Assembly: GCA_002698785.1 (NCBI GenBank)
Contig: PAAG01000028.1
Span: 1 to 64,000, forward strand
Origin: Verrucomicrobiales bacterium
GTDB taxonomy: Bacteria; Verrucomicrobiota; Verrucomicrobiia; Verrucomicrobiales; DEV007
DNA: 64,000 nucleotides
Direction of reading: 5' to 3'
The position numbers and the translations under genes are program-made. This document shows, one piece after another, positions 1 through 64,000 of this stretch. The notes under the pieces were generated by a model. It was not told the origin of the DNA and did not search any database. It saw nothing but the letters and a program-made list of their open reading frames with translations. The stretch's first letter is position 1, and every line of letters begins with the position of its first letter.

Positions 1-141
1 CACCTCGCAGCTGATCTCGATGCATTCCGGGCATCACTCGTCGACTTCGAGCCCGAGACCGCAAACTCGAAAGTCGGCCGCTTCAAACGCAACGTCCTCT
101 TTCGCCCGGTCTGGAATCTCTACCGCAAATGGACTGCCTAG
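1..141 (+). CDS. C-terminal 46 residues of an unidentified protein (partial)
   Basis: Frame 1 is open from the first base to a TAG stop at 139-141, and the N-terminus lies outside the window. The visible peptide is mildly basic near its end (GRFKRNVLFRPVWNLYRKW). It converges with yggS, 12 bp away. I do not recognise the family. The basic, aromatic tail would suit a membrane-associated or glycosyltransferase-like protein, but that is a guess. The absence of internal stops and the fit up to the convergent neighbour are the only support for it being real. Confidence 0.5.
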   Translation, partial: HLAADLDAFRASLVDFEPETANSKVGRFKRNVLFRPVWNLYRKWTA

Positions 142-152
142 AGGTCTGCCCA

Positions 153-842
153 CTACGCTGAGTAGTTCCTCGCGCCAAAGATCGAAGAGCCCACCCTCAC
201 ATGCGTTGCCCCTTCTTCAATGGCAACGGAGAAATCATGGCTCATCCCCATGGAAAGAACAGGAAGGCCAAAACCTGACACATCCACCAGTTCGTCGCGC
301 AATTCACGTAGTCGAGAAAAGAAAGGCTTCACCTCTTCGGGATCTTCCTGGTAGGCAGGAACAGTCATCAGCCCCTCGATCGAGAGATTCTCCAAATCAA
401 GCAATCCTTCAATTTCTTCTTTCACCACTCCAACCGGAAATCCAAATTTCGCGTCATCATTCGCAACATTGACCTGCAGCAAAACTTTCGGTCGCAGATC
501 AAGCTCTCCCGCAATCCGATCGATCTGCTGAGCGAGCTTCACAGAATCCACACTGTGAATCATCCCGCACAGGGGCAAAACCTTCCTCGTCTTGTTTGAT
601 TGCAGGTGTCCGATCAAATGCCACTCTAGCGCATCTGGCATCTGTGGCACTTTCTCCAGAAGTTCCTGGACCTTGTTCTCGCCGAATACGAGTTGCCCTG
701 CCTCCACCGCTTCAGCAATATCCGACACGGGCCAGGTCTTACTCACTGCGACTAGAGTGACATCATCCACCGTGCGCCCCGCCTTCGTTGCCGCATCGGC
801 AATCTGGTTCTGCACTCGCTTAAGATTTTCAGCAATACTCAT
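153..842 (-). CDS. yggS: YggS-family pyridoxal-phosphate homeostasis protein
   Basis: This 229-residue protein has the usual length of the YggS/PROSC family, cytosolic single-domain PLP carriers that keep free PLP and amino/keto acid pools in balance. The PLP lysine is K35 in VAVSKTW. Other family signatures are FGENKVQE near residue 53, WHLIGHLQSNK, and the phosphate-binding end SMGMSHDF followed by RVGSSIFG. It starts at ATG 842, which overlaps the TGA of the GNAT gene by four bases (ATGA), so the two are probably translationally coupled. There is no sign of damage. The family call is firm. The cellular role is taken from known homologues. Confidence 0.95.
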   Translation of the reverse strand: MSIAENLKRVQNQIADAATKAGRTVDDVTLVAVSKTWPVSDIAEAVEAGQLVFGENKVQELLEKVPQMPDALEWHLIGHLQSNKTRKVLPLCGMIHSVDSVKLAQQIDRIAGELDLRPKVLLQVNVANDDAKFGFPVGVVKEEIEGLLDLENLSIEGLMTVPAYQEDPEEVKPFFSRLRELRDELVDVSGFGLPVLSMGMSHDFSVAIEEGATHVRVGSSIFGARNYSA

Positions 843-1336
843 TTCTCTTTCAAATCCGCAATACCACTACGATCAAGCCGAACGATTCGCCACTCATCGA
901 GAATTTGTCCGCCCATATTTTCGTAGAGGTCGATCGCGTTCCGATTCCAATCCAGGACAGACCACTCGTATCGACCGGCGTTACGCTCTTCAGCGATTCT
1001 GCCTACCGCTTTCAACAGCTGTTTTCCGATTCCTTTCTTTCGAAAAGCAGGCCTCACATACAAATCCTCAAGCCAGATTCCCGCGCGCCCCACAAAAGTG
1101 GAGAAAGTGGAAAAGAAAATCGCGTAGCCAATCAGTCCATCTTCCGACTCCGCAACGAGTGCTTCAGCCGCAGAATTCTCTCCAAACAAACTTTTTCGAT
1201 AATCTTCTTCCGTGGCCACTACCTGATCGAGCAAGCGCTCAAATTCGGCTAACTCCCTCACCATGTTTAAGATATCGCAAATATCGCCCTCTCTTGCCGC
1301 TCGAATGCGGATGTCAGATGTAAAAATTTCGCTCAT
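839..1336 (-). CDS. GNAT-family N-acetyltransferase
   Basis: The protein of about 165 residues shows a GNAT fold: an N-terminal IRAAREGDICDIL segment, a central beta strand with WLEDLYVRPAFR, and the acetyl-CoA loop RKKGIGKQLL (R-x-x-G-x-G/A). It ends with the usual NRNAIDLYENMGG segment. It resembles the diamine/spermidine acetyltransferase-like subgroup, but the substrate cannot be read from sequence. I place the start at ATG 1336 (MSEIF), because the longer reading from GTG 1366 would begin inside the sigma-54 promoter-like element. It overlaps yggS by 4 bp and is its likely operon leader. Confidence 0.88.
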   Translation of the reverse strand: MSEIFTSDIRIRAAREGDICDILNMVRELAEFERLLDQVVATEEDYRKSLFGENSAAEALVAESEDGLIGYAIFFSTFSTFVGRAGIWLEDLYVRPAFRKKGIGKQLLKAVGRIAEERNAGRYEWSVLDWNRNAIDLYENMGGQILDEWRIVRLDRSGIADLKEK

Positions 1337-1360
1337 TTCGACTCTGTTTTGCTCAAAACT

Positions 1361-1376
1361 TGGCACGCCCAGTGCT
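1361..1376 (+). promoter_or_regulatory. Sigma-54 (-24/-12) promoter, copy 1
   Basis: TGGCACGCCCAGTGCT has the invariant GG (1362-1363) and GC (1374-1375) separated by exactly ten bases, with the canonical TGGCACG -24 box. It points to the right, away from the GNAT gene and into the structured element. Transcription would begin near 1387. A second copy sits 314 bp downstream in front of a homologous element, which makes a chance match unlikely. Confidence 0.72.
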
Positions 1377-1386
1377 CATATAAATG

Positions 1387-1513
1387 ACCTGTCAGAAGGT
1401 CCTGAACCAGACGACAAAAGGGTTGAAACCAGAACGGCAACCCGGTTGACGACAAGTCTTTTGCAGGTTTTACGGGGGTTTTTCCTGCGCTTGTCAACCG
1501 GGTTGCCCGTTTC
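1387..1513 (+). ncRNA. Candidate sigma-54-dependent structured RNA, copy 1
   Basis: No credible gene occupies this strand. A perfect 15-bp stem (1436-1450 with 1493-1507) encloses a second hairpin whose 26-nt segment 1463-1488 (GCAGG stem, loop containing ACGGGGG, CCTGC stem) is identical in copy 2. The element follows a sigma-54 promoter and ends in a short run containing GTTTC. The outermost stem pair is G-C here and A-T in copy 2, a covariation that supports RNA structure. A small regulatory RNA is the simplest reading. A non-transcribed hairpin repeat is the main alternative. Confidence 0.5.
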
Positions 1514-1674
1514 ATTTCTGGAGATAGCGTCGAAAGGAAAAACATCATTCCTATCCAAGAGCCCCTCTTCTCTTTCCTCAAAGAAACTCGCTTTTGAACT
1601 CACTCCCGAACATCAGAGACCAAATGGACTGACCCCCAAAAAATTCAAAAATCTGATCATTCATTTTCCAGAGT

Positions 1675-1690
1675 TGGCACGCAGGGTGCT
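1675..1690 (+). promoter_or_regulatory. Sigma-54 (-24/-12) promoter, copy 2
   Basis: TGGCACGCAGGGTGCT again gives GG (1676-1677), ten bases, then GC (1688-1689). The -24 box is the same as in copy 1, while the spacer between the boxes differs. That is what selection on the two boxes would leave. The predicted transcription start is near 1701, in front of the second structured element. Confidence 0.72.
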
Positions 1691-1700
1691 CTTATAAGAT

Positions 1701-1832
1701 TCCGTCCGAAGGTCCTAGACCGGGTGACTAGAAAAGGGTTGAAACCAGAACAGCAACCCGGTTGACGAACAGTCTTAGCAGGTTTTACGGGGGTTTTTCC
1801 TGCACCACTCGTCAACCGGGTTGCTCGTTTTT
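1701..1832 (+). ncRNA. Candidate sigma-54-dependent structured RNA, copy 2
   Basis: This is the homologue of the 1387-1513 element. A perfect 17-bp stem pairs 1752-1768 with 1809-1825 and encloses the same 26-nt hairpin (1778-1803). The sequence before the stem also matches copy 1 (GAAGGTCCT, AAAGGGTTGAAACCAGAAC), with scattered substitutions and small indels elsewhere. After the stem comes CGTTTTTC, a plausible weak terminator tail. The MFS gene converges from the right and stops at 1854. Confidence 0.5.
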
Positions 1833-1853
1833 CAGGAACGAGCAATTCTGATG

Positions 1854-3350
1854 TTAGTGGCCACCGGCCCCAAGCTCCTGCGGCCGGTATCCCCCTCTCG
1901 ACTTGAAGTAGAAGAAGAGAATCAGGTAGCACACAAAAAGGAACGCTGGCAGCAAAGCCATGCGTGCGAACGTCGCCTTCTTGTATTCGTTCTGCACCCC
2001 TTTCACAACTTTCAGCTCCTCCTCCGGAAGCTCTTCTACCGCCTTCCCATTCAGACTTGGCGACGAACCGATGATGTTAGGCTCTTCTTTGCCCTGCACC
2101 TTTTGATAGATGGCCGGGTGGTCCGTCTTCAAAGTCTTATCAATGTCGGTATCCTGCCAGACTCCCATGAGCGGAGCACCTAGCACACCCATTCCGAGCA
2201 CACCAACTGCCGATACACCGTTCAGAGTCAATGCTCCCCCCTTGGGAAACTGCTCCGAAACCAGTCCAAGTGTCGTCGACCACAGAAACGTCTTACCAAA
2301 AGCATACAGCGTCGCGACGAGAACGATCACCCAACCTGCGGACTGACTGAGTAAGAGCAACCCAACCACTGCCACAGCAGCACTGATCACGAGCAAACCG
2401 ATCGGCGAGAATTTGTGGACGATCGGCCCGGCAAACCACCGTAGGATCGTCATGATCACCGAGGTATACACCAGTACCCAGGCCGCGGCTTTACCCAACT
2501 CCAGGCTGAGTAGTCCCGGCATCCATGTATCCGTTCCCAATTCTGTCGTAGCCAGGAATGGCATTGTCAGCAGAACAAACACGAACATCGGCCGTCCCAG
2601 CGATCTTGTGTAAATCCCGGCAAGAACCGCGACCACCGCTCCCGCACCGAAAACGACCGCCCAGTTTGCCTGACCAGCGATCGCCTGGTAGATCGCCATC
2701 ACCAGCAGAACGGTGAACATAAAAAATCCGAAGGCGCCAAACTCACCCAGCATCTCGCGATACCCGATTCCAGCAGCTACCCGCTCGTTCACCGGGAACG
2801 TCCGCTTTAGAATCAGAATCGTGTAGATCACCACGGGAATGAAACACATCCCGAACTTCACCTGCCAACCGATATCGAAATTGCCCAGCACCAAAGTAAA
2901 GATCGCTCCCAGGGCAATACCGGCAGGCCATCCGGCGTGGAGGATGTTTAGCCACTTCGCCTTATCCCGGCTGAAAATCGTGGCGACCACAGGATTAATA
3001 AACGCTTCCACCGTGCCGTTCCCGAGCGCCATCGTGAACGTCCCCCAGTAAAGAAGGTTGTTATCCGGCTTCGCCAACAACGTCATCGAAATCGCCAGGA
3101 AGTGGCAGACAATGGCAAACAGAGCTGCGGCTTTGTAGCCAATCTTATCAATGATCAGGCTGAAAACGATGATGCTCAGCGCAAATGGCCAGAGCCCCAC
3201 TCCCAGGATTCGGCCCTTCTGGGACTCATTCATCCCGAACTCAAGGGCGATATCGTCGATCAAGGTCGACCGAACGCCAAAAACAAACGAAGTGGCGACA
3301 AGCGCGATGAAACACGCCCAGAACAGCTTTTTATCAGTAGAATCACTCAT
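1854..3350 (-). CDS. MFS transporter (12-TM class)
   Basis: About 498 residues from ATG 3350 (MSDSTDKKLFWACFIAL) contain twelve hydrophobic spans and a long polar loop before the last one. The loop lies around residues 400-455 and is rich in E, K and S. The second-span region reads GVGLWPFALSI and is followed by IDKIGYKAAALFAI, a major-facilitator A-like loop. It looks like the nitrate/sugar-type transporters often annotated in PVC bacteria, but the substrate is not evident. The longer reading from GTG 3380 adds ten residues of poor quality and was not chosen. It converges on the second sigma-54 element, 20-30 bp away. Confidence 0.85.
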   Translation of the reverse strand: MSDSTDKKLFWACFIALVATSFVFGVRSTLIDDIALEFGMNESQKGRILGVGLWPFALSIIVFSLIIDKIGYKAAALFAIVCHFLAISMTLLAKPDNNLLYWGTFTMALGNGTVEAFINPVVATIFSRDKAKWLNILHAGWPAGIALGAIFTLVLGNFDIGWQVKFGMCFIPVVIYTILILKRTFPVNERVAAGIGYREMLGEFGAFGFFMFTVLLVMAIYQAIAGQANWAVVFGAGAVVAVLAGIYTRSLGRPMFVFVLLTMPFLATTELGTDTWMPGLLSLELGKAAAWVLVYTSVIMTILRWFAGPIVHKFSPIGLLVISAAVAVVGLLLLSQSAGWVIVLVATLYAFGKTFLWSTTLGLVSEQFPKGGALTLNGVSAVGVLGMGVLGAPLMGVWQDTDIDKTLKTDHPAIYQKVQGKEEPNIIGSSPSLNGKAVEELPEEELKVVKGVQNEYKKATFARMALLPAFLFVCYLILFFYFKSRGGYRPQELGAGGH

Positions 3351-3438
3351 AGAGACCGAAAGAGAACAAACGGAAAGCACGCATACTGGGCAATCCGTCC
3401 ACTCCTTTCAATCCCCGATTTCATGCGGTTTTGCGGGA

Positions 3439-4629
3439 TTACTTCCTCAAGTAAGCCCAGACAAACCCTGTTCGGTCTTCATTCAGGAATTCCGCCTTCT
3501 GGAAATAGAGATCTCTGAAAACCTCATTTCGCTTTTGGTTAGCCTCGTCATCCCCTTCCACATACGGCATCTGGCTAGCCTTATCCCATTTCTTCTGCCA
3601 TGCCTCACGCTTCTCTTCGAACTCGTTTTTTGACAGTCCATTAGCTATCGAAGCGAGAGCTACAGAATCCCCCAGCAGTAGGTCCGGTTTCCCGTCCTCA
3701 TTCAAATCAGTAGCCCAGACGCGCGTCGAATGCTGTGGCTTCTTCAGATCTTGCCATTTCAACAACTCGAAGCTGTTCTGGTAGCCACTTCCTTTGATCA
3801 AAGTTTGGAAGCCGGAAAACTCAGGCACTTTCCCTTCTTCGGCTATGTTCTCGGCCCACTGTGCACCACCTTGACTCGAACCACTTAACATATCCAGATC
3901 CCCGTCACCATCCCAATCCACAAGAAAGGGATCCCCGTGCGCTCCTTCGATTTTCAAAGGACCCGAGTCCGTTTCCAACATCTCCGGAACAGGGTCAAAC
4001 GCCCCCTCCCCTTGACCGGAGAACAGGTAAAAACCACCCTCAAAATTGCCCACTACCAGGTCAAGATCACCGTCGTGATCCCAATCGACTGCCCATGGTT
4101 TTGTACAAATACCTTTTACCCTTTCGTTATCTCCATTGTAGGGAATCTCCAAGGGCTTGCCATCAGTCCCTTCCAGAGGCTGCGCTTGGTTGAATTTACC
4201 TGCCCCTGCTCCCCACAAAACCTGAAACAATCCGGCCATCGGATTCCCATTTCGGGAATATGATCCAGAAAGAATATCAAGGTTTCCATCATCATTAAGA
4301 TCCACAACCTGTGGAGTCGAGCTGGTGCATCACCAGACTCCCGGAACCTCTGCAATCCTCCCTCCCGCCTCCAGCCAGCGGCCTTCTCCAAACTGTAAGC
4401 CTCCAAGATGAGGAAAAACCCGAATCTTCCCCTGAGCAAATTGCCCCACAAGTAACTCCTGTTTCCCGTCGCCATCATAATCCGCCAGACAGGGACTGGC
4501 ATACCCCGGCGACTCTACTCGGATCGGTTCTTCTCCTGCCATCAGCATGACCGGTTCTTCGAATTCAGCCGCTAGACTGCAAGTTGTAAGGGCAGCAAAA
4601 GCACCTGCCGCGACGAGTTTATCCTTCAT
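3439..4629 (-). CDS. Secreted FG-GAP/VCBS-repeat protein with in-frame TGA, predicted selenoprotein (Sec100)
   Basis: This is a 396-residue reading frame interrupted only by TGA at 4332-4330. The upstream part (residues 1-99) begins with a signal peptide (MKDKLVAAGAFAALTTCSLAA) and one FG-GAP repeat (DYDGDGKQELLVGQ). The downstream part stays in the same frame and continues DLNDDGNLDILSGS, DWDHDGDLDLVVGN, DWDGDGDLDMLSGS and DLNEDGKPDLLLGD, Ca-binding loops of a beta-propeller. The TGA lies in VPGVW-U-CTSSTPQ. From memory, homologues in PVC bacteria carry two adjacent cysteines here (GCC-x-GF-PQ), so TGA replaces a Cys and leaves a UC pair. A hairpin with a GGU loop starts 14 nt after the TGA. 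A nonsense mutation is the alternative, but the downstream coding sequence is intact. It lies 18 bp downstream of the other predicted selenoprotein. Confidence 0.78.
4299..4318 (-). promoter_or_regulatory. SECIS-like hairpin of the FG-GAP gene
   Basis: On the minus strand TCCACA-GGT-TGTGGA forms a six-pair stem with a three-base GGU loop. It is extended by GA/TC pairs around one bulged C at position 17 counted from the first base of TGA. The loop begins 20 nt after the TGA and its first base is G. Known bacterial SECIS elements need a small stem-loop within roughly 16-37 nt of the UGA with a G among the first two loop bases. The E. coli fdhF element has a similar bulge and a GGU-containing loop. 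Confidence 0.6.
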
Positions 4630-4647
4630 AAGTTCAATAATTTGAGG

Positions 4648-5175
4648 TTATTCCGCAGATTCGATGAGTTGAGAAACCTGGAAGACCAGCCGCGGTTCAC
4701 TGCCTTCCGCAAAAAGAGTCCCATCCGCTTTAAATATGCGGACAAAAGGCAAGGCTCCATTTCCACCTGGACCCGTTGACGCAAGATCGCCAAGCTCGTC
4801 ACGCCCCTCGAACTTCAGGGCCGGAAAAGGAATTTCCTGTTTCAGCAAATAATTTCGATTCGATTCTGCCGAATCGTCGTGCCCAACCAGAATGATCTGT
4901 ACGGACCGCTCGTTCTCAGGACGTTCCAAAACTTTTCTGTGGAGCGAAGCCAACTGCTTCGTAAAGGCTTTGCAAACGCCTCACCACGACGCCGAATGGT
5001 AGAATACAAAGTACTCAGGATCTCCGGTCAGCTCTACCTCCACTATCGACATCTCTTCGATCCCGACGAGCCTCCCCTTGAGAGATTCCGAGAGGTTTAC
5101 CGGATCATCAGAAAAAACATAAGGCACTGAAAACCAGACTACAAAAGACGTAGAAATAGAAAGAAAAGCCCTCAT
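4648..5175 (-). CDS. Secreted thioredoxin-like protein with in-frame TGA, predicted selenoprotein (WUGVC)
   Basis: From ATG 5175 the frame runs 175 residues with one TGA at 4983-4981. It starts with a signal peptide (MRAFLSISTSFVVWFSVPYV) and then a short linker. The active-site segment reads YFVFYHSASW-U-GVCKAFTKQL, which matches the thioredoxin/nucleoredoxin pattern SASWCxxCxxFTP with TGA at the first, nucleophilic cysteine. Downstream are the expected strand (SVQIILVGHD) and the cis-proline region (GALPFVRIFKADGTL). It is probably a periplasmic or surface thiol oxidoreductase. The gene leads an operon with the FG-GAP selenoprotein. An AGGAG lies only 2 nt before the ATG, so the exact start is uncertain (GTG 5178 is possible). 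TGA is an ordinary stop in neighbouring genes, so recoding must be local. Confidence 0.85.
4945..4961 (-). promoter_or_regulatory. SECIS-like hairpin of the thioredoxin-like gene
   Basis: The minus strand reads CGAAGC-AGTTG-GCTTCG, a perfect six-pair stem with a five-base loop. The loop starts 25 nt after the TGA and has G as its second base. This fits the published general description of bacterial SECIS elements (small stem, early loop G, 16-37 nt from the UGA). It differs in sequence from the hairpin of the next gene, as expected for elements constrained by separate coding sequences. Confidence 0.6.
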
Positions 5176-5178
5176 CAC

Positions 5179-5519
5179 TCCTACTATTGAAACGAGGGAA
5201 ACTATAGAAGGTTAGGCGGGAGATGAATTTATATCATCTTTTTACAAAGCTGTTACAAAACACCGTTCCGTGTAGCTTCTTGCCTGCACATTACCAAAGA
5301 TAGATTTTGCACTCCCAGAGAAACCGGCGGGTTTCCCACAGCCTCGATACTCTTGAAATCGCTCAAAAAATGGAGCAGATCCTGCATCCAATTGTGGAGA
5401 AATCGGGCAATTTGCAAAGATGACCCGATTGGACGGAAAATCTTCGCGTAATTACGTTGGATGCCCCGTAAAGCCGCCGATTGCGTAACAATACAGTGAA
5501 TGGAATGTTAGACGAACAG
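5179..5519. other. Divergent intergenic region
   Basis: About 340 bp lie between the selenoprotein operon (minus) and the cytochrome gene (plus). It must hold promoters for both. An AT-rich TATAAA-like box occurs on the minus strand around 5230, but I see no -35 box at good spacing and no clear RNA or operator. Confidence 0.4.
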
Positions 5520-8414
5520 ATGTCATTTGCCCACAAATTGCGACTCCTCGCCCTGTCAGTTTCACTGGCCACCGTCTCCTGTGCTTTCTCCGCAGAGGAT
5601 GCAAAGCCACCGACAGAGAAAAATGCCGCTACACCGGAGTTTCCCGCTGCCCAGATTGAATTCTTCGAGGAAGAAATCCGCCCTCTTTTGGCCGACAACT
5701 GCCTTGAGTGCCACACTGGCACAAAAGCGAAGGTTGGGCTGATGCTGGATCGGCGCGCAGGGTGGTTGAAGGGAAGCGATTACCGAAAAGTGGTCGATCT
5801 TGAGAAGCCCGCTGAAAGTGTGTTGATTAAATCAGTCTCTCACACCGGAGGCAAGGATATCCCTTCGATGCCAGAGGATTTGCCGAAGATCTCAGATGAA
5901 TCCATCGCTAAACTCACCAAGTGGATCGGCATGGGGCTTCCCTGGCCGGAATACGATAAGCCAGCCGAAGCTGATCCCAAACAGCACTGGTCCTTTCAGC
6001 CCGTGAAAAAGCCCGAACTCCCTGAGAATGCTGGGCACCCAATCGATTATTTTCTTTCGAAATCGCAGAAAGCTTTGGGCGTGACACCGGCACCGAAAGC
6101 AGACCGCCAGACTCTTTACCGCCGCGTCCACTTCGATCTTCTCGGCCTTCCCCCGAAATTCGAAGAGTCTCAAAAATTCATCAACGACCCGCGCCCCGAC
6201 AACGTCGTATGGCCGGAATTGATTGAACATCTCATGGGCTCCCAGCACTACGGCGAGCGCTGGGCACGGCACTGGATGGATATCGCCCGCTATTCCGATA
6301 CAAAAGGCTACGAAGCTGGGGGCCGCGAGCGCCGCTTCGTATACAGCTACACCTATCGCGATTGGCTGATCAAAGCCTTCAACGAAGACATTCCCTACGA
6401 TAAGTTCCTCCTCTACCAGCTCGCTGGTGAGCAACTCGTAGACTGGGAAGGACCAGACAAACGTCACCTTGCAGCGCTGGGTTTCCTTTCACTCAGCAAG
6501 AACGGGAAGCAGGAACTAGTGCTCGATGACCGTCTCGACACCACATTCCGCGGAACCATGGCGCTGACAGTGTCCTGCGCAAGATGCCACGATCACAAAT
6601 TCGATCCTATTTCGACCAAAGAATACTACAGCCTCTACGGAGTATTCCTCAACTCGATGACTGAGGACCAACCGACCATCGGTGATGCGCCTAAAGGCCC
6701 CGAATATGACAAGTATCTCAAGGAACTCGCTGAGAAACAGAAGGTCGTAGATGAATTCCTTGAGCCAAAACTCGAAAAAATCGCAAAAGAAAACCCGAAC
6801 ATCGCGAACCGTCGCGCTCAACTGATCGGGAAACTGGAACGCCCTGATCGCATCAAGCTTCGGAATCTGGAGCGAGTAGTCGACAAATTTGTCGCCGATT
6901 CCAAAATGGAAGCCGACAAGGCATTGGTGCTGAAAGATCGAGAATCGAACATCAATCAGCACGTGTTCATCCGAGGGAATCCCTCTCGTCGAGGCGAGCT
7001 GGCACCTCGCCAGTTTCTCGAGATCGCATCTCTCAGCGAAGAGCCCACGGAATACGAGAAAGGAAGTGGACGTCTCGAGATGGCTCAGGATATCGTCGAT
7101 CCAACCAACCCGCTGACGGCTAGAAACATCGTCAACCGTATCTGGATGTGGCACTTCGGAGAAGGCATAGTGCGTAGCGTGGATGACTTCGGCACCCAGG
7201 GCGAAAAGCCCGACCATCCCGAACTCCTCGATTATCTCGCAACATGGTTCGTCGAAAATGGCTGGTCCGTGAAGAAGCTTCATAAGCTCATCCTCACCTC
7301 AAAGGCATGGCAGCAGCAGTCCTCTAATCCAAATGAAGAGGCGAATATGCTGGTCGATGCAGAAAACCGGCTTCTCTGGAAATACAATCGCCAGCGGCTC
7401 GACCTGGAGCAGATGAGAGATGGAATGCTCGACGTTGTCGGAAACCTCGACAACACGATGTATGGCCGGGCCGTGAAGATTTTAGAGCCTCCGTACTCGA
7501 ATCGCAGATCTGTCTACGCCTTCATTGATCGGCAAAACCTGCCGCCCATTTTCCGGAACTTTGACTTCTCCAACCCGTCAGAAACAACGGCGCAGCGCCC
7601 GAATACAACCATCCCCATGCAGGCGCTCTTCACCTTGAACAGCAACTTCGTCCAGAACCAGGCCACCAATCTGGCGAAGAAAACCGAATCTGCTGAAGAC
7701 CGCATCAAGGCGATGCACCGCGCTGTTTTTGCAAAAGAACCTTCAGAATCAGACCGCCATATGGCTGAAAGTTTCCTGACAGTATTCAATTCCGAAATGG
7801 GTGACTTTGCTGAACGTCAGACCGAAACCGAGTGGAGCTACGGCTGGGGAGCGGTCGACGATGCCGGAAAAGTGGATTTCAAACCTTTCCCACACTGGAC
7901 CGGAGAGCGCTGGCAGATGTCGGAGCAATGGCCTTACGAGCACAACCTCTACCGCTATCTTCGCGCGGACGACCGGGGATTCATGCACCCGGGTGCAACG
8001 GAAAGTGAATCTGCCATGTATCAATGGCGGGCACCCGCCGATTTAAAGATTCAGGTCGAGAGTGTGGCAGAGCGATCTGCTGTTGGCAAAGGCAACGGCG
8101 TCCGTCTTCGAGTAGCGACATCCAGTGAAGGAGTCATCTTCGACAAAGTCTTGGAAGCATCTCAAAAAACCTTGCCCGTCAACATTCCTCAAATCTCAAT
8201 CAAGAGAGGTGAATTCGTCTGGTTCATCCTCGATGCGAATGGAAACACTTCGCACGATTCCACAAAGTGGGACCCGAAAATCGTAGACCTCGACGGTAAC
8301 TTTCCTGCGTGGCAAGAGTCGGAGATGTTCTCAGGCCCCGCAAAACCAGCCACAGCGTGGAGCGCCTACGCTCACGCCCTTTTGAACACCAACCGATTCC
8401 TCTTTGTCGAATAG
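5520..8414 (+). CDS. PSCyt1/DUF1549/DUF1553 cytochrome c-type protein
   Basis: The 964-residue protein begins at ATG 5520 with a signal peptide (MSFAHKLRLLALSVSLA...). A haem site CLECH follows at residues 61-65 (the planctomycete cytochrome domain). The DUF1549 block contains YGERWARHWMDIARYSD and TVSCARCHDHKFDPISTKEY, the second with a further CxxCH. The DUF1553 block contains NPLTARNIVNRIWMWHFG and PDHPELLDYLATWFVENGW. Such proteins are expanded in PVC bacteria, are exported, and are usually paired with a DUF1501 protein, as here 31 bp downstream. Their role is thought to be oxidative polysaccharide or C1-type metabolism but is not settled. A longer reading from 5481 precedes the signal peptide and was rejected. 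Confidence 0.93.
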   Translation: MSFAHKLRLLALSVSLATVSCAFSAEDAKPPTEKNAATPEFPAAQIEFFEEEIRPLLADNCLECHTGTKAKVGLMLDRRAGWLKGSDYRKVVDLEKPAESVLIKSVSHTGGKDIPSMPEDLPKISDESIAKLTKWIGMGLPWPEYDKPAEADPKQHWSFQPVKKPELPENAGHPIDYFLSKSQKALGVTPAPKADRQTLYRRVHFDLLGLPPKFEESQKFINDPRPDNVVWPELIEHLMGSQHYGERWARHWMDIARYSDTKGYEAGGRERRFVYSYTYRDWLIKAFNEDIPYDKFLLYQLAGEQLVDWEGPDKRHLAALGFLSLSKNGKQELVLDDRLDTTFRGTMALTVSCARCHDHKFDPISTKEYYSLYGVFLNSMTEDQPTIGDAPKGPEYDKYLKELAEKQKVVDEFLEPKLEKIAKENPNIANRRAQLIGKLERPDRIKLRNLERVVDKFVADSKMEADKALVLKDRESNINQHVFIRGNPSRRGELAPRQFLEIASLSEEPTEYEKGSGRLEMAQDIVDPTNPLTARNIVNRIWMWHFGEGIVRSVDDFGTQGEKPDHPELLDYLATWFVENGWSVKKLHKLILTSKAWQQQSSNPNEEANMLVDAENRLLWKYNRQRLDLEQMRDGMLDVVGNLDNTMYGRAVKILEPPYSNRRSVYAFIDRQNLPPIFRNFDFSNPSETTAQRPNTTIPMQALFTLNSNFVQNQATNLAKKTESAEDRIKAMHRAVFAKEPSESDRHMAESFLTVFNSEMGDFAERQTETEWSYGWGAVDDAGKVDFKPFPHWTGERWQMSEQWPYEHNLYRYLRADDRGFMHPGATESESAMYQWRAPADLKIQVESVAERSAVGKGNGVRLRVATSSEGVIFDKVLEASQKTLPVNIPQISIKRGEFVWFILDANGNTSHDSTKWDPKIVDLDGNFPAWQESEMFSGPAKPATAWSAYAHALLNTNRFLFVE

Positions 8415-8445
8415 GTGAAGAACCCTGTCATTTCCCATCATTTTC

Positions 8446-9873
8446 ATGAATAATTTCTGCTCATCACGTAGAGACTTCCTCCGCAACACCGGCATGGGAA
8501 TGGGAGGCGCTCTGGGTCTTGGCCCCCTCCTCTCTAACCTGAATGCCAGCGATCGCTCGGTGAACCCACTCGCCCCAGGTAAGACCCACTTCCCGGCGAG
8601 GGCGAAACGAGTCATTCACATTTTCGCCAACGGCGGCCCATCACAAGTCGACTCCTTCGACTACAAGCCGGAGTTGTACAAGTATCACAACAAAGAGATG
8701 CCCGGTGAGTCCCTACGCACGGAGAGGAAGACCGGAACACTCATGGCTCCGCCTTTCGAATACAAGCAGCGCGGACAGTCAGGAATTTGGGCTAGCGATC
8801 TCTTCCCACAAGTCGCTGAAATGGCAGACGATCTCTGCATCGTAAATTCGATGTATGCAAACGTGCCGAATCACGAGCCCTCTCTTATGCTCATGAATAC
8901 AGGTGCTGAGCGTGTCAGCCTTATTCGCCCGAGCATGGGTAGCTGGGTAACCTACGGCTTGGGGACAGAAAATGAAAACCTTCCCGGTTTCGTATCACTC
9001 TGCCCTGGCGGAGTCCCTGTAGTCGAGACCCAGAACTGGCGCTCGGCCTTCCTTCCCGGTGCCTATCAGGGAACGCACATCGACACAGAGAACACTCTCA
9101 TTTCAAAACTCATTCCAGACATCAAAAACAAGCGGATGCCGAAGGAGTTGCAGCGCCGACAGCTTGACCTCATCCAACAGATGAACCGAGCCGATCAGCA
9201 GACGCAACAGCACGATCCAGATGTCGAAGCCCGCATCCACTCCCTCGAGCTCGCGTATAACATGCAGATCGAGGCTACCGATGCTTTCAACGTCGAGCGT
9301 GAACCACAACACATCCGCGATCTTTACGGAGACACTCTACACGGTCGTCAGATGCTCATTGCCCGACGTCTTGCCGAGCGAGGTGTTCGCTTCATTCAGG
9401 TCTGGCACGGAGCAGGCCAACCTTGGGACAGCCACTCAGAAATCAAAAAGAACCACGGACGCCTGGGGGCCGAAGCAGACCAACCGATTGCGGCGCTTCT
9501 GAAAGACCTCAAGCAGAGGGGTATGCTGAACGACACCCTCGTCGTATGGGGCGGTGAGTTTGGCCGTACTCCGACCGTTGAGCTTCCCACACCGGGTGCC
9601 AATGCTGCCGATACCAAACTCGGTCGTGACCACAACCACCACGGATTCACCATGTGGATGGCTGGTGGCGGAGTGAAGAGCGGTTTCCAGTATGGAAAGA
9701 CCGACGAATTTGGATTCAAGGCAGTCGAAAACCGTATGCATGTTCACGACCTTCACGCGACCATTCTTCACCTGCTGGGATTCGATCACGAACGTCTTAC
9801 ATTCCGTTATGCCGGAAGAGACTTCCGCCTCACCGATGTCCACGGGGAAGTGTTTCACGACCTGATCGCCTAG
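8446..9873 (+). CDS. DUF1501 family secreted protein (Tat signal)
   Basis: This 475-residue protein opens with a twin-arginine signal (SRRDFLRNTG followed by a glycine-rich hydrophobic stretch). The body shows the alkaline-phosphatase-like DUF1501 pattern: HIFANGGPSQVDSFDYKP near the start, NHEPSLMLMNTGAE, FIQVWHGAGQPWDSH, VVWGGEFGRTP, GRDHNHHGFTMWMAGGGV and HDLHATILHLLGFDH. The histidines and aspartates in these segments would bind metal. It follows the DUF1549/DUF1553 gene on the same strand, the typical PVC gene pair, and is presumably its co-exported partner. It is complete, with no anomalies. Confidence 0.93.
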   Translation: MNNFCSSRRDFLRNTGMGMGGALGLGPLLSNLNASDRSVNPLAPGKTHFPARAKRVIHIFANGGPSQVDSFDYKPELYKYHNKEMPGESLRTERKTGTLMAPPFEYKQRGQSGIWASDLFPQVAEMADDLCIVNSMYANVPNHEPSLMLMNTGAERVSLIRPSMGSWVTYGLGTENENLPGFVSLCPGGVPVVETQNWRSAFLPGAYQGTHIDTENTLISKLIPDIKNKRMPKELQRRQLDLIQQMNRADQQTQQHDPDVEARIHSLELAYNMQIEATDAFNVEREPQHIRDLYGDTLHGRQMLIARRLAERGVRFIQVWHGAGQPWDSHSEIKKNHGRLGAEADQPIAALLKDLKQRGMLNDTLVVWGGEFGRTPTVELPTPGANAADTKLGRDHNHHGFTMWMAGGGVKSGFQYGKTDEFGFKAVENRMHVHDLHATILHLLGFDHERLTFRYAGRDFRLTDVHGEVFHDLIA

Positions 9874-9910
9874 AGAGAAAACTTGGTCAGGTCCGAAGTC
9901 TCAGAAATGT

Positions 9911-10264
9911 AGATGGCTCCTGCCAGGAATCGGCCAGATTCCCAACAGGAGCCATATTTTTCCTCCTCAAAATTCGTATTGCGCTGACCTATGCGGCCAT
10001 CAGGAGGGGAGAGCCGGCCCCTGCCGAGATTCGTTAGGAATCCCAGCAGAAGCCGTATTTTTCCTCCTCAAATTCGTGAGTGTTCGGGGGGTTGTTAAAG
10101 TGCGGAGAGCCGGCCCCTGCCGAGATTCGATTGGAATCCCAGCAGAAGCCGTATTTTTCCTCCTCAAATTCGTGAATGTTCGGGGGTTGTAAAATGTGCG
10201 GAGAGCCGACCCCTGCCAGAATTCGAATGGAATCCCAGCAGGAGCCGTATTTTCCTCCTCAAAA
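9911..10264 (+). repeat. Tandem array of ~96-bp terminator-like units
   Basis: Three units starting with GAGAGCC at 10009, 10105 and 10201 are spaced exactly 96 bp apart, and a more diverged unit (9911-10008) precedes them. Each contains an imperfect GGC-x2-CTGC/GCAG-x2-GCC type hairpin, then a T run and TTCCTCCTCAAA. The first unit is a perfect terminator and later units carry mismatches. The array fills the space between the convergent DUF1501 gene and the 10266-11738 gene. There are no unique spacers, so it is not CRISPR. Confidence 0.85.
9913..9962 (+). terminator. Rho-independent terminator after the DUF1501 gene
   Basis: ATGGCTCCTG (9913-9922) pairs perfectly with CAGGAGCCAT (9946-9955), and the stem is followed by ATTTTT. 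The 23-nt loop is long. It lies 40 bp after the DUF1501 stop and is the first unit of the tandem array described next. Confidence 0.75.
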
Positions 10265-10265
10265 T

Positions 10266-11738
10266 CTATCTTCGACGAACACGGACAAGGGATGTAACTG
10301 ACCGCTTTCCTGTCGCGTCTACCGCTTTGAAAAGCACTCTTGTCCGATCTCCTACAGGCACTCTTACTCGTGCTGTCCAGTTAGTCGTTCCTTTCACTTT
10401 GTTTCTAAACTTGCGCTGCCCTGGACGAGTGCCTCTTCCTCTTACAGCCACCTGGACCTTGCGAATGAAGTTATCCTCACCAAAAGCTCTGGCCGTTCCC
10501 TGAATGCGCACACGGGGTTTGTTTGTCACGCGAATTACCCTCTGCCTCTTGGCACGAACCAAAGGCCTGGTATTCGAAATGTTCACATTCGGTGGGGTAT
10601 CAACAGGTGGTGTAGCGACAAGGTCGAACCTTTCGATCGCCACATTGTCGAAATCAGTCTCAAAGGTGACCGAAACCGATGCGCCCGCTGAGAGCCTGAC
10701 TTGCATGTTGCCAGTCGGAGCAGTCTCTCCTGTGGTGAAAAGCAGAGTTACTGTTTGAAAGGAAGAGCTTGAAGAATCAAGGAATCCCAGAAGCTCAAGA
10801 ACCTCCCCTTCTGTTATACTCCCAATCAGATCCGACTCGATCAGCTCGAGGTTGAGGATGTTTCCTACAACACCGAAGAGGTCCTCATCTCCCTGAAGAG
10901 TCTCAAACAGGTCGGCGATAAGAGAGAGATCACTGAGATCGCCATCATCGCCCAGTAAGACTGTTACCACGTTCAATAGAGCGTCTACCGCTTCTTCGTT
11001 ACCCAGAACTGAATCGAGCAATTCGCTCACATCAGCCACAATTGGATTGGAAGGGTCAAGGTTGAGTAGATCGGCAATATCAAGATCCGTGAGACTTCCC
11101 GGATCAAGATCTCCATCCAAAACACTCTCCAAAAGATCAGATACCGCAGTTACTACGGTTTCATCTTCACCCACGAGCGAAACAAGAAGTTCCTCGATGG
11201 CAAGAGACAGATCACTGTCACCAGCCAAGTCGAGTTCAGCCAACAGGTCCCGCAGGGTTCCTAAGAGCAGCAGATCATCCGAGAGAATACCATCGAGCAG
11301 ATTAAGATCTGTCGTGAGCGTATTCGCAAAGCTCAGGTCGAGTCCCAAAAGGCCCACCAGTTGATCCTGATTGAGTTCGGCGACGACATTGTCACCCCCA
11401 TCCAATATCTGAAGGCCGAATGAGTTTGATGCCAGGGACACCAGGCTTGCACTCGCCACGTCCACAGAGACGGAATACAGAGAGTTCGCTTGAAATCCAG
11501 ATGGCACGGTTGCTACCAGCTCGCCAGATCCCGTCACAGCGACGCCAATGCGAGCTAATAGATCTCCTCCTCCACCATCTGGAAATGTTACGCTTCCAGC
11601 CCCTGTTGTATCTGTGGTCCAGCTCGATGCTGGGTTTGTATTAAAGTCGCCGGCCGGAAAGGCTACGTCTTCAGAATGTAATATTCCCGGCACGGCAATA
11701 GCCGCCGCTAGGATTCCTCCTAATCTTTTCAATTTCAT
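10266..11738 (-). CDS. Secreted protein with acidic Leu/Asp-rich core and very basic C-terminal domain
   Basis: The 490-residue protein has a signal peptide (MKLKRLGGILAAAIAVPGIL). An Ig/carbohydrate-binding-like segment follows to about residue 125 (SVTFPDGGGGDLLARIG...ANSLYSVSVDVASAS). Residues ~130-330 are loosely periodic and strongly acidic (DLLxxLDLxxDSDLS, DLDIADLLNLDP, LLGDDGDLSDLSLIADL), which suggests a solenoid or coiled structure. The last ~110 residues are rich in R and K (RAKRQRVIRVTNKPRVRIQG) and resemble an Ig-like or cell-surface anchoring domain. I do not recognise the family. It is probably exported to the surface. The opposite charges of core and tail are unusual. Confidence 0.75.
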   Translation of the reverse strand: MKLKRLGGILAAAIAVPGILHSEDVAFPAGDFNTNPASSWTTDTTGAGSVTFPDGGGGDLLARIGVAVTGSGELVATVPSGFQANSLYSVSVDVASASLVSLASNSFGLQILDGGDNVVAELNQDQLVGLLGLDLSFANTLTTDLNLLDGILSDDLLLLGTLRDLLAELDLAGDSDLSLAIEELLVSLVGEDETVVTAVSDLLESVLDGDLDPGSLTDLDIADLLNLDPSNPIVADVSELLDSVLGNEEAVDALLNVVTVLLGDDGDLSDLSLIADLFETLQGDEDLFGVVGNILNLELIESDLIGSITEGEVLELLGFLDSSSSSFQTVTLLFTTGETAPTGNMQVRLSAGASVSVTFETDFDNVAIERFDLVATPPVDTPPNVNISNTRPLVRAKRQRVIRVTNKPRVRIQGTARAFGEDNFIRKVQVAVRGRGTRPGQRKFRNKVKGTTNWTARVRVPVGDRTRVLFKAVDATGKRSVTSLVRVRRR

Positions 11739-11774
11739 TATTATTCTTGATCGGTTGTAGTGTTCGCATTGCTT

Positions 11775-11793
11775 GATTTGAGGAGGAAAAATT
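11775..11793 (+). repeat. Inverted partner of the array motif, upstream of the acidic-core gene
   Basis: GATTTGAGGAGGAAAAATT is the reverse complement of the ATTTTTCCTCCTCAAAT motif present in each unit of the 9911-10264 array. The 10266-11738 gene is thus bracketed by inverted copies of a ~17-bp sequence. The GGAGG core might have its own function, so the meaning is open. Confidence 0.5.
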
Positions 11794-11899
11794 CACAAAT
11801 CGAGTAGCGATCTACTCAGAGGATACCGAACCCTACCACAAATGTTACATACTAAATAGAAAAATAGTATTTTTTCTGAATTATCGTAAATTCCCGATC

Positions 11900-11915
11900 T
11901 GGCACAAATTTTGCT
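11900..11915 (+). promoter_or_regulatory. Sigma-54 (-24/-12) promoter with no downstream gene
   Basis: TGGCACAAATTTTGCT matches the sigma-54 consensus (TGGCAC, N5, TTGCW) with GG and GC separated by exactly ten bases. It points to ~200 bp of non-coding DNA followed by a convergent gene. Transcription would start near 11926. The likely product is an untranslated RNA or antisense transcript to the amidotransferase gene. Confidence 0.6.
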
Positions 11916-12127
11916 AAAATTTCAGAGACAACGAGGTTTTCAGCTGAACGCGAAAAATCCAGCAATCAACTTACCCTCAGGGAGTTATCTCTCAGAAAAT
12001 ATGGAGATCTAGTCGAGATAGGTACAGTTCAGTCGTTAGTAGAGAAAACGTTTTAATAATAAGTTTTCGAAAAACATTTAGCTGAATTGACCAATTTTTG
12101 CGCAGCATTCGTGAAGAATTGTCCCCT

Positions 12128-12808
12128 TCAGAGGGAGTTTTTCAGAAGCGTGCTCAATATCTCTCCCATCAACTGATTTGTTTGCTCGCACTGCTTCTGC
12201 GTTATTTCCAAGATTGTTTTCTCATCCTGGATGTAAGCCGATGGAACCAGCTCTTCCCTCCCATTCTCAAGCATCTCAGCCACGGTCTGCGGCGTCGTTT
12301 CCAAATGAAACTGCAACCCAACTACCCTTTCACCAAATCGAAATGCTTGATTCTCACAGCCTTCACTCCGTGCCAGGTGAGAAGCTCCTACGGGCAGATC
12401 AAAAGTCTCCCCATGCCAGTGGAAGACAGTTTCTTCCATTTCAAATAGATCTCCAGAAACAGGAAATACCGGAAACCACCCTATTTCTGTCTCATTTCCC
12501 GAATACACGGCCGCTCCCAGAGCACTTGCAATCAGCTGTGCTCCCAAGCAAACCCCAAGGATCGATTTACCAGCCTCAATCGATTCACGGATGAAACGCT
12601 TTTCCTGAGACAACCAAGGATAGAGTTCTTCGTCATTTACGCTCATCGGCCCTCCCATGATAATCAGAAGGTCGAACTCATCTGGATGTGGAAAGGCATC
12701 GTTTGCGAACAGCCTCGTGCAGCCGAGGGGAATCTCCCGCTCGCCCAGCCAGAGTTCAATGTAGCCCGGTCCCTCAAACGGAACGTGCTGCAGGTAATGC
12801 GCTTTCAT
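12128..12808 (-). CDS. Class I glutamine amidotransferase (GMP synthase-like)
   Basis: The 226-residue single-domain protein carries the class I amidotransferase triad. The nucleophile is C87 in SILGVCLGAQL, the histidine lies in GLQFHLETT around residue 170, and the glutamate is two positions later. The glycine-rich oxyanion segment is LLIIMGGPMSV. It lacks a synthetase domain, so it belongs to the stand-alone GuaA-like group that includes putative gamma-glutamyl hydrolases. The substrate is unknown. It is downstream of and on the same strand as the caspase-FGE gene, with a 42-bp gap. Confidence 0.88.
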   Translation of the reverse strand: MKAHYLQHVPFEGPGYIELWLGEREIPLGCTRLFANDAFPHPDEFDLLIIMGGPMSVNDEELYPWLSQEKRFIRESIEAGKSILGVCLGAQLIASALGAAVYSGNETEIGWFPVFPVSGDLFEMEETVFHWHGETFDLPVGASHLARSEGCENQAFRFGERVVGLQFHLETTPQTVAEMLENGREELVPSAYIQDEKTILEITQKQCEQTNQLMGEILSTLLKNSL

Positions 12809-12850
12809 TCCTTCGAAAGCTAGGGTCGATTCCGAATTCCGATAGTGAAA

Positions 12851-14494
12851 TCAATCGAGTTCAAGAACGATGCGAAACCCGTAGTCGTCGTCACGTCGAT
12901 CCGGCGCATCAAAGTCTCGAAGATCTGACCTGAGTTCGAGTGATTCAAAACTATCCCAGGCACCTCCCCGCATGGACTTAAAAGGAAGTCCGTTGTCGTC
13001 TCGTTCTTTGAGAAGCATATCGTTCGCTCTCAGGGCATCAGGGGTGTTCATCGTAGGCGAATAGTCATCAGACAGCCATTCCCACACATTGCCGCCAAGA
13101 TCGTGAAATCCATTCACATTCGCGGGATAGCTCCCGACGCGAGCTGTTCGCTCGGCCCCATCATTGTAGGGCACACCCCCAACAATTGATTTACTCCAGT
13201 CACCCGGAAGATTACTCACCGCTTTCAGATCCCAGTAATTTCCACTACGAGCAGGCGGCGGCCATGCATTGCCCCACGGAAACTTTGTTGCACTGCCAAC
13301 CGCAGCGCTCCACTCCGAGTCTGTAGGCAGCCGGTAGGTCTTCCCTTCTTTCTTGGAAAGCCATTCACAGAATGCTTTGGCCTCGTGCCAGTTCACGCAA
13401 ACGACCGGATGATGGATGCTCTGCTCGAATCCCGGATTATCCCAGCCAGCATCCGCTTTCTCGATCCATTTGGTTGTGAATACTCCGTCCGGCCTTTTCT
13501 CGATGGAGAGAACGTTTGCTGCACCTTTTTGCACGTAGTCGGTATCGTTAACAAATGCCTGAAAATCTCTTACCCGTGTTTCAGTCCGCGCCATCAGCAC
13601 ACCCGGCTTTCCTGGCAGAGGCAGGAATTCCAATCCCAGAGTGTTTTCCCAGGGGCTATCTTTTGTCGCCTCGTTCGGATCGTCGGTTACCCCAGGAAGC
13701 GTCGCCCCCTCAGGAACAAATTGAAAGCTCCCGTAGAACTTGCTGTTGAACCACGGCTCCTGCAGACCCGAAGTTTTCGTGGCTACCTCTCCACCGACCC
13801 GCTTGAACGCTTCTTCAAATGCTCTTCCCGGCTCAGGGAGATGCTTCAACAGGGCCTCAGTATACGGACTATTGTTTCCTTCTCCATCGTCAGCCACATC
13901 ACCAGGCGAAGTGGAAAACGCAATAAACATTCCCTGAGGAGCTGCCGCCGGCATGGCAAGACCCGTTGAAGATGCGCTTCTGGACCCTCTCCAGGACCGA
14001 GAGAATGGATTATTTCGACAGCAATCAAGTACGAGGAGATTCAATCCGGCACCAGCCGACTCTAAGCCTCCCATGATGGAATCCATCGATAGAGTTTCAT
14101 CTGGCACCTCATAGTCTCGCGCCATTTCAGCATCCACGGGAATCAGGTAGTTCTTTCCATCGATCTGAACCCCGTGCCCGGCGAAATAGACTAGAGCAAC
14201 CGCATCTGGATCCCTTTCCCTTGGGAGGCCATCAACGAACTCTCGCAAGGCACCCTTCATGGATTTCAAATCCGCGTCAGTTCGAAACGTCACGGTAAAA
14301 CCGAGATTTCGAAGCAGCTTCGCCATTGCCGTAGCATCATTGCAGGGATTGGCGAGAGGGCGAGCGTGCTCGTATGCATCGTTCCCGATAACAAGGGCAT
14401 CCCGTCCGCCACTCTGCACTGCGGGCGAAAAGCAGAATCCAGCCACCGCTAGGAGGCTTCGCAAAAGGACGGGATGCCAGAATCGTTGTCTCAT
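12851..14494 (-). CDS. Secreted caspase-like peptidase (C14) fused to a formylglycine-generating-enzyme-like domain
   Basis: From ATG 14494 the protein has 547 residues: signal peptide (MRQRFWHPVLLRSLLAVAGF), caspase domain, then a SUMF1/FGE-type domain. The caspase part shows ALVIGNDAYEHARPL, the catalytic histidine in VYFAGHGVQI (about residue 107) and cysteine in LVLDCCRNNPF (about 159). Before the FGE part, residues ~270-340 form a linker. The FGE-like part has PVVCVNWHEAKAFCEWL, YRLPTDSEWSAAVG, FHDLGGNVWEWLSDDY, MRGGAWDS and a terminal YGFRIVLE. Such fusions are known in PVC bacteria and cyanobacteria. The FGE-like half may act as a binding domain (C-type lectin fold) instead of an enzyme. 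A reading from 14572 adds 26 residues before the signal peptide and was rejected. Confidence 0.88.
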   Translation of the reverse strand: MRQRFWHPVLLRSLLAVAGFCFSPAVQSGGRDALVIGNDAYEHARPLANPCNDATAMAKLLRNLGFTVTFRTDADLKSMKGALREFVDGLPRERDPDAVALVYFAGHGVQIDGKNYLIPVDAEMARDYEVPDETLSMDSIMGGLESAGAGLNLLVLDCCRNNPFSRSWRGSRSASSTGLAMPAAAPQGMFIAFSTSPGDVADDGEGNNSPYTEALLKHLPEPGRAFEEAFKRVGGEVATKTSGLQEPWFNSKFYGSFQFVPEGATLPGVTDDPNEATKDSPWENTLGLEFLPLPGKPGVLMARTETRVRDFQAFVNDTDYVQKGAANVLSIEKRPDGVFTTKWIEKADAGWDNPGFEQSIHHPVVCVNWHEAKAFCEWLSKKEGKTYRLPTDSEWSAAVGSATKFPWGNAWPPPARSGNYWDLKAVSNLPGDWSKSIVGGVPYNDGAERTARVGSYPANVNGFHDLGGNVWEWLSDDYSPTMNTPDALRANDMLLKERDDNGLPFKSMRGGAWDSFESLELRSDLRDFDAPDRRDDDYGFRIVLELD

Positions 14495-14612
14495 CGTAGT
14501 TTCGCTACGAGATCGACGAACGAATCCGTGAATCTTGCAGACTTTCCGATGCACCTGCGGAGTAACACTCACGCCATTGCATACAGCCGGGCACTGCTGT
14601 CACAATCCGTTC

Positions 14613-15065
14613 ATGCATCCCAAATTTGATCGGCTCGACCAAACCATCGGCGGATGGATGGAATCCTACGGTCATGTAGCGCACCGATTTGGTCTGGCGC
14701 TTCTCTTCGTCTGGTTCGGTCTACTTAAGCCTTTCGGCTACAAAACGACCACTTCGCTTCTTGCTGAGACAATTTACTGGGGCTCGCCGGAATATATGGT
14801 GCCCATACTTGGTTGGTGGGAGTTTGCCATCGGCATCTCGCTCCTGATTCGGCCGCTTATTCGGTTGGGTATCCTACTGCTTTTGATTCGGCTGCCAGGA
14901 ACCTTACTCGCGTTCCTGCTTCTCCCGGATATCTGCTTCGAAAAAGGATTCCTCGTTCCAACACCAGAAGGACAATACCTCGTAAAAGACCTCGTCCTCT
15001 TTACAGCCGCAATGATTATCGGCGGTACGGTGCGGGAAGAACACCCGCGAAAAATCTTTCACTGA
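14613..15065 (+). CDS. DUF417/DoxX-like inner-membrane protein
   Basis: The 150-residue protein begins at ATG 14613 (MHPKFDRLDQ) and has four hydrophobic segments. The segments RFGLALLFVWFGLLKPFGY, WWEFAIGISLLI and the end EGQYLVKDLVLFTAAMIIGG fit the YkgB/DUF417 family, relatives of DoxX. Homologues are membrane proteins linked loosely to redox or chlorine stress. Its role here is unknown. It diverges from the caspase-FGE gene, with about 120 bp between them. Confidence 0.75.
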   Translation: MHPKFDRLDQTIGGWMESYGHVAHRFGLALLFVWFGLLKPFGYKTTTSLLAETIYWGSPEYMVPILGWWEFAIGISLLIRPLIRLGILLLLIRLPGTLLAFLLLPDICFEKGFLVPTPEGQYLVKDLVLFTAAMIIGGTVREEHPRKIFH

Positions 15066-15075
15066 AACCGGGCCA

Positions 15076-15393
15076 TCAGGAATATTTCGGATCCTTTCCC
15101 GGCTCCGTCTCATAGAGAAATTCCTTTTGCTCGGTCGTCCACTTCTCAATTACCTCCGCAGCAAAGCGTTTGTAATTCGGATCTTCCTTGAACATGCCTA
15201 GCTTGTCCCGACTCTCAAAGTCCGCAGAGAGAAAAAAGCCGAACTCATTGCCCTTATCAATACTCCTGCCCGATCGAAAATTGTGAGCTTCGTTCACCCG
15301 GTGGAGACAACTCCGACTGATCCGAATCATCTCTTCCAGCTCCTCCTCATCAAGACTCGGCACAAGCCGAAAAAGTGCAATGTAGTGGACCAT
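15076..15393 (-). CDS. Stress-responsive alpha/beta-barrel (Dabb) domain protein
   Basis: The protein of 105 residues starts MVHYIALFRL and has the dimeric ferredoxin-like barrel pattern: strand, helix with conserved leucines, SGRSIDKGNEFGFFLSADF, and a final DPNYKRFAAEVIEKW. Dabb proteins act as small dimers, some as enzymes and some with no known activity. Its stop is 10 bp from the convergent DUF417 gene. There is no further context for its function. Confidence 0.8.
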   Translation of the reverse strand: MVHYIALFRLVPSLDEEELEEMIRISRSCLHRVNEAHNFRSGRSIDKGNEFGFFLSADFESRDKLGMFKEDPNYKRFAAEVIEKWTTEQKEFLYETEPGKDPKYS

Positions 15394-15437
15394 CGCGGAG
15401 AGATTCTATCCAATTTCGATACTCGCGATAGAGCAGA

Positions 15438-15812
15438 TCAATTCCTCCACTCGAGAGCTCCCTTTTTCAGGGCATAAAGATAAGCCACGAAAAGAATCAT
15501 CACGAACCCAAGCATCGACCAGAAGAAAACCAGGCCACCTTCTGAAATTTCTTGGCGATATACCGCGGCCCAAGGGTATAGGAATACCACTTCGATGTCG
15601 AAAAGCACGAAGAGCATCGCCACCAGATAAAATTTCACGCTGAATCTCGCCTGCCCCTCACCCACGGGCAACATGCCGCACTCGTATGCCGAGTCTTTCA
15701 CTTTGTTGCGCAAAGCACGTTTTCCGAGAAGAGCACTCGCAATCAGGGTGGCAATCGCAAATCCGGAAGCAATTACGATCTGAATCAGAACAGGAATGTA
15801 GTCAGGTAGCAT
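15438..15812 (-). CDS. nuoA: NADH-quinone oxidoreductase subunit A
   Basis: This 124-residue membrane protein has three hydrophobic spans and the NuoA signature: KDSAYECGMLPVGEGQARFSVKFYLVAMLFVLFDIEVVFLYPWA (quoted region spans about residues 37-80). ECG and FDIEV are the key residues. It is a membrane-arm subunit of complex I next to the quinone channel. No nuoB or other nuo gene is beside it: upstream is a terminator and a small unknown gene, and downstream a Dabb gene. The remainder of the complex must be elsewhere, or this is an isolated copy. Confidence 0.92.
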   Translation of the reverse strand: MLPDYIPVLIQIVIASGFAIATLIASALLGKRALRNKVKDSAYECGMLPVGEGQARFSVKFYLVAMLFVLFDIEVVFLYPWAAVYRQEISEGGLVFFWSMLGFVMILFVAYLYALKKGALEWRN

Positions 15813-15819
15813 GAGTCAC

Positions 15820-15858
15820 AAAAAAAATTCCGGTGCGCCATTTACAGCACACCGGAAT
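15820..15858 (-). terminator. Rho-independent terminator between the 99-aa gene and nuoA
   Basis: ATTCCGGTG pairs with CACCGGAAT (nine pairs), and on the minus strand the stem is followed by seven or eight T residues. It lies ~90 bp after the stop of the 15950-16249 gene and directly before the nuoA start, so nuoA probably has its own promoter or is read through. Confidence 0.8.
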
Positions 15859-15949
15859 CTATTGAATTTAATGCTGCCGTCCAGACGAATTCACGTCGGA
15901 GCGGAAAGAAAGCCATGTAAGGCTTGAACGGGAAGGATTAATTATCCCC

Positions 15950-16249
15950 TTAGCTGCCAGCTGCTGCCTGCGAGCTAGCCGCTTCACTAATGTTTTCGAG
16001 ACCACGATACTCTTTGCCGTTCTTTTCGACAAGACCACGAGTCACGAGATTTTGGAGCTTCTCATAGGCACGAAGACGAAGCATTTCTTCGCCACCGCTA
16101 ACCGCATTCCGAGCCTTAAGGTTCTCATAAACCACCTCGAAAAGGTCGTTAAACCCGAAGGTCTGCTGATCGGAAAGTACCGCTACCAGTTCGTCGGTGA
16201 CGTGATCTGGTACCCGTCGTGAGAATCGTGTTCTACGTGTGGTTGACAT
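15950..16249 (-). CDS. Small conserved-looking protein of unknown function (99 aa)
   Basis: The reading frame starts MSTTRRTRFSRRVPDH, with a very basic N-terminus, and continues into predicted helices (FNDLFEVVYENLKARN, EEMLRLRAYEKLQNLVTRGLVEKNGKEYRGL). The second half resembles a winged-helix end with a beta hairpin (VTRGLVEKNGKEY). A small DNA-binding protein is possible but not shown. A good terminator follows it, which supports a real transcription unit. No family was recognised. Confidence 0.6.
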   Translation of the reverse strand: MSTTRRTRFSRRVPDHVTDELVAVLSDQQTFGFNDLFEVVYENLKARNAVSGGEEMLRLRAYEKLQNLVTRGLVEKNGKEYRGLENISEAASSQAAAGS

Positions 16250-16337
16250 GGCGAGTAGTCTACCACATTCGGGGGTGTATGCCTACCGATTTCTGTTCCA
16301 TTTTCGCAAATTCTAATATTTCTCAAATTTGATATTC

Positions 16338-16673
16338 TTAAATACTTTCAAATCCGTAATTTTTAAGGCTCTGATCTAGAACGACTTCCAAAGACGGCAC
16401 ACCGACCGAATCTGCCGTAGTCAGCGTGCAGCAGTGAAGGTAGCCCACCATAGCGCAAAAAGGTCTTTCAACCTTGCCCTGGCCTTCGATCCACCTGTCA
16501 AAAGCAACCAATGCACTCGCCCAGTCCTCTAGAGAATAGTTAGATCTGTCGATTTCCTCGTAGAAATATTCGAGATCTACATCCGTCGATCGCGCAACAA
16601 GATCAGCCATCGCTGCCGAGAGAGCTTCGTTCCCTCTCAGCAGTTCCCCGAGTCGCTTTATGTCGTCTTCCAT
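16338..16673 (-). CDS. Unknown small protein (111 aa)
   Basis: A mostly helical acidic protein (MEDDIKRLGELLRGNEALS..., EYFYEEIDRSNYSLEDWASALVAFDRWI) with a Cys pair near the end (YLHCCTLTT). No signal peptide and no membrane span are evident. It begins 30 bp after the dehydrogenase/HEAT gene, in the same orientation, so it could be the last gene of that operon. I do not recognise the family. Confidence 0.55.
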   Translation of the reverse strand: MEDDIKRLGELLRGNEALSAAMADLVARSTDVDLEYFYEEIDRSNYSLEDWASALVAFDRWIEGQGKVERPFCAMVGYLHCCTLTTADSVGVPSLEVVLDQSLKNYGFESI

Positions 16674-16702
16674 GGGCTCCCAAGGCTCTGGGAAAACCAG
16701 AC

Positions 16703-19330
16703 CTATTTCATCTTTTTCAGCTCATCGGCTGGCCAGGGAGCGCGGACCTCTGTCGACTCCCTGTAGCTCTTCAATGCCTCAACCGAAACAGGAGGTGCAG
16801 CATTTCCCCAAGCATTACGAACATAGGTGAGGATTGCTGCCAACTGCTCGTCGGTCACCTCAGGATTAATCCGAAGACCGGGCATGAGGGGTTGAATTTC
16901 GGGCACTGTGTAGGTCTTGCCAAGCACTTCGATCGGACCCGAAACTCCGTCCATAACCAGAGCAATGAGACGTTTCTGCGAGCCGTGGACCCATTCTGAG
17001 CCAACAAGCGGAGGAGCAAGGAATTGCTGCCCGTTTCCGTGTACCTGATGGCACCCCATACAGATTCTCTGGTAATGCGCCTCTCCGTCCTTGAATTGCT
17101 TCTTCAAATCCTCACTGACGAGATAATTCACTTCTTCCCCTGAACCGACGTCGAAAAGACCAGCGACTTTCTTCAGCTTGTCTTTGCTCACTCCGTCGAG
17201 TGACTCAACTCCTTTCAGCATCGCCAGCTCCGTGACCGGCATGGGCTTGAATTTCTTGTCCTTTCCTCCCTGAAGCATTCCATCGATAATTCCCGACCGA
17301 ATATCCGGAGCCGTATCCGAAGCCACCATTTGAGTGAGTAGCTCCTGCGCCACAGATTTCTGGCGCATGGTGACGACTGACTTGGCGAAGGCACGATAAC
17401 CATCCTTCGTTGTAAGCTCTGCGAGAAGAGCCTTCATCGTCTCAGGGGTGTTGCGACGAACGATTGTCTCAACCAGCGGGACGCGAAGCGTATGCTTCTC
17501 GGGAAGCTCTTTGAAAAGAGCCAACTCTCGATTGGAGATTCCGCTCACAGCAAGGTCAAGAGTCAGCTTGTCTTTTTCTGACTTCTTCACGAGTTCGACT
17601 AACATCGGCATAGCCTTCTCTCCGAAGAGACCAAGCGACCCGGCCAGTTGACGCTGCACAAAGAGACTTTCTTTTTGTGATACTCCCTCGATTGCCGAAA
17701 AGGCAGCATCTTCTTTCTCTGTTCCAGCGAGTGATTCTGAAGCACGCAAAGCTTCTGCTACGACGCGTGGATTCGAATCTGAAAACGCCGTTTTCAATGT
17801 TGCCGCATCAAGCTCTCCCAAACCTTCCAGCGTCCAGACTGCGTGGATTTTTGCGAGGTGATTGTCGCTCTCAGAAACGAGATTCTTAAGGGCAGGAACA
17901 GCCTCATTTCCACCGCGTTCTACAATGATACGTTGAGCTGTGTCGCGCCACCATCCATTGGGATGGGCAAGATATGCGACCAGTTCAACCGAGGTCTCTT
18001 CCTCCATCCTCGGAGCTTCGGCCAATTCCTTGCCGTCCTTGTGCTTCACTCTCCAGATTCGTCCCAGCCCGATCGGCGTATCCAACTTCCTTTCTTCTAC
18101 CTGCGCCCGAAGAAAGCTCGTCATGTAGACCTGGTGCTGGATGATCCCCCGGTAAAAATCAAGAAGATAGAGCGTTCCATCCGGAGCAGTAAACGCATCT
18201 ACGATTCGCGATCGCTCATCAGTGGACGCGAAAAACTCACTTCCCTCTAGAGCACTCTTCACTTCTCGAAATCCATTCTCCTTCGCGGCGACGGAGAGGC
18301 GCTTCACCAGGTTACCTGCCGGTTCGGGGACAAAGATGTTCCCCTCATACTCTTCAGGAAACTGATCGCCACGATAGATTGCCAATCCGGAAGCAGCCGT
18401 AGGCTTCGCGAGATACCCATCATCAGTCAATGTCTGCTCCATGTATCCCCGGTTCACACCCGGGTTGATGCGAATGGGCCAGACCGTCTGATCGGCGACT
18501 CGGCTACTAACATTCGTGCGGAAATTGTAGGCAGTGTTTCGAACCTTCAATCCAGGTGGAATCTCTTCGACTGTAATGAGGTTCGAATTCGTGTTAGTCA
18601 GAAGACGACCGTAGTTGTCTTGCTTGATGCCCCACTGCCCACGGTCTTCAGTCTTCTCCTTGATCCACTCTCCATTCACCTTCTTGTAGCGCAGATCGGA
18701 CTTCGCGTTATAGAGCCAGTTATCCAAGCCGTAGATCAAGCCATTTGGCTTGTGCTCGGGGTTCCCACCTTCGGCGTATTTCTCGTCGACAACAGTCACC
18801 TCCCCGGCGGAGATATTCCCTTCCTCATCAATGAGGATTTCTGCTTCATACAAGCTCTCATTGTCAGCAAAGAGTAGAGACTTATCCGCATCGACGAGAG
18901 CGACAGCACGAGGTAGCAGATACTTCTCGAGAAAGACAGTGTGCTTGTCTGCTTTCCCATCCCCGTTGGTATCTTCGAGAATGGAAATTCGACCATACGT
19001 TTCGTCCTCTTTCTTTCCGTCAATGTCGGGCATATATCCCTGCATCTCGGCGACCCACATTCTCCCATTTCCATCGAAAGCCAGCGCGACCGGATCGTGA
19101 ACCATAGGCTCGGCGGCCACCAATTCTACCTCGAAACCTTTTTCGACTTCAAAGGTGTCCAAAGCCTTTTCAGAATTGACCACCGGCGCATCCGGAATCA
19201 CCCACTCTGCAGGAGGAGGAGTCATCACGTGTCCATCTCGGTCCCCATTCTGGGCCACTACACTACTCGCAGCCAGTCCGACAATTGCCGACAAGGCTCC
19301 ACCTAACGTTCCTTTCGAAACCATTCTCAT
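16703..19330 (-). CDS. PVC-type membrane-bound dehydrogenase domain / HEAT-repeat / cytochrome c protein
   Basis: The 875-residue secreted protein starts at ATG 19330 (MRMVSKGTLGGALSAIVGLA). Its N-terminal half is a glucose-dehydrogenase-like beta-propeller: ALAFDGNGRMWVAEMQGYMP, DTNGDGKADKHTVFLE, KPNGLIYGLDNWLYNAKSD. The middle has HEAT repeats (ELVAYLAHPNGWWRDTAQRI, AVPALKNLVSESDN). The C-terminus is a class I cytochrome c with RICMGCHQVHG and distal methionine candidates in IQPLMPGLRI. Such proteins are typical PVC periplasmic oxidoreductases of uncertain substrate. It is downstream of an SGNH hydrolase gene on the same strand, probably one operon. Confidence 0.92.
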   Translation of the reverse strand: MRMVSKGTLGGALSAIVGLAASSVVAQNGDRDGHVMTPPPAEWVIPDAPVVNSEKALDTFEVEKGFEVELVAAEPMVHDPVALAFDGNGRMWVAEMQGYMPDIDGKKEDETYGRISILEDTNGDGKADKHTVFLEKYLLPRAVALVDADKSLLFADNESLYEAEILIDEEGNISAGEVTVVDEKYAEGGNPEHKPNGLIYGLDNWLYNAKSDLRYKKVNGEWIKEKTEDRGQWGIKQDNYGRLLTNTNSNLITVEEIPPGLKVRNTAYNFRTNVSSRVADQTVWPIRINPGVNRGYMEQTLTDDGYLAKPTAASGLAIYRGDQFPEEYEGNIFVPEPAGNLVKRLSVAAKENGFREVKSALEGSEFFASTDERSRIVDAFTAPDGTLYLLDFYRGIIQHQVYMTSFLRAQVEERKLDTPIGLGRIWRVKHKDGKELAEAPRMEEETSVELVAYLAHPNGWWRDTAQRIIVERGGNEAVPALKNLVSESDNHLAKIHAVWTLEGLGELDAATLKTAFSDSNPRVVAEALRASESLAGTEKEDAAFSAIEGVSQKESLFVQRQLAGSLGLFGEKAMPMLVELVKKSEKDKLTLDLAVSGISNRELALFKELPEKHTLRVPLVETIVRRNTPETMKALLAELTTKDGYRAFAKSVVTMRQKSVAQELLTQMVASDTAPDIRSGIIDGMLQGGKDKKFKPMPVTELAMLKGVESLDGVSKDKLKKVAGLFDVGSGEEVNYLVSEDLKKQFKDGEAHYQRICMGCHQVHGNGQQFLAPPLVGSEWVHGSQKRLIALVMDGVSGPIEVLGKTYTVPEIQPLMPGLRINPEVTDEQLAAILTYVRNAWGNAAPPVSVEALKSYRESTEVRAPWPADELKKMK

Positions 19331-19377
19331 ATTTCTATTTTCCACAAAATTACGCTCACTCTTTCGTCGCGGAGTCA

Positions 19378-20109
19378 CTACAAAGCTGCCTCGATCACTT
19401 TCACCACTTCTTCGGCCAGTTTCCGAGACCCCTCTTCCGTGTAATGAACATTCGCCTCGCGCTGAATTTCCTTCTCCTTCTCTTTGGCAAATGTAAAGAG
19501 ATCGTGGGTCTGGACTCCTGCTTCCTTCATCACCTCGGCCGCGATCTCGTTGTATTTGGCTGCATCTCCGGCGATTCGACCGGCGGCACCTTCCGGAACT
19601 GGAGTCGTATTTCGCCAGATCAGTGTTGCCCCTGTTTCTTTCAGCTTCGCGACAAGATCGGCGAGGTTTTTACGGTATTCATCCGGTGGGACCTGCTGGT
19701 AATTGGCGGGATCTTTAGGATCACCAAGCCCCTTTCCGTTCGGCTCCAGGTATTTCAGGTCGTGAAGTCCCCAGTTGAAGTGGATGACATCCCACTTTTT
19801 CCCTTTGCCACCGGTTTCCAACCACTCATCGAGATGATCCACCCCATTCGTAGTCGGCCCGCAATTGGTCAGTGGTCTGTGAACGTTGGCTTTTCCCTTC
19901 AATAACTCCTGAACGGGAACCGTATACCCGATCGAGATAGAATCCCCGATCAGAAGAACTCTCGGCAATCCCTCAACATCTTCGACAGGCATAAACGCCG
20001 CTGGCTTCTTTTTCTTCTTCGCTTGGGCAGAACCGTCGGCGACGGTCCCGAAAAGAGCGATTGCCGCTACGGCAGCAACAGTCAGGGGGAAATAGGGTCG
20101 AAAACTCAT
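19378..20109 (-). CDS. Secreted SGNH/GDSL hydrolase
   Basis: From ATG 20109 the protein has 243 residues: a signal peptide (MSFRPYFPLTVAAVAAIAL) and a lysine-rich stretch (AKKKKKPAAF). The SGNH blocks follow: block I serine in VLLIGDSISIGY, block III region DVIHFNWGLHDLKYL, and block V histidine in NVHYTEEGSRKLAEEV. The family removes acyl groups from carbohydrates and is common in polysaccharide degradation clusters of PVC bacteria. It leads the operon containing the dehydrogenase/HEAT gene 48 bp downstream. A longer ORF from 20184 has no signal-peptide logic and was rejected. Confidence 0.9.
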   Translation of the reverse strand: MSFRPYFPLTVAAVAAIALFGTVADGSAQAKKKKKPAAFMPVEDVEGLPRVLLIGDSISIGYTVPVQELLKGKANVHRPLTNCGPTTNGVDHLDEWLETGGKGKKWDVIHFNWGLHDLKYLEPNGKGLGDPKDPANYQQVPPDEYRKNLADLVAKLKETGATLIWRNTTPVPEGAAGRIAGDAAKYNEIAAEVMKEAGVQTHDLFTFAKEKEKEIQREANVHYTEEGSRKLAEEVVKVIEAAL

Positions 20110-20205
20110 TAGCGCGTAAGTTCTCACCGTGATACAGGATTTCAACCCGCCTGAAAAAGATACGAAAGCTGCACTTTTGCGCAAAAAACTCGAAAAGCCC
20201 CTGAA

Positions 20206-20859
20206 ATGAGCGCCCTAACCCCCGATTCCCCCGTCGGACAGGAAATCCTCCAGTCTCGCCTCCTTGCTGTTCTCGTGATCGACGATGTCGATGCGGCAGT
20301 CCCGGTAGCAGAAGCCCTAATGGCAGGTGGGGTAAAGGCGATGGAATTAACCCTCCGTACCGACTCTGCCCTCGATGCGGCAAAGAAAATTCGCACCGAA
20401 CTGCCCGAAATGATGCTGGGAATCGGAACTGTCATTACCGAGGATCAAGTGGTCCAGGTAGCCGATACAGGAGCCAAATTCGCGGTTTCTCCGGGAGTAA
20501 ATCCTGCCATCATCCGCAAAGCCGCCTCGCTCGACCTCCCCTTCGGCCCCGGCGTCATGACCCCCACCGATATCGATGTTGCCGTGAGAGAAGGCTGCCG
20601 ACTTCTAAAATTTTTCCCCGCAGAATCCTCCGGCGGACTTAAACACCTCAAAAACATCTCGGCTCCCTACGCTCACCTCGGTCTGAAGTTTGTTCCGCTG
20701 GGCGGCATTTCCACGGCCAATCTCACCGAGTATCTCGGAAATGACCTCATCGGAGCGGTCGGCGGCAGTTGGCTGGCACCCAGAGAGACGATTCGAGATA
20801 AGAACTGGAAACAAATCGAAGAAAACGCCCGAACTGCGATCGGGCTGATCGAGCAATAA
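20206..20859 (+). CDS. eda: KDPG/KHG aldolase
   Basis: The cytosolic class I aldolase has 217 residues. The Schiff-base lysine is K135 in CRLLKFFPAE, and the general-base glutamate is E47 in MELTLRTDSA. Other family marks are GIGTVITEDQV, FAVSPGVNPA, GPGVMTPTDIDVA and the phosphate loop VPLGGIS. It cleaves 2-keto-3-deoxy-6-phosphogluconate (and 4-hydroxy-2-oxoglutarate) to pyruvate plus an aldehyde, in Entner-Doudoroff or uronate metabolism. It stands alone, divergent from the SGNH gene and touching the convergent amidase gene. Confidence 0.95.
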   Translation: MSALTPDSPVGQEILQSRLLAVLVIDDVDAAVPVAEALMAGGVKAMELTLRTDSALDAAKKIRTELPEMMLGIGTVITEDQVVQVADTGAKFAVSPGVNPAIIRKAASLDLPFGPGVMTPTDIDVAVREGCRLLKFFPAESSGGLKHLKNISAPYAHLGLKFVPLGGISTANLTEYLGNDLIGAVGGSWLAPRETIRDKNWKQIEENARTAIGLIEQ

Positions 20860-21627
20860 TCAGCGCTCACCCAAAGCGTGATTCACCAGGAATTCAGCCA
20901 CCGGCCGAGCAATCGTTCGAAAATTCGCAATCCGGTCGCCTTTCAGGATCGCTCGCTCCACCTCGGCATTGTCGATAAACTCGACCTCAAGAAAGCACTT
21001 CGGAATATTTTTCAATTGAGGCAGCCTTGCCATCTGGAAGAAGAAATTTGATCCCAGGCCGCCATGTAGATGGCCATCGGTGATCGTTCCCCTACTGTAA
21101 GAAGAAGGAAGCAGCTTTTGCACGCCTTCCGAGCACGCCGCCGCCAGGGCTTTCCCGAATTTCTCATCCATCTCATAATTTGGATTTCGCTTCGGGTTGG
21201 AAATCAGCGCCAGGCTTCCCTTACTCTTTCCCACGCCGTCCGCATTAAAATGAATGCTGACGACACAGGTCGCTCCCTGCTGATTACAGTAGGCGGCGCG
21301 GGTCTTAAAATCGAGGTTTACGTCTTTCTCACGAGTCAGCACCACCCCGAGCTTTTCCCCTCGTTCATTGGCCACTGCAAAAATCTCCTCGCGCAACACT
21401 TTGCTGAATTCCAGTGTGAGATCCTTTTCAAAAATCCCCGAAGGCGACTTCGCATTGTTGGGTGAGCTGTTACTTCGTTCGTCGAGTGACCCAGCTACTG
21501 AGTTTCCTCCGTGCCCCGGATCGATCATGATCAACGGAACTCTTTTTGCGACAGAGTCTTGCCCCAAAACTGGCCCGGTCAAAACCAGCGCAAAAAGCAG
21601 AAAAAAAGCGAAAGATCGAAAACCCAT
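20860..21627 (-). CDS. Exported N-acetylmuramoyl-L-alanine amidase (Amidase_3)
   Basis: A signal peptide (MGFRSFAFFLLFALVLTGPV) precedes an AmiC-like zinc amidase domain in a 255-residue protein. Zinc ligands appear in MIDPGHGGNSV, in the glutamate of FEKDLTLEF, and in SIHFNAD. The catalytic glutamate is in CFLEVEFIDN near the end. The enzyme cuts the lactyl-amide bond of peptidoglycan in the periplasm, for division or recycling. Its stop abuts that of eda. No cell-wall binding domain is present. Confidence 0.92.
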   Translation of the reverse strand: MGFRSFAFFLLFALVLTGPVLGQDSVAKRVPLIMIDPGHGGNSVAGSLDERSNSSPNNAKSPSGIFEKDLTLEFSKVLREEIFAVANERGEKLGVVLTREKDVNLDFKTRAAYCNQQGATCVVSIHFNADGVGKSKGSLALISNPKRNPNYEMDEKFGKALAAACSEGVQKLLPSSYSRGTITDGHLHGGLGSNFFFQMARLPQLKNIPKCFLEVEFIDNAEVERAILKGDRIANFRTIARPVAEFLVNHALGER

Positions 21628-21838
21628 GACTCGTATAGAGTGTGCACCACCCGAATGGATTCGCGACGGGAAATTGTTTTTTCCTCCGCCCGCACTGGGA
21701 CTACGGTGAAATTTGCAGCGATTACGCCATATTTCTCTCGACGAAAATTGGTGACCAGGATCGCAAATCCCCTAAGAATTAAGTATTTCAAAACGTTCCC
21801 TGAGTCCGGAAAGCACTCAATTTCCCCATTCACTTCAC

Positions 21839-22870
21839 ATGAATCGTTTCACCTGTCTTGCCCAATCTCTCTGCCTTGGATTCGCTCTGGTAGCGCTGAC
21901 GTCCAACTCTTCAGCCCAATCGACGACATCAGCCAGGCAAGCCGTTGGGCTTGTATCCAGTCAATTTGGCCCCCAGTCCGTCCAGTGGATCGCAGAAATG
22001 CGTGGGCGTCGTGGCATTCCACAACCATCCCATTGGGAAATCCTGGCCTTTGACGAAAGGGCACCCCGGCTACTTTACAAATTCTGGGCAGGCGAAGGAC
22101 GTGCCGGCGATTCAGGAATGGATCAGGAACACTACCCGATGAATGCACCCGTCGGATACTTTGGCATCAATCAGGTCGGAGTCGACAGTGTCGCCGCTTT
22201 CACCATCGCAGAAGGTGAGGCGAGAAAAGCAAAAATGGCCTTCGACAGCTGTGAATATCTTCTACGCGTTCGCGATTTTTCAAACGAACCAATCTGGAGA
22301 CTTGAACTGCTCGATACAAATCAAGCTCTCGTTGGAAAGGTCTACATTTCTGGAACTCGGGGCACAGTGCTGCGCACCATCTGGATCTATCGGGATCAGA
22401 GAGCTCGCCCCGATGGACTGCCCTTGATCCTCGATTCCTTTGCCCCGACCGGGCAGCGTACAATGCCGAGCCTCTCGCGCTCTGACTTTTCCATGCCCCA
22501 GGGGGACGGAATTCATTCCCGAGTTCCTGATGATAGTGTGATCGCCGGGAATTCCGTTCCACCTGCTCCACCGGTCCCCGGTATGACGTCCCCTTCTTCG
22601 AACTCACAAGCCTATCGCCCAGTCCCTCCGTCCGGAAATGTTGTAGACGACGATATTCCTGAACCACCCGCGATTTCGAGCAGCAGCTCAAATCCTCCCG
22701 CCGTAGCGCAAACACCCTCCGCACCGTCCTCATCAACGGGAGGAATGCGCGACCTACGCGACGATCCACCTGCAGCGGATAAGCCTGCCACTTCTGGTGC
22801 CCCAACAAATATCCCTGAGGCTAGCGGTGGTTCCTCGGACCGCATTCCGCCACCACCCGTTCCTCAGTGA
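21839..22870 (+). CDS. Secreted protein with proline/serine-rich tail, unknown
   Basis: The 343-residue protein has a signal peptide (MNRFTCLAQSLCLGFALVAL), a folded part to about residue 200 and a low-complexity tail rich in P, S and A. The folded part includes SHWEILAFDERAPRLLYKFW and LYKFW-type aromatic segments, then FSNEPIWRLELLDTNQALVGKVYISG. The tail ends in DRIPPPPVPQ. I do not recognise a domain. The tail suggests an extended surface or periplasmic linker. Its stop overlaps that of the convergent cyclase-like gene by 7 bp. Confidence 0.7.
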   Translation: MNRFTCLAQSLCLGFALVALTSNSSAQSTTSARQAVGLVSSQFGPQSVQWIAEMRGRRGIPQPSHWEILAFDERAPRLLYKFWAGEGRAGDSGMDQEHYPMNAPVGYFGINQVGVDSVAAFTIAEGEARKAKMAFDSCEYLLRVRDFSNEPIWRLELLDTNQALVGKVYISGTRGTVLRTIWIYRDQRARPDGLPLILDSFAPTGQRTMPSLSRSDFSMPQGDGIHSRVPDDSVIAGNSVPPAPPVPGMTSPSSNSQAYRPVPPSGNVVDDDIPEPPAISSSSSNPPAVAQTPSAPSSSTGGMRDLRDDPPAADKPATSGAPTNIPEASGGSSDRIPPPPVPQ

Positions 22871-24657
22871 GCGGTCACCTTCTGGAGGTTCGATAAGCTT
22901 TCCACTGTCCACACCACCGGATAGATCTGCTCGTAATACCAGAGGCGGGCAAAATAAAACCCAATTGGTGACGGCTCGAAGTTCGAGCCGTTTTTTGTTG
23001 ATTTGGAAATCCACTCCGCGCCACGCACAAGTGCATCAACAGTCTGCAAGTCATTAGGGTTTCCCTGCGCTAAAGCAGATATCGCCAGGGCAGTCTCTTC
23101 GATGGATGACGGCGTGATGCCTCGGCCGCTTCCCCATCCGCCATCGGAATTCTGATTTTCGAGAAGCCACTCCCTCCCGGCCTTTACCATCTCAGGATCT
23201 TCTACGGGATTCAGGGCAAAAAGTACGTTTGCGGTCCCATACGTCGGATTTTCCTCATCATTTAGACGATCCTGATTTCCAAACCAGAGAGGAACCCACG
23301 AACCATCCGTCCTTTGTTGCTCCCGCAAATATCCTATCGCTTTAGCCTTCGCCCCGACAATGCGATCCCGTATTTCCTCCGGCATTTCTGCCTCCCAGGA
23401 GTGCCACGCACGCAAGGTGTGGGCTGTCAGATCCGGCGAAGACCGATCAAACGGCAAGGCACCCCATCCACGACAGAATGTTGGTATTCCTCCATCCCGA
23501 TTCTGCAGATTCAACAACCACACAACAGCTTTCTCGGCAGCATCAAGAGTTTCGGCCCCATCTTCGTTCAACGGTAGCCTCTTCAACGCAAGCAACGCTC
23601 CAGGAGTATCGTCCGCATCCGGAACTCCACCCGGTAGGTCTGTCCAAGCCCAACCTCCCGGCGGAGCATCGGTGAAAGGATGCACTTCCCGATACTGTTG
23701 CCCGAGCAGCCATTGCCGAACCTCGGAACTGGTATCAAAGGCAGCGGTTCCGTTTTCGGCGCCAAGGGCTTTTACACTCAAAGTTGTCGCCCACGTCGCT
23801 AGATTCGTATCGATTGGCCAACTTCCATCTTCGCGAACTGTATCCAGCAAAAACTCCACTGCCTTTTTCACCACAGGATGCTCCTTTTCCCCGGCCGATA
23901 CGAGCGCCATCGTAACGAAGCAGGTAAGCGGGGCCGCCTCAAGAAACCCACCCGAAGAAGGCTGTATTTCACTGAGCAGCCGTGAAACCCTGGGCCAGAC
24001 CGGTTGCTTCCACCAACCAGTGAGAAGGCGAAATACCGGACCGCCATTCCGGAACGCGGCATACCCAATCGCAATCAAAGCCGGCAAGGCATAACTCACT
24101 ACAGGCAGACGCATGGCAGCAAACCATCGACGGGGAAAAGCGGCCAGCTCAAACGGTAGAGGCAGCACCCATCGCCAGCCATCGCGTCCCAATGTTCCGC
24201 AGATTGCACAAAGCATCAGGATCGGGACGGAAAACGTCCGGTCCTTCCCGTATCTCGCCTTCACCGTTTCAGCAATCAACGCCGGAGAAAGAGAACCCAC
24301 GTAATCCGAAATCCAGAATCCGGCACGCCGAACACTAACATTTGCGCCTTCCCAGCCAAATCGTTTCAAAGCCGACCAGCAAAGGAGCGTCGTCGAGATA
24401 TTCGAATAGCTCCTCACCGTGTCGCCCCAGCCACCATCGGAATTTTGATTCTCACAGAGCCACAAGCATGCCGCCTTTATCTGGAGGGCATATCGCTCTT
24501 TATCCACAGATCCGAGAGCCACGATCGCCGTCGCAGTCGACAAAGCCGAAGTCGACAACTCCCCTGTCCAGTGACCATCCTCATTCCTTAGCGACAGAAG
24601 ATGTCGACGAGCATTCGCAAGGGTCTCTCCGATTAGGTCTCGATTCATATCACTCAA
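22864..24657 (-). CDS. Class II terpene (squalene-hopene) cyclase-like protein
   Basis: This 597-residue alpha/alpha-barrel protein has several QW motifs (QNSDGGWGDTVRSYSN, QNRDGGIPTFCRGWG, QRTDGSWVPLWFGNQ, QNSDGGWGSGRG). It also has the catalytic acidic motif in VPDADDTPGALLAL, matching the DXDDT of squalene-hopene cyclases. It is shorter than typical SHC (about 630-720 residues). Its likely role is proton-initiated cyclisation of a linear polyprenyl substrate at the membrane, squalene being the first guess. It overlaps the upstream prenyltransferase-like gene by 4 bp (ATGA), so they are co-translated. Confidence 0.82.
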   Translation of the reverse strand: MSDMNRDLIGETLANARRHLLSLRNEDGHWTGELSTSALSTATAIVALGSVDKERYALQIKAACLWLCENQNSDGGWGDTVRSYSNISTTLLCWSALKRFGWEGANVSVRRAGFWISDYVGSLSPALIAETVKARYGKDRTFSVPILMLCAICGTLGRDGWRWVLPLPFELAAFPRRWFAAMRLPVVSYALPALIAIGYAAFRNGGPVFRLLTGWWKQPVWPRVSRLLSEIQPSSGGFLEAAPLTCFVTMALVSAGEKEHPVVKKAVEFLLDTVREDGSWPIDTNLATWATTLSVKALGAENGTAAFDTSSEVRQWLLGQQYREVHPFTDAPPGGWAWTDLPGGVPDADDTPGALLALKRLPLNEDGAETLDAAEKAVVWLLNLQNRDGGIPTFCRGWGALPFDRSSPDLTAHTLRAWHSWEAEMPEEIRDRIVGAKAKAIGYLREQQRTDGSWVPLWFGNQDRLNDEENPTYGTANVLFALNPVEDPEMVKAGREWLLENQNSDGGWGSGRGITPSSIEETALAISALAQGNPNDLQTVDALVRGAEWISKSTKNGSNFEPSPIGFYFARLWYYEQIYPVVWTVESLSNLQKVTAH

Positions 24658-25541
24658 AGTGCGAGATGCCCGAGAGCCAGCAGCCCATAGTACGTGTACT
24701 CAATGTCGAGATCATCGTCCTCCCAGTTCCCATGAAATCCTCCTGCGGCGGTCCACAACGTATCAATGTAATCCAAGGCTCGCTCTTTGATTCCTTCAAA
24801 AGGCACCTGTAGGCCGTCCAGCGCATGCAGCGCCACGGCGGTCGAGAGAAGATCCGGCATGGGGGCCAGCGGAAAAGCGAGGAAGCCACCCTCTTCATGA
24901 AAGCTTCCCAGAATCCATTCAGGCGTATTCTCCGGAATAGGTAAGCGGAGATTACGGCACAGAGTTACTGCTGCCGCAGTAGAAGGAATGTTAGGGACAG
25001 GAATATCTTTGTCATTAGCCCAAGCCCCATCCTCGGTTTTCAGGGAAGAAATACAGCTCACCACTCCTTCCGCGTTGGGAAGAGTTCTCCCATGATCCGA
25101 GTAGGCACCATACGCGAGAAAACAGGCGTAGGCCGACCCGGTTTCCGAATCCTCCGCCTGGTTGTATCCACCATCTGGAGTGCGAAACGACTCAATGCCT
25201 TGATAAATTTTACTCAGTTGGTCCTCACTCGGCTTCGGCTCTACTGCAGACCAGCAACGAGCCAGGCAGCACAGGTGAACAAAATCCAATTCCTCCAGCC
25301 TCTCAAAACGCGAAGTCAGAAAAGAGCGCAGGGCCTCGTGAGGAATCTCCTTCTGCAGTGCCGTCAGCGCATCGATTGCGAAGCTGGTGTAATAAAGGTC
25401 TGGCTCACCATCCCGATCAATGAAACCACCGGACTCAGCCTGCGAGCCGATGACGAACTGGTGAATCAGTTCCGTTGCCTCATCGCCCAGAACCGAGGGA
25501 GCCAGGCGGGCGACCTGTAACATTTCAAGCCGGAGAGACAT
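24654..25541 (-). CDS. Prenyltransferase/squalene-oxidase repeat protein (companion of the cyclase)
   Basis: Starting at ATG 25541 (MSLRLEMLQVARLAP), the 295-residue protein is built from the same alpha/alpha-barrel repeats (ESGGFIDRDGEPDLYYTSFA, PDGGYNQAEDSETGSAYAC, EDGAWANDKDIPVPNIPS, AAGGFHGNWEDDDLDIEYTYY). It looks like the beta subunit of geranylgeranyl transferases and lacks the DXDDT motif. It may form a complex with, or be a partial paralogue of, the following cyclase, with whose start it overlaps. Enzymatic activity cannot be claimed. Confidence 0.75.
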   Translation of the reverse strand: MSLRLEMLQVARLAPSVLGDEATELIHQFVIGSQAESGGFIDRDGEPDLYYTSFAIDALTALQKEIPHEALRSFLTSRFERLEELDFVHLCCLARCWSAVEPKPSEDQLSKIYQGIESFRTPDGGYNQAEDSETGSAYACFLAYGAYSDHGRTLPNAEGVVSCISSLKTEDGAWANDKDIPVPNIPSTAAAVTLCRNLRLPIPENTPEWILGSFHEEGGFLAFPLAPMPDLLSTAVALHALDGLQVPFEGIKERALDYIDTLWTAAGGFHGNWEDDDLDIEYTYYGLLALGHLAL

Positions 25542-25549
25542 AAGCAATC

Positions 25550-26113
25550 TTATTCAGAGGGCATATCGACCAGATTCATCTGGTTGTCGATATCCTTGGT
25601 AAAGTCACCGGAAAAAACAACAACCGCATGCTCTTGTATCCGCTTCAGGTCTCGGGGATTCGTATAATCGCCTTTCAATGTCACGATGCCTTCTTTGTAC
25701 TCCACAGATCCGTTCTTCACATTGTACAGAAAAGGAATCAAGAAAAGTTCCGTCACGCGGTTACCCCATCCCACCGCATACCGAGAAGTATCTCGGACAA
25801 GATTGTTCTCGATTCGCGTGCCAGAAAAAGCCTCTCCCAACTCTTGCTCGATTCTCTCAATTTGAATCCTGCTCTTCAGCGAACCATTCACTACGATTTT
25901 ATCCTCCTCCATCGTCACCAGCAGTTCCGGCTCCTTTCGAACGACCGGTTTTGGTTTTGGCTCCTTCTCGGCCTCAACAATCACTTCCACCTCCTGTTTT
26001 TCGTCAGTCTTTTCGACGTCACCCTCCGCGCTTGGCTGCCTTTTTTCGCATCCAGTGAACAGAGAAAACGAAAGCAAAAGCAGAAGCCAACGACAAAGTG
26101 TACGGGGAGACAT
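25550..26113 (-). CDS. Predicted lipoprotein with BON-like fold
   Basis: The 187-residue protein has a lipoprotein signal with lipobox LFTGC around residue 22, then a Glu/Lys/Pro linker (EAEKEPKPKPVVRKEP). The C-terminal part LLVTMEEDKIVVNGSLKSRIQIERIEQEL and NGSVEYKEGIVTLKGDYTNPRD resembles BON/OmpA-associated domains that appear as paired repeats. It lies 8 bp upstream of the prenyltransferase-repeat gene and so leads the three-gene operon. It would sit on a membrane facing the periplasm, perhaps anchoring the pair. Confidence 0.7.
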   Translation of the reverse strand: MSPRTLCRWLLLLLSFSLFTGCEKRQPSAEGDVEKTDEKQEVEVIVEAEKEPKPKPVVRKEPELLVTMEEDKIVVNGSLKSRIQIERIEQELGEAFSGTRIENNLVRDTSRYAVGWGNRVTELFLIPFLYNVKNGSVEYKEGIVTLKGDYTNPRDLKRIQEHAVVVFSGDFTKDIDNQMNLVDMPSE

Positions 26114-26208
26114 GCCTCACATTGTAGGACAATCGTTTCCGTAGGCAATCACGTTAAACCTTGTCGCACTGGGGAGTGCCTCTATCATCCCTGAAAACAT
26201 ACTATTTC

Positions 26209-27630
26209 ATGAGTAAAACCTACGACTTTCTGGTCATCGGTGGAGGAAGCGCCGGTTACGCTGCTGCTCGCACCGCGCACGAATTTGGCCTCAAAACTGC
26301 CGTTGTCGATGGTGCCCCCGAACTGGGCGGACTTTGCATCCTCCGCGGTTGCATGCCTTCGAAGACCCTTATTGAATCTTCAAATCGATTCCGGGCAATG
26401 AGGCGCGCCTCAGAATTCGGGTTGTCTGCAGAAAACTTATCTGTCTCCACAGAAAAGATCATCGCACGGAAGCGGGTCCTCATAGACGACTTCGCCAGTT
26501 ACCGCCAACAGCAGCTACAGGATGAGAGATTCGACCTCATTCGTGGGCATGCCTCCTTCTCGTCCCCTCATTCCGTAACGGTCCGCCCCCTCGGAGGCGG
26601 AGACCCCTTCGAAGTCGAATTTAAGACTTCACTGATTTCTGCTGGCTCAAAGATTTCCCGCATTCACATCGATGGTTTGGAAGAAACAGGTTACTGGACA
26701 AGCAACGACGTGCTCGATGCCGAGACCGTTCCTCCCAGCTTCATCGTCCTCGGCGGAGGAGCCATCGCGTTGGAAATGGCATGCTACCTCGAGGGCATCG
26801 GCCGCAACGTCACCGTGATCCAGCGGAGCGACCAAGTCCTTTCCGGTTCCGATCGCGATGTCGCGGACGCAGTGAAAGACGCAATCAACGAGCGGGAAAA
26901 TATCAACATCATCACCGGCACCTCGCTAAAACGAGTCACCCTCGATCCCGAATCGGGGAAAAAAGTCGTCATCTTCGAAAAAGACGGAAAAGAACAGCAA
27001 GTCGAAGCCAATGAGATCTTGCAGGCACTCGGCAGATCCCCCCACAGCGATGGGCTCCAGACGAGCGAAGCAAACGTCGCAGTGGATCACAAAGGCCGAG
27101 TCGAGTGCGGCCCAGACCAACGCACTTCAACAGAGCACATCTTCGCAGCCGGAGACATCTGCGGTCCCCATGAGATCGTTCACATCGCAATCGAACAGGG
27201 AGAAATCGCGGCAAACAACGCAGCCATTCACCTCGGCAAAAACGCACGCCCCATCCGAAAGATGGATTACCGCCTCGTTTTACTTGGAATCTTCACAGAC
27301 CCAGAAGTCGCCACCGTGGGGCTCACCGAGGAAGAAGCAAAAAAGAAAGGCCTCAGCCTGGCTTCAGCCACCTACCCTTTCGACGACCACGGAAAGTCCA
27401 TGGTAAAAGGGGAAACACACGGCTTCGTGAAGATGATTGCGAACACGGAAACCGGCGAAATCGTCGGCGCAGCTGTCGTCGGCCCGGAGGCTACAGAGCT
27501 AATCCACGAAATTACCGTAGCCATGCACTTTCACTGCACGACTGAGGAATTTCTAAAAATCCCACACTACCATCCGACCCTTAGTGAAATTTGGACATAT
27601 CCCGCAGAAGATCTTTTATTTTCTGACTGA
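26209..27630 (+). CDS. FAD-dependent pyridine nucleotide-disulphide oxidoreductase (dihydrolipoamide dehydrogenase-like)
   Basis: From ATG 26209 this 473-residue flavoenzyme shows the FAD motif FLVIGGGSAGYAAART and the redox disulphide GLCILRGCMPSK (C-x4-C). The NAD(P) motif is FIVLGGGAIALEMACYLE, and there is an AAGDICG-type second FAD site. The C-terminal base pair His-Glu appears in HYHPTLSEIW. The group includes lipoamide dehydrogenase, mercuric reductase and soluble transhydrogenase. No E2 or mer partner is beside it, so the substrate is uncertain. The ORF could start at 26161 (TTG), but no signal supports it. Confidence 0.92.
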   Translation: MSKTYDFLVIGGGSAGYAAARTAHEFGLKTAVVDGAPELGGLCILRGCMPSKTLIESSNRFRAMRRASEFGLSAENLSVSTEKIIARKRVLIDDFASYRQQQLQDERFDLIRGHASFSSPHSVTVRPLGGGDPFEVEFKTSLISAGSKISRIHIDGLEETGYWTSNDVLDAETVPPSFIVLGGGAIALEMACYLEGIGRNVTVIQRSDQVLSGSDRDVADAVKDAINERENINIITGTSLKRVTLDPESGKKVVIFEKDGKEQQVEANEILQALGRSPHSDGLQTSEANVAVDHKGRVECGPDQRTSTEHIFAAGDICGPHEIVHIAIEQGEIAANNAAIHLGKNARPIRKMDYRLVLLGIFTDPEVATVGLTEEEAKKKGLSLASATYPFDDHGKSMVKGETHGFVKMIANTETGEIVGAAVVGPEATELIHEITVAMHFHCTTEEFLKIPHYHPTLSEIWTYPAEDLLFSD

Positions 27631-27699
27631 TTACCGTATACTCCCGCAGCGAATCGGGCCATACGCCTGGAAAACTGGAAAACTTCACACAATTCAGCC

Positions 27700-28203
27700 G
27701 TGCTAAAGCAAATCATCAATCAAGACGAAGCTCCGGAGAATACGGAGGGCGGAGACAACAAGCCCTCCGAGGCACCCGCTTCCTTACCGAAGAGCAAACC
27801 GGTATCTTCTCCTTCGATCACCGGTAGCCGAAATATCCTTTCCAGCGACGTAGAAATTCGCGGTAAACTCCGGTTTTCGAACGACCTCATCATCGATGGT
27901 CGAATCGAGGGCGAAGTCAATTCCGAGGGCGACCTGACAGTCGGTGAAAACGCAACTGTCGTAGGCGACATCCGCACACGTTCCGTTGTCGTCTTTGGTA
28001 GAGTCGAAGGAAACATCACCGTCACCGACCGCTGCGAGCTGAAGCAGAACGCAGAACTTCATGGCGATGTCGCAGCTGGAAAGCTCGCCATCGAAGAAGG
28101 CGCTACTTTTATGGGATCATCGACCGTTGGAAATCCAAAATCTGGATCTTCCTCATCGAAGAAGTCCGACGACAAGCCATCCGACGGAGGAGGCGATTCC
28201 TGA
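27700..28203 (+). CDS. Bactofilin (polymer-forming cytoskeletal protein)
   Basis: A GTG start at 27700 gives 167 residues. Poorly structured ends, with many S, K and D, flank a core of six-residue beta-helix turns (VEIRGKLRF, IIDGRIEGEVNSEGDL, VGDIRTRSVVVFGRVEGNITV, AELHGDVAAGKLAIEEGA). Bactofilins polymerise without nucleotides into filaments at the membrane and organise cell-wall enzymes or chromosome partners. A terminator follows, and a second bactofilin-type gene is 98 bp downstream. Confidence 0.92.
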   Translation: MLKQIINQDEAPENTEGGDNKPSEAPASLPKSKPVSSPSITGSRNILSSDVEIRGKLRFSNDLIIDGRIEGEVNSEGDLTVGENATVVGDIRTRSVVVFGRVEGNITVTDRCELKQNAELHGDVAAGKLAIEEGATFMGSSTVGNPKSGSSSSKKSDDKPSDGGGDS

Positions 28204-28253
28204 AAGTATTTCGATACTAGATTCGCCGCGTTCGTAACGATACCGGCATTCAG

Positions 28254-28281
28254 GCGCGCCGGGTTCTCCAGGCGCGCTTTT
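28254..28281 (+). terminator. Terminator between the two bactofilin genes
   Basis: GCGCGCC (28254-28260) pairs with GGCGCGC (28271-28277) across a ten-base loop and is followed by TTTT and GATTTT. It lies 50 bp after the first bactofilin stop and 21 bp before the second start. Confidence 0.65.
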
Positions 28282-28301
28282 GATTTTGACCAGTCACGCA
28301 A

Positions 28302-29438
28302 GTGTTTCGCAGTTTTCACAAATCCAAGACCGTCCTGCTGGATTGCCCCTATTGCGGTAATACCCAGGCAGAACCGGCTCTCGTGATCTCTTCCTACTGC
28401 CGCGAATGTGGCGAGCATTTTCGCGTTCAAAAAGGAAAGGCCATTGCAAGTCCCGGCGCTCGCGTAACCGGGGTTGCCGAAATCAGGAAACACGAAGAGA
28501 AAAAATCACCTCCGAAAGAGGAAAGCCAGAAAGTGGAAACCTCCGAAGATGCGTGGCTCGTGACCGCTGAAGAAAAAGACAAAGGGGCACGACCACTCTC
28601 CAAACCTGCTCCCGAAGACGATAGCACTGACGAAGGAATTTCTGCAGGTGCATTTTTCGGATTAGCAGAAGACGAAGAAGAGACCTCTTCTTCGAGCAAA
28701 AAATCTATCGGCGACAAAGCACAGTCTCGCGAGATTCTCGCCGAGGGCAGCATGGGAACTCTCCTGCAGAACCAGACAGAGACTGCTCCTCAACTGCCGG
28801 AGAAAGAGAAAATGCCGGCGAATTACAAACCGCCAGGCAAAAAGAAAAAGACCGAACACGCTTCCGAACTCACTGTTCGCTGCTTCCGATGCTATCACAT
28901 CCAGAAGGTCTCACGATTCGCAAAGTCCACTCAGTGCGAACGTTGCAGCGTTTACATCAGTCTCGCCAACTACGAGATCAAAGCGAACAAATGCCACACC
29001 CTTCGCACGAGAGGAGACATTGTGATCTCACGCCGTGGCGGACTCATAAATAATTCCGAGATCGCCTGCCACAACCTCACAGTAAACGGCGCGATCGACG
29101 CGCGTGTCGATTGCTCCGGCACGGCAGTGTTTCGCCACTCGGGCATTGTTCACGGACAACTCTTCTGCCAAAAACTGATCGTCGAAAAGAACTGCGAAGT
29201 CAGTTTTCCTGATGGGGTAAAAACAGAACGAGCAGAGATTCACGGGCACCTCACCGGGAACATGACCTGCTCGAAAATATTGAGAGTTTCCCGCGCAGGC
29301 ATCGTCGAAGGCAATGTCGTTGCTGCGGAAACCGACATCAAAGACGGCGGTCGCATCTCCGGCGAGACAGAGATTAAGGCCGACGTGAAAACAGACCTTC
29401 CGCTGAAGATGGGATTCAATCCGACAATCATCGGCTAG
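28302..29438 (+). CDS. Bactofilin-like protein with two zinc-ribbon domains
   Basis: The 378-residue protein (GTG start) begins with a zinc ribbon (LDCPYCGNTQAE ... YCRECGEHF). A long acidic, Ser/Lys-rich linker follows to about residue 185. A second ribbon is VRCFRCYHIQKVS ... CERCSVYI. The bactofilin-type beta-helix then runs to the end (GDIVISRRGG, GAIDARVDCSGTAV, GIVHGQLFCQKL, AEIHGHLTGNMTC, GIVEGNVVAAETDI, GGRISGETEI). The pairing with zinc ribbons suggests DNA, RNA or protein contacts added to a filament-forming core. It sits just behind the terminator of the classical bactofilin gene. Confidence 0.85.
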   Translation: MFRSFHKSKTVLLDCPYCGNTQAEPALVISSYCRECGEHFRVQKGKAIASPGARVTGVAEIRKHEEKKSPPKEESQKVETSEDAWLVTAEEKDKGARPLSKPAPEDDSTDEGISAGAFFGLAEDEEETSSSSKKSIGDKAQSREILAEGSMGTLLQNQTETAPQLPEKEKMPANYKPPGKKKKTEHASELTVRCFRCYHIQKVSRFAKSTQCERCSVYISLANYEIKANKCHTLRTRGDIVISRRGGLINNSEIACHNLTVNGAIDARVDCSGTAVFRHSGIVHGQLFCQKLIVEKNCEVSFPDGVKTERAEIHGHLTGNMTCSKILRVSRAGIVEGNVVAAETDIKDGGRISGETEIKADVKTDLPLKMGFNPTIIG

Positions 29439-29457
29439 GACACACACTTTCATACAA

Positions 29458-30402
29458 ATGACAGCTACTGCCACTACCACCGATCTGAGAGCCGACATCC
29501 TCGCGCTCAAAGAGGAACGAAACGCCGTGATCCTCGCACACAACTACCAGATTTCCGAAATTCAGGAAATCGCCGACTACGTGGGAGACTCGCTCGGGCT
29601 ATCCTTTCGGGCACAGGAGACAGACGCCGAGGTAATCGCTTTTTGTGGAGTACACTTCATGGCCGAAACGGCCAAGATCATTAATCCGGAAAAAACCGTC
29701 ATTCTTCCCGATGCCGACGCCGGCTGCTCACTCGAAGACTCTTGCCCGGCCCCCGAACTGAAAGCGTTCCTGGAAGAAAACGCCGATCAGAACTACTACG
29801 TCATCACTTACATCAACTCCTCTGCCGCAGTAAAGGCATTGTCGGATGTCATCTGCACAAGTGGCAACGCCGTCCGTATCGTGGAGGCCGCGCCAAAAGA
29901 CAGACCCATCCTGTTCGTCCCCGACCAGAATCTGGGAGCATGGGTATCGCAGCAAACAGGAAGGCAGATGGACTTCTGGAACGGCAATTGTTACGTCCAC
30001 GTGGAGTTCACACGCGAGAGCATTCAGAAAATCAAAGACGAGTATCCTGACGCCGCAGTCGTAGCCCACCCCGAGTGCACAACAGCCGTCCGCCTTCTTG
30101 CCGATGAGGTATGCTCGACAGAGAAGATGGTGCATTTCTGCAAAGAGTCTCCCTCACAAAACATTATCGTAGTCACCGAATCAGGCATGCTCCACCGTCT
30201 CCGACGTGAAGTGCCTGAAAAGAATCTCATCGCCGGTCCTACCGACCACTGTGCATGCGCTGACTGCCGGTACATGAAGATGAATACGATGGAGAAACTC
30301 TACCTATGCCTTCGCGACCTGAGTCCGGAAGTTACCCTCAGCGAAGAAGAAAGGGAAGCAGCCAAGGCCCCCATCATGCGTATGCTCGAACTCAGCAAGT
30401 AA
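29458..30402 (+). CDS. nadA: Quinolinate synthase
   Basis: The 314-residue enzyme condenses iminoaspartate with dihydroxyacetone phosphate to quinolinate, in de novo NAD synthesis. It shows VILAHNYQISEIQEIADYVG, the [4Fe-4S] cysteines (FCGVHFMAET, ICTSGNAV region, and TDHCACADCRYMKM near the end), DADAGCSLEDSCP, VPDQNLG and HPECTTAV. No nadB or nadC gene is in the window, so the partners are elsewhere. It is followed after 22 bp by a DUF5069 gene. Confidence 0.96.
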   Translation: MTATATTTDLRADILALKEERNAVILAHNYQISEIQEIADYVGDSLGLSFRAQETDAEVIAFCGVHFMAETAKIINPEKTVILPDADAGCSLEDSCPAPELKAFLEENADQNYYVITYINSSAAVKALSDVICTSGNAVRIVEAAPKDRPILFVPDQNLGAWVSQQTGRQMDFWNGNCYVHVEFTRESIQKIKDEYPDAAVVAHPECTTAVRLLADEVCSTEKMVHFCKESPSQNIIVVTESGMLHRLRREVPEKNLIAGPTDHCACADCRYMKMNTMEKLYLCLRDLSPEVTLSEEEREAAKAPIMRMLELSK

Positions 30403-30424
30403 CACCTCCCCTCCTGAAAACCCC

Positions 30425-30949
30425 ATGAGTGAATACAACTGGAACACCACTTTCCTTGATCTCTTCGACCGTTGCCTCGAAAAATACAATTCCGGCGATA
30501 CCGATTTCGAAAACTATTACAGCGAAGAAGATTCCGCCTTCCTGAAATCAATCGGATACAAACCTCGCGAGTTCTTCGACTTCATCGAAGACTACGGCGA
30601 CGACGGGGACCCAACTCCCGGAAACGCACTCCTTATTGCGAGCGTCCGTCGCGACTACCTCAACACCGTCATGAACGGAGAACTCAGTTCGCACGAGATC
30701 AAGCCTTCCGAACTTCCGCCCAAAAACGAAGAGATCGATGGAATTGTCTGGCTCCCCCGAATCATCGTAAAAGCAAAGGGAAAACTCCGGGGCGAACTGG
30801 ATCCAGAGATCATGTTCAGCTGTGGTGGCGACCGTGCATTTTTGCGCCGCCACGACATTGCACCGGCTGACTTTCTCAGAGCTGTATGGGCCTTCTTCGA
30901 CGAACCCGATAAAATCGTCGACTACGTCAAAAACTACTCCACCAAATGA
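30425..30949 (+). CDS. DUF5069 family protein
   Basis: This 174-residue cytosolic protein of acidic composition contains NTTFLDLFDRCLEKYNSG, ENYYSEEDSAFLKSIGYK, EFFDFIEDYGDDGDP and LIASVRRDYLNTVMNGE, which fit the DUF5069 family seen across Verrucomicrobia. Its function is unknown. Its TGA overlaps the ATG of the TPR gene by four bases (ATGA), which implies coupled translation. Confidence 0.75.
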   Translation: MSEYNWNTTFLDLFDRCLEKYNSGDTDFENYYSEEDSAFLKSIGYKPREFFDFIEDYGDDGDPTPGNALLIASVRRDYLNTVMNGELSSHEIKPSELPPKNEEIDGIVWLPRIIVKAKGKLRGELDPEIMFSCGGDRAFLRRHDIAPADFLRAVWAFFDEPDKIVDYVKNYSTK

Positions 30950-33360
30950 GCGTGATGCGACCCGCAGGGTATCGACCCACCGGGTTGTCTCCCGCAGGGT
31001 TTAACCTCATTGCACCATACGTTTTTCTTTTCCTGTCCTTCCTGTGGACGGCCCAGTTGAGTCATGTCAGGGCCCAGGAAAGCCTTGCCGACTTGGAGTC
31101 ATTTCGCAATGGATGTCAGGCACTGGCAGACGAACGATTCGAAACAGCCTCCCGAGAATTCCGAAGCACTTGGGATCTCCTCAAGAAAGAAGAAGCCGGT
31201 GATGTCGAAAAGAATTTCGTAGCGAAACGACTGGTTGAGTCACTGGTTCGCAACGGAAACTCTTTAGGCGCCGTCAAATGGGCTCGAAGAAATGCTGATT
31301 TTCTTCTAGATCCGCAAACGACCCGCTGGGTTGCACTTGCCTATCAAAGTGAAAGCCTGTTCGCCGAAGCCGCCGAACTCTACAATTCCCTGGAAACAAG
31401 CGGCTCGTTGAATCGCGATGCGAGGCTGGACCATGCTATCTGCCTTGCCGCGAGCGGAGAAGAAAAACTCGCATACGAAACTCTCCAGAAATGCGAAGAG
31501 CCTGTTTCTGCCTCAGAATCAGTCTTATTCGCTCAAATAGCAGCGAGAGCAGGAAAGTTTCAGGAAGCCGAGAGCTACCTCGATACAATCGCTACCGAGA
31601 GCCTGACCGCGACAGAAAACTCACAGGCTTTTCGGATAAAAGTCTGGATCTCACTCCAGTCTGGCACCAGCGAGGAAGCCAGAAAGATGTTACTCGAAGA
31701 GATCGATCTGGCTAGCGATGCAGAAAGAGCACGAAAGTTGTTCCTCATTCTGGAATCCCTCGTCGGAGAAACAGTGAGCAACGAACTTCAAACAAAATTG
31801 AGTTCGGTAGCAGAGGATCCCACCCATCCCGCATCAGAAGCCGCTCGCTTGTTCTCGATCATACTAACAAAGCCAGAGGAGAATCAAATTTCGGAACTGA
31901 ACCGATTCCTCGACACAAAGCCAGATCACAACCTGGCACTGGAAGCAAACCTCAGAATTCAAGCAATCACCGGCGATCCGTCAGCGAGCGACGTCGAAAA
32001 TGAGCCTGCCTACTCGACCCCTACTAGACTCAAAACACGCGCCCATTTTTCCGAATCCGTGGCTCTCTTTCTCTCCGAGAGATTTGAGGAAGCCGCAGAA
32101 TCGTTTCGCGATGCTGCAAAATCTGAAAAAGGCGACATTCGCTCTACCAATCTCTACAATGCAGCAGTCGCCGCATTAAAAGCAGAAGACATTGCCAAGT
32201 TCTCTTCCCTCCGTTCTGAGCTTTCTGATTTCGCGCCCAACTCCCCCATTCGAGCAGACCTGGAGTATTTAGGCGGTCTCTACTACGCATCAAAAGGAGA
32301 TGCCAAAGCCTTCGACATGCTGACAGCTTTTGTCCGAACCCACCCGAACCACCCGGCCCATGTCGATGCCCAGTTGGCTCTCGCAGAAATCCAACTGAAC
32401 CAGGCACCAGCCCGCCCTCTCGCAGCACGCGAGATTATTGACCAGTTGAGCAACCAAACACTAACATTACTTCAAAGCGAACGCCTCGACTACATCGCAA
32501 TCTGGACCGAGATAGCAGACAACAAATCCAGCGAAGTCATTCAGTTGTCCCAGTCTTTCCTCAACGACTGGCCAAGTTCGTCCTACCTGTCCGAGATTGC
32601 ACTCCTGCTTGCCGGAAAGCTTTATGCCCAGAAAAACTTCGACGCAGCTAAGGAATACTTCGATTTCGTCGCTGAAAGATTCCCGGCTTCCCCAAGCGCT
32701 GAAACGGCAAAATTCTTTGCCGCGAAATCATCACCACCCAATGAAGAGACTGTTCTACTGTGGAAGAGCCTGATTCGAGAAGACGGAGAGTTTGCCCTAC
32801 AAGCAAGGCATGAACTCGGCCTGTTGCTTCTCTCCCTCGACAGGTTCGATGAGGCACGCAACGAGCTGACCGCGCTCATCGAGAACGAAAAATGCCCGCC
32901 CGAGCTTCGCTTCGCCGTTTCAGCAGATCTCGGGTTCTCCTGGTATTCCGAAGCGCTCGCCGACAACCGAAACAAGGAGAAACTGGAGAGAGCAGCCTCA
33001 CTCTACGCAGACCTTTCACGCAACCAGGAAGCCTCTCGGTTCTGGCGATACTCGGCAGCTGTTCGACGCGCAAAATGTCTGGAAGCAACAGGCAATCCTA
33101 ACGTAGCCCTCGAAATTTACCGCTCCATCGTGGGGGAAGCCGAAACACCTGGAACTTTCCTCAATTCCGATCTCTCCCGCGCTGAGTCCGACTGGGTTTT
33201 TCGGGCAGGTTTCGCTGCGATTCAGATTTTATCTTCTGCTGAAGATTGGAAGGGTGCCATCAAGCTGGCAGATTCCCTCTCTCAGAAAGATGGCCCTCGC
33301 GCCATCGAAGCAGCTCGACTCGCGGAGCAATTGAGGCTTAAGCACTGGGTCTGGGAGTAG
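30946..33360 (+). CDS. Exported TPR-repeat protein
   Basis: The 804-residue protein has an N-terminal hydrophobic signal (PYVFLFLSFLWTAQ) after a short Gly/Pro/Arg lead, then helical repeats throughout. Tetratricopeptide patterns are visible (AYQSESLFAEAAELYNSLE, AVALFLSERFEEAAESFRDA-like, AQKNFDAAKEYFDFVAERFP, SLDRFDEARNELTALIENEK, NVALEIYRSIVGEA). Such TPR scaffolds in the periplasm often organise other proteins. It overlaps DUF5069 upstream and its 3' end overlaps the convergent HAD gene by 23 bp. Confidence 0.85.
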   Translation: MSVMRPAGYRPTGLSPAGFNLIAPYVFLFLSFLWTAQLSHVRAQESLADLESFRNGCQALADERFETASREFRSTWDLLKKEEAGDVEKNFVAKRLVESLVRNGNSLGAVKWARRNADFLLDPQTTRWVALAYQSESLFAEAAELYNSLETSGSLNRDARLDHAICLAASGEEKLAYETLQKCEEPVSASESVLFAQIAARAGKFQEAESYLDTIATESLTATENSQAFRIKVWISLQSGTSEEARKMLLEEIDLASDAERARKLFLILESLVGETVSNELQTKLSSVAEDPTHPASEAARLFSIILTKPEENQISELNRFLDTKPDHNLALEANLRIQAITGDPSASDVENEPAYSTPTRLKTRAHFSESVALFLSERFEEAAESFRDAAKSEKGDIRSTNLYNAAVAALKAEDIAKFSSLRSELSDFAPNSPIRADLEYLGGLYYASKGDAKAFDMLTAFVRTHPNHPAHVDAQLALAEIQLNQAPARPLAAREIIDQLSNQTLTLLQSERLDYIAIWTEIADNKSSEVIQLSQSFLNDWPSSSYLSEIALLLAGKLYAQKNFDAAKEYFDFVAERFPASPSAETAKFFAAKSSPPNEETVLLWKSLIREDGEFALQARHELGLLLLSLDRFDEARNELTALIENEKCPPELRFAVSADLGFSWYSEALADNRNKEKLERAASLYADLSRNQEASRFWRYSAAVRRAKCLEATGNPNVALEIYRSIVGEAETPGTFLNSDLSRAESDWVFRAGFAAIQILSSAEDWKGAIKLADSLSQKDGPRAIEAARLAEQLRLKHWVWE

Positions 33361-34006
33361 ACTCGAATTCCTCGGCGCAGCGGAGCAATTCAACGGGATC
33401 GTCGATGCAGAAATCAGGATCCTCCGTTTCCATCGCCTCACGTCCATTCGCCCCCCAGCATACCGCCAACCCACTCACTTTCGACTTTCTTGCTGCCTCC
33501 ATGTCACGAGTCTCGTCTCCGACATACATGACTTGAGCAGGATCTACCTTGAGCTTCTTCAAGACATTCAGGATGCGCTGCGGTTTCCCAAAAAGACTCA
33601 CCCCGGCTTCAATGAAACCGAAACACTCCAGCAGGCCAAAGCGCTTCAGGAACATGCGAACATTGTCGGCAGAATTAGAACTCAGCACGCCAAGTCGAAA
33701 TCCTGAACGGTGCAATTCGAGAACCGCCTGTTGCGCGCCCACGATCATTTCCACCTCATCCATACGCTCATGCAACAATTTGCGTATGTGAGCGCCCAGC
33801 TTTACTGCCATCAACCGGGAAATACCGAGATGATCCAGCAAAGCACGGGTGTTGAGTTTTCGGAGCTCGCGAGCCTCCTCAATCGTGATCTGGTGAAGTC
33901 CGTAGCTCTCCGCAAGATCGTTGAAAATCTCGATCCCTGTCTCCAGCGTGTTGGCCAGAGTCCCATCAAAATCAAATATGAGGAGCGGCCTGGTGGTTTC
34001 TGCCAT
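33338..34006 (-). CDS. HAD-family hydrolase (phosphoglycolate phosphatase-like)
   Basis: From ATG 34006 this is a 222-residue HAD subfamily IA protein. The nucleophile motif is LLIFDFDGTLANT, motif II is VLSSNSADNVRM, lysine motif III precedes YVGDETRDMEAARKS (acidic motif IV), and helical caps lie between. It dephosphorylates small phosphate esters. Phosphoglycolate is a common substrate but is not shown here. Upstream start codons add 14 residues of poor fit. It overlaps the TPR gene at the 3' ends. Confidence 0.88.
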   Translation of the reverse strand: MAETTRPLLIFDFDGTLANTLETGIEIFNDLAESYGLHQITIEEARELRKLNTRALLDHLGISRLMAVKLGAHIRKLLHERMDEVEMIVGAQQAVLELHRSGFRLGVLSSNSADNVRMFLKRFGLLECFGFIEAGVSLFGKPQRILNVLKKLKVDPAQVMYVGDETRDMEAARKSKVSGLAVCWGANGREAMETEDPDFCIDDPVELLRCAEEFESTPRPSA

Positions 34007-34156
34007 CGTTTTCCACATAATCCCGACCGGACCCCAATACGCAAGCATTCAATCCCCTCATTTTGGGTTTTGTCTGCAAATGGAGGCGCGAACCAAGACC
34101 TTGATCCAGAGGGAAAACTACTGCAAACTTAGCGCTCGCTCGAAAAACTCCTGCTT

Positions 34157-36910
34157 ATGACCAGCAAAACTGTTATTAGAAATTGCAGAAAATTAAGTTC
34201 TGCCCTCCTCCTACTGGTTTCCATCGTCCCTGCTATCGCTCAAGACGAAAAGACATTCCCTGAAGCGCCTGCCGAATCTGTCCCTCTCGATCTCTTTGAA
34301 GTTCCCGAAGGTCTCGAAGTCACTGTTTGGGCGAATTCTCCCGACCTTTATAATCCGACCAACATCGACATCGACATCGAAGGCCGTATCTGGGTCGCAG
34401 AGGGTGTCCGTTATCGCAGGCACTTCGACCGCCAGCCAGAAGGAGATCGCATCGTAGTCCTCGAAGATACCGATAACGACGGAAAAGCAGACTCCAGCCA
34501 TACGTTCGTTCAGGAACCGGTTCTCATCGCTCCGCTGGGTGTTGCCGTCATCGACAACAAGGTAGTTGTTTCCCAACCTCCTCACCTCATCGTCTACACC
34601 GATGTTGACCGTGACCTGAAATTCGATCCCGAGAAGGACGAACGCGAAATTCTCCTGACGGGATTCAATGGCCAGAACCACGACCACTCCCTCCACTCCG
34701 TGACAGTCGGGCCGGATGGGAAATGGTATTTCAACTCCGGTAACGTCGGAGGAAAATTCACCGACAAATCCGGCCAGACATTTACGATCTTCGGCTCATA
34801 CCGTCCCAAGCCCATTGGCCCATTCGAATATCCTCACGATGGGGCAAAACTCGCCGGCACACCGAGCGATGACGGTCACGTTTACGTCGGCGGGTTTTCC
34901 GTCCGGATGAACCCCGACGGCACCGATGCCGAAATCATCGGACACAACTACCGAAATTCCTATGAGCAATCGCTGAACTCATTCGGCGATATGTTTCAGA
35001 ACGACAATGACGACCCACCCGCATGCCGCGTCAGCTACGTCATGGAATACGCGAACTTTGGTTTCTCTTCGAATGACGGACAGAGAACCTGGCGTGTCGA
35101 CAAACGTCCCGGCCAGGACATCCCCACCGCAGAGTGGCGCCAGGATGATCCCGGCATGACTCCCGCTGGCGACGTCTACGGCGGAGGCTCCCCCACAGGT
35201 AATGTATTTTACGAAAATGGCGCTCTTGGTGACGAATGGACAGGCACCTTCCTTGCCTGCGAAGCCGGCCGAAACGTAATCTTCAGCTACCAGCCCGAAC
35301 TCGAAGGCGCAGGTTTCAAATTGGAGCGCAGCGATTTCATGACTAGCAACCCCGCTGGCAAACACGACAATGGCAAAGATGATGGAGCCAGGTTCGCCGG
35401 TTCCGACTTCATTGGCGGCAATGATAGCGTGACCGGAGAAGTGAAAACGCTCTTCCGCCCATCTGACGTCGCAGTCGGCCCCGATGGAGCCCTTTACGTT
35501 TCAGATTGGTACGATCCTCGCGTCGGCGGCCACCAGGACCTCGACGAAACCTGTTCGGGCGCGATCTACCGCATCGCTCCCAAAGGATTTAAATCAGAAG
35601 TTCCCAAAATCGATCTTTCCACAATCGAAGGTCAGATCGAGGCACTCAAGTCTCCCGCAGTCCACGTGCGCGCAATCGGTTTCGAAAAACTGAAGAAGCA
35701 GGGTCGCGCGGCACTCGAGCCGGTATCGGCTCTCTTGGAAGATCCCAACCCCTACATTCAGGCGCGCGCCATTTACCTTCTCTACCAACTCGGCATCAGC
35801 GGACCGAGAACCGCAGGGCTTCCCCAGCACCAGAACACACCCGAATTGAAAATTGCAGCCTTCCGCGCCATGCGACGAGCCGACGTCGATTTCCTATCTG
35901 CCGCAATGGCACTCGCCACCGATCCGAACCCGGCCGTTCGTCGCGAAGTGGCTCTCGCCATGCGAAATGAGTCTCTCGACACATCAAAGGACATTCTCGT
36001 GACCCTCGCACAAGGATACGATGGCAAAGACCGCAGCTACCTCGAAGCATTTGGAACCGGAGCGACTGGCAAAGAAACCCAGATCTACCAAGCCGTGAAG
36101 TCGGCGATGGGACACGACGACGCCCGCAACTGGTCAGACGCTTTCGCAGGTATCGCCTGGCGCCTTCACCCTTCGAGCGCTGTCGAAGACTTCCTTGTCA
36201 GGGCAAAAAGTGAAGGACTCAGTCTCGCTCAGCGAAAGCAAGCCATGGACGCAATTGCCTTCATTCGCACCAGCACCGCTGCGGATGCGATGCTGACACT
36301 TGCTCAACTCGATACTCCGCTGAAAGCCGATGCGGTCTGGTGGGCCATGAATCGCGCCACCAATGACTGGAGCTCGCACGACATGCTCACCAAGTTGAAA
36401 GACCGTGGCATCTACGACCCGGCCAAAGTCGTCATTCAGGAAATCGTCACCCCCGAACTCGATCAGGCAACAAAAGACGCCGTCTCGCTTGAGTCGGTCC
36501 TTGCCCTGAGAGGAGACCCTACACGCGGCAAAGCTGCCATTGCCCGCTGCATTATGTGCCACGAGGTGGGCGGCGCAGGCGCTCAATTTGGTCCACCTCT
36601 GGATGGCTGGGGAGCGACTCAGACTTCAGAAGTAATCGCACGCTCCATCATCGATCCGAGTGCAGACATCGCTCACGGCTTCGATGGACAAGAGCTCATC
36701 ACCAAAGACGGAAAGAAAGTCCACGGCCTACTCATCCAGGACGGAAACCCGACCATCATCGTCAGCATGGGCGGAGTGACCCAGATGATCCCCAGAGGCA
36801 AAATCAAGTCCAAGAAGAAGATGAATCGCTCTCTCATGATGAGCGGCCCTCAGCTTGGAATGACAGCTCAGGATGTCGCAGATGTAGTCGCATACCTGAA
36901 GGAAAACTGA
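34157..36910 (+). CDS. PVC-type membrane-bound dehydrogenase domain / HEAT-repeat / cytochrome c protein (second copy)
   Basis: The 917-residue secreted protein has a signal peptide (KLSSALLLLVSIVPAIAQ). The propeller-type dehydrogenase domain contains NPTNIDIDIEGRIWVAEGVRYR, DTDNDGKADSSHTFVQE, NGQNHDHSLHSVTVGPDGKWY and RPSDVAVGPDGALYVSDWYDP. HEAT repeats run from about 490 to 750 (AVHVRAIGFEKLKKQGRAAL, PAVRREVALAMRNES). The C-terminal cytochrome c has ARCIMCHEVGGAGAQFGPPL. It is a paralogue of the 16703-19330 protein with only moderate resemblance. A strong terminator follows, so it is probably a single-gene unit. Confidence 0.92.
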   Translation: MTSKTVIRNCRKLSSALLLLVSIVPAIAQDEKTFPEAPAESVPLDLFEVPEGLEVTVWANSPDLYNPTNIDIDIEGRIWVAEGVRYRRHFDRQPEGDRIVVLEDTDNDGKADSSHTFVQEPVLIAPLGVAVIDNKVVVSQPPHLIVYTDVDRDLKFDPEKDEREILLTGFNGQNHDHSLHSVTVGPDGKWYFNSGNVGGKFTDKSGQTFTIFGSYRPKPIGPFEYPHDGAKLAGTPSDDGHVYVGGFSVRMNPDGTDAEIIGHNYRNSYEQSLNSFGDMFQNDNDDPPACRVSYVMEYANFGFSSNDGQRTWRVDKRPGQDIPTAEWRQDDPGMTPAGDVYGGGSPTGNVFYENGALGDEWTGTFLACEAGRNVIFSYQPELEGAGFKLERSDFMTSNPAGKHDNGKDDGARFAGSDFIGGNDSVTGEVKTLFRPSDVAVGPDGALYVSDWYDPRVGGHQDLDETCSGAIYRIAPKGFKSEVPKIDLSTIEGQIEALKSPAVHVRAIGFEKLKKQGRAALEPVSALLEDPNPYIQARAIYLLYQLGISGPRTAGLPQHQNTPELKIAAFRAMRRADVDFLSAAMALATDPNPAVRREVALAMRNESLDTSKDILVTLAQGYDGKDRSYLEAFGTGATGKETQIYQAVKSAMGHDDARNWSDAFAGIAWRLHPSSAVEDFLVRAKSEGLSLAQRKQAMDAIAFIRTSTAADAMLTLAQLDTPLKADAVWWAMNRATNDWSSHDMLTKLKDRGIYDPAKVVIQEIVTPELDQATKDAVSLESVLALRGDPTRGKAAIARCIMCHEVGGAGAQFGPPLDGWGATQTSEVIARSIIDPSADIAHGFDGQELITKDGKKVHGLLIQDGNPTIIVSMGGVTQMIPRGKIKSKKKMNRSLMMSGPQLGMTAQDVADVVAYLKEN

Positions 36911-36950
36911 TTTTCGGCCTCGTTATACTACATCCCGAATTTCTCCCAGA

Positions 36951-36980
36951 CGGGCCAAGGACATCCCTTGGCCCGTTTTT
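36951..36980 (+). terminator. Rho-independent terminator after the second dehydrogenase/HEAT gene
   Basis: CGGGCCAAGG (36951-36960) pairs perfectly with CCTTGGCCCG (36966-36975) around a five-base loop, followed by TTTTT. It lies 41 bp past the stop codon and isolates the gyrB transcription unit. Confidence 0.9.
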
Positions 36981-37101
36981 GTATTTTCGCGACACTCATT
37001 TTTGAGGAAAAAGGCCAGAAAAACAGCCGTTTCGCCCCCATTTTTCGCATTCTCGCGATAAGCTCAGAAAACACCCGAAAAAAGGCACTTTTAGGGGGTA
37101 A

Positions 37102-39810
<2,709 letters not shown>

Positions 39811-39847
39811 GGAAACCGTCAGCAGTCAAGGGTCAAGAAGTCACAAG

Positions 39848-40219
39848 ATGAACGTCGATGACCTGAAAGTCTATCAGGATTCAATGCAGATTGCAGAACG
39901 TATTTGGAAAGAAATCATGGGTTGGAATTATTTCGCAAAGGACACCGTTGGAAAACAACTGGTCAGATGCGCAGACTCCATCGCAGCAAACATATCCGAA
40001 GGTTTCGGGCGCTATCACTTCGCTGAAAATCGCAAATTCTGCTACTACTCCAGAGGCTCCCTCAACGAAACCCTGACATTCATTCATAAAGCGAAAGACA
40101 GGAATTTGATCGAGGAATCAGTAGCATACGATCTTTCCCAGCAACTCATTACCCTGAGAAAGCGCCTCAATGCCTACATCCGATCCATCGGGCCAACCAC
40201 CGGCAACAGTCCCTCTTGA
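39848..40219 (+). CDS. Four-helix-bundle (23S rRNA intervening-sequence type) protein
   Basis: This 123-residue S23/IVP-like protein has the typical pattern: LKVYQDSMQIAERIWKEI, KDTVGKQLVRCADSIAANISEGFGRYHFAENRKFCYYSRGSLNE (about residues 36-78) and a basic last helix KRLNAYIRSIG. The family is best known as ORFs inside rRNA intervening sequences but is scattered as single genes between operon members. It splits gyrB from gyrA. Flanking DNA carries GTCAAGGGTCAA at 39826 and the inverse TTGACCCTTG at 40287, consistent with insertion as a unit. Its function is unknown. Confidence 0.88.
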   Translation: MNVDDLKVYQDSMQIAERIWKEIMGWNYFAKDTVGKQLVRCADSIAANISEGFGRYHFAENRKFCYYSRGSLNETLTFIHKAKDRNLIEESVAYDLSQQLITLRKRLNAYIRSIGPTTGNSPS

Positions 40220-40372
40220 CCTATTCTTATTCTCAGAGATTCCCTTGCATTTCGACCTACAAATCAAATCCCCGAAAGCAGCCCCGTTGACCCTTGTCCA
40301 GTGACCGTTGACGCCGCCGCTTCGAGACACATGCCCGTAACTCGTAACCCTTACCCCGTAACTTCTTAAATC

Positions 40373-43000
40373 ATGGCAGACGAAACTGTAATCTCCTCTT
40401 CTGGCGACAGCGTCGAACCGATCAGCGTGGCTGACGAAATGTCCAACTCGTTTTTGGACTACTCGATGTCAGTCATCATTTCCCGAGCACTCCCCGATGT
40501 CCGCGACGGCCTCAAGCCCTCGCAGCGACGCATCCTACTCGCCATGAACGACCTGGGCCTCGGCCCCGGAAAACACTATCGTAAGTGCGCAAAGATCTGC
40601 GGTGACACCTCCGGTAACTACCACCCACACGGTGAGGCCACCATTTACCCTACCCTCGTGAACATGGCTCAGCCATGGTCCATGCGCGACTGCCTCGTCG
40701 ACGGACAGGGCAACTTCGGCTCCGTCGAAGGCGACCCACCCGCCGCCATGCGATATACCGAGGCCCGCCTCACCCACCTCGGCCATGTCCTCATGACCGA
40801 CATGGACAAGGCCACCGTCGACTTCGTCGCCAACTACGACGAGACCCAGCAAGAGCCCGTCGTCTTCCCCGCCGCCTTCCCGAACCTTCTCGTAAACGGC
40901 GGCACCGGTATCGCCGTTGGTATGGCGACTAACATACCGCCACACAACCTCGGCGAAGTCGTCGATGGCATCTGCGCAACCGTCGACAACCCCGACATCA
41001 CTGTCGAGCAACTCCTCGAATACATCAAAGGCCCCGACTTCCCTACCGGATGTACCATCCTTGGAAACCGCGGCATCTACGACTACGCCACCACCGGACG
41101 CGGCAGCATCAAAGTCCGGGGCCGCGCCACCATCGAAGAAGACGCCAAAGGCCGCGAGCAGATCATCATCACCGAGATCCCCTACGCCGTGAACCGCGCC
41201 CGCCTTGTCGAGCGCATCGCCGAGCTAGCCAACGCCAAGATCCTTCCCGAGATCTCAGCCGTCCGCGACGAGTCCGACGAGAACACCCGCGTCGTTGTCG
41301 ACCTCAAACGCGACGCCCGCTCCCAGGTCGTTCTCAACAACCTCTACAAACACACCGCGCTCGCCTCCTCCTTCAGCGCTAACATGCTCGCCATCGACAA
41401 CCGTCGCCCGCGTCTCCTCAACATCAAAGACGCCATCGACTGCTACATCGAGCACCGTCGCGAAGTCGTTCTCCGACGCACCCGCTACCTCCTCGGAAAA
41501 GCCGAAGAACAGGCCGAAAAACTCGAAGCCTTCCTCCTCGCCCTCGGAGAACTCGACGACTTCATCAAAATGATCCGGGACTCCAAGACCCGAGACGAAG
41601 CCCGAGCAAAAATCAAAGCCTACCACTTCACCAAACCCGCCGCCGAAGCCCTCGGCATCCTCATCCGCGGCCAGGCCAGCGTCGTAGGCGACCAGTACAT
41701 CTTCACCGACAAACAAGTCGACCACATCCTCGAACTTCGACTCTACCAACTCGTCGGACTCGAGCGCGAAAAGGTCAAAAACGAATACGACGAGCTCCTT
41801 GAGACTATCAAAGACCTCCTCGACATCCTTGCCCGCGAAGAACGCGTCCTCCAGATCATCAAAGACGAGCTCCTTGAGATCAAAGAAAAGTACGCCACCC
41901 CGCGCAAGACCGACTTCGACATCGACGAAGGCGACATCAACGTCGTCGACCTCATCGCCAACGAGTCAAACCTCATCACCATCTCCAACCGAGGCTACAT
42001 CAAGCGAACCCTCGCCACCGAATACCGCACCCAGGCCCGCGGAGGCAAAGGCCTCAAAGGAATGGAGACCCGCGAAGCAGCCGACGAAAAAGAAGAAGGC
42101 GACTTCGTCGAACACCTCTTCGCCGCCACCGCGCACGACTACCTCATGTTCTTCACCAACACCGGTCGCGTCTACGTCGAGCGCGTCTTCCAGATCCCCG
42201 AAGGCAGCCGCGTCTCCAAAGGAAGATCCATTAAGAACCTCCTCAACCTCCAGACCGAAGAACGCATCGCAGCCGTCCTTCGCATCGAAGCCGTCGGCAA
42301 CGAAGACAAAGACGCCACCTTCGTCGAAGACCAATTCGTCCTTTTCGCCACCCGCTCCGGCAAAGTGAAGAAGACCAAACTCTCCGACTTCCGGAACTAC
42401 CGGAAAGACGGCATCATCGCCATCAAGATCGAAGACGGCAACGAACTCATCGACGTCAAACTCACCAACGGCACCGACGAGATCTCCCTCGTCACCAGCA
42501 AAGGCTACGCCGTCCGCACCAGCGAAGACAACATTCGCCCCATGGGACGCCCCTCCTCAGGAGTCGCCGGCATCCGCCCGGGCGATGAAGACTGGCTCGT
42601 CTCACTCGCCGTCGTCGACAACGAAGAACAACTCCTCGTCGTCAGCGAAAAAGGCCTCGGTAAGCGAACCCCATTCGAAGACTACCCCACCAAGGGCCGT
42701 GGAGGAAAAGGCGTCATCACCATGAAAGTCACCGCCAAGACCGGCCGCGTCGTAGGCGCCATCCGCGTCTCCGAAGACGACGATATCATGCTCATGACCA
42801 ACACCGGCCAAAGCGTAAGAATCAAAGCGGCTGATGCAAGGTTAACTGGACGGAATGCTCAGGGCGTTATCCTCATGAAGACGAAGGAAGGAGAGACTAT
42901 TCAGGATATTGCCCGTATTGCGAAGGAGGAGGAAGAAGAAGCAGTTGCCGACGACGCTATCGCAGATCAAACCGATCCTGAACAAACTTCGGAAGAATAG
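40373..43000 (+). CDS. gyrA: DNA gyrase subunit A with replaced 3' end
   Basis: The 875-residue protein has the winged-helix core with catalytic tyrosine in MRYTEARLTHLG, SMSVIISRALPDVRDGLKPSQRRIL near the start and the coiled coil. The pinwheel domain includes the GyrA-box-like QARGGKGLKGMET. The body uses C-ending codons almost exclusively. From about 42819 (SVRIK...) to the stop, codon use changes abruptly to forms such as AGG, TTA, GCT and GGA, although the protein remains homologous. A short GyrA-like peptide in native codon style survives after the stop. The last ~60 residues (acidic tail EEEEEAVADDAIADQTDPE) therefore appear to come from another source. Confidence 0.96.
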   Translation: MADETVISSSGDSVEPISVADEMSNSFLDYSMSVIISRALPDVRDGLKPSQRRILLAMNDLGLGPGKHYRKCAKICGDTSGNYHPHGEATIYPTLVNMAQPWSMRDCLVDGQGNFGSVEGDPPAAMRYTEARLTHLGHVLMTDMDKATVDFVANYDETQQEPVVFPAAFPNLLVNGGTGIAVGMATNIPPHNLGEVVDGICATVDNPDITVEQLLEYIKGPDFPTGCTILGNRGIYDYATTGRGSIKVRGRATIEEDAKGREQIIITEIPYAVNRARLVERIAELANAKILPEISAVRDESDENTRVVVDLKRDARSQVVLNNLYKHTALASSFSANMLAIDNRRPRLLNIKDAIDCYIEHRREVVLRRTRYLLGKAEEQAEKLEAFLLALGELDDFIKMIRDSKTRDEARAKIKAYHFTKPAAEALGILIRGQASVVGDQYIFTDKQVDHILELRLYQLVGLEREKVKNEYDELLETIKDLLDILAREERVLQIIKDELLEIKEKYATPRKTDFDIDEGDINVVDLIANESNLITISNRGYIKRTLATEYRTQARGGKGLKGMETREAADEKEEGDFVEHLFAATAHDYLMFFTNTGRVYVERVFQIPEGSRVSKGRSIKNLLNLQTEERIAAVLRIEAVGNEDKDATFVEDQFVLFATRSGKVKKTKLSDFRNYRKDGIIAIKIEDGNELIDVKLTNGTDEISLVTSKGYAVRTSEDNIRPMGRPSSGVAGIRPGDEDWLVSLAVVDNEEQLLVVSEKGLGKRTPFEDYPTKGRGGKGVITMKVTAKTGRVVGAIRVSEDDDIMLMTNTGQSVRIKAADARLTGRNAQGVILMKTKEGETIQDIARIAKEEEEEAVADDAIADQTDPEQTSEE

Positions 43001-43092
43001 ACGAAATTAATTAGGCATTCTTCATTCTGAAGAACTCGTGTCAATTCTTTGAATTCGTGAAGTCCCGCTTTGCGGAATTCGTGTTAAAAACG

Positions 43093-43140
43093 CCGGACAA
43101 TCCCGTCCGCATAAAAGACGCCGACGCACGACTTACCGGT
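43093..43140 (+). pseudogene. gyrA: Remnant of the displaced gyrA 3' end
   Basis: The frame reads P-D-N-P-VRIKDADARLTG, eleven of twelve residues matching VRIKAADARLTG near the end of the present GyrA. The nucleotides differ at most synonymous sites, so it is not a recent duplication. Its codons (GTC CGC, GCC GAC) match the style of the native gyrA body. It has no start and stops soon after (TGA at 43168-43170). It is best read as the leftover of the original gyrA end. Confidence 0.65.
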
Positions 43141-43372
43141 CTACATCCGCAGCACCAAAAAATTTGAAGAGGAGTATAAGACGATCCCTGGAACGCAAAA
43201 AGTCTAAGGCTAGAACTCGAAGCTCTGAATGATTCGCTTTCTCTATCAGCTGAACCACACTTTTCAATGACATGCAGAGCGTTCCCAAATTCTACCCCTA
43301 ACCGGTAACGACAAAGACTTTTAAGTTCAAAGGGAAAAATACCAACCGTTCAATTTGAAAAAGTGCTGACCG

Positions 43373-44830
43373 TCAACCAATTAGTCCCAAAATAGCCCCT
43401 ACTGTAGTGGCAATATTTTTCGCCACCGAAGCCACCCCAGCCGTAACTTCAACGATTCGATTTCCAATCGCTTCAAGTATACCTTTGTCCGGCTTTTCCT
43501 GAGTGCATTCTTCAGCAAACGACTTATACCTACTCGCAAGGTCACGAGAAGGTTTTTGATCAAGCAACTCGGACGCTTCTTTTATCAGGTCACCCAGCCG
43601 CGTAAGAGCCTGCTCCAAATCGTTCGACATCGGTTCCCTTTTCACATAGCTAATTGTGGTGTTGATCGATTCGTTTGCGATCGAATCAATTAGAACTGGT
43701 CCATGCACAAAACCAATATTAATCGGCCTTTCGGATTTCTTTTCTTCTTCCATATGCTTCCTCAAATTTCTCAACAGATTCGGTCGAATGTTAATTTGTT
43801 CTCTCAGTCGATTCAAGATATCTTCTTGAAACCCAGGTCTAGCTAATGACATCTTTGACTTTGCAAAATCAACGATATCACTAGAAAGCGGCGACTCGTC
43901 AGCACGAATGATCGTAAGCACGCGACGCAGGTATTCCTGCAAAACCTTCGACTCATCAGAAAACGGCGAGGGGGATACTACCTCACGTGAGATTAATTCG
44001 ACAACACTTCTGAGACTATGATACTCGGAGTGCAATCGAAGAAGTGACAGTCTTAACTTCCTACTTTCTTCCTTCCCTGCTCTTACACCGGTGTGTTGAA
44101 TCCATACCGGCAGATATCGTTGGAAGCCCCTACCCGAATCGAATTCATATTTAAAGAAATCCAGTTGTATCGACTTAAAAGCCTCAAACGAACGGTGTTC
44201 TAGCGGAGCCACCACCTCATCATTAACGTCCTCAACAAAATGGATTAACGGTCTATGAGGAAATATCAAATGCGAAAATTCTTTCGAGTCATTCTTTTCA
44301 GTACCCAACCTAACCAAATTGCACAAGAACTTCCCAGACCTACCTAAGGTTGCCTCGTTAAACTTCTTAGGGTCCTCAGCATCCCGAACACGAATACGAC
44401 ACCCCACGATATCACGAATCGTTTGCGCGACTACATCGGGATCAATCTGTCGCGCGCCAAATCTATATGCAAATGCGAACTCAAACTTTCCCATTGCAGC
44501 GCCATCAAAAAAGAATCTAATTTCGCGCAACTTTGGGTGCAAGGATCCAGTCCTAGAGGAAAATTTTGGGATATCAACACGAATACCGCTTCTCGGAATA
44601 CAGTGAAAACACTCTCCAATTTTCTCGACTCCACCAGCTTTTCGCTCACGAATCGGCCCTACATACCGAACAAATTCGCGCTCACTTGGCGAAGGCCATC
44701 CCGGACGCTGTAGAACTTTCTCCCTTTCTACTAATTTCCTGACGTCCGTAATTGGTATTTGTAACGTGATCAACATAACAACGGGCGGGCGAACTACAAC
44801 CCGAAGCCGGCGTACAAAGAACGCTGCCAT
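43373..44830 (-). CDS. Unknown 485-residue island protein with C-terminal hydrophobic segment
   Basis: The frame runs from ATG 44830, with an alternative start at 44776 (MLITLQIPITDVRK). No family was recognised. Visible parts are a mixed alpha/beta N-terminal half with FRFGARQIDPDVVAQTIRD-like segments and a central helical region with many E, R and K. The last ~100 residues contain SNDLEQALTRLGDLIKEAS and finish with a glycine/alanine-rich hydrophobic helix (VTAGVASVAKNIATTVGAIL). The terminal helix could insert in a membrane, as in some defence effectors. This is speculative. The gene lies in an AT-richer island with a helicase gene on the same strand, and its ATG touches the tRNA-like element. 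Confidence 0.6.
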   Translation of the reverse strand: MAAFFVRRLRVVVRPPVVMLITLQIPITDVRKLVEREKVLQRPGWPSPSEREFVRYVGPIRERKAGGVEKIGECFHCIPRSGIRVDIPKFSSRTGSLHPKLREIRFFFDGAAMGKFEFAFAYRFGARQIDPDVVAQTIRDIVGCRIRVRDAEDPKKFNEATLGRSGKFLCNLVRLGTEKNDSKEFSHLIFPHRPLIHFVEDVNDEVVAPLEHRSFEAFKSIQLDFFKYEFDSGRGFQRYLPVWIQHTGVRAGKEESRKLRLSLLRLHSEYHSLRSVVELISREVVSPSPFSDESKVLQEYLRRVLTIIRADESPLSSDIVDFAKSKMSLARPGFQEDILNRLREQINIRPNLLRNLRKHMEEEKKSERPINIGFVHGPVLIDSIANESINTTISYVKREPMSNDLEQALTRLGDLIKEASELLDQKPSRDLASRYKSFAEECTQEKPDKGILEAIGNRIVEVTAGVASVAKNIATTVGAILGLIG

Positions 44831-44906
44831 AGCCTGACGCGCTACCCCTACGCTACCCTCACGAAGGTGTGAGGGGGAGGACTCGAACCTCCACCTTCAG
44901 GATGTC
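44831..44906 (-). tRNA. Permuted tRNA-like gene (3' half upstream of 5' half), anticodon probably GAC (Val)
   Basis: On the minus strand, 44906-44868 gives a 3' half: GACAT loop end, anticodon stem CCTGA, variable AGGT, T arm GGAGG-TTCGAGT-CCTCC, acceptor CCCTCAC and discriminator A. After only CCTTC comes a 5' half at 44862-44831: acceptor GTGAGGG, TA, D arm GCGT-AGGGGTA-GCGC, G, anticodon stem TCAGG, then CT. Acceptor (7 bp), T (5), anticodon (5) and D stems (4, one G-T) all pair. U8, A14, G18G19, A21, U33 and TTC of the T loop are present. Joined as 5'+3' the loop would read CTGACAT, like tRNA-Val(GAC). The D arm rules out tmRNA, and the 7-bp acceptor and anticodon are unlike selC. It may be a permuted tRNA gene or an attachment-site scar. 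Confidence 0.6.
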
Positions 44907-45028
44907 GACAAGTTCTTTACCGTTGCTTTAAGCGGTCCTGTGCCGATTGAAGCGCATATTTGCTACCATCATCCACAGAAAACGTCAAAGATTTTTATTG
45001 GTCACTTATACCTCTACAAATTAGTACA

Positions 45029-47767
45029 TTAACTCTCAATCTCAATAAACAACCTCTTTATGTCAACATACCCTCGAACCAATCGGATAAAACTTGTCGC
45101 TACTTCTGCAGAAATCCTTCCTTCCTTGAAGAGAACAAAGAGTTCACAAAGCACATATATGGGAATCTGCTTATAATTATGCTGAGCACCAAGAGCGCTG
45201 GCATTTTCACGAGCAAGCGTTTCGAAGTCTGGACGACCGATACAAACATAACCACCCACACCAAACCGTGCCGATTGCGGGATAACGTCACCCGCTTTTT
45301 TGGAGTCAACAAATTTCGCATTCGACTCTTTCCCGGTCACTTGAATCGCGAAACTCACACCGTCCTGAAAGTGCAGAAGAATATCTGGCTCACCAGATTT
45401 CTGATCCGTAATTCTTTGCGCGGTTCCGTTGACAAAGTCCGAGTTTAGCAAATCCTCGACGGCCCCCTCCAACGCCACACCCTTTTCCAAGCACACGGAC
45501 TCGATCAGTTTGAATTGTAAACCCATTTTATCGAGGCGCCTCTTATGATCTCGAAGCCAATAATCGTGAGTCCGATTCCTCGTAGTAAACAGAGTCTCCA
45601 ACACCCGCTCCGCCTTTGAAACGCTCATTATGCCGGAAAACTCCGAAGGAGCACGCTCTATAAGTTTCTCTGTACTTTCAAGACCGCTACTGAATAGCCT
45701 AATTCGCTCATCTCGACTTACAAACGAAGGCACATCATCAAGCAACCGACAGAATATCGGTGCTCTCCTACGGAGACAAGCCGATACTTCACCGAACTCA
45801 ACCGAGAGTTCCGGTCGTAGAATCCCCGCTACGCCCCCCATTATATCAACCATCCAACTCACATTCTCACACATCTGACGCAAATTCCCACCGGTTATGC
45901 GAAAGCCACGACAAATCTCCCTTAATTTCCTATCCGACAGTAAAATCTCTTCACAAACTGAGGCGATGATAAACTCCGGTTTCGGAGCTTGTGTCGGCCG
46001 TTCTATCAAAACAGTAAATAGCGCATAGATAAGCCCTACTAGCTTATCATCGGAGTATGCCTTGTTCAGACGTTCTCTTACCGACAAATTCCGCTCGGGA
46101 TCATCCCATTTGATTCGCCGTATTGATTCAAGCACCTCCGATGTTCTGGCGCCAGCAAATGCAACGTCAATATGACTAAATTGCCCTAAAGAGAGCACGT
46201 ACTCTTTGACTTGGGAAAATGTTTCGAGGGAACAATGTTGCGCTGCGCAAATTGAGCCGAGCTTAGTTGCCCGGAGCAGACCGTCTTCTTCTCTTTCAAA
46301 CAACTCAAGATCTACGCACCTCTTTATCCCATCACGAATCAAATCTTCTATTGGCTCTTTCGAACTTCCCCAAACCTGCCCAGCAAATGTATCAAACAAG
46401 AACGAAATAACCTCATTGTCAGAAGCAGCAAAGCCGCTCGCAACTACATCTAAGACCCGTCGGTCAATATCTTGCTCCACAAACGCTGATTTAATCGGAT
46501 CAGGTTTGGAATTTAGATACAAATGAGAGTACTGTCGCTTTTCCGCTGGTGTATTGACCAAAATAATCCCCCTTCCGAACATCTTCGACTGACCAAATCT
46601 CCCAGCGCGCCCCAACAGATTCTGCACATCAGCGTTTGACCAAGGCGCCTGAATTAGAGCCCCATTAACCACAGTCCATCGAAGATTATCGGCAAGTATC
46701 ACGTTATCAACCGGCATATTTATGCCCATCGCCAGAGTTGTTGTTGAAACAATGACTCGTATCTCACCCTGCCGAAATCCGTGCTCAACTATCAATCTTT
46801 CGGGAAGTTCACAATCAGCGTTGTGTAGCGCCACTCCGTTGGGCAGTGTGGCAAGTAGAATATCTCTCGTTTCCGTATCTGATTCATCTTGCAGAGCAGA
46901 AATTGATTCTTTAGCGGCCCGCAACATTACCGTCCTCGCAAGTAATTTTGAGATCTTTTCTGTTTGGGCTACGGTAGCTGTAAAAACCAAAACTTGCTGT
47001 CCAGCATGAACGAGATGTGAAACAACGGTGGAGAGAACCGGAACTGTAATTTGTTCACTCCCGCTTGCATTTGAGTTCCACTCCCGATATTCGAATGTGT
47101 CTCCCGGACCGAGCACGCCCTGTCGCAGTTCAACCGGCCGATAGTTTTCTCTAATAGTTTTTACGCCTAACCATTCATCGAACTTTGACAACTTCCCTAA
47201 CACGGCGCTGAGACAGAGAATTTGAGGGCGCTGTTTTAGCCTACGAAGTTTTGTCAAAATTAATTCAAGCGTCGTCCCACGATTGGGATCTGCAACCATT
47301 TGAACTTCATCTATTATTATACAGCCACAAACATCGAGCATTGCTTTTCCCGAAACCAGAAGTGCGGCTAATTTCTCATAGGTTATGATAGCAATATCGA
47401 ACTTTCCGATGATAAGATCAGTATCATTCTCGCGGTGGTCCCTGTCAGAAACGACACATCGAAGCCCAATATTCTGATTGTCGCGATACCGCTCCGAGAA
47501 TTCGCCAAATCTCTCTTCTGCAATAGCTTTATATGGCACTAGATAAATAGCCCTTTGACCGTTGAAAGCATGCTGAGTCGCAACAATTTCCCCCAAAAAC
47601 GTTTTTCCCGAAGAGGTTGGTGCAACTATTAGCAAAGATTCTCCTCTCAACAAGCCGCTTTTAATAGCTTTCTGTTGTATAGGTAATGCGTTTACGATTC
47701 CTGCCTTTTTCCAGACATCTGTTAACTCCCGGGGAAGTTCTTCATTACAATCGGATTCGAAATTCAT
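45029..47767 (-). CDS. Ski2-like DEAD/DEAH helicase with possible restriction-nuclease-like C-terminus
   Basis: The 912-residue protein has a Q-motif region and Walker A with K55 (VAPTSSGKTFLGE). Motif Ia is YLVPYKAIAEE, Walker B is IIDEVQM (residues 152-155), and motif III is LSAVLGK. Motifs IV-V are VSTTTLAMGINMPVDNVIL and motif VI is QNLLGRAGRFGQ. This is the Ski2/Hel308 type. From about residue 760, GEPDILLHFQDGVSFAIQVTGK resembles a PD-(D/E)xK core, but the second motif reads QVTGK in place of (D/E)xK, so activity is doubtful. The protein may unwind invading DNA or RNA as a defence factor. It is island-borne, upstream of the tRNA-like element and the 485-aa gene. AT-rich flanks suggest transfer. 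Confidence 0.8.
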   Translation of the reverse strand: MNFESDCNEELPRELTDVWKKAGIVNALPIQQKAIKSGLLRGESLLIVAPTSSGKTFLGEIVATQHAFNGQRAIYLVPYKAIAEERFGEFSERYRDNQNIGLRCVVSDRDHRENDTDLIIGKFDIAIITYEKLAALLVSGKAMLDVCGCIIIDEVQMVADPNRGTTLELILTKLRRLKQRPQILCLSAVLGKLSKFDEWLGVKTIRENYRPVELRQGVLGPGDTFEYREWNSNASGSEQITVPVLSTVVSHLVHAGQQVLVFTATVAQTEKISKLLARTVMLRAAKESISALQDESDTETRDILLATLPNGVALHNADCELPERLIVEHGFRQGEIRVIVSTTTLAMGINMPVDNVILADNLRWTVVNGALIQAPWSNADVQNLLGRAGRFGQSKMFGRGIILVNTPAEKRQYSHLYLNSKPDPIKSAFVEQDIDRRVLDVVASGFAASDNEVISFLFDTFAGQVWGSSKEPIEDLIRDGIKRCVDLELFEREEDGLLRATKLGSICAAQHCSLETFSQVKEYVLSLGQFSHIDVAFAGARTSEVLESIRRIKWDDPERNLSVRERLNKAYSDDKLVGLIYALFTVLIERPTQAPKPEFIIASVCEEILLSDRKLREICRGFRITGGNLRQMCENVSWMVDIMGGVAGILRPELSVEFGEVSACLRRRAPIFCRLLDDVPSFVSRDERIRLFSSGLESTEKLIERAPSEFSGIMSVSKAERVLETLFTTRNRTHDYWLRDHKRRLDKMGLQFKLIESVCLEKGVALEGAVEDLLNSDFVNGTAQRITDQKSGEPDILLHFQDGVSFAIQVTGKESNAKFVDSKKAGDVIPQSARFGVGGYVCIGRPDFETLARENASALGAQHNYKQIPIYVLCELFVLFKEGRISAEVATSFIRLVRGYVDIKRLFIEIES

Positions 47768-47969
47768 CTTTCGTGTTTCGGCCCACTCTTATAAGTGCTT
47801 TCGGCATATAGCATCAATTTTAATCACCACGGAAAATTTAACTTACCAGAAAATACTAAAATTTTTAATAGAATTAGGTTTAATAGAAAGGCTATTTATT
47901 TATTACGAACTTGCGAAGTCTTATCCGTAAGCAACAGAACACCACACTACTTGGCGAGGGCCGTTCGTT

Positions 47970-48137
47970 TTACCCCGCATTCTCCCGATTCGTAGACTGC
48001 CGACAAGTCTCCAAATTTCGCGCACAGAGGTCTTTCGCAATATCATACGGAACCACCTCTAAGCCTTGATGGTGGTCCGTGTCGTAGCCTACGGAGTGAT
48101 GTCTAACCACTTTCACTACCTTTTTGTAGCCAATCAT
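47970..48137 (-). CDS. Possible 55-residue ORF between helicase and mscS
   Basis: An ATG at 48137 opens MIGYKKVVKVVRHHSVGY and continues to TAA at 47970 with a reasonable residue mix. There is no clear ribosome site and no recognised domain. The ~190 bp to its left, before the helicase start, are very AT-rich and would hold the helicase promoter. It could be a small antitoxin-like protein, a remnant, or no gene at all. Confidence 0.25.
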   Translation of the reverse strand: MIGYKKVVKVVRHHSVGYDTDHHQGLEVVPYDIAKDLCARNLETCRQSTNRENAG

Positions 48138-48156
48138 TTTGAGGCAAACTAATAAG

Positions 48157-48993
48157 CTAACCTCCACCCTCAGCAACGGAGTTCCCCGTCACCACCACAC
48201 GATGCGGATACGGAATCTCAATCCCCTCGGCCTCCAGCGCTTTCTTCAGATCCGTCAGAATCGCATTCCGCATCGGAATCCAGTCGTCTTTCTCGTGCCA
48301 GACACCATACTTGAACTTCAGCTCCGACTCCCCGAAGCCCGTGAAACTGATCAGCGGCTTCGGCTCATCGAGCACAAAGCGATTCTCGGTCGCGACACGG
48401 CGTAGCACCGCAAACACCTGATCCGGATCGGAGCGATAGGCCACCCCGAAATAGATATCAAAACGACGAATTGGATGCTTCGTGATATTGATCAGCTTCG
48501 ATTTCACCAGCGTCTCATTCGGAAAGCGCACCGACAGATTATCGAGCGTCCGCAAGGTCATACTCAGGAGGTCGATCGACTCCACCACTCCCTTCGTATC
48601 CTCAATGATGATCACATCGCCCACCTGGAACGGCTTCTCCCAGATCAGGAAGAGCCCGCTAATCATATTCGACAAACTCGTCTGCGCCGCAAACCCGATC
48701 GCAATCCCGGCAATCCCCGCGGCACCTAACAAAGCTGTAAACTTAAAGCCAAACTGCTGCAGCACCGTGATGATCACAATCGCGCTCACCCCATAGACAA
48801 TCCCCTTTCGGATCACCAGCAGCGCCTGCTGCGAAAGACGCTTCTTCCAGGGCCTTATCGCTGCCCGCAGAAGAAAGCTGAAAATGATCCCGACAATGAT
48901 CGCAATCACACTCGCCAGAACCGGCCCCGCCCATTCTCCAGCAAACTCCCAGATCGGGTCCAGTTTCTCGAGTGTAGAGTCGTCTACGGTCAT
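48157..48993 (-). CDS. MscS-family mechanosensitive channel
   Basis: A small-conductance channel of 278 residues, with N-terminal membrane helices (VLASVIAIIVGIIFSFLL and the following span). The pore-lining helix is rich in Gly and Ala (LGAAGIAGIAIGFAAQTSLSN), then comes the beta domain (LIWEKPFQVGDVI, GVVESIDLLSMTLRTLDN, VRFPNETLV). It has the size of E. coli MscS (286). It releases solutes on membrane tension during osmotic downshock. The gene to the right on the same strand may encode a DUF432 partner, known to co-occur with MscS channels. Confidence 0.92.
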   Translation of the reverse strand: MTVDDSTLEKLDPIWEFAGEWAGPVLASVIAIIVGIIFSFLLRAAIRPWKKRLSQQALLVIRKGIVYGVSAIVIITVLQQFGFKFTALLGAAGIAGIAIGFAAQTSLSNMISGLFLIWEKPFQVGDVIIIEDTKGVVESIDLLSMTLRTLDNLSVRFPNETLVKSKLINITKHPIRRFDIYFGVAYRSDPDQVFAVLRRVATENRFVLDEPKPLISFTGFGESELKFKYGVWHEKDDWIPMRNAILTDLKKALEAEGIEIPYPHRVVVTGNSVAEGGG

Positions 48994-49066
48994 GGCAAAA
49001 AGTCACGAGTGTGGTGTTGTTCAGGAACGGTGCACAATGGCGCGAGAGGTTTTTCCATAGCCCAAG

Positions 49067-49111
49067 GCGTTCGCGAGGAGCGAATTAGAATTCGTGACGA
49101 GCGAAGAACGC
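49067..49111. repeat. 45-bp imperfect palindrome upstream of mscS
   Basis: GCGTTC...CGAATT meets AATTCG...GAACGC around an AG centre, with inner mismatches. The stretch is flanked by CCCAA and TTTGGG. It could be a REP-like intergenic repeat, an operator, or a transcript hairpin. No other copy was seen in the window. Confidence 0.4.
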
Positions 49112-49228
49112 AGGGATTTGGGAAAAGATCCGCGCTTTCCAAAATATTTCGGAGCGAAGCGATCCTATGTTCTATCCCAATGTAAACTTCTTCCATTATG
49201 TGCCGGGCATGGACAACGCTACACTCCC

Positions 49229-50023
49229 CTATTCAGCGAGAGCGGAACGTAGTTGGTTGAATGTCTTCAGAAACACACTGTTGCTAGGCGGCACCACCCT
49301 CGGCTCAGTGACTAACTCCGCCGTAGGCTCTACATCCGGTGGTCCTGACTCATAGGTAACCCTACTCGTCTCCGACTCACTCTCCTTCACTACCGACACC
49401 CCATTCGACCAGAGATAATCTTTCCCCTCATATAGCTGCAGATGCTCGACATGGATACAGATACGATCCACCGGAAGGTTCTCCTTCGACCGATTCGAAA
49501 CCCGCACCGGACACAGCGCCCGGTATTTGTTCGGACTCAACTCCAGATGATCCCGAACCGCATTCGTCGAGGCCGAGTAGCACGGCTCCCCCGCTAGCGG
49601 CGTGCCGAACCACGTCTTCGAGAGATTCCGCAGAGGCAATGTAATCAAAGAAGCTCCTTTCTTCTTTCCTCCAACGACGATTTCCAACGCCAGCGGAAGC
49701 CCACAGACAAAAGAAGCCTCACTCTTCGCCGGAACCGAGATCGATGAGCCCGGATACGAAACAATCGGCCGATCCGGATACGCCGGCCGAAGCCGAATCT
49801 TATCTCCCGAAGCGACCGTAGCAAAACGTCTCTGGGCAGCCCCATCCGGCTCATCACACGGCTCCGCCAGCAAATACCGCCCGTCTTGAGAAGCGCCGCC
49901 CCCAGTCCGATGCCACACCCGCCATTCCCCGCTCGCATGGTGAATCCAAAGATCCAGCAGACCAATTTCCCAATGCCGGGTTTCTCCGAGAGGAATCGAG
50001 ATAGCAGGCCAGAACTCCGACAT
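49229..50023 (-). CDS. Possible DUF432 family protein, partner of MscS
   Basis: From ATG 50023 (MSEFWPAISIPLGETRHW) the protein has 264 residues, beta-rich, with no signal or membrane span. Features are WIHHASGEWRVWHR, an arrangement of strands, RALCPVRVSNRSKENLPVDR and HVEHLQLYEGKDYLWSNGVSV. DUF432 proteins are found beside mechanosensitive channels in archaea and bacteria. That context and the CPV-R-SNRSKE segment made me choose the family, but the similarity is from memory. It precedes mscS on the same strand by ~235 bp, with a palindrome in between. Confidence 0.55.
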   Translation of the reverse strand: MSEFWPAISIPLGETRHWEIGLLDLWIHHASGEWRVWHRTGGGASQDGRYLLAEPCDEPDGAAQRRFATVASGDKIRLRPAYPDRPIVSYPGSSISVPAKSEASFVCGLPLALEIVVGGKKKGASLITLPLRNLSKTWFGTPLAGEPCYSASTNAVRDHLELSPNKYRALCPVRVSNRSKENLPVDRICIHVEHLQLYEGKDYLWSNGVSVVKESESETSRVTYESGPPDVEPTAELVTEPRVVPPSNSVFLKTFNQLRSALAE

Positions 50024-50437
50024 ACTGCGTAGCGAAGCGAAACCCATGCCGATTCGACGCCTTTTCAGCCTCGACTTTTATTTATGGTTTTGTTAGAATA
50101 ATTTGTCTCGCCCTCTCGAAACACCTCGCGATCTCGAATCATCCCTCCCCCTTCGCTCTCCCAATCATTTCCCAGAGCGCCCAAATAACCTGCAACACCC
50201 TACAAAACAGCATATTACATCAAATACAGGACATCCATATGATCCATCCCCATCATTTTCCCAACATCGCCAAAACACTCACCACCAATCGCTTACGTCG
50301 AAAACCTGCCCAAATCCCACCCAAAAACGAAATCCCCCTCTTTTCCCATCATTTTGACTTTTGCCCATCATCCAATCCCAACTATGTTCGACCGCCTTAG
50401 CTAGGTCTCAGTTCACAGGAAAAATAGGTTCAACAAC
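50024..50437. other. Intergenic region, C-rich on the plus strand, no gene seen
   Basis: About 410 bp with a strong C/T bias (CCC, TCC runs) and few G. A plus-strand ORF at 50103-50357 would encode a Pro/Ser/His-rich peptide with no sensible structure, so I judge it non-coding. It must hold the promoter of the 50438 gene, but no clear boxes are visible. Confidence 0.4.
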
Positions 50438-52159
50438 GTGTCTTCAAAACTGGCAAAATGGGTTTCCTCGGTGAAACCGCGATTAGCCCCCCTTTTTAAT
50501 CAGAGTGGGCATACTCGCCATGCGGCCCGAATACTCGATGTCTTGTTCATAGTCGCCCTGATTTTTGCCGGAATTAGATTTCTATCTCATGTCGAAGGGA
50601 CGATGGATTTACGACCCGCCGATGAAACGGTCTATCTCCAGAAGGGCCGAGATCTGTTTGAGACCGGATTCGTCCCCCCATCATTCGGGCCGGTATATCA
50701 GATCTGGTATTTCCTACTCTCGCTGGTAGCGCCGGATCCAGTCGATTTGTACTACCTCAATTACCAGGTTCTCTTGGTTGGATTCATGGTGAGTTTTTAC
50801 TTCGCCCTCAGGCGCTACGGGGTTCCCTCATGGATCGCATTCTTCCCGCCCCTGTATTTTCTTTATTCACGAATTCCATACATCTGGCCGTACCAAGCGC
50901 TCTTCTCAGCGATCTTGATTCTACTGGCGATGGGAATTGCAGCCTCGTTTCGTAAGCCATTGCACTGGATCACAGTGCTTCTCGGGGGAACCCTACTCGC
51001 CGCATACGTGAGGCCCGAATTGGCTGTGGCATGGCTCGCGCTCTTTGGCATAGCTCTCCTGCTATTAGGTTGGCGCCAGATAAAAAAGCGGCCTATCCCA
51101 GGATCCGAGTGGAAGCCTCTGGCTGTTGTCGGTGCAACGGCAGCAATTTTTGTCCTTACCCTCGGCTCTCCCATCTTCAATTCCGGAAAGGAACGTATGT
51201 TTGCTGCCTTTTCGCAGCACTACAGCCTGAATGTCGTGGAAGACTCAGGTGAAGAGATCAATCCCTGGATCCACGCAGAGAAAATTCGAAGCCGGGACTT
51301 CCCTACAGCGAACTCAATCGGGCAATGCGTCAGCGAGAATCCCTCCGCTTTCTTCTGGCACATACGTGAGAATGTCAGAAAAAGTCTGCAAGAGCTAGGT
51401 CGCCTTTCCAAAGCAAACAAAGGCTTCTTCGATTTCCCCGAAGTCTTTGGATATAAATCAGCGACGATCTCTTCCATCGTCCTCCTCTTCGGCTTGGCTT
51501 TCTTTTTCACCTCAAAGCGAGTGGACCAAGTGAACTGGCACCCACCAGCCCTCATGCTGATTGCCCTTTTACTCGCCGTTATTCCCTCCGTCATTCTGGT
51601 TTATCCAAGGCAGCACTACTTCATCTGCCTTTGGGGGGTAATTCTTTTACTCCCTTTCCTCCTTTTCGCTCAACGGGAGCTGCGCCCCGTTTCCTTGGCA
51701 AAACGAAAAAACTGGATTGGAGCACCATTGGCGATAGGTCTTTGCTCCTTTCCCTTTCTACTCCCCTTTCGTGAGCACGGAGTACTGGAAAAGTGGGAGC
51801 CAGACCTCGTGATGGCAAAGACCATTCGCTACATTCGTGATCTGGAACTCGCGGGTGAAGTGAATCTCCTGCGATCAGAAGCTGAACTGGAAGAATACTT
51901 GGGCCCGAACTTCGAAGGCTTCGAGCCATGGGGCATGGACGAGGGCGAAACTTTCGACGAGTTCATGAGGGAAAATGAGATCAACGTGGTATTGAAAGAC
52001 ACCTTTCTCCCCACCCTATCAAATCTGAAAGACGACCCTGAATTTCAGGCTTTCCTCAAGAACCCGGAGAGCTCTGGATACCTCCCCATGGCAATCCCCT
52101 ACACGGACAGAAGCATATTCGTGGAAGCATCCCTCTGGCAGAGAAGCAGAGCACAATAA
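50438..52159 (+). CDS. Multi-spanning membrane protein, GT-C glycosyltransferase-like
   Basis: From a GTG start, the 573-residue protein has a first membrane helix (FIVALIFAGIRFL), an acidic motif in the first large loop (EGTMDLRPADETVYLQKG), and about ten more spans. A periplasmic C-terminal part follows (LRSEAELEEYLGPNFEGFEPW...). The Asp/Glu loop after the first helix is the mark of GT-C enzymes that use polyprenyl-phosphate sugars. It is followed by a convergent GT2 gene and then another GT-C-like gene, which together suggest a glycan-building cluster. Acceptor and sugar are unknown. Confidence 0.7.
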   Translation: MSSKLAKWVSSVKPRLAPLFNQSGHTRHAARILDVLFIVALIFAGIRFLSHVEGTMDLRPADETVYLQKGRDLFETGFVPPSFGPVYQIWYFLLSLVAPDPVDLYYLNYQVLLVGFMVSFYFALRRYGVPSWIAFFPPLYFLYSRIPYIWPYQALFSAILILLAMGIAASFRKPLHWITVLLGGTLLAAYVRPELAVAWLALFGIALLLLGWRQIKKRPIPGSEWKPLAVVGATAAIFVLTLGSPIFNSGKERMFAAFSQHYSLNVVEDSGEEINPWIHAEKIRSRDFPTANSIGQCVSENPSAFFWHIRENVRKSLQELGRLSKANKGFFDFPEVFGYKSATISSIVLLFGLAFFFTSKRVDQVNWHPPALMLIALLLAVIPSVILVYPRQHYFICLWGVILLLPFLLFAQRELRPVSLAKRKNWIGAPLAIGLCSFPFLLPFREHGVLEKWEPDLVMAKTIRYIRDLELAGEVNLLRSEAELEEYLGPNFEGFEPWGMDEGETFDEFMRENEINVVLKDTFLPTLSNLKDDPEFQAFLKNPESSGYLPMAIPYTDRSIFVEASLWQRSRAQ

Positions 52160-52162
52160 AAC

Positions 52163-52900
52163 TCAAGCTGGCTCACCAACCGGAGTTCGACTGCGTCGCG
52201 AAAGCTTCCACAATACCGAGACCGCTTCCTTTATCGGAGCCACTCCAATTCCGGGGCTGGGATTGGAATATGTAATGGGAATTTCCACCCACTTCCAATC
52301 CTTGAGCATGTAACGAATCTCTGTCTGGAAGAAATGGAAACGGCTTTCTACTCCGGTGTCGACAACGTGACGGAGTGCAGGATTGCTGAAACATTGGAAT
52401 CCACTCGTCATATCTTTCATCTCAGTGCGAAGCAGCCAGTTAGAGAGAAAAGTACCAATCCAGCTGATACCGGTCCGATAAAGATTTCCACGGTGGCCAC
52501 CTCCTGATGCAAAGCGACTTCCGGCAGCGAACTCAGCCCCCGACTCCATTGCAGTAATGAACAGAGGAATCTCCGTAGGATCATGACTGAATCCCCCATC
52601 CATTTCCAAAATCCACTGGCACCCCGCGTCGAGCGCCTCCCGATAACCTCGAAAGTAGGCATCAACAATGCAACGACTCTCAGGAGCCCAGATGCATTTG
52701 ACCCTACTGTCTCGGGCTCCGTACGACTCAACTTTCTCCTGAGTGTCGTCCTTGCTGACGTTATCGAGAATGCAAAATACAAGGTCCCTGTCCCCTAGAG
52801 CAGCAAGAACACGCTCAAGAAACACGTCAACGGTGCCGCTCTCATTAGCGAGAGGCACTACGACTCCAAGTCTTGGTTGATTACTTGATTCAAACGACAT
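52163..52900 (-). CDS. Family 2 glycosyltransferase (polyprenol-phosphate mannosyltransferase-like)
   Basis: The 245-residue GT-A fold protein contains LGVVVPLANESGTVDVFLERV, the nucleotide strand VFCILDNVSKDDTQE, and a metal-binding acidic motif in WILEMDGGFSHDP. A gate/acceptor region follows (FLSNWLLRTEMKDMTSGFQ). It resembles dolichol/undecaprenol-phosphate mannosyl or glucosyl transferases, which make the lipid-linked sugar donors for GT-C enzymes. It lacks a C-terminal membrane helix. It stands between the two GT-C-like genes, in opposite orientation to both. Confidence 0.88.
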   Translation of the reverse strand: MSFESSNQPRLGVVVPLANESGTVDVFLERVLAALGDRDLVFCILDNVSKDDTQEKVESYGARDSRVKCIWAPESRCIVDAYFRGYREALDAGCQWILEMDGGFSHDPTEIPLFITAMESGAEFAAGSRFASGGGHRGNLYRTGISWIGTFLSNWLLRTEMKDMTSGFQCFSNPALRHVVDTGVESRFHFFQTEIRYMLKDWKWVEIPITYSNPSPGIGVAPIKEAVSVLWKLSRRSRTPVGEPA

Positions 52901-53056
52901 CCTGACAACTTTATCCTACGTCGCAACATTGAGGCCAACGTCGCTCGCACCCACAGTGAGATAAAAGCATGAGATTACAATATTTCAGCTGTATTAATTC
53001 CAGCCCCCTTATAATTTCGGGCTCCGATCGCCAGCCTTACTTGCGCAGAGTTTACC

Positions 53057-54790
53057 ATGTTTTCACGTTACACGAATTTCAGGGACTACCTTGTCAGGCA
53101 CTTTGATTTTGTGGCTATATGCTTTTTGCTCCTGGTCAGCGCCGTTCTCTTTTTTCCGCTCATCAATATTCCCGGGATTTCGAGTGACGCATGCAGCTTT
53201 GTCCGAGAGTCGGCTGACGGAGCGATGCCATGGATGGCGTGGGACAGCCACCGCCCCTTCCGAACAACGACATGGAATTTCCTTTGTCTGATCGCCGGGT
53301 ATTCAACGGTCGGACTGCATGCACTGGCAGCATCCCTGCATCTCCTTTGCAGCTTACTACTGTATGTCACTGTGGTCCTGGTCTGGCCGAAACAGCGGTT
53401 TTTCGCTTTCGCAGCTGCTATCCTTCGATTGACCTGGACCACCGCACTGCGCGAAGGAGTCGACGACCTGATTCTGGAAGGATTGCTCCCCGAGATGTTG
53501 ATGTGGGTTGCCATCGTTCTTTGGTTGGCACTAGAGTCATGGTCTCCCAATCGCAATTACAGAATTCCCATACGCATTCTGTATGGAATTACGATATTTC
53601 TTTCAATGGGAATGTATGAAGCAGGATGGAGCAACCTCGGCGCGATTCCGCTCATCATTGCGCTGATTGGAAAAGTCGATATTCGAAACCGTCATACACT
53701 TGTCAATCTTGCCTGCTGGTATGGGACGATGACCGTTTACGTGCTGTTCTACTTCCTCCACTTCAGCCATCACGGAAAACCGCCCAACTCCCAGATCAAT
53801 TTCGGATTGATCGCTCCCATCTGGCTAACGTTTACGCAAGTGCTGTTTGTCGAATCATGGACTGTGGCATTCGATATGTGGGGAGGTCTTTTGAAAGAAG
53901 GCTGGCACTGGATCATTCCAATTATCGTTGGGGCCGCCTTTTTCGTCGTAGCGTTTCTGGCATCACGAACAGATAGGCTGAAAGAATCTGAGAAATGTCA
54001 CTGGGGAAAGTATCTCACTGTGGCCATCGTTTGGGCATTCGCGAGTTATCTCCATATTGCCCTGGGATTGTCTAACGTATACGGAAATGTTGTCGAATGG
54101 GGTAGTCGTCTCGTTCTCCCAATGTCTTATTCGATGACGTTTTTGGCCGTAGTCATCATCGGATTCGTTGGTAGCAAATTGAAACACAGGAAATGGACAT
54201 GGATGATCTGCGCAGCCATGGCACTCACAATCATCAACGCAGGTGTCATTGTCAGGGCATGGAAGACGCTTCCCGAACTGTACCTTCACCAGGAGACAAT
54301 TCATCAACTCATCGCAAAGGCAGTCCCATCACTGGATCCTGGAACCGTGATAGTGTTCGAAGCCGAGGGATTCATGTATCACAAGAGCAACCCTCGCGAA
54401 TTCGAAGATATCATGTTTTCCTACCTCTTGCGAAATGAATACGGAGTGAGAGATCTGTATGTATTTTTCAATTCAAAGGAGCATCCTGTCGTAATGGAAG
54501 GAGATGTGGTGAAGGCCGATGTCTCCCTCGCATATCCAATTGAAGAGGAAAAGAGGGATGGCACGGCAGGCATCGGAGCCAACGAGCGATATTTCCTTTG
54601 CAGAACGTGGAAAGACCTTGGCTCGCCAGAACCAACGAAAGAAGTGGAGATCGAGAGGAGTGCCGTTATCTGGCTGCGCTATCTTGGTGACCGTTTCGAG
54701 GTAATAAAAGAAAAGTCTAACCTCAACAGAATCGGCTCCGAGATGGATCCGGTTCACGCAAAAATCCTGAGAATGGCTACTTCGGAGTAG
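53057..54790 (+). CDS. Second GT-C-like multi-spanning membrane protein
   Basis: The 577-residue protein starts at ATG 53057 and has about ten membrane spans. A first-loop motif with acidic residues (GISSDACSFVRESADGAMPW) and W/H-rich segments follows, and a soluble C-terminus begins at about residue 430 (VIVFEAEGFMYHKSNPREFED). The architecture matches GT-C glycosyltransferases or O-mannosyl-type enzymes. It shares the topology of the 50438-52159 product but little sequence. It is probably part of the same glycan pathway as the GT2 enzyme. Confidence 0.68.
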   Translation: MFSRYTNFRDYLVRHFDFVAICFLLLVSAVLFFPLINIPGISSDACSFVRESADGAMPWMAWDSHRPFRTTTWNFLCLIAGYSTVGLHALAASLHLLCSLLLYVTVVLVWPKQRFFAFAAAILRLTWTTALREGVDDLILEGLLPEMLMWVAIVLWLALESWSPNRNYRIPIRILYGITIFLSMGMYEAGWSNLGAIPLIIALIGKVDIRNRHTLVNLACWYGTMTVYVLFYFLHFSHHGKPPNSQINFGLIAPIWLTFTQVLFVESWTVAFDMWGGLLKEGWHWIIPIIVGAAFFVVAFLASRTDRLKESEKCHWGKYLTVAIVWAFASYLHIALGLSNVYGNVVEWGSRLVLPMSYSMTFLAVVIIGFVGSKLKHRKWTWMICAAMALTIINAGVIVRAWKTLPELYLHQETIHQLIAKAVPSLDPGTVIVFEAEGFMYHKSNPREFEDIMFSYLLRNEYGVRDLYVFFNSKEHPVVMEGDVVKADVSLAYPIEEEKRDGTAGIGANERYFLCRTWKDLGSPEPTKEVEIERSAVIWLRYLGDRFEVIKEKSNLNRIGSEMDPVHAKILRMATSE

Positions 54791-54808
54791 CCCACCGTCC
54801 ACGACCAA

Positions 54809-56836
54809 TTATCGCGGAATGCGCGAAATCTCCTCGTCCAATGAAAGAACGGGCTCGTAATCGAAGTCGCGTTGCGCTGCTTCAATCGTACCTGCGATAT
54901 CGAAATAGAATTTCCCCGCAGCGTGTATTGTAGGATGGAGCTTACCAAACATACTCATTAGCAGATCCACGAAATTTAGGCACATGCAAATGGGAGCCGG
55001 GATGTAGAAGGGGCGGTAAGAACTTCCGAAGTGGGCAGCGAGTTTCTGATAAATCTCATCCACAGTGTAATCAGCTTTCGAATCCCCAATCCAATACCAT
55101 TTCCCTACGGACTTCTCGCTCTTTGCCGCCAGCAACATCGCGTTGGCGAGGTTGTCGACTGAAGTGATACTCCGATAGTTTTTCCCGTTACCGAAAACGA
55201 TCTGCCTCTTCCAGGAAAACATCCCCATAAAATTCTCCTGCCTGGGAGGAGCTCCCGGACCGAAAAACCAGAAGCCCCGAAGAGAGGTACCATCAATCTT
55301 CCCTTCGGCAGTTTTCGACAGCACATACTCCTCCCCCTGATACTTGGAGCGACCGTAGTGGCGGTATGGAGAAGCCGGCGTCGCCTCGTCAAAAATCCGT
55401 TTCTGGCCGCAGCTGTCCCGCCCGCAAATTGAATCCGTCCCAATGTAGAGGAAACGTCGAACTCCCGCACAGATGCAGGCATCCACCAAATTCTTTGTTC
55501 CCTCCGCATTCACTTTGTAAAGCAACGCGGTGTTACTCGGATAGATCAATCCAGCACAGTGACAAACGGTGCCCACTCCAGTCAGAGCTTCTTCCATCTT
55601 GGCTTTATCATCCAGATCACCAAAAACCACATCAATGCCCTCACCTTTTTGAAAGAAGTCCCGAAACTTCTCCTCACAATAAAGGCGAATCGGAGCAGGT
55701 GGAATCGCCCCCTCTCTCATCCCATCTACTAGCAACTGCAGAAACCGGTGACCAAGCCATCCTGTCGCGCCTGTAACAAACCATGCAGGAGCATCTCCAT
55801 CGAATTCCGGAACCGACAGGCGATTGATGATGTTTATCTTCGCACTCCGCAAGCGAATGTCCCTTACTGCGGTCTTCAAGGTCGTGTGTAAGTCAGGAAT
55901 TTGATACCCAAGCTCACTTTCCGAAGCAGCAGAATCGTACCAACTGTAAGAGCCCACAACCGAATCGACAAAAGACGGCTCTGGAGGACTCCCGAGCCCT
56001 GACAAACGCGCAACCACCTGAAGAACTTTCGCGGCAAAGACCATCAGCATCTTCGGAAATAGAAATGCAGGCCGAGTCTGTTTTGTCTCGTCGGCAAGAG
56101 CGTGATAGAACTCCCGGAACGTAACATTTTGCCCTCCGAGGAGGTATCGACCATTTTTTCTTCCTTTCTCCAGCGCCTCCACATGAGCGCGAGCCACCTC
56201 CTCAACATGGGCAACGGAAATACCTCCGGCAAAATAAAAGCGCTGTCCCTTTTCAATGAAATCACGAATAAAACGATGAGGCGGAGTTTCATTCGCGTTG
56301 TTGGGTCCAAGAACCCACGACGGATAGAGCCTTCTGACATCGATATCTCCGCTTTTGGCTATTTCACTCAAAAACAGCTCGGCCTCGACTTTTCCCCGGA
56401 TGTAGGGATTCGCCGGAGAAACTTCCTCATCTTCGAGAGTAACCAACCTGTCAGGCGATTCGCTTCTCCCGAGAACTACCACGGAGCTGGTATACACAAG
56501 AGTATCAATGTTAGCCTTAATGCAGCAATTCGTGATTGTCTCCGTGAGATCAACCGTACTCTTAACAATTTCATCAGGCCGGCTGGTATCCGTGGTATTT
56601 GAAGCCGCCAAATGAAAAAAGGCCGAAGCATCTTTGATCGATTCCAGATACGTAGCAGGGTCAAAAAGGTCGCAAAGCAGCGGCTCGGCGCCTTGTCCTA
56701 TCAACCCCTCAATGTTCTCATTGATTCGTCGCGTGAGCAGCAGAACACGGTAACCACGCTGCAAGAGAATCACTGCAACGTGATACCCTATATGTCCCGA
56801 AGCACCGGTGACAGCTACAGTATCCTGTTTTGGCAT
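54809..56836 (-). CDS. Fusion of two NAD-dependent epimerase/dehydratase (extended SDR) domains
   Basis: The 675-residue protein has two Rossmann domains. The first has VAVTGASGHIGYHVAV at the start, catalytic Y-x3-K in NPYIRGKVEAE and the typical RLYPSWVLGP segment. The second starts at about residue 350 with WFVTGATGWLGHRFLQ and has YGRSKYQGEEYV. Both catalytic sites are intact. Extended SDRs act on nucleotide sugars or on sterol/flavonoid-like substrates. The second resembles 3-beta-hydroxysteroid-like enzymes. It lies among cell-envelope genes, so nucleotide-sugar or lipid-sugar modification is plausible. Fusions of two SDRs in one chain are uncommon. Confidence 0.85.
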   Translation of the reverse strand: MPKQDTVAVTGASGHIGYHVAVILLQRGYRVLLLTRRINENIEGLIGQGAEPLLCDLFDPATYLESIKDASAFFHLAASNTTDTSRPDEIVKSTVDLTETITNCCIKANIDTLVYTSSVVVLGRSESPDRLVTLEDEEVSPANPYIRGKVEAELFLSEIAKSGDIDVRRLYPSWVLGPNNANETPPHRFIRDFIEKGQRFYFAGGISVAHVEEVARAHVEALEKGRKNGRYLLGGQNVTFREFYHALADETKQTRPAFLFPKMLMVFAAKVLQVVARLSGLGSPPEPSFVDSVVGSYSWYDSAASESELGYQIPDLHTTLKTAVRDIRLRSAKINIINRLSVPEFDGDAPAWFVTGATGWLGHRFLQLLVDGMREGAIPPAPIRLYCEEKFRDFFQKGEGIDVVFGDLDDKAKMEEALTGVGTVCHCAGLIYPSNTALLYKVNAEGTKNLVDACICAGVRRFLYIGTDSICGRDSCGQKRIFDEATPASPYRHYGRSKYQGEEYVLSKTAEGKIDGTSLRGFWFFGPGAPPRQENFMGMFSWKRQIVFGNGKNYRSITSVDNLANAMLLAAKSEKSVGKWYWIGDSKADYTVDEIYQKLAAHFGSSYRPFYIPAPICMCLNFVDLLMSMFGKLHPTIHAAGKFYFDIAGTIEAAQRDFDYEPVLSLDEEISRIPR

Positions 56837-56918
56837 TGTTAGTTCTTCCGGTGTTGCGGAGGCGATAGTGCCCTACCTTGAATTGGGAACCAGACGGAGG
56901 CAAGATCGAACCCCGCCA

Positions 56919-57131
56919 TCAGCACAAAACCCCTCGTCTCCTCGGCAGCCGGACTATCGCAGGGGCGCTCACAATTGCCCGAATTCCCTCCGGATCCCCC
57001 TTTTTCATGCTGTGAGCCACCTTCCAAAGCAGACCTCTCAGTATTTCACGCAAGTTCGTCACACCCGAGTATTGAGAAATACCACCCCGATTTCCGGCTA
57101 TTTTCGCGTGACTCCTGCTATCGAATACCAT
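56919..57131 (-). pseudogene. Possible C-terminal glycosyltransferase remnant
   Basis: A 70-residue frame contains YSGVTNLREILRGLLWKVAH and MKKGDPEGIRAIVSAPAIV, a pattern reminiscent of glycosyltransferase C-termini that end in a helical membrane-associated tail. It follows a stop and has no ribosome site. Otherwise the 56837-57201 space contains nothing recognisable. It may be chance coding-like sequence. Confidence 0.25.
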
Positions 57132-57201
57132 CTTGATTTTTCACCTGGCGTCCCGCTAACTCTCCGTTGACTCTTCCCCTTTCAACCCGTATCGCCAGAA
57201 T

Positions 57202-58281
57202 ATGAATCCCGAATCCGAATCTTTCCTCTACGAACTCCTCAACACCCCGAGCCCCACTGGATTCGAGGTCAGAGGACAGCGGGTCTGGGCCAAGCGGTGT
57301 CGCGAGTTTGCAGACTCTGTTGAAAGCGATGCTTATGGCAGCGCGTGGGCCACTGTAAAAGGAGTTTCTGAGGGCACACCTACCGTCATGATCGAAGCCC
57401 ATGCTGATGAGATCGGCTTTATGGTAAAGTTCATCGATAGCGATGGCTTTCTTCGGGTCGATCGCATCGGTGGATCCGACTGGGCCACTGCCCGTGGACG
57501 CAGGCTCACTTTCTTCGGGGAAAAAGGTGAAGTCCTCGGCATCGTGGGCAATACGGCGATTCACATCCGCGACCGCAAGGATGGAGAAAAGGCTCCTGAA
57601 GTTCACGAGCTATACGTCGACATCGGAGCAAAGTCCGCCGAAGAAGTCGAAGAAATGGGAATTCGAGTCGGTCACCCCGGAGTGTACGCTGACAGCGCCA
57701 TTCCCTTTGGAAAAAACCAGATTGTTGGCCGTGCCCTCGACAACCGAATCGGTGGATTCATCATTTCCGAGGTCATCCGAAAACTCTCGGAAGCAGAAGA
57801 GAAGCAATCCTCCACCTGTCTCGCTCTCAACGCAGTTCAAGAAGAAATCGGCGGCTACGGTGCGACCATGGCTGCTTACAATCTCAAGCCCGACATCTGT
57901 CTCGTGCTCGACGTCACCCATGCCACTGACAGCCCCGACATCAAACACGCCCAACACGGTAAAGTTGAGCTGGGAGGCGGCCCCTCTTTGACACACGGCA
58001 CAGCCAACCACCCACTCATCGTCCAACGCCTCATCGAGCTGGCGAAGGAAAAGGACATACCGATCCAGCACGAAGCATCCTCGCGCTTTACCGGCACCGA
58101 TACCGATTCTATCTATCACGTCCGTGGCGGAATTCCGAGTGCACTTATCTCACTACCACTGCGCTATATGCACTCCATCGTAGAAATGGCAGACTTCGAC
58201 GACGTTGAAGCTGTCATCGATCTGATGACAGCGTTCGTTCTCTCTATGAAAGAAGACGATACTTTCAAAGTCGAGATCTAG
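57202..58281 (+). CDS. M42-family metallo-aminopeptidase
   Basis: A 359-residue di-zinc peptidase. Zinc ligands and active-site residues are in MIEAHADEIGFMV, in VGRALDNRIGGFI, in NAVQEEIGGYGA (catalytic Glu), in DVTHATDSP and in YMHSIVEM near the end. The length and the PDZ-like insert fit the FrvX/TET aminopeptidase family, which forms large oligomers and trims peptides in the cytosol. There is no operon partner beside it. Confidence 0.93.
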   Translation: MNPESESFLYELLNTPSPTGFEVRGQRVWAKRCREFADSVESDAYGSAWATVKGVSEGTPTVMIEAHADEIGFMVKFIDSDGFLRVDRIGGSDWATARGRRLTFFGEKGEVLGIVGNTAIHIRDRKDGEKAPEVHELYVDIGAKSAEEVEEMGIRVGHPGVYADSAIPFGKNQIVGRALDNRIGGFIISEVIRKLSEAEEKQSSTCLALNAVQEEIGGYGATMAAYNLKPDICLVLDVTHATDSPDIKHAQHGKVELGGGPSLTHGTANHPLIVQRLIELAKEKDIPIQHEASSRFTGTDTDSIYHVRGGIPSALISLPLRYMHSIVEMADFDDVEAVIDLMTAFVLSMKEDDTFKVEI

Positions 58282-58645
58282 GCGACCTTACATCGCCGGT
58301 TTCGACCAACTACTTCCAAAATCATTTGCCACGGGAAAACTTTCCCATATCTTCCCGGATCAATCGTCTGATACAAAATCAGACATTTCGACCAAAGCTT
58401 ATGCCATCTCAATTCACACATCGCCCCACAGATCCCCTGGGCAGAATACGGTGAGTTGAGTTGTCGTCGATCTAATACAATCCGGCAATAGCTCAAACCG
58501 CCGGATTCTTACAAGTGCCCAGAAAGGGACCGCCTGAGCGCTTTCCCGTCTGCCGGAATTTCGTACGCGCATTTCCTTCTCCCTCCAGGAAAAGACGTAT
58601 CACCGGCACACCGGAAATCGCTTCTCAAAGAAGGAGCCTTTCACC
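58282..58645. other. Intergenic region before the 901-aa orphan
   Basis: About 360 bp containing a GTCTGA/TCAGAC hairpin at 58368-58386 (after the M42 gene) and no recognisable gene. AAGGAG at 58631-58636 is a good ribosome site for the next gene. Confidence 0.4.
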
Positions 58646-61351
58646 ATGGCCTTGTATTACACACCAGCCTTCCGCGTATCGGACCGCCTTTTGGTGCTCG
58701 ACCGGAGATCCAGCCCTGCGAAGAATCAGGTCGCAAAAAAGCGACGTCGCAGACAGGGGACGATCTCCTCGCGCCAGATGGTATGGACCAACGCAGATCA
58801 TTGGAACTACGTCGACCTTGAAAAAGATCAATACGTTCGCGACCAATTGAAATCCGTTCGGGATCGATCCATCGTGTCCGCTTGGGACCGTATCGGCTCC
58901 GCGGAAGAATGGTCACCATATTTGTTGGCTGATATTATTCTCATCCTACTTGAGACTCCTTTTGTCGAGTCGACATACCTGCTCAAACTTCCGGATTTCG
59001 GACTCTCGACCATAGACATACGTCCCTGGCTTTGCGATCGCTCCGCGATTCGCGAACTGCTGGTCCGCTACTCATCGGATTGGGATCAAGCCATTCAGAT
59101 TCTGAATCAAAAAGAACTAGCAGAACACTATCGATACGACTTTCTAAAAGCACACCGCCCCTCACAGGATCGGTGCCCTGACCTTCATGCTCTGTTCCGA
59201 TTCGGATACAAGGGCGATGTTCTCGACCTCAAATGGTCAGAGGTCGAAGTTCGATCTGCGCTCCCTTTTCTTTGGGGAGGCAGCCTCGAAGCTGTAAAAG
59301 ACGTCCTCGCGCTGCTCGAAGAAACGGGAAAAAGCGATCCCGAGAAATTCGCATTTCTCCAGCGCTTTGTGTGCTCGACAAACAGCAACAAAGCCGCCGA
59401 CTGGATTTCCCTCGCTCGAAATCTCTCGAATTGGGAACAGATTCACCACTTTCTAGGATGGGTGCAAAACAAGACCTTCGAACTAACGAACCCTCGTCAC
59501 CTTCCTTGCAAATTAATACGCAGCTTGGGAGAGAGAGCCATTCGCAATGGACGCAACGACCTGCACCTCTCTCAGGTCCACGACATACTGAAATACGAAC
59601 TCGAACCTGAGTTACTTTTCGATGCCCTCGCCCTTGCTGATGCCGTCAAGCTATCGTGTGCTGAGGTTCATTTTTCCAAAAAGGCAACTTCACGGCCAAG
59701 GCTCGATTCGTATCTCGAACTCCCCGCAGCGCTCGACCAGAAGCCCGATGAAGATACCAACAGCTGGAACTCAGTCGCAAAAACCGTCATGCGAACGTGG
59801 GAACGTTCCCTCTCGTCGAAAGTACTGCGTCGCCATATCGAGAAAAAAGAATGGCCGGATTTGAACCCCACAGGTCTCCAAATGTGGTTCCACATTCTGA
59901 TCGAACTGAAAAGCCGGTCGCTCTCCGAACCAGCCTTACAGCGTTGGATTGACCGCCTTGAAAAGACGGTGATCGAGACCACGCCTTCCGACAGGAGCAT
60001 GCTCCTGGAATGCATTGAGTACTCCATCGATTACCTCGAGGCGGCTCCAAATTGTATTCAATACTCTTCCCTTTCCAATGTAGCGAGCATCATCGCCAAA
60101 GGCTTCAAGGAACTTCCCCTCAGTGCCTGCGCATTCATAGGCAAGTTCCTTGAAACAGAAGAGAAGAATCAACAATGGGGACTCGGCACCCTCAGCCGCT
60201 CCGCCATCAAAAATATCGAGCAAAAATTCCGCAACGATGTTGCCTGCGAACGAGTCGAAAATACCCTCGAACTCCTGCTCCAGTCGTACCCCGACTTGGA
60301 TCTGGGGTTGTACTTTCTTCGTCCCAAACAGTTTCTAGATTTCCTGGACCTTGCCGGAACACTTCCCAAGGACAATGTTCGATCCGTCGCAGCATTATTC
60401 CAACACCATCCGGCATTCGACTTCGATCCTCGGCGTGTGGAGTTTTCCCATGTAGCAGACTTGATCCGTTTTTGCGGAAAAGAGTGGACCGTCGATCTCT
60501 TCCACGAAAAGCTCAAGCTTCATATCAATGGGACTCGATTACTCAGGGATGATAAGCTAGAGCACTATCGCAACGACTTCGTTGGCCGCGTCATCGATCT
60601 CCGTTTCGCTCTAGCCAAACAACATGTCGATGACATTCTTCGCAGTCTTGCCCGAGAAAATCTCGACACCCACACGGTTCAGTTACTGACCCACCTCGAA
60701 CGCAAAAATCGTCGAGGCATGAAACGTTTTGCCCACGCACTAACGGCAGGAAACCGAAATTACCGAGAGAACCATCCCGCAAACCGTGACTGGATTGAAA
60801 GAAACAGGCACCTGGACCTTTCTCTTTGGCTCTACGACGAGGATCATTTCTTCCGCGTTACTATGGAAGGCCACGATGACCTTTTCATTGAATTGGAGAC
60901 AAATCCCCAGGAAGAGCTCAAAATGGGTACATTGGTAGGGAGTTGCCTTTCTTCCGGTGCATTCAATTCTTTCTCTGCTGTGTCAAATACCCTCGATGTG
61001 AACAAAAGAGTCGCCTTTCTCCGCGACAACAGGGGTAACTTTCTCGCTCGCCAGCTTCTCGCTATTTCCAGGGAAGATAAACTAGTCGTTTTCCGAGTTT
61101 ACTCGGCACAAAACCTCTCCTCGTCAGATGTCTATGAAGAGGCCTTTCGTTCTTTCGACCATTTCGTGGCAGGAAAACTGGGAATCGAGATCAGCAACGA
61201 CGGTCATTACACCATTGAATCCCTTGTCGTCCCACACTGGTATGACGATGACTCATGGGCACCAGAATCCGTGCCTTCGAAGCGCGTAGCAAAAGAAGCG
61301 CAAATCGAGATGATACCCAAGCCAACCTGCTGCCCGGGCTTACCATCTTGA
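58646..61351 (+). CDS. 901-residue orphan protein of unknown function
   Basis: ATG 58646 follows AAGGAG at a 9-nt spacing, so this start is well supported. The N-terminus is basic (KKRRRRQG around residue 35). Residues ~120-650 are helical and rich in L, E, K and R. The C-terminal ~170 residues look folded and more conserved: a glycine/serine segment MGTLVGSCLSSGAFNSFSAV, then KRVAFLRDNRGNFLARQLL and VFRVYSAQNLSSSDVY. The GSCLS segment slightly recalls the PcfJ-like pattern, but I cannot assign it. It has no signal peptide and no membrane span. Function unknown. Confidence 0.7.
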   Translation: MALYYTPAFRVSDRLLVLDRRSSPAKNQVAKKRRRRQGTISSRQMVWTNADHWNYVDLEKDQYVRDQLKSVRDRSIVSAWDRIGSAEEWSPYLLADIILILLETPFVESTYLLKLPDFGLSTIDIRPWLCDRSAIRELLVRYSSDWDQAIQILNQKELAEHYRYDFLKAHRPSQDRCPDLHALFRFGYKGDVLDLKWSEVEVRSALPFLWGGSLEAVKDVLALLEETGKSDPEKFAFLQRFVCSTNSNKAADWISLARNLSNWEQIHHFLGWVQNKTFELTNPRHLPCKLIRSLGERAIRNGRNDLHLSQVHDILKYELEPELLFDALALADAVKLSCAEVHFSKKATSRPRLDSYLELPAALDQKPDEDTNSWNSVAKTVMRTWERSLSSKVLRRHIEKKEWPDLNPTGLQMWFHILIELKSRSLSEPALQRWIDRLEKTVIETTPSDRSMLLECIEYSIDYLEAAPNCIQYSSLSNVASIIAKGFKELPLSACAFIGKFLETEEKNQQWGLGTLSRSAIKNIEQKFRNDVACERVENTLELLLQSYPDLDLGLYFLRPKQFLDFLDLAGTLPKDNVRSVAALFQHHPAFDFDPRRVEFSHVADLIRFCGKEWTVDLFHEKLKLHINGTRLLRDDKLEHYRNDFVGRVIDLRFALAKQHVDDILRSLARENLDTHTVQLLTHLERKNRRGMKRFAHALTAGNRNYRENHPANRDWIERNRHLDLSLWLYDEDHFFRVTMEGHDDLFIELETNPQEELKMGTLVGSCLSSGAFNSFSAVSNTLDVNKRVAFLRDNRGNFLARQLLAISREDKLVVFRVYSAQNLSSSDVYEEAFRSFDHFVAGKLGIEISNDGHYTIESLVVPHWYDDDSWAPESVPSKRVAKEAQIEMIPKPTCCPGLPS

Positions 61352-61360
61352 ATTCTTAAA

Positions 61361-61963
61361 TCAGAGGTTTTCCAGTCTTTCGGAAATCACCTCAGGATAA
61401 GCGCGATGCTCGGCTTCCTGTATCCTGGCATACACCGCTCGTTCCGTATCCCCCTCTAAGATTGGAACCCTCTCCTGCCTTAGAATTTGCCCGGTATCCA
61501 CGCCTGCATCGACAAGGTGAATGGTGCACCCGGTTTCCGTTTCACCCGCCTCCATCGCTCGCCTAACCGTATGCAAACCCGGATACTTCGGCAAAAGCGA
61601 GGGGTGGATATTTAAAATACGGCCTTCAAATGCAGACAAGAACGGATCTCTCACGATTCTCATGAAACCTGCCAATACCACCAGATCGACAGAAAAGCGC
61701 AGCATCAAAGATTCCATTTCCTCCAGAGTTTCGTCGGCGAGACGCCCGCCCCCCCTCTTCCCTGGATCGATCGTGACCGCAGGAACGCCAAACTCTTTCG
61801 CGAAATCGAGGATCCCTGCGCCCGGAACATCGGTAACCACGACAGCTACCTGGCCACCTAGCCTCCCCTCGCGAGCTGCACGGAGAATCGCATGGGCATT
61901 TGAGCCCGTCCCCGACCCGAAAATCGCGACCTGTTTCTCCCTGCTCATTCCTTTCTCGTCCAC
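61361..61963 (-). CDS. purN: Phosphoribosylglycinamide formyltransferase
   Basis: The 200-residue protein has the GART signatures. The phosphate loop is VAIFGSGTGSNAHAIL, and the catalytic Asn and His are in RILNIHPSLLPKYPG. The downstream aspartate is in TIHLVDAGVDTGQIL. It transfers a formyl group from 10-formyl-tetrahydrofolate to GAR in purine synthesis. It converges with the orphan gene, 10 bp apart. There are no purine partners in the window. Confidence 0.95.
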   Translation of the reverse strand: MDEKGMSREKQVAIFGSGTGSNAHAILRAAREGRLGGQVAVVVTDVPGAGILDFAKEFGVPAVTIDPGKRGGGRLADETLEEMESLMLRFSVDLVVLAGFMRIVRDPFLSAFEGRILNIHPSLLPKYPGLHTVRRAMEAGETETGCTIHLVDAGVDTGQILRQERVPILEGDTERAVYARIQEAEHRAYPEVISERLENL

Positions 61964-62033
61964 TTAACGGAATCCTCGCAACTACGCAAACTTTCCGCTT
62001 TCCTCAATCCGGTTTTCCAAGGAAACTACCGCC

Positions 62034-63131
62034 ATGCAAGACCCACGTATCGGAGAGCTGGCAAAACAACTCGTTTGCTATTCCACAGCTACCAAAGCCG
62101 GCGAAAATGTGCTGGTCGAACTCTTTGATGTTCCCGAAGAGATCGGCATCGCACTCATCCGTGAAATCCGAGCAGTGGAGGCCACGCCATTCATCAACAT
62201 CCACCAGTCGAAAATCAGTCGGGAACTGGCAATGGCCGCGACCGACGACCAATATTCGACCATTGCCAAGCATGCGATGCAGCAGATGAAGTCGATGGAT
62301 TGCTACATCGCCATCCGGGGAAGTCACAATGCCAACGAGCTCTCCGACGTGCCTGACCAGAAGATGCAGATGCTCTCGACAAAGATGCGACCTGTCCTCA
62401 ATGAGCGGGTGAACAAAACACGCTGGTGCGTCTTGCGGTGGCCCAACTCATCAATGGCTCAGAGCGCCGGCATGTCCACGGAGGCGTTCGAAGATTTTTA
62501 TTTCCGGGTTTGCCTCCTCGATTACAAGAAACTTTCCGAAGGCATGGACGCCCTTGCTGACCTGATGACGCAAACCGAAGAAGTGCACATCACAGGTCCA
62601 GGAACGGATCTGAGATTTTCTATCAAAGGGCTACCCGGCATTGCCTGTGGCGGTTCTCACAACATCCCCGATGGAGAGTGCTTCACGGCCCCTGTGAAAG
62701 ATTCTGTTCAGGGCACTCTCAGCTACAACACCGGCTCCATTTACCGAGGCATCGCATTCGACAACGTGAAGTTCGAATTCAAAAATGGAAAGATCGTTAG
62801 TGCATCCGCAAACAATACAACCGCCATCAACGACATCCTCGACACGGATGATGGGGCTCGCTTCATCGGGGAGTTTGCGATTGGTTTCAATCCGGAGATC
62901 AAAGAGCCGATGCGAGACATCCTTTTCGATGAGAAAATCGCTGGCAGCTTTCACTTCACTCCGGGCCAGGCCTACGAAGTGGCCGACAACGGGAACCGCA
63001 GCTCTGTCCACTGGGACTTGGTAAACATCCAACGTCCAGAATACGGGGGCGGAGAGATTTCCTTCGACGGCAAGGTGATCCGGAAAGACGGCCAGTTTAT
63101 CCCTAAAGAATTGCAGTCACTGAACTACTGA
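62034..63131 (+). CDS. M29-family (thermophilic-type) aminopeptidase
   Basis: The 365-residue peptidase starts MQDPRIGELAKQLVCYSTAT. It shows the M29 layout: an N-terminal GENVLVELFDVPEEIGIAL, then ALADLMTQTEEVHITGPGTDLRFSIKGLP (residue ~175-205). Metal ligands lie in the NIPDGECFTAPV, EFAIGFNPEI and FHFTPGQAYE regions, with HWDLVNIQRPE near the end. It removes N-terminal residues in the cytosol. It is followed 30 bp on by crcB. Confidence 0.9.
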   Translation: MQDPRIGELAKQLVCYSTATKAGENVLVELFDVPEEIGIALIREIRAVEATPFINIHQSKISRELAMAATDDQYSTIAKHAMQQMKSMDCYIAIRGSHNANELSDVPDQKMQMLSTKMRPVLNERVNKTRWCVLRWPNSSMAQSAGMSTEAFEDFYFRVCLLDYKKLSEGMDALADLMTQTEEVHITGPGTDLRFSIKGLPGIACGGSHNIPDGECFTAPVKDSVQGTLSYNTGSIYRGIAFDNVKFEFKNGKIVSASANNTTAINDILDTDDGARFIGEFAIGFNPEIKEPMRDILFDEKIAGSFHFTPGQAYEVADNGNRSSVHWDLVNIQRPEYGGGEISFDGKVIRKDGQFIPKELQSLNY

Positions 63132-63161
63132 GTGAAAAACAGCTCTCCCTTGTAAGTTGAT

Positions 63162-63545
63162 ATGCTGAAAGCCATTGCATCTCTCATGCTGGGAGGTTCA
63201 CTCGGCGCACTCTCGCGTTGGGGGCTGCACTACTGGATTGATGCGAAATGGGGGAGCCAGTCTCCGTTCCCGTGGGGAATTCTCCTCTGCAATGTCCTGG
63301 GTTGCTTTCTCTTTGGCTGGCTGTTCACCTGGTTCGAAGACCAAGAGTGGTTTTCAAACGCGCTTCAGCTAGCGATTTTCACCGGATTTCTCGGCAGTTT
63401 CACGACCTTCTCCACATTTGGGTGGAACACGCTCGAACTGATTCGCTTTGGGCACCTTGGCCTGGCGCTAGCCAATGTCGGAGTTAGTGTAATCGCAGGC
63501 CTCATCGCTGTCTGGGCTGGAATGAGCCTGGGCCGCGCGCTTTGA
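63162..63545 (+). CDS. crcB: Fluoride-specific ion channel CrcB/Fluc
   Basis: This 127-residue protein has four membrane helices with GGSLGALSRWGLHYWI, NVLGCFLFGWLF and the signature GFLGSFTTFSTFGWNTLE. Fluc channels are dual-topology dimers that let fluoride leave the cell. Its start is 30 bp after the M29 gene, probably the same transcript. I looked for a fluoride riboswitch upstream and saw none in the short gap. Confidence 0.93.
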   Translation: MLKAIASLMLGGSLGALSRWGLHYWIDAKWGSQSPFPWGILLCNVLGCFLFGWLFTWFEDQEWFSNALQLAIFTGFLGSFTTFSTFGWNTLELIRFGHLGLALANVGVSVIAGLIAVWAGMSLGRAL

Positions 63546-63547
63546 TC

Positions 63548-63982
63548 TTAGTCCTCTATTGGCTTGGGAAAAAAGAGAGCCGGAGCGTTCAGCCCCAATG
63601 CAATCACCGCCATCCCGAACAAGGGCAGGTAGATAGCCGGAGGATTTCCTTGGAAAGCCAGAATCAGCCCGAAGATCGCGGATGACTCCGCGAGAGCCAA
63701 CGCGATAATAAATCCCTGATCGATCCAAGTGGGAACCTTTGGCTTTCCCTCGGGTGTTCGAACTCGCTTCACCACGAATTTGATTCCCATACTGATGAAG
63801 ACACTGATGCCGCCCATCACGTATAGGATATTGACCAAGTCAGGGTCACGCTCTTCGGGATTCTCGAATCCGGCAATCTGGATCACTACCAGATACACGA
63901 AAACTGCCACGATCAGGCTCCCCCAAATCATCCATCGGAGAATTGGAGGAAAACCTGGACGATCTGTGCCGCCTTGGATCAT
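63548..63982 (-). CDS. Small four-span membrane protein, unknown
   Basis: Of 144 residues, it has four hydrophobic segments (ILRWMIWGSLIVAVFVYLVV, ILYVMGGISVFISMGIKF, GFIIALALAESSAIFGLILA, IYLPLFGMAVIALGLNA) separated by polar loops with a basic stretch KRVRTPEGKPK. It resembles other small PVC inner-membrane proteins, but no family was recognised. It converges with crcB, whose stop is adjacent. Upstream lies the window end. Confidence 0.65.
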   Translation of the reverse strand: MIQGGTDRPGFPPILRWMIWGSLIVAVFVYLVVIQIAGFENPEERDPDLVNILYVMGGISVFISMGIKFVVKRVRTPEGKPKVPTWIDQGFIIALALAESSAIFGLILAFQGNPPAIYLPLFGMAVIALGLNAPALFFPKPIED

Positions 63983-64000
63983 GGCTGCAAAACAGATTAC

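Follow-up and report, generated by a model that had tools for sequence, protein, structure and literature searches.

The closest described systems are the UxxC thioredoxin-like selenoproteins, several of which figure among the 119 selenoprotein families tabulated in a 2026 review (PMC13188914). The SECIS model in section 5 of that review has a loop of 3-9 nt, a stem of 4-16 bp, a distance of 16-37 nt from the UGA, a G in the first two loop positions and a minimum free energy (MFE) of -7.5 or lower; some putative SECIS elements are stated to lie outside the consensus model. No FG-GAP or VCBS family is present in its 119-family table, and the terms tryparedoxin, Verrucomicrob- and Planctomycet- do not occur in its main text. 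Selenoproteins and sel genes of Planctomycetes have been described in a separate paper (PMC4807772). A search of a library of open-access papers, supplements aside, found no paper on selenocysteine (Sec) with FG-GAP or with VCBS. Tryparedoxins are proteins of trypanosomatids. Together with ResA and plasmoredoxin, all with solved structures, they have in common with the thioredoxin-like protein described here the fold and the position of the WCxxC motif, and differ from it in carrying Cys where it would carry Sec.

The window, i.e., the whole stretch of 64,000 nucleotides analysed, encodes this Thioredoxin_8/tryparedoxin-like protein on the minus strand at 4648..5175, starting with ATG 5175 (alternatively GTG 5178) and ending with TAA at 4650-4648. 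The frame comprises 175 residues and its single interruption is a TGA at 4983-4981, which is codon 65 from the ATG and 66 from the GTG and is predicted to encode Sec (4981..4983, minus) from the codons of homologues and their association with selB. The surrounding peptide reads ...FYHSASW-U-GVCKAFTKQL..., giving the UxxC motif WUGVC. The initial annotation had placed a lone TGA at the first Cys of the C-x-x-C motif (W-TGA-GVC), which the reading of the frame bears out, and its frame at 4648-5175 exists, with the minus strand to be added, since it had been left unstated. Pfam Thioredoxin_8 (PF13905) matches the protein with 31.9 bits, above the gathering cut-off of 27, a tryparedoxin chain is matched among PDB sequences (E 3.3e-9), and the structure model (pLDDT 83) resembles tryparedoxins and ResA-type oxidoreductases. 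Both the C/UxxC motif and a Pro candidate for the cis-Pro position are present; U66, C69 and P144 are invariant in 14/14 rows of the homologue alignment, and we infer that P144 occupies the cis-Pro position. Identity across these 14 rows is 18-32%, so the TGA set includes paralogues.

As in the UxxC thioredoxins and thiol:disulfide isomerase-like selenoproteins listed in PMC13188914, Sec would stand at the first C-x-x-C position with the SECIS element right after the UGA; unlike the UxxC selenoproteins of that list, the window protein is nearest to Thioredoxin_8 and tryparedoxin. Among NCBIfam selenoprotein-type models at E<=1 it matched only NF053656 (redoxin_TUGYCR), with 17.6 bits against a curated cut-off of 100, and the motif of that family is TUGYCR as opposed to WUGVC. 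At E < 1e-3, two members of the thioredoxin alignment are matched by the TsoB selenoprotein model and one by the TUGYCR model. The N terminus contains a hydrophobic stretch that looks signal-like by eye, and the product is most likely exported and works outside the cytoplasm. The same genome contains a second Sec-thioredoxin (L087:1987-2679, on contig C34), of about 230 aa with the motif WUGPC and a longer N-terminal part, and a third thioredoxin match on contig C7 in a frame without a stop.

The genome, 7.0 Mb in 60 contigs with a completeness of 96%, carries the machinery for Sec insertion. The sel genes for which a search had initially been proposed are all present above curated cut-offs, namely selA (503.3 bits, cut-off 267.9), selB (290.4 bits, cut-off 242.25) and selD (391.9 bits, cut-off 125), together with a tRNA-Sec whose anticodon is UCA (59 bits, cut-off 47). 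The genes selD, selA and selB follow in this order on a single contig; selA and selB are separated by genes for an ABC ATP-binding protein and for a binding protein of the putative selenate ABC transporter family (L020:10867-11913; TIGR04553, 265.2 bits, cut-off 250). The selD frame (L020:13571-14644) also contains a TGA, at codon 22 (CAGU), and the loop of a hairpin begins 32 nt beyond it. Beside the tRNA-Sec are found a tRNA 2-selenouridine synthase (selU, above cut-off) and a NifS-like desulfurase.

A match to the thioredoxin-like protein was detected in 47 of 56 related genomes (the window's own included), and class-wide in 132 of 384 genomes at 1e-20. Codons were read in those matches that came with a locus, i.e., 30 loci plus L087 among the related genomes and 30 further loci in the class. 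In the first set the aligned codon is TGA in 15 copies and TGC/TGT in 16, and in the class-wide set TGA in 13 (one repeats the genome's second copy) and Cys in 17 (some of them repeats). The alignment of homologues, suggested at the outset as a check, puts TGA at the first Cys codon of the C-x-x-C motif in 25 genomes and TGC/TGT in 28 others. An above-cut-off selB is present in 24 of the 25 TGA genomes versus 2 of the 28 Cys genomes (G030 and G041), with a Fisher probability of 9.7e-12 that is uncorrected for kinship and overstates independence. In the sole TGA genome without selB at the cut-off (G033, completeness 80%), a tRNA-Sec match of 93 nt scores above cut-off. A tRNA-Sec of at least 89 nt occurs in 23 of the 25 TGA genomes and 4 of the 28 Cys genomes, this minimum being applied because matches of 82-88 nt (about 45-50 bits), which look like other long-arm tRNAs, occur also in genomes lacking selB; no match of this length was found in G004 and G026, both with TGA and selB. 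Two 95-nt tRNA-Sec matches lie about 0.7 kb apart in another genome (G011:C73:119883-120679). In two of the TGA copies (L125 and L132, from G355 and G296) the motif is STUGPC, with Thr replacing the Trp before Sec, and a scan of genome contigs with the thioredoxin protein yielded a single relative, a distant one with Cys, from Marivirga.

Behind the thioredoxin TGA lies the predicted SECIS hairpin CGAAGC-AGTTG-GCTTCG (4945..4961, minus), the loop of which begins 25 nt past the TGA; the distance of 19 nt, the 6-bp stem and the 5-nt loop AGTTG given in the initial annotation are confirmed at 4961-4945. With flanks its energy is -8.0 kcal/mol (z -1.95, 9 of 200 shuffles equally good) and bare -6.9, and with its loop of 5, stem of 6, loop start AG.., distance of 25 nt and energy of -8.0 it agrees with the model of PMC13188914 (section 5). 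The argument first put forward was that a random nonsense mutation would seldom hit this codon and have a hairpin after it. The hairpin by itself is weak evidence, as 440 of the 2132 TGA triplets on both strands of the window (21%) precede some model-fitting hairpin of at least 6 bp, whereas the comparison of homologues is strong. When the AGUU loop and the 25-nt distance, both taken from homologues before the window-wide count, are combined with 6 bp, a single TGA out of 2132 qualifies, which is the thioredoxin TGA itself.

The comparison covers 27 TGA copies (including the identical pair L125/L132 and omitting L107, a refetch of L087) and 27 distinct Cys copies (33 rows read, 6 identical removed). 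Of the 27 TGA copies, 26 have an AGUU loop that starts precisely 25 nt past the TGA, with at least 4 stem pairs in 23 and fewer than 4 in three; the other TGA copy (L032) has a shifted, GGUU-bearing hairpin 2 nt closer to the TGA. No AGUU loop at 25 nt occurs in the 27 distinct Cys copies, although in five of them 4 or 5 pairs are possible at that position, around a different loop. One Cys copy (L050, G028) encodes an identical APQLVEKY peptide via other codons, its loop being AACUC with 5 stem pairs still possible. Over the six stem pairs of the TGA copies, 91.7% of cells are paired and 5 of the 6 pairs have changed on both sides. None of 500 shuffles matches any of the five covariation measures, a test in which independence is overstated since the rows are related by descent, and sliding the partner brings pairing to 29-62%. 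The common form of the stem is CUCCAC/GUGGAG, from which that of the window gene, CGAAGC/GCUUCG, differs while keeping every pair. Because the AGUU loop is kept in the TGA copies and absent from the Cys copies, and because the stem covaries, this comparison of sequences indicates that the hairpin is selected as RNA.

Six Cys homologues from the same genus (G003, G005, G013, G015, G028 and G030) are without the AGUU hairpin. Genes of this kind, with a sense codon and no hairpin within the same species complex, had been named at the start as evidence against a selenoprotein, and the six touch on this point; the HSASWUGxCK-type matches (G004, G033 and G034) carry TGA in 3/3 cases. The six are 25-34% identical to the window protein, and five of them come from genomes without selB at the threshold, G030 having it. 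Since these homologues are distant and five of six lack selB, the pattern, as read from the codons, is one of Sec/Cys exchange and not a refutation. Two of the genomes concerned (G028, with L050, and G013) have a Cys thioredoxin and a 95-nt tRNA-Sec match, but no match to selB that reaches the threshold; they may have lost the Sec system recently, or the draft assemblies may have gaps. On the strength of the machinery, the conservation of the codon, the covariation of the hairpin and the association with selB, we are nearly certain that the thioredoxin gene is a genuine selenoprotein gene, in which Sec would be inserted at the UGA via SelB, tRNA-Sec and the hairpin.

The gene call made initially therefore holds for the thioredoxin selenoprotein and missed a second likely selenoprotein next door. 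Downstream, at 3439..4629 on the minus strand, lies a gene for an FG-GAP beta-propeller protein with a Sec-Cys dipeptide (PGVWUC), identified through Pfam, 11 TGA copies and a structure model. Its frame is split by one TGA (PGVW-U-C; 4330..4332, minus), the predicted Sec codon, which is also TGA in related copies. FG-GAP_3 (PF13517) matches with 85.3 bits (gathering cut-off 26.9), and at E<=1 no NCBIfam cut-off is reached; with the members of the FG-GAP alignment, four NCBIfam families were matched at 1e-3, none a selenoprotein by name. In the model (pLDDT 88) Sec100 and Cys101, both among the invariant residues, lie just ahead of the acidic calcium-type motif of the second FG-GAP repeat, and the N terminus again has a hydrophobic stretch that appears signal-like by eye. 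Foldseek and VIA-align place the model in a common propeller type (best Z 19.5, with a GH62 enzyme at 8% identity), a match that does not indicate the function. A conserved predicted SECIS hairpin, TCCACA-GGT-TGTGGA (4301..4315, minus), has its loop starting 20 nt past the TGA. Its energy of -7.1 kcal/mol (bare -5.7) lies above the MFE limit of the model in PMC13188914; the geometry of that model (loop GGU/GUU, 5-8 bp, 20 nt) is found in 10/10 FG-GAP copies.

Relatives of the FG-GAP protein were found in G031 (two), G033, G316, G072, G197, G312, G336, G402 and G543, the last belonging to a different class of the same phylum. They occur in 7 of 384 class genomes and 2 of 387 phylum genomes (the window's included in each), and the seven aligned to the window protein are 32-59% identical. 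All 11 copies that reach the Sec codon, from 10 genomes, have TGA there and a hairpin 20 nt behind it. The codons CCA, CAG and GTG are each identical in 10/10 copies compared, those just before them are near-fixed where the residue is identical (TCG 8/8, ACT 7/8), and at a greater distance synonymous codons vary. Covariation is weak here, the sole two-sided change being in G543, where the pair adjoining the loop is G-C and not A-U, a level that 44 of 500 shuffles reach. A SECIS pattern run over the 7.0-Mb genome gave two matches only, the FG-GAP gene and the second Sec-thioredoxin, both expected as the pattern was built from hairpins already seen; the stem of the window thioredoxin is unmatched by it. 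All seven class genomes with the FG-GAP gene fall within the 54 of 384 that have selB (p 7.7e-7); selB is also present in G031, and tRNA-Sec in G033 and G543. No Cys form of the family was found at E<=1e-30 in the 384 class genomes or at 1e-35 in the 387 phylum genomes, with up to four candidates per genome considered in each search. Many genomes contain weaker FG-GAP matches in frames that have no stop, some of which span the codon (e.g., G026, G005 and G029), so that a distant Cys form may exist; among viral contigs the FG-GAP alignment picked up a single distant relative. A fragment in G014 (L086) ends before the Sec codon, and in G033 (L085) and G312 (L100) the frames lose alignment past about residue 190-204, the remainder in G033 continuing in another frame, which points to either assembly error or decay. 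Taken together, codon and hairpin suggest that the FG-GAP propeller is likely a second selenoprotein. A codon-usage scan of the window for TGA-crossing frames ranked the thioredoxin gene 8 and the FG-GAP gene 15 of 176; since many antisense-looking frames outrank both, the scan says nothing either way about additional selenoproteins in the window.

Adjacent Cys and Sec are found in the GCUG tail of thioredoxin reductase, and to our knowledge the FG-GAP propeller fold is not known for thiol catalysis. By analogy, the adjacent Sec and Cys of the FG-GAP protein could form a selenenylsulfide. KCU-star, HgcA and SaoL (motif CU) have the neighbouring residues in Cys-Sec order, as opposed to Sec-Cys in the FG-GAP protein, an order that the latter shares with a CopZ-type 2Fe-2S protein (GxUC), and the table of PMC13188914 calls none of the four a beta-propeller. 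As that review lists UxxC thioredoxins and its table no FG-GAP family, and as the literature search was empty, the window thioredoxin is a new tryparedoxin-like branch of the known UxxC selenoproteins and the FG-GAP propeller appears to be a new, undescribed selenoprotein family.

The two genes are separated by 18 nt (4630..4647, minus), a gap without promoter- or terminator-like sites. The scan for such sites gave no excess over shuffles, and of the two terminator-like sites it returned, one falls within the thioredoxin gene (4876-4856). It is probable that both genes form one operon and are co-transcribed. In the proposed mechanism, SelB with Sec-tRNA-Sec would bind the AGUU-loop hairpin behind the UGA, so that Sec would be inserted as the attacking residue of W-U-G-V-C in a Thioredoxin_8-type thioredoxin fold. 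The product would act as a thiol/selenol:disulfide oxidoreductase outside the cytoplasm, with Sec66 (GTG 5178 numbering) attacking a disulfide or selenenylsulfide and Cys69 resolving the intermediate. The FG-GAP propeller is plausibly its redox partner, and the thioredoxin-fold protein may give electrons to, or take them from, the Sec-Cys pair of the propeller. Thiol/selenol exchange at the cell envelope is suggested by the signal-like N termini, by the fusion of an FG-GAP selenoprotein candidate in G336 (L102:4683-6656) to DsbD_N (57.8 bits) and PG_binding_1 (44.2), both above cut-off, and by the neighbourhood in G072 (L142), where a stretch of about 8 kb holds tRNA-Sec, selD, selA, selB, a UGPC redoxin and, convergent to it, the FG-GAP gene.

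We tentatively propose a two-selenoprotein envelope module in which the Sec-tryparedoxin would keep the FG-GAP propeller reduced and the Sec-Cys pair would be the active site of a new family without a thioredoxin fold, which at least one lineage would make as a fusion with an electron-delivery domain of DsbD type and another would carry within its sel cluster. Because the side-by-side arrangement is seen only in the window's genome and, differently arranged, in G072, we put the likelihood of this relay slightly below one half. A competing reading, to which we give a chance not quite reaching one in two, is that the adjacent selenoprotein genes are functionally unrelated and neighbours by chance. 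Of 9 FG-GAP loci (4.8-11.5 kb each), 8 showed no recognisable thioredoxin gene next to the FG-GAP gene; the neighbours were assessed by visual inspection of the N-terminal 90 residues of ORFs (at least 90 aa, cut at TGA), which split genes could escape, and a Pfam scan covered four of them. The two families also lie on different contigs in G033 and G031 and about 60 kb apart in G316. However, the window genes share a strand at a distance of 18 nt, and a Sec-redoxin adjoining an FG-GAP gene and the sel cluster in G072, as well as the DsbD_N fusion in G336, speak against coincidence.

For the thioredoxin gene itself, other readings of the TGA fare far worse. A pseudogene or sequencing error, with TGC/TGT mutated or misread as TGA in an ordinary thioredoxin-like gene, would take one base change, and the assembly is a 60-contig draft; however, the frame is otherwise intact and TGA recurs at this codon in 25 genomes (27 loci), followed by a hairpin that covaries, on which ground we reject this highly improbable reading. 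It is likewise very unlikely that the TGA is a regulated stop, yielding mainly a fragment of about 65 residues with Sec readthrough as a minor product: UGA recoding in E. coli is indeed partial, with 30-40% efficiency (PMC4513850), but here the UGA itself belongs to the conserved catalytic part, with the rest of UxxC and the invariant Pro144 following it. A genome-wide altered code, with TGA read as Trp or another residue, would explain frames open through TGA, but it is rejected as next to inconceivable, since TGA serves as the stop of 13 among the 35 long training ORFs in the window, in keeping with its initial description as an ordinary stop, a UCA tRNA-Sec and SelB are present, and the TGA stands at a Cys position with a conserved hairpin behind it.

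The preferred reading, a Sec-thioredoxin next to a likely Sec-propeller, has a bearing on both families. The mix of TGA and Cys codons tracking selB among the thioredoxin homologues represents a natural experiment on Sec/Cys exchange. The short frozen FG-GAP hairpin, CCACAGKUUGUGG, is a signature for detecting more members, and Sec codon and hairpin together can be written as the search pattern TGATGY-N12-CCACRGKTYGTGG. Finally, the standard code breaks both genes at TGA, and thus a possible redox pair is hidden behind two apparent stops.
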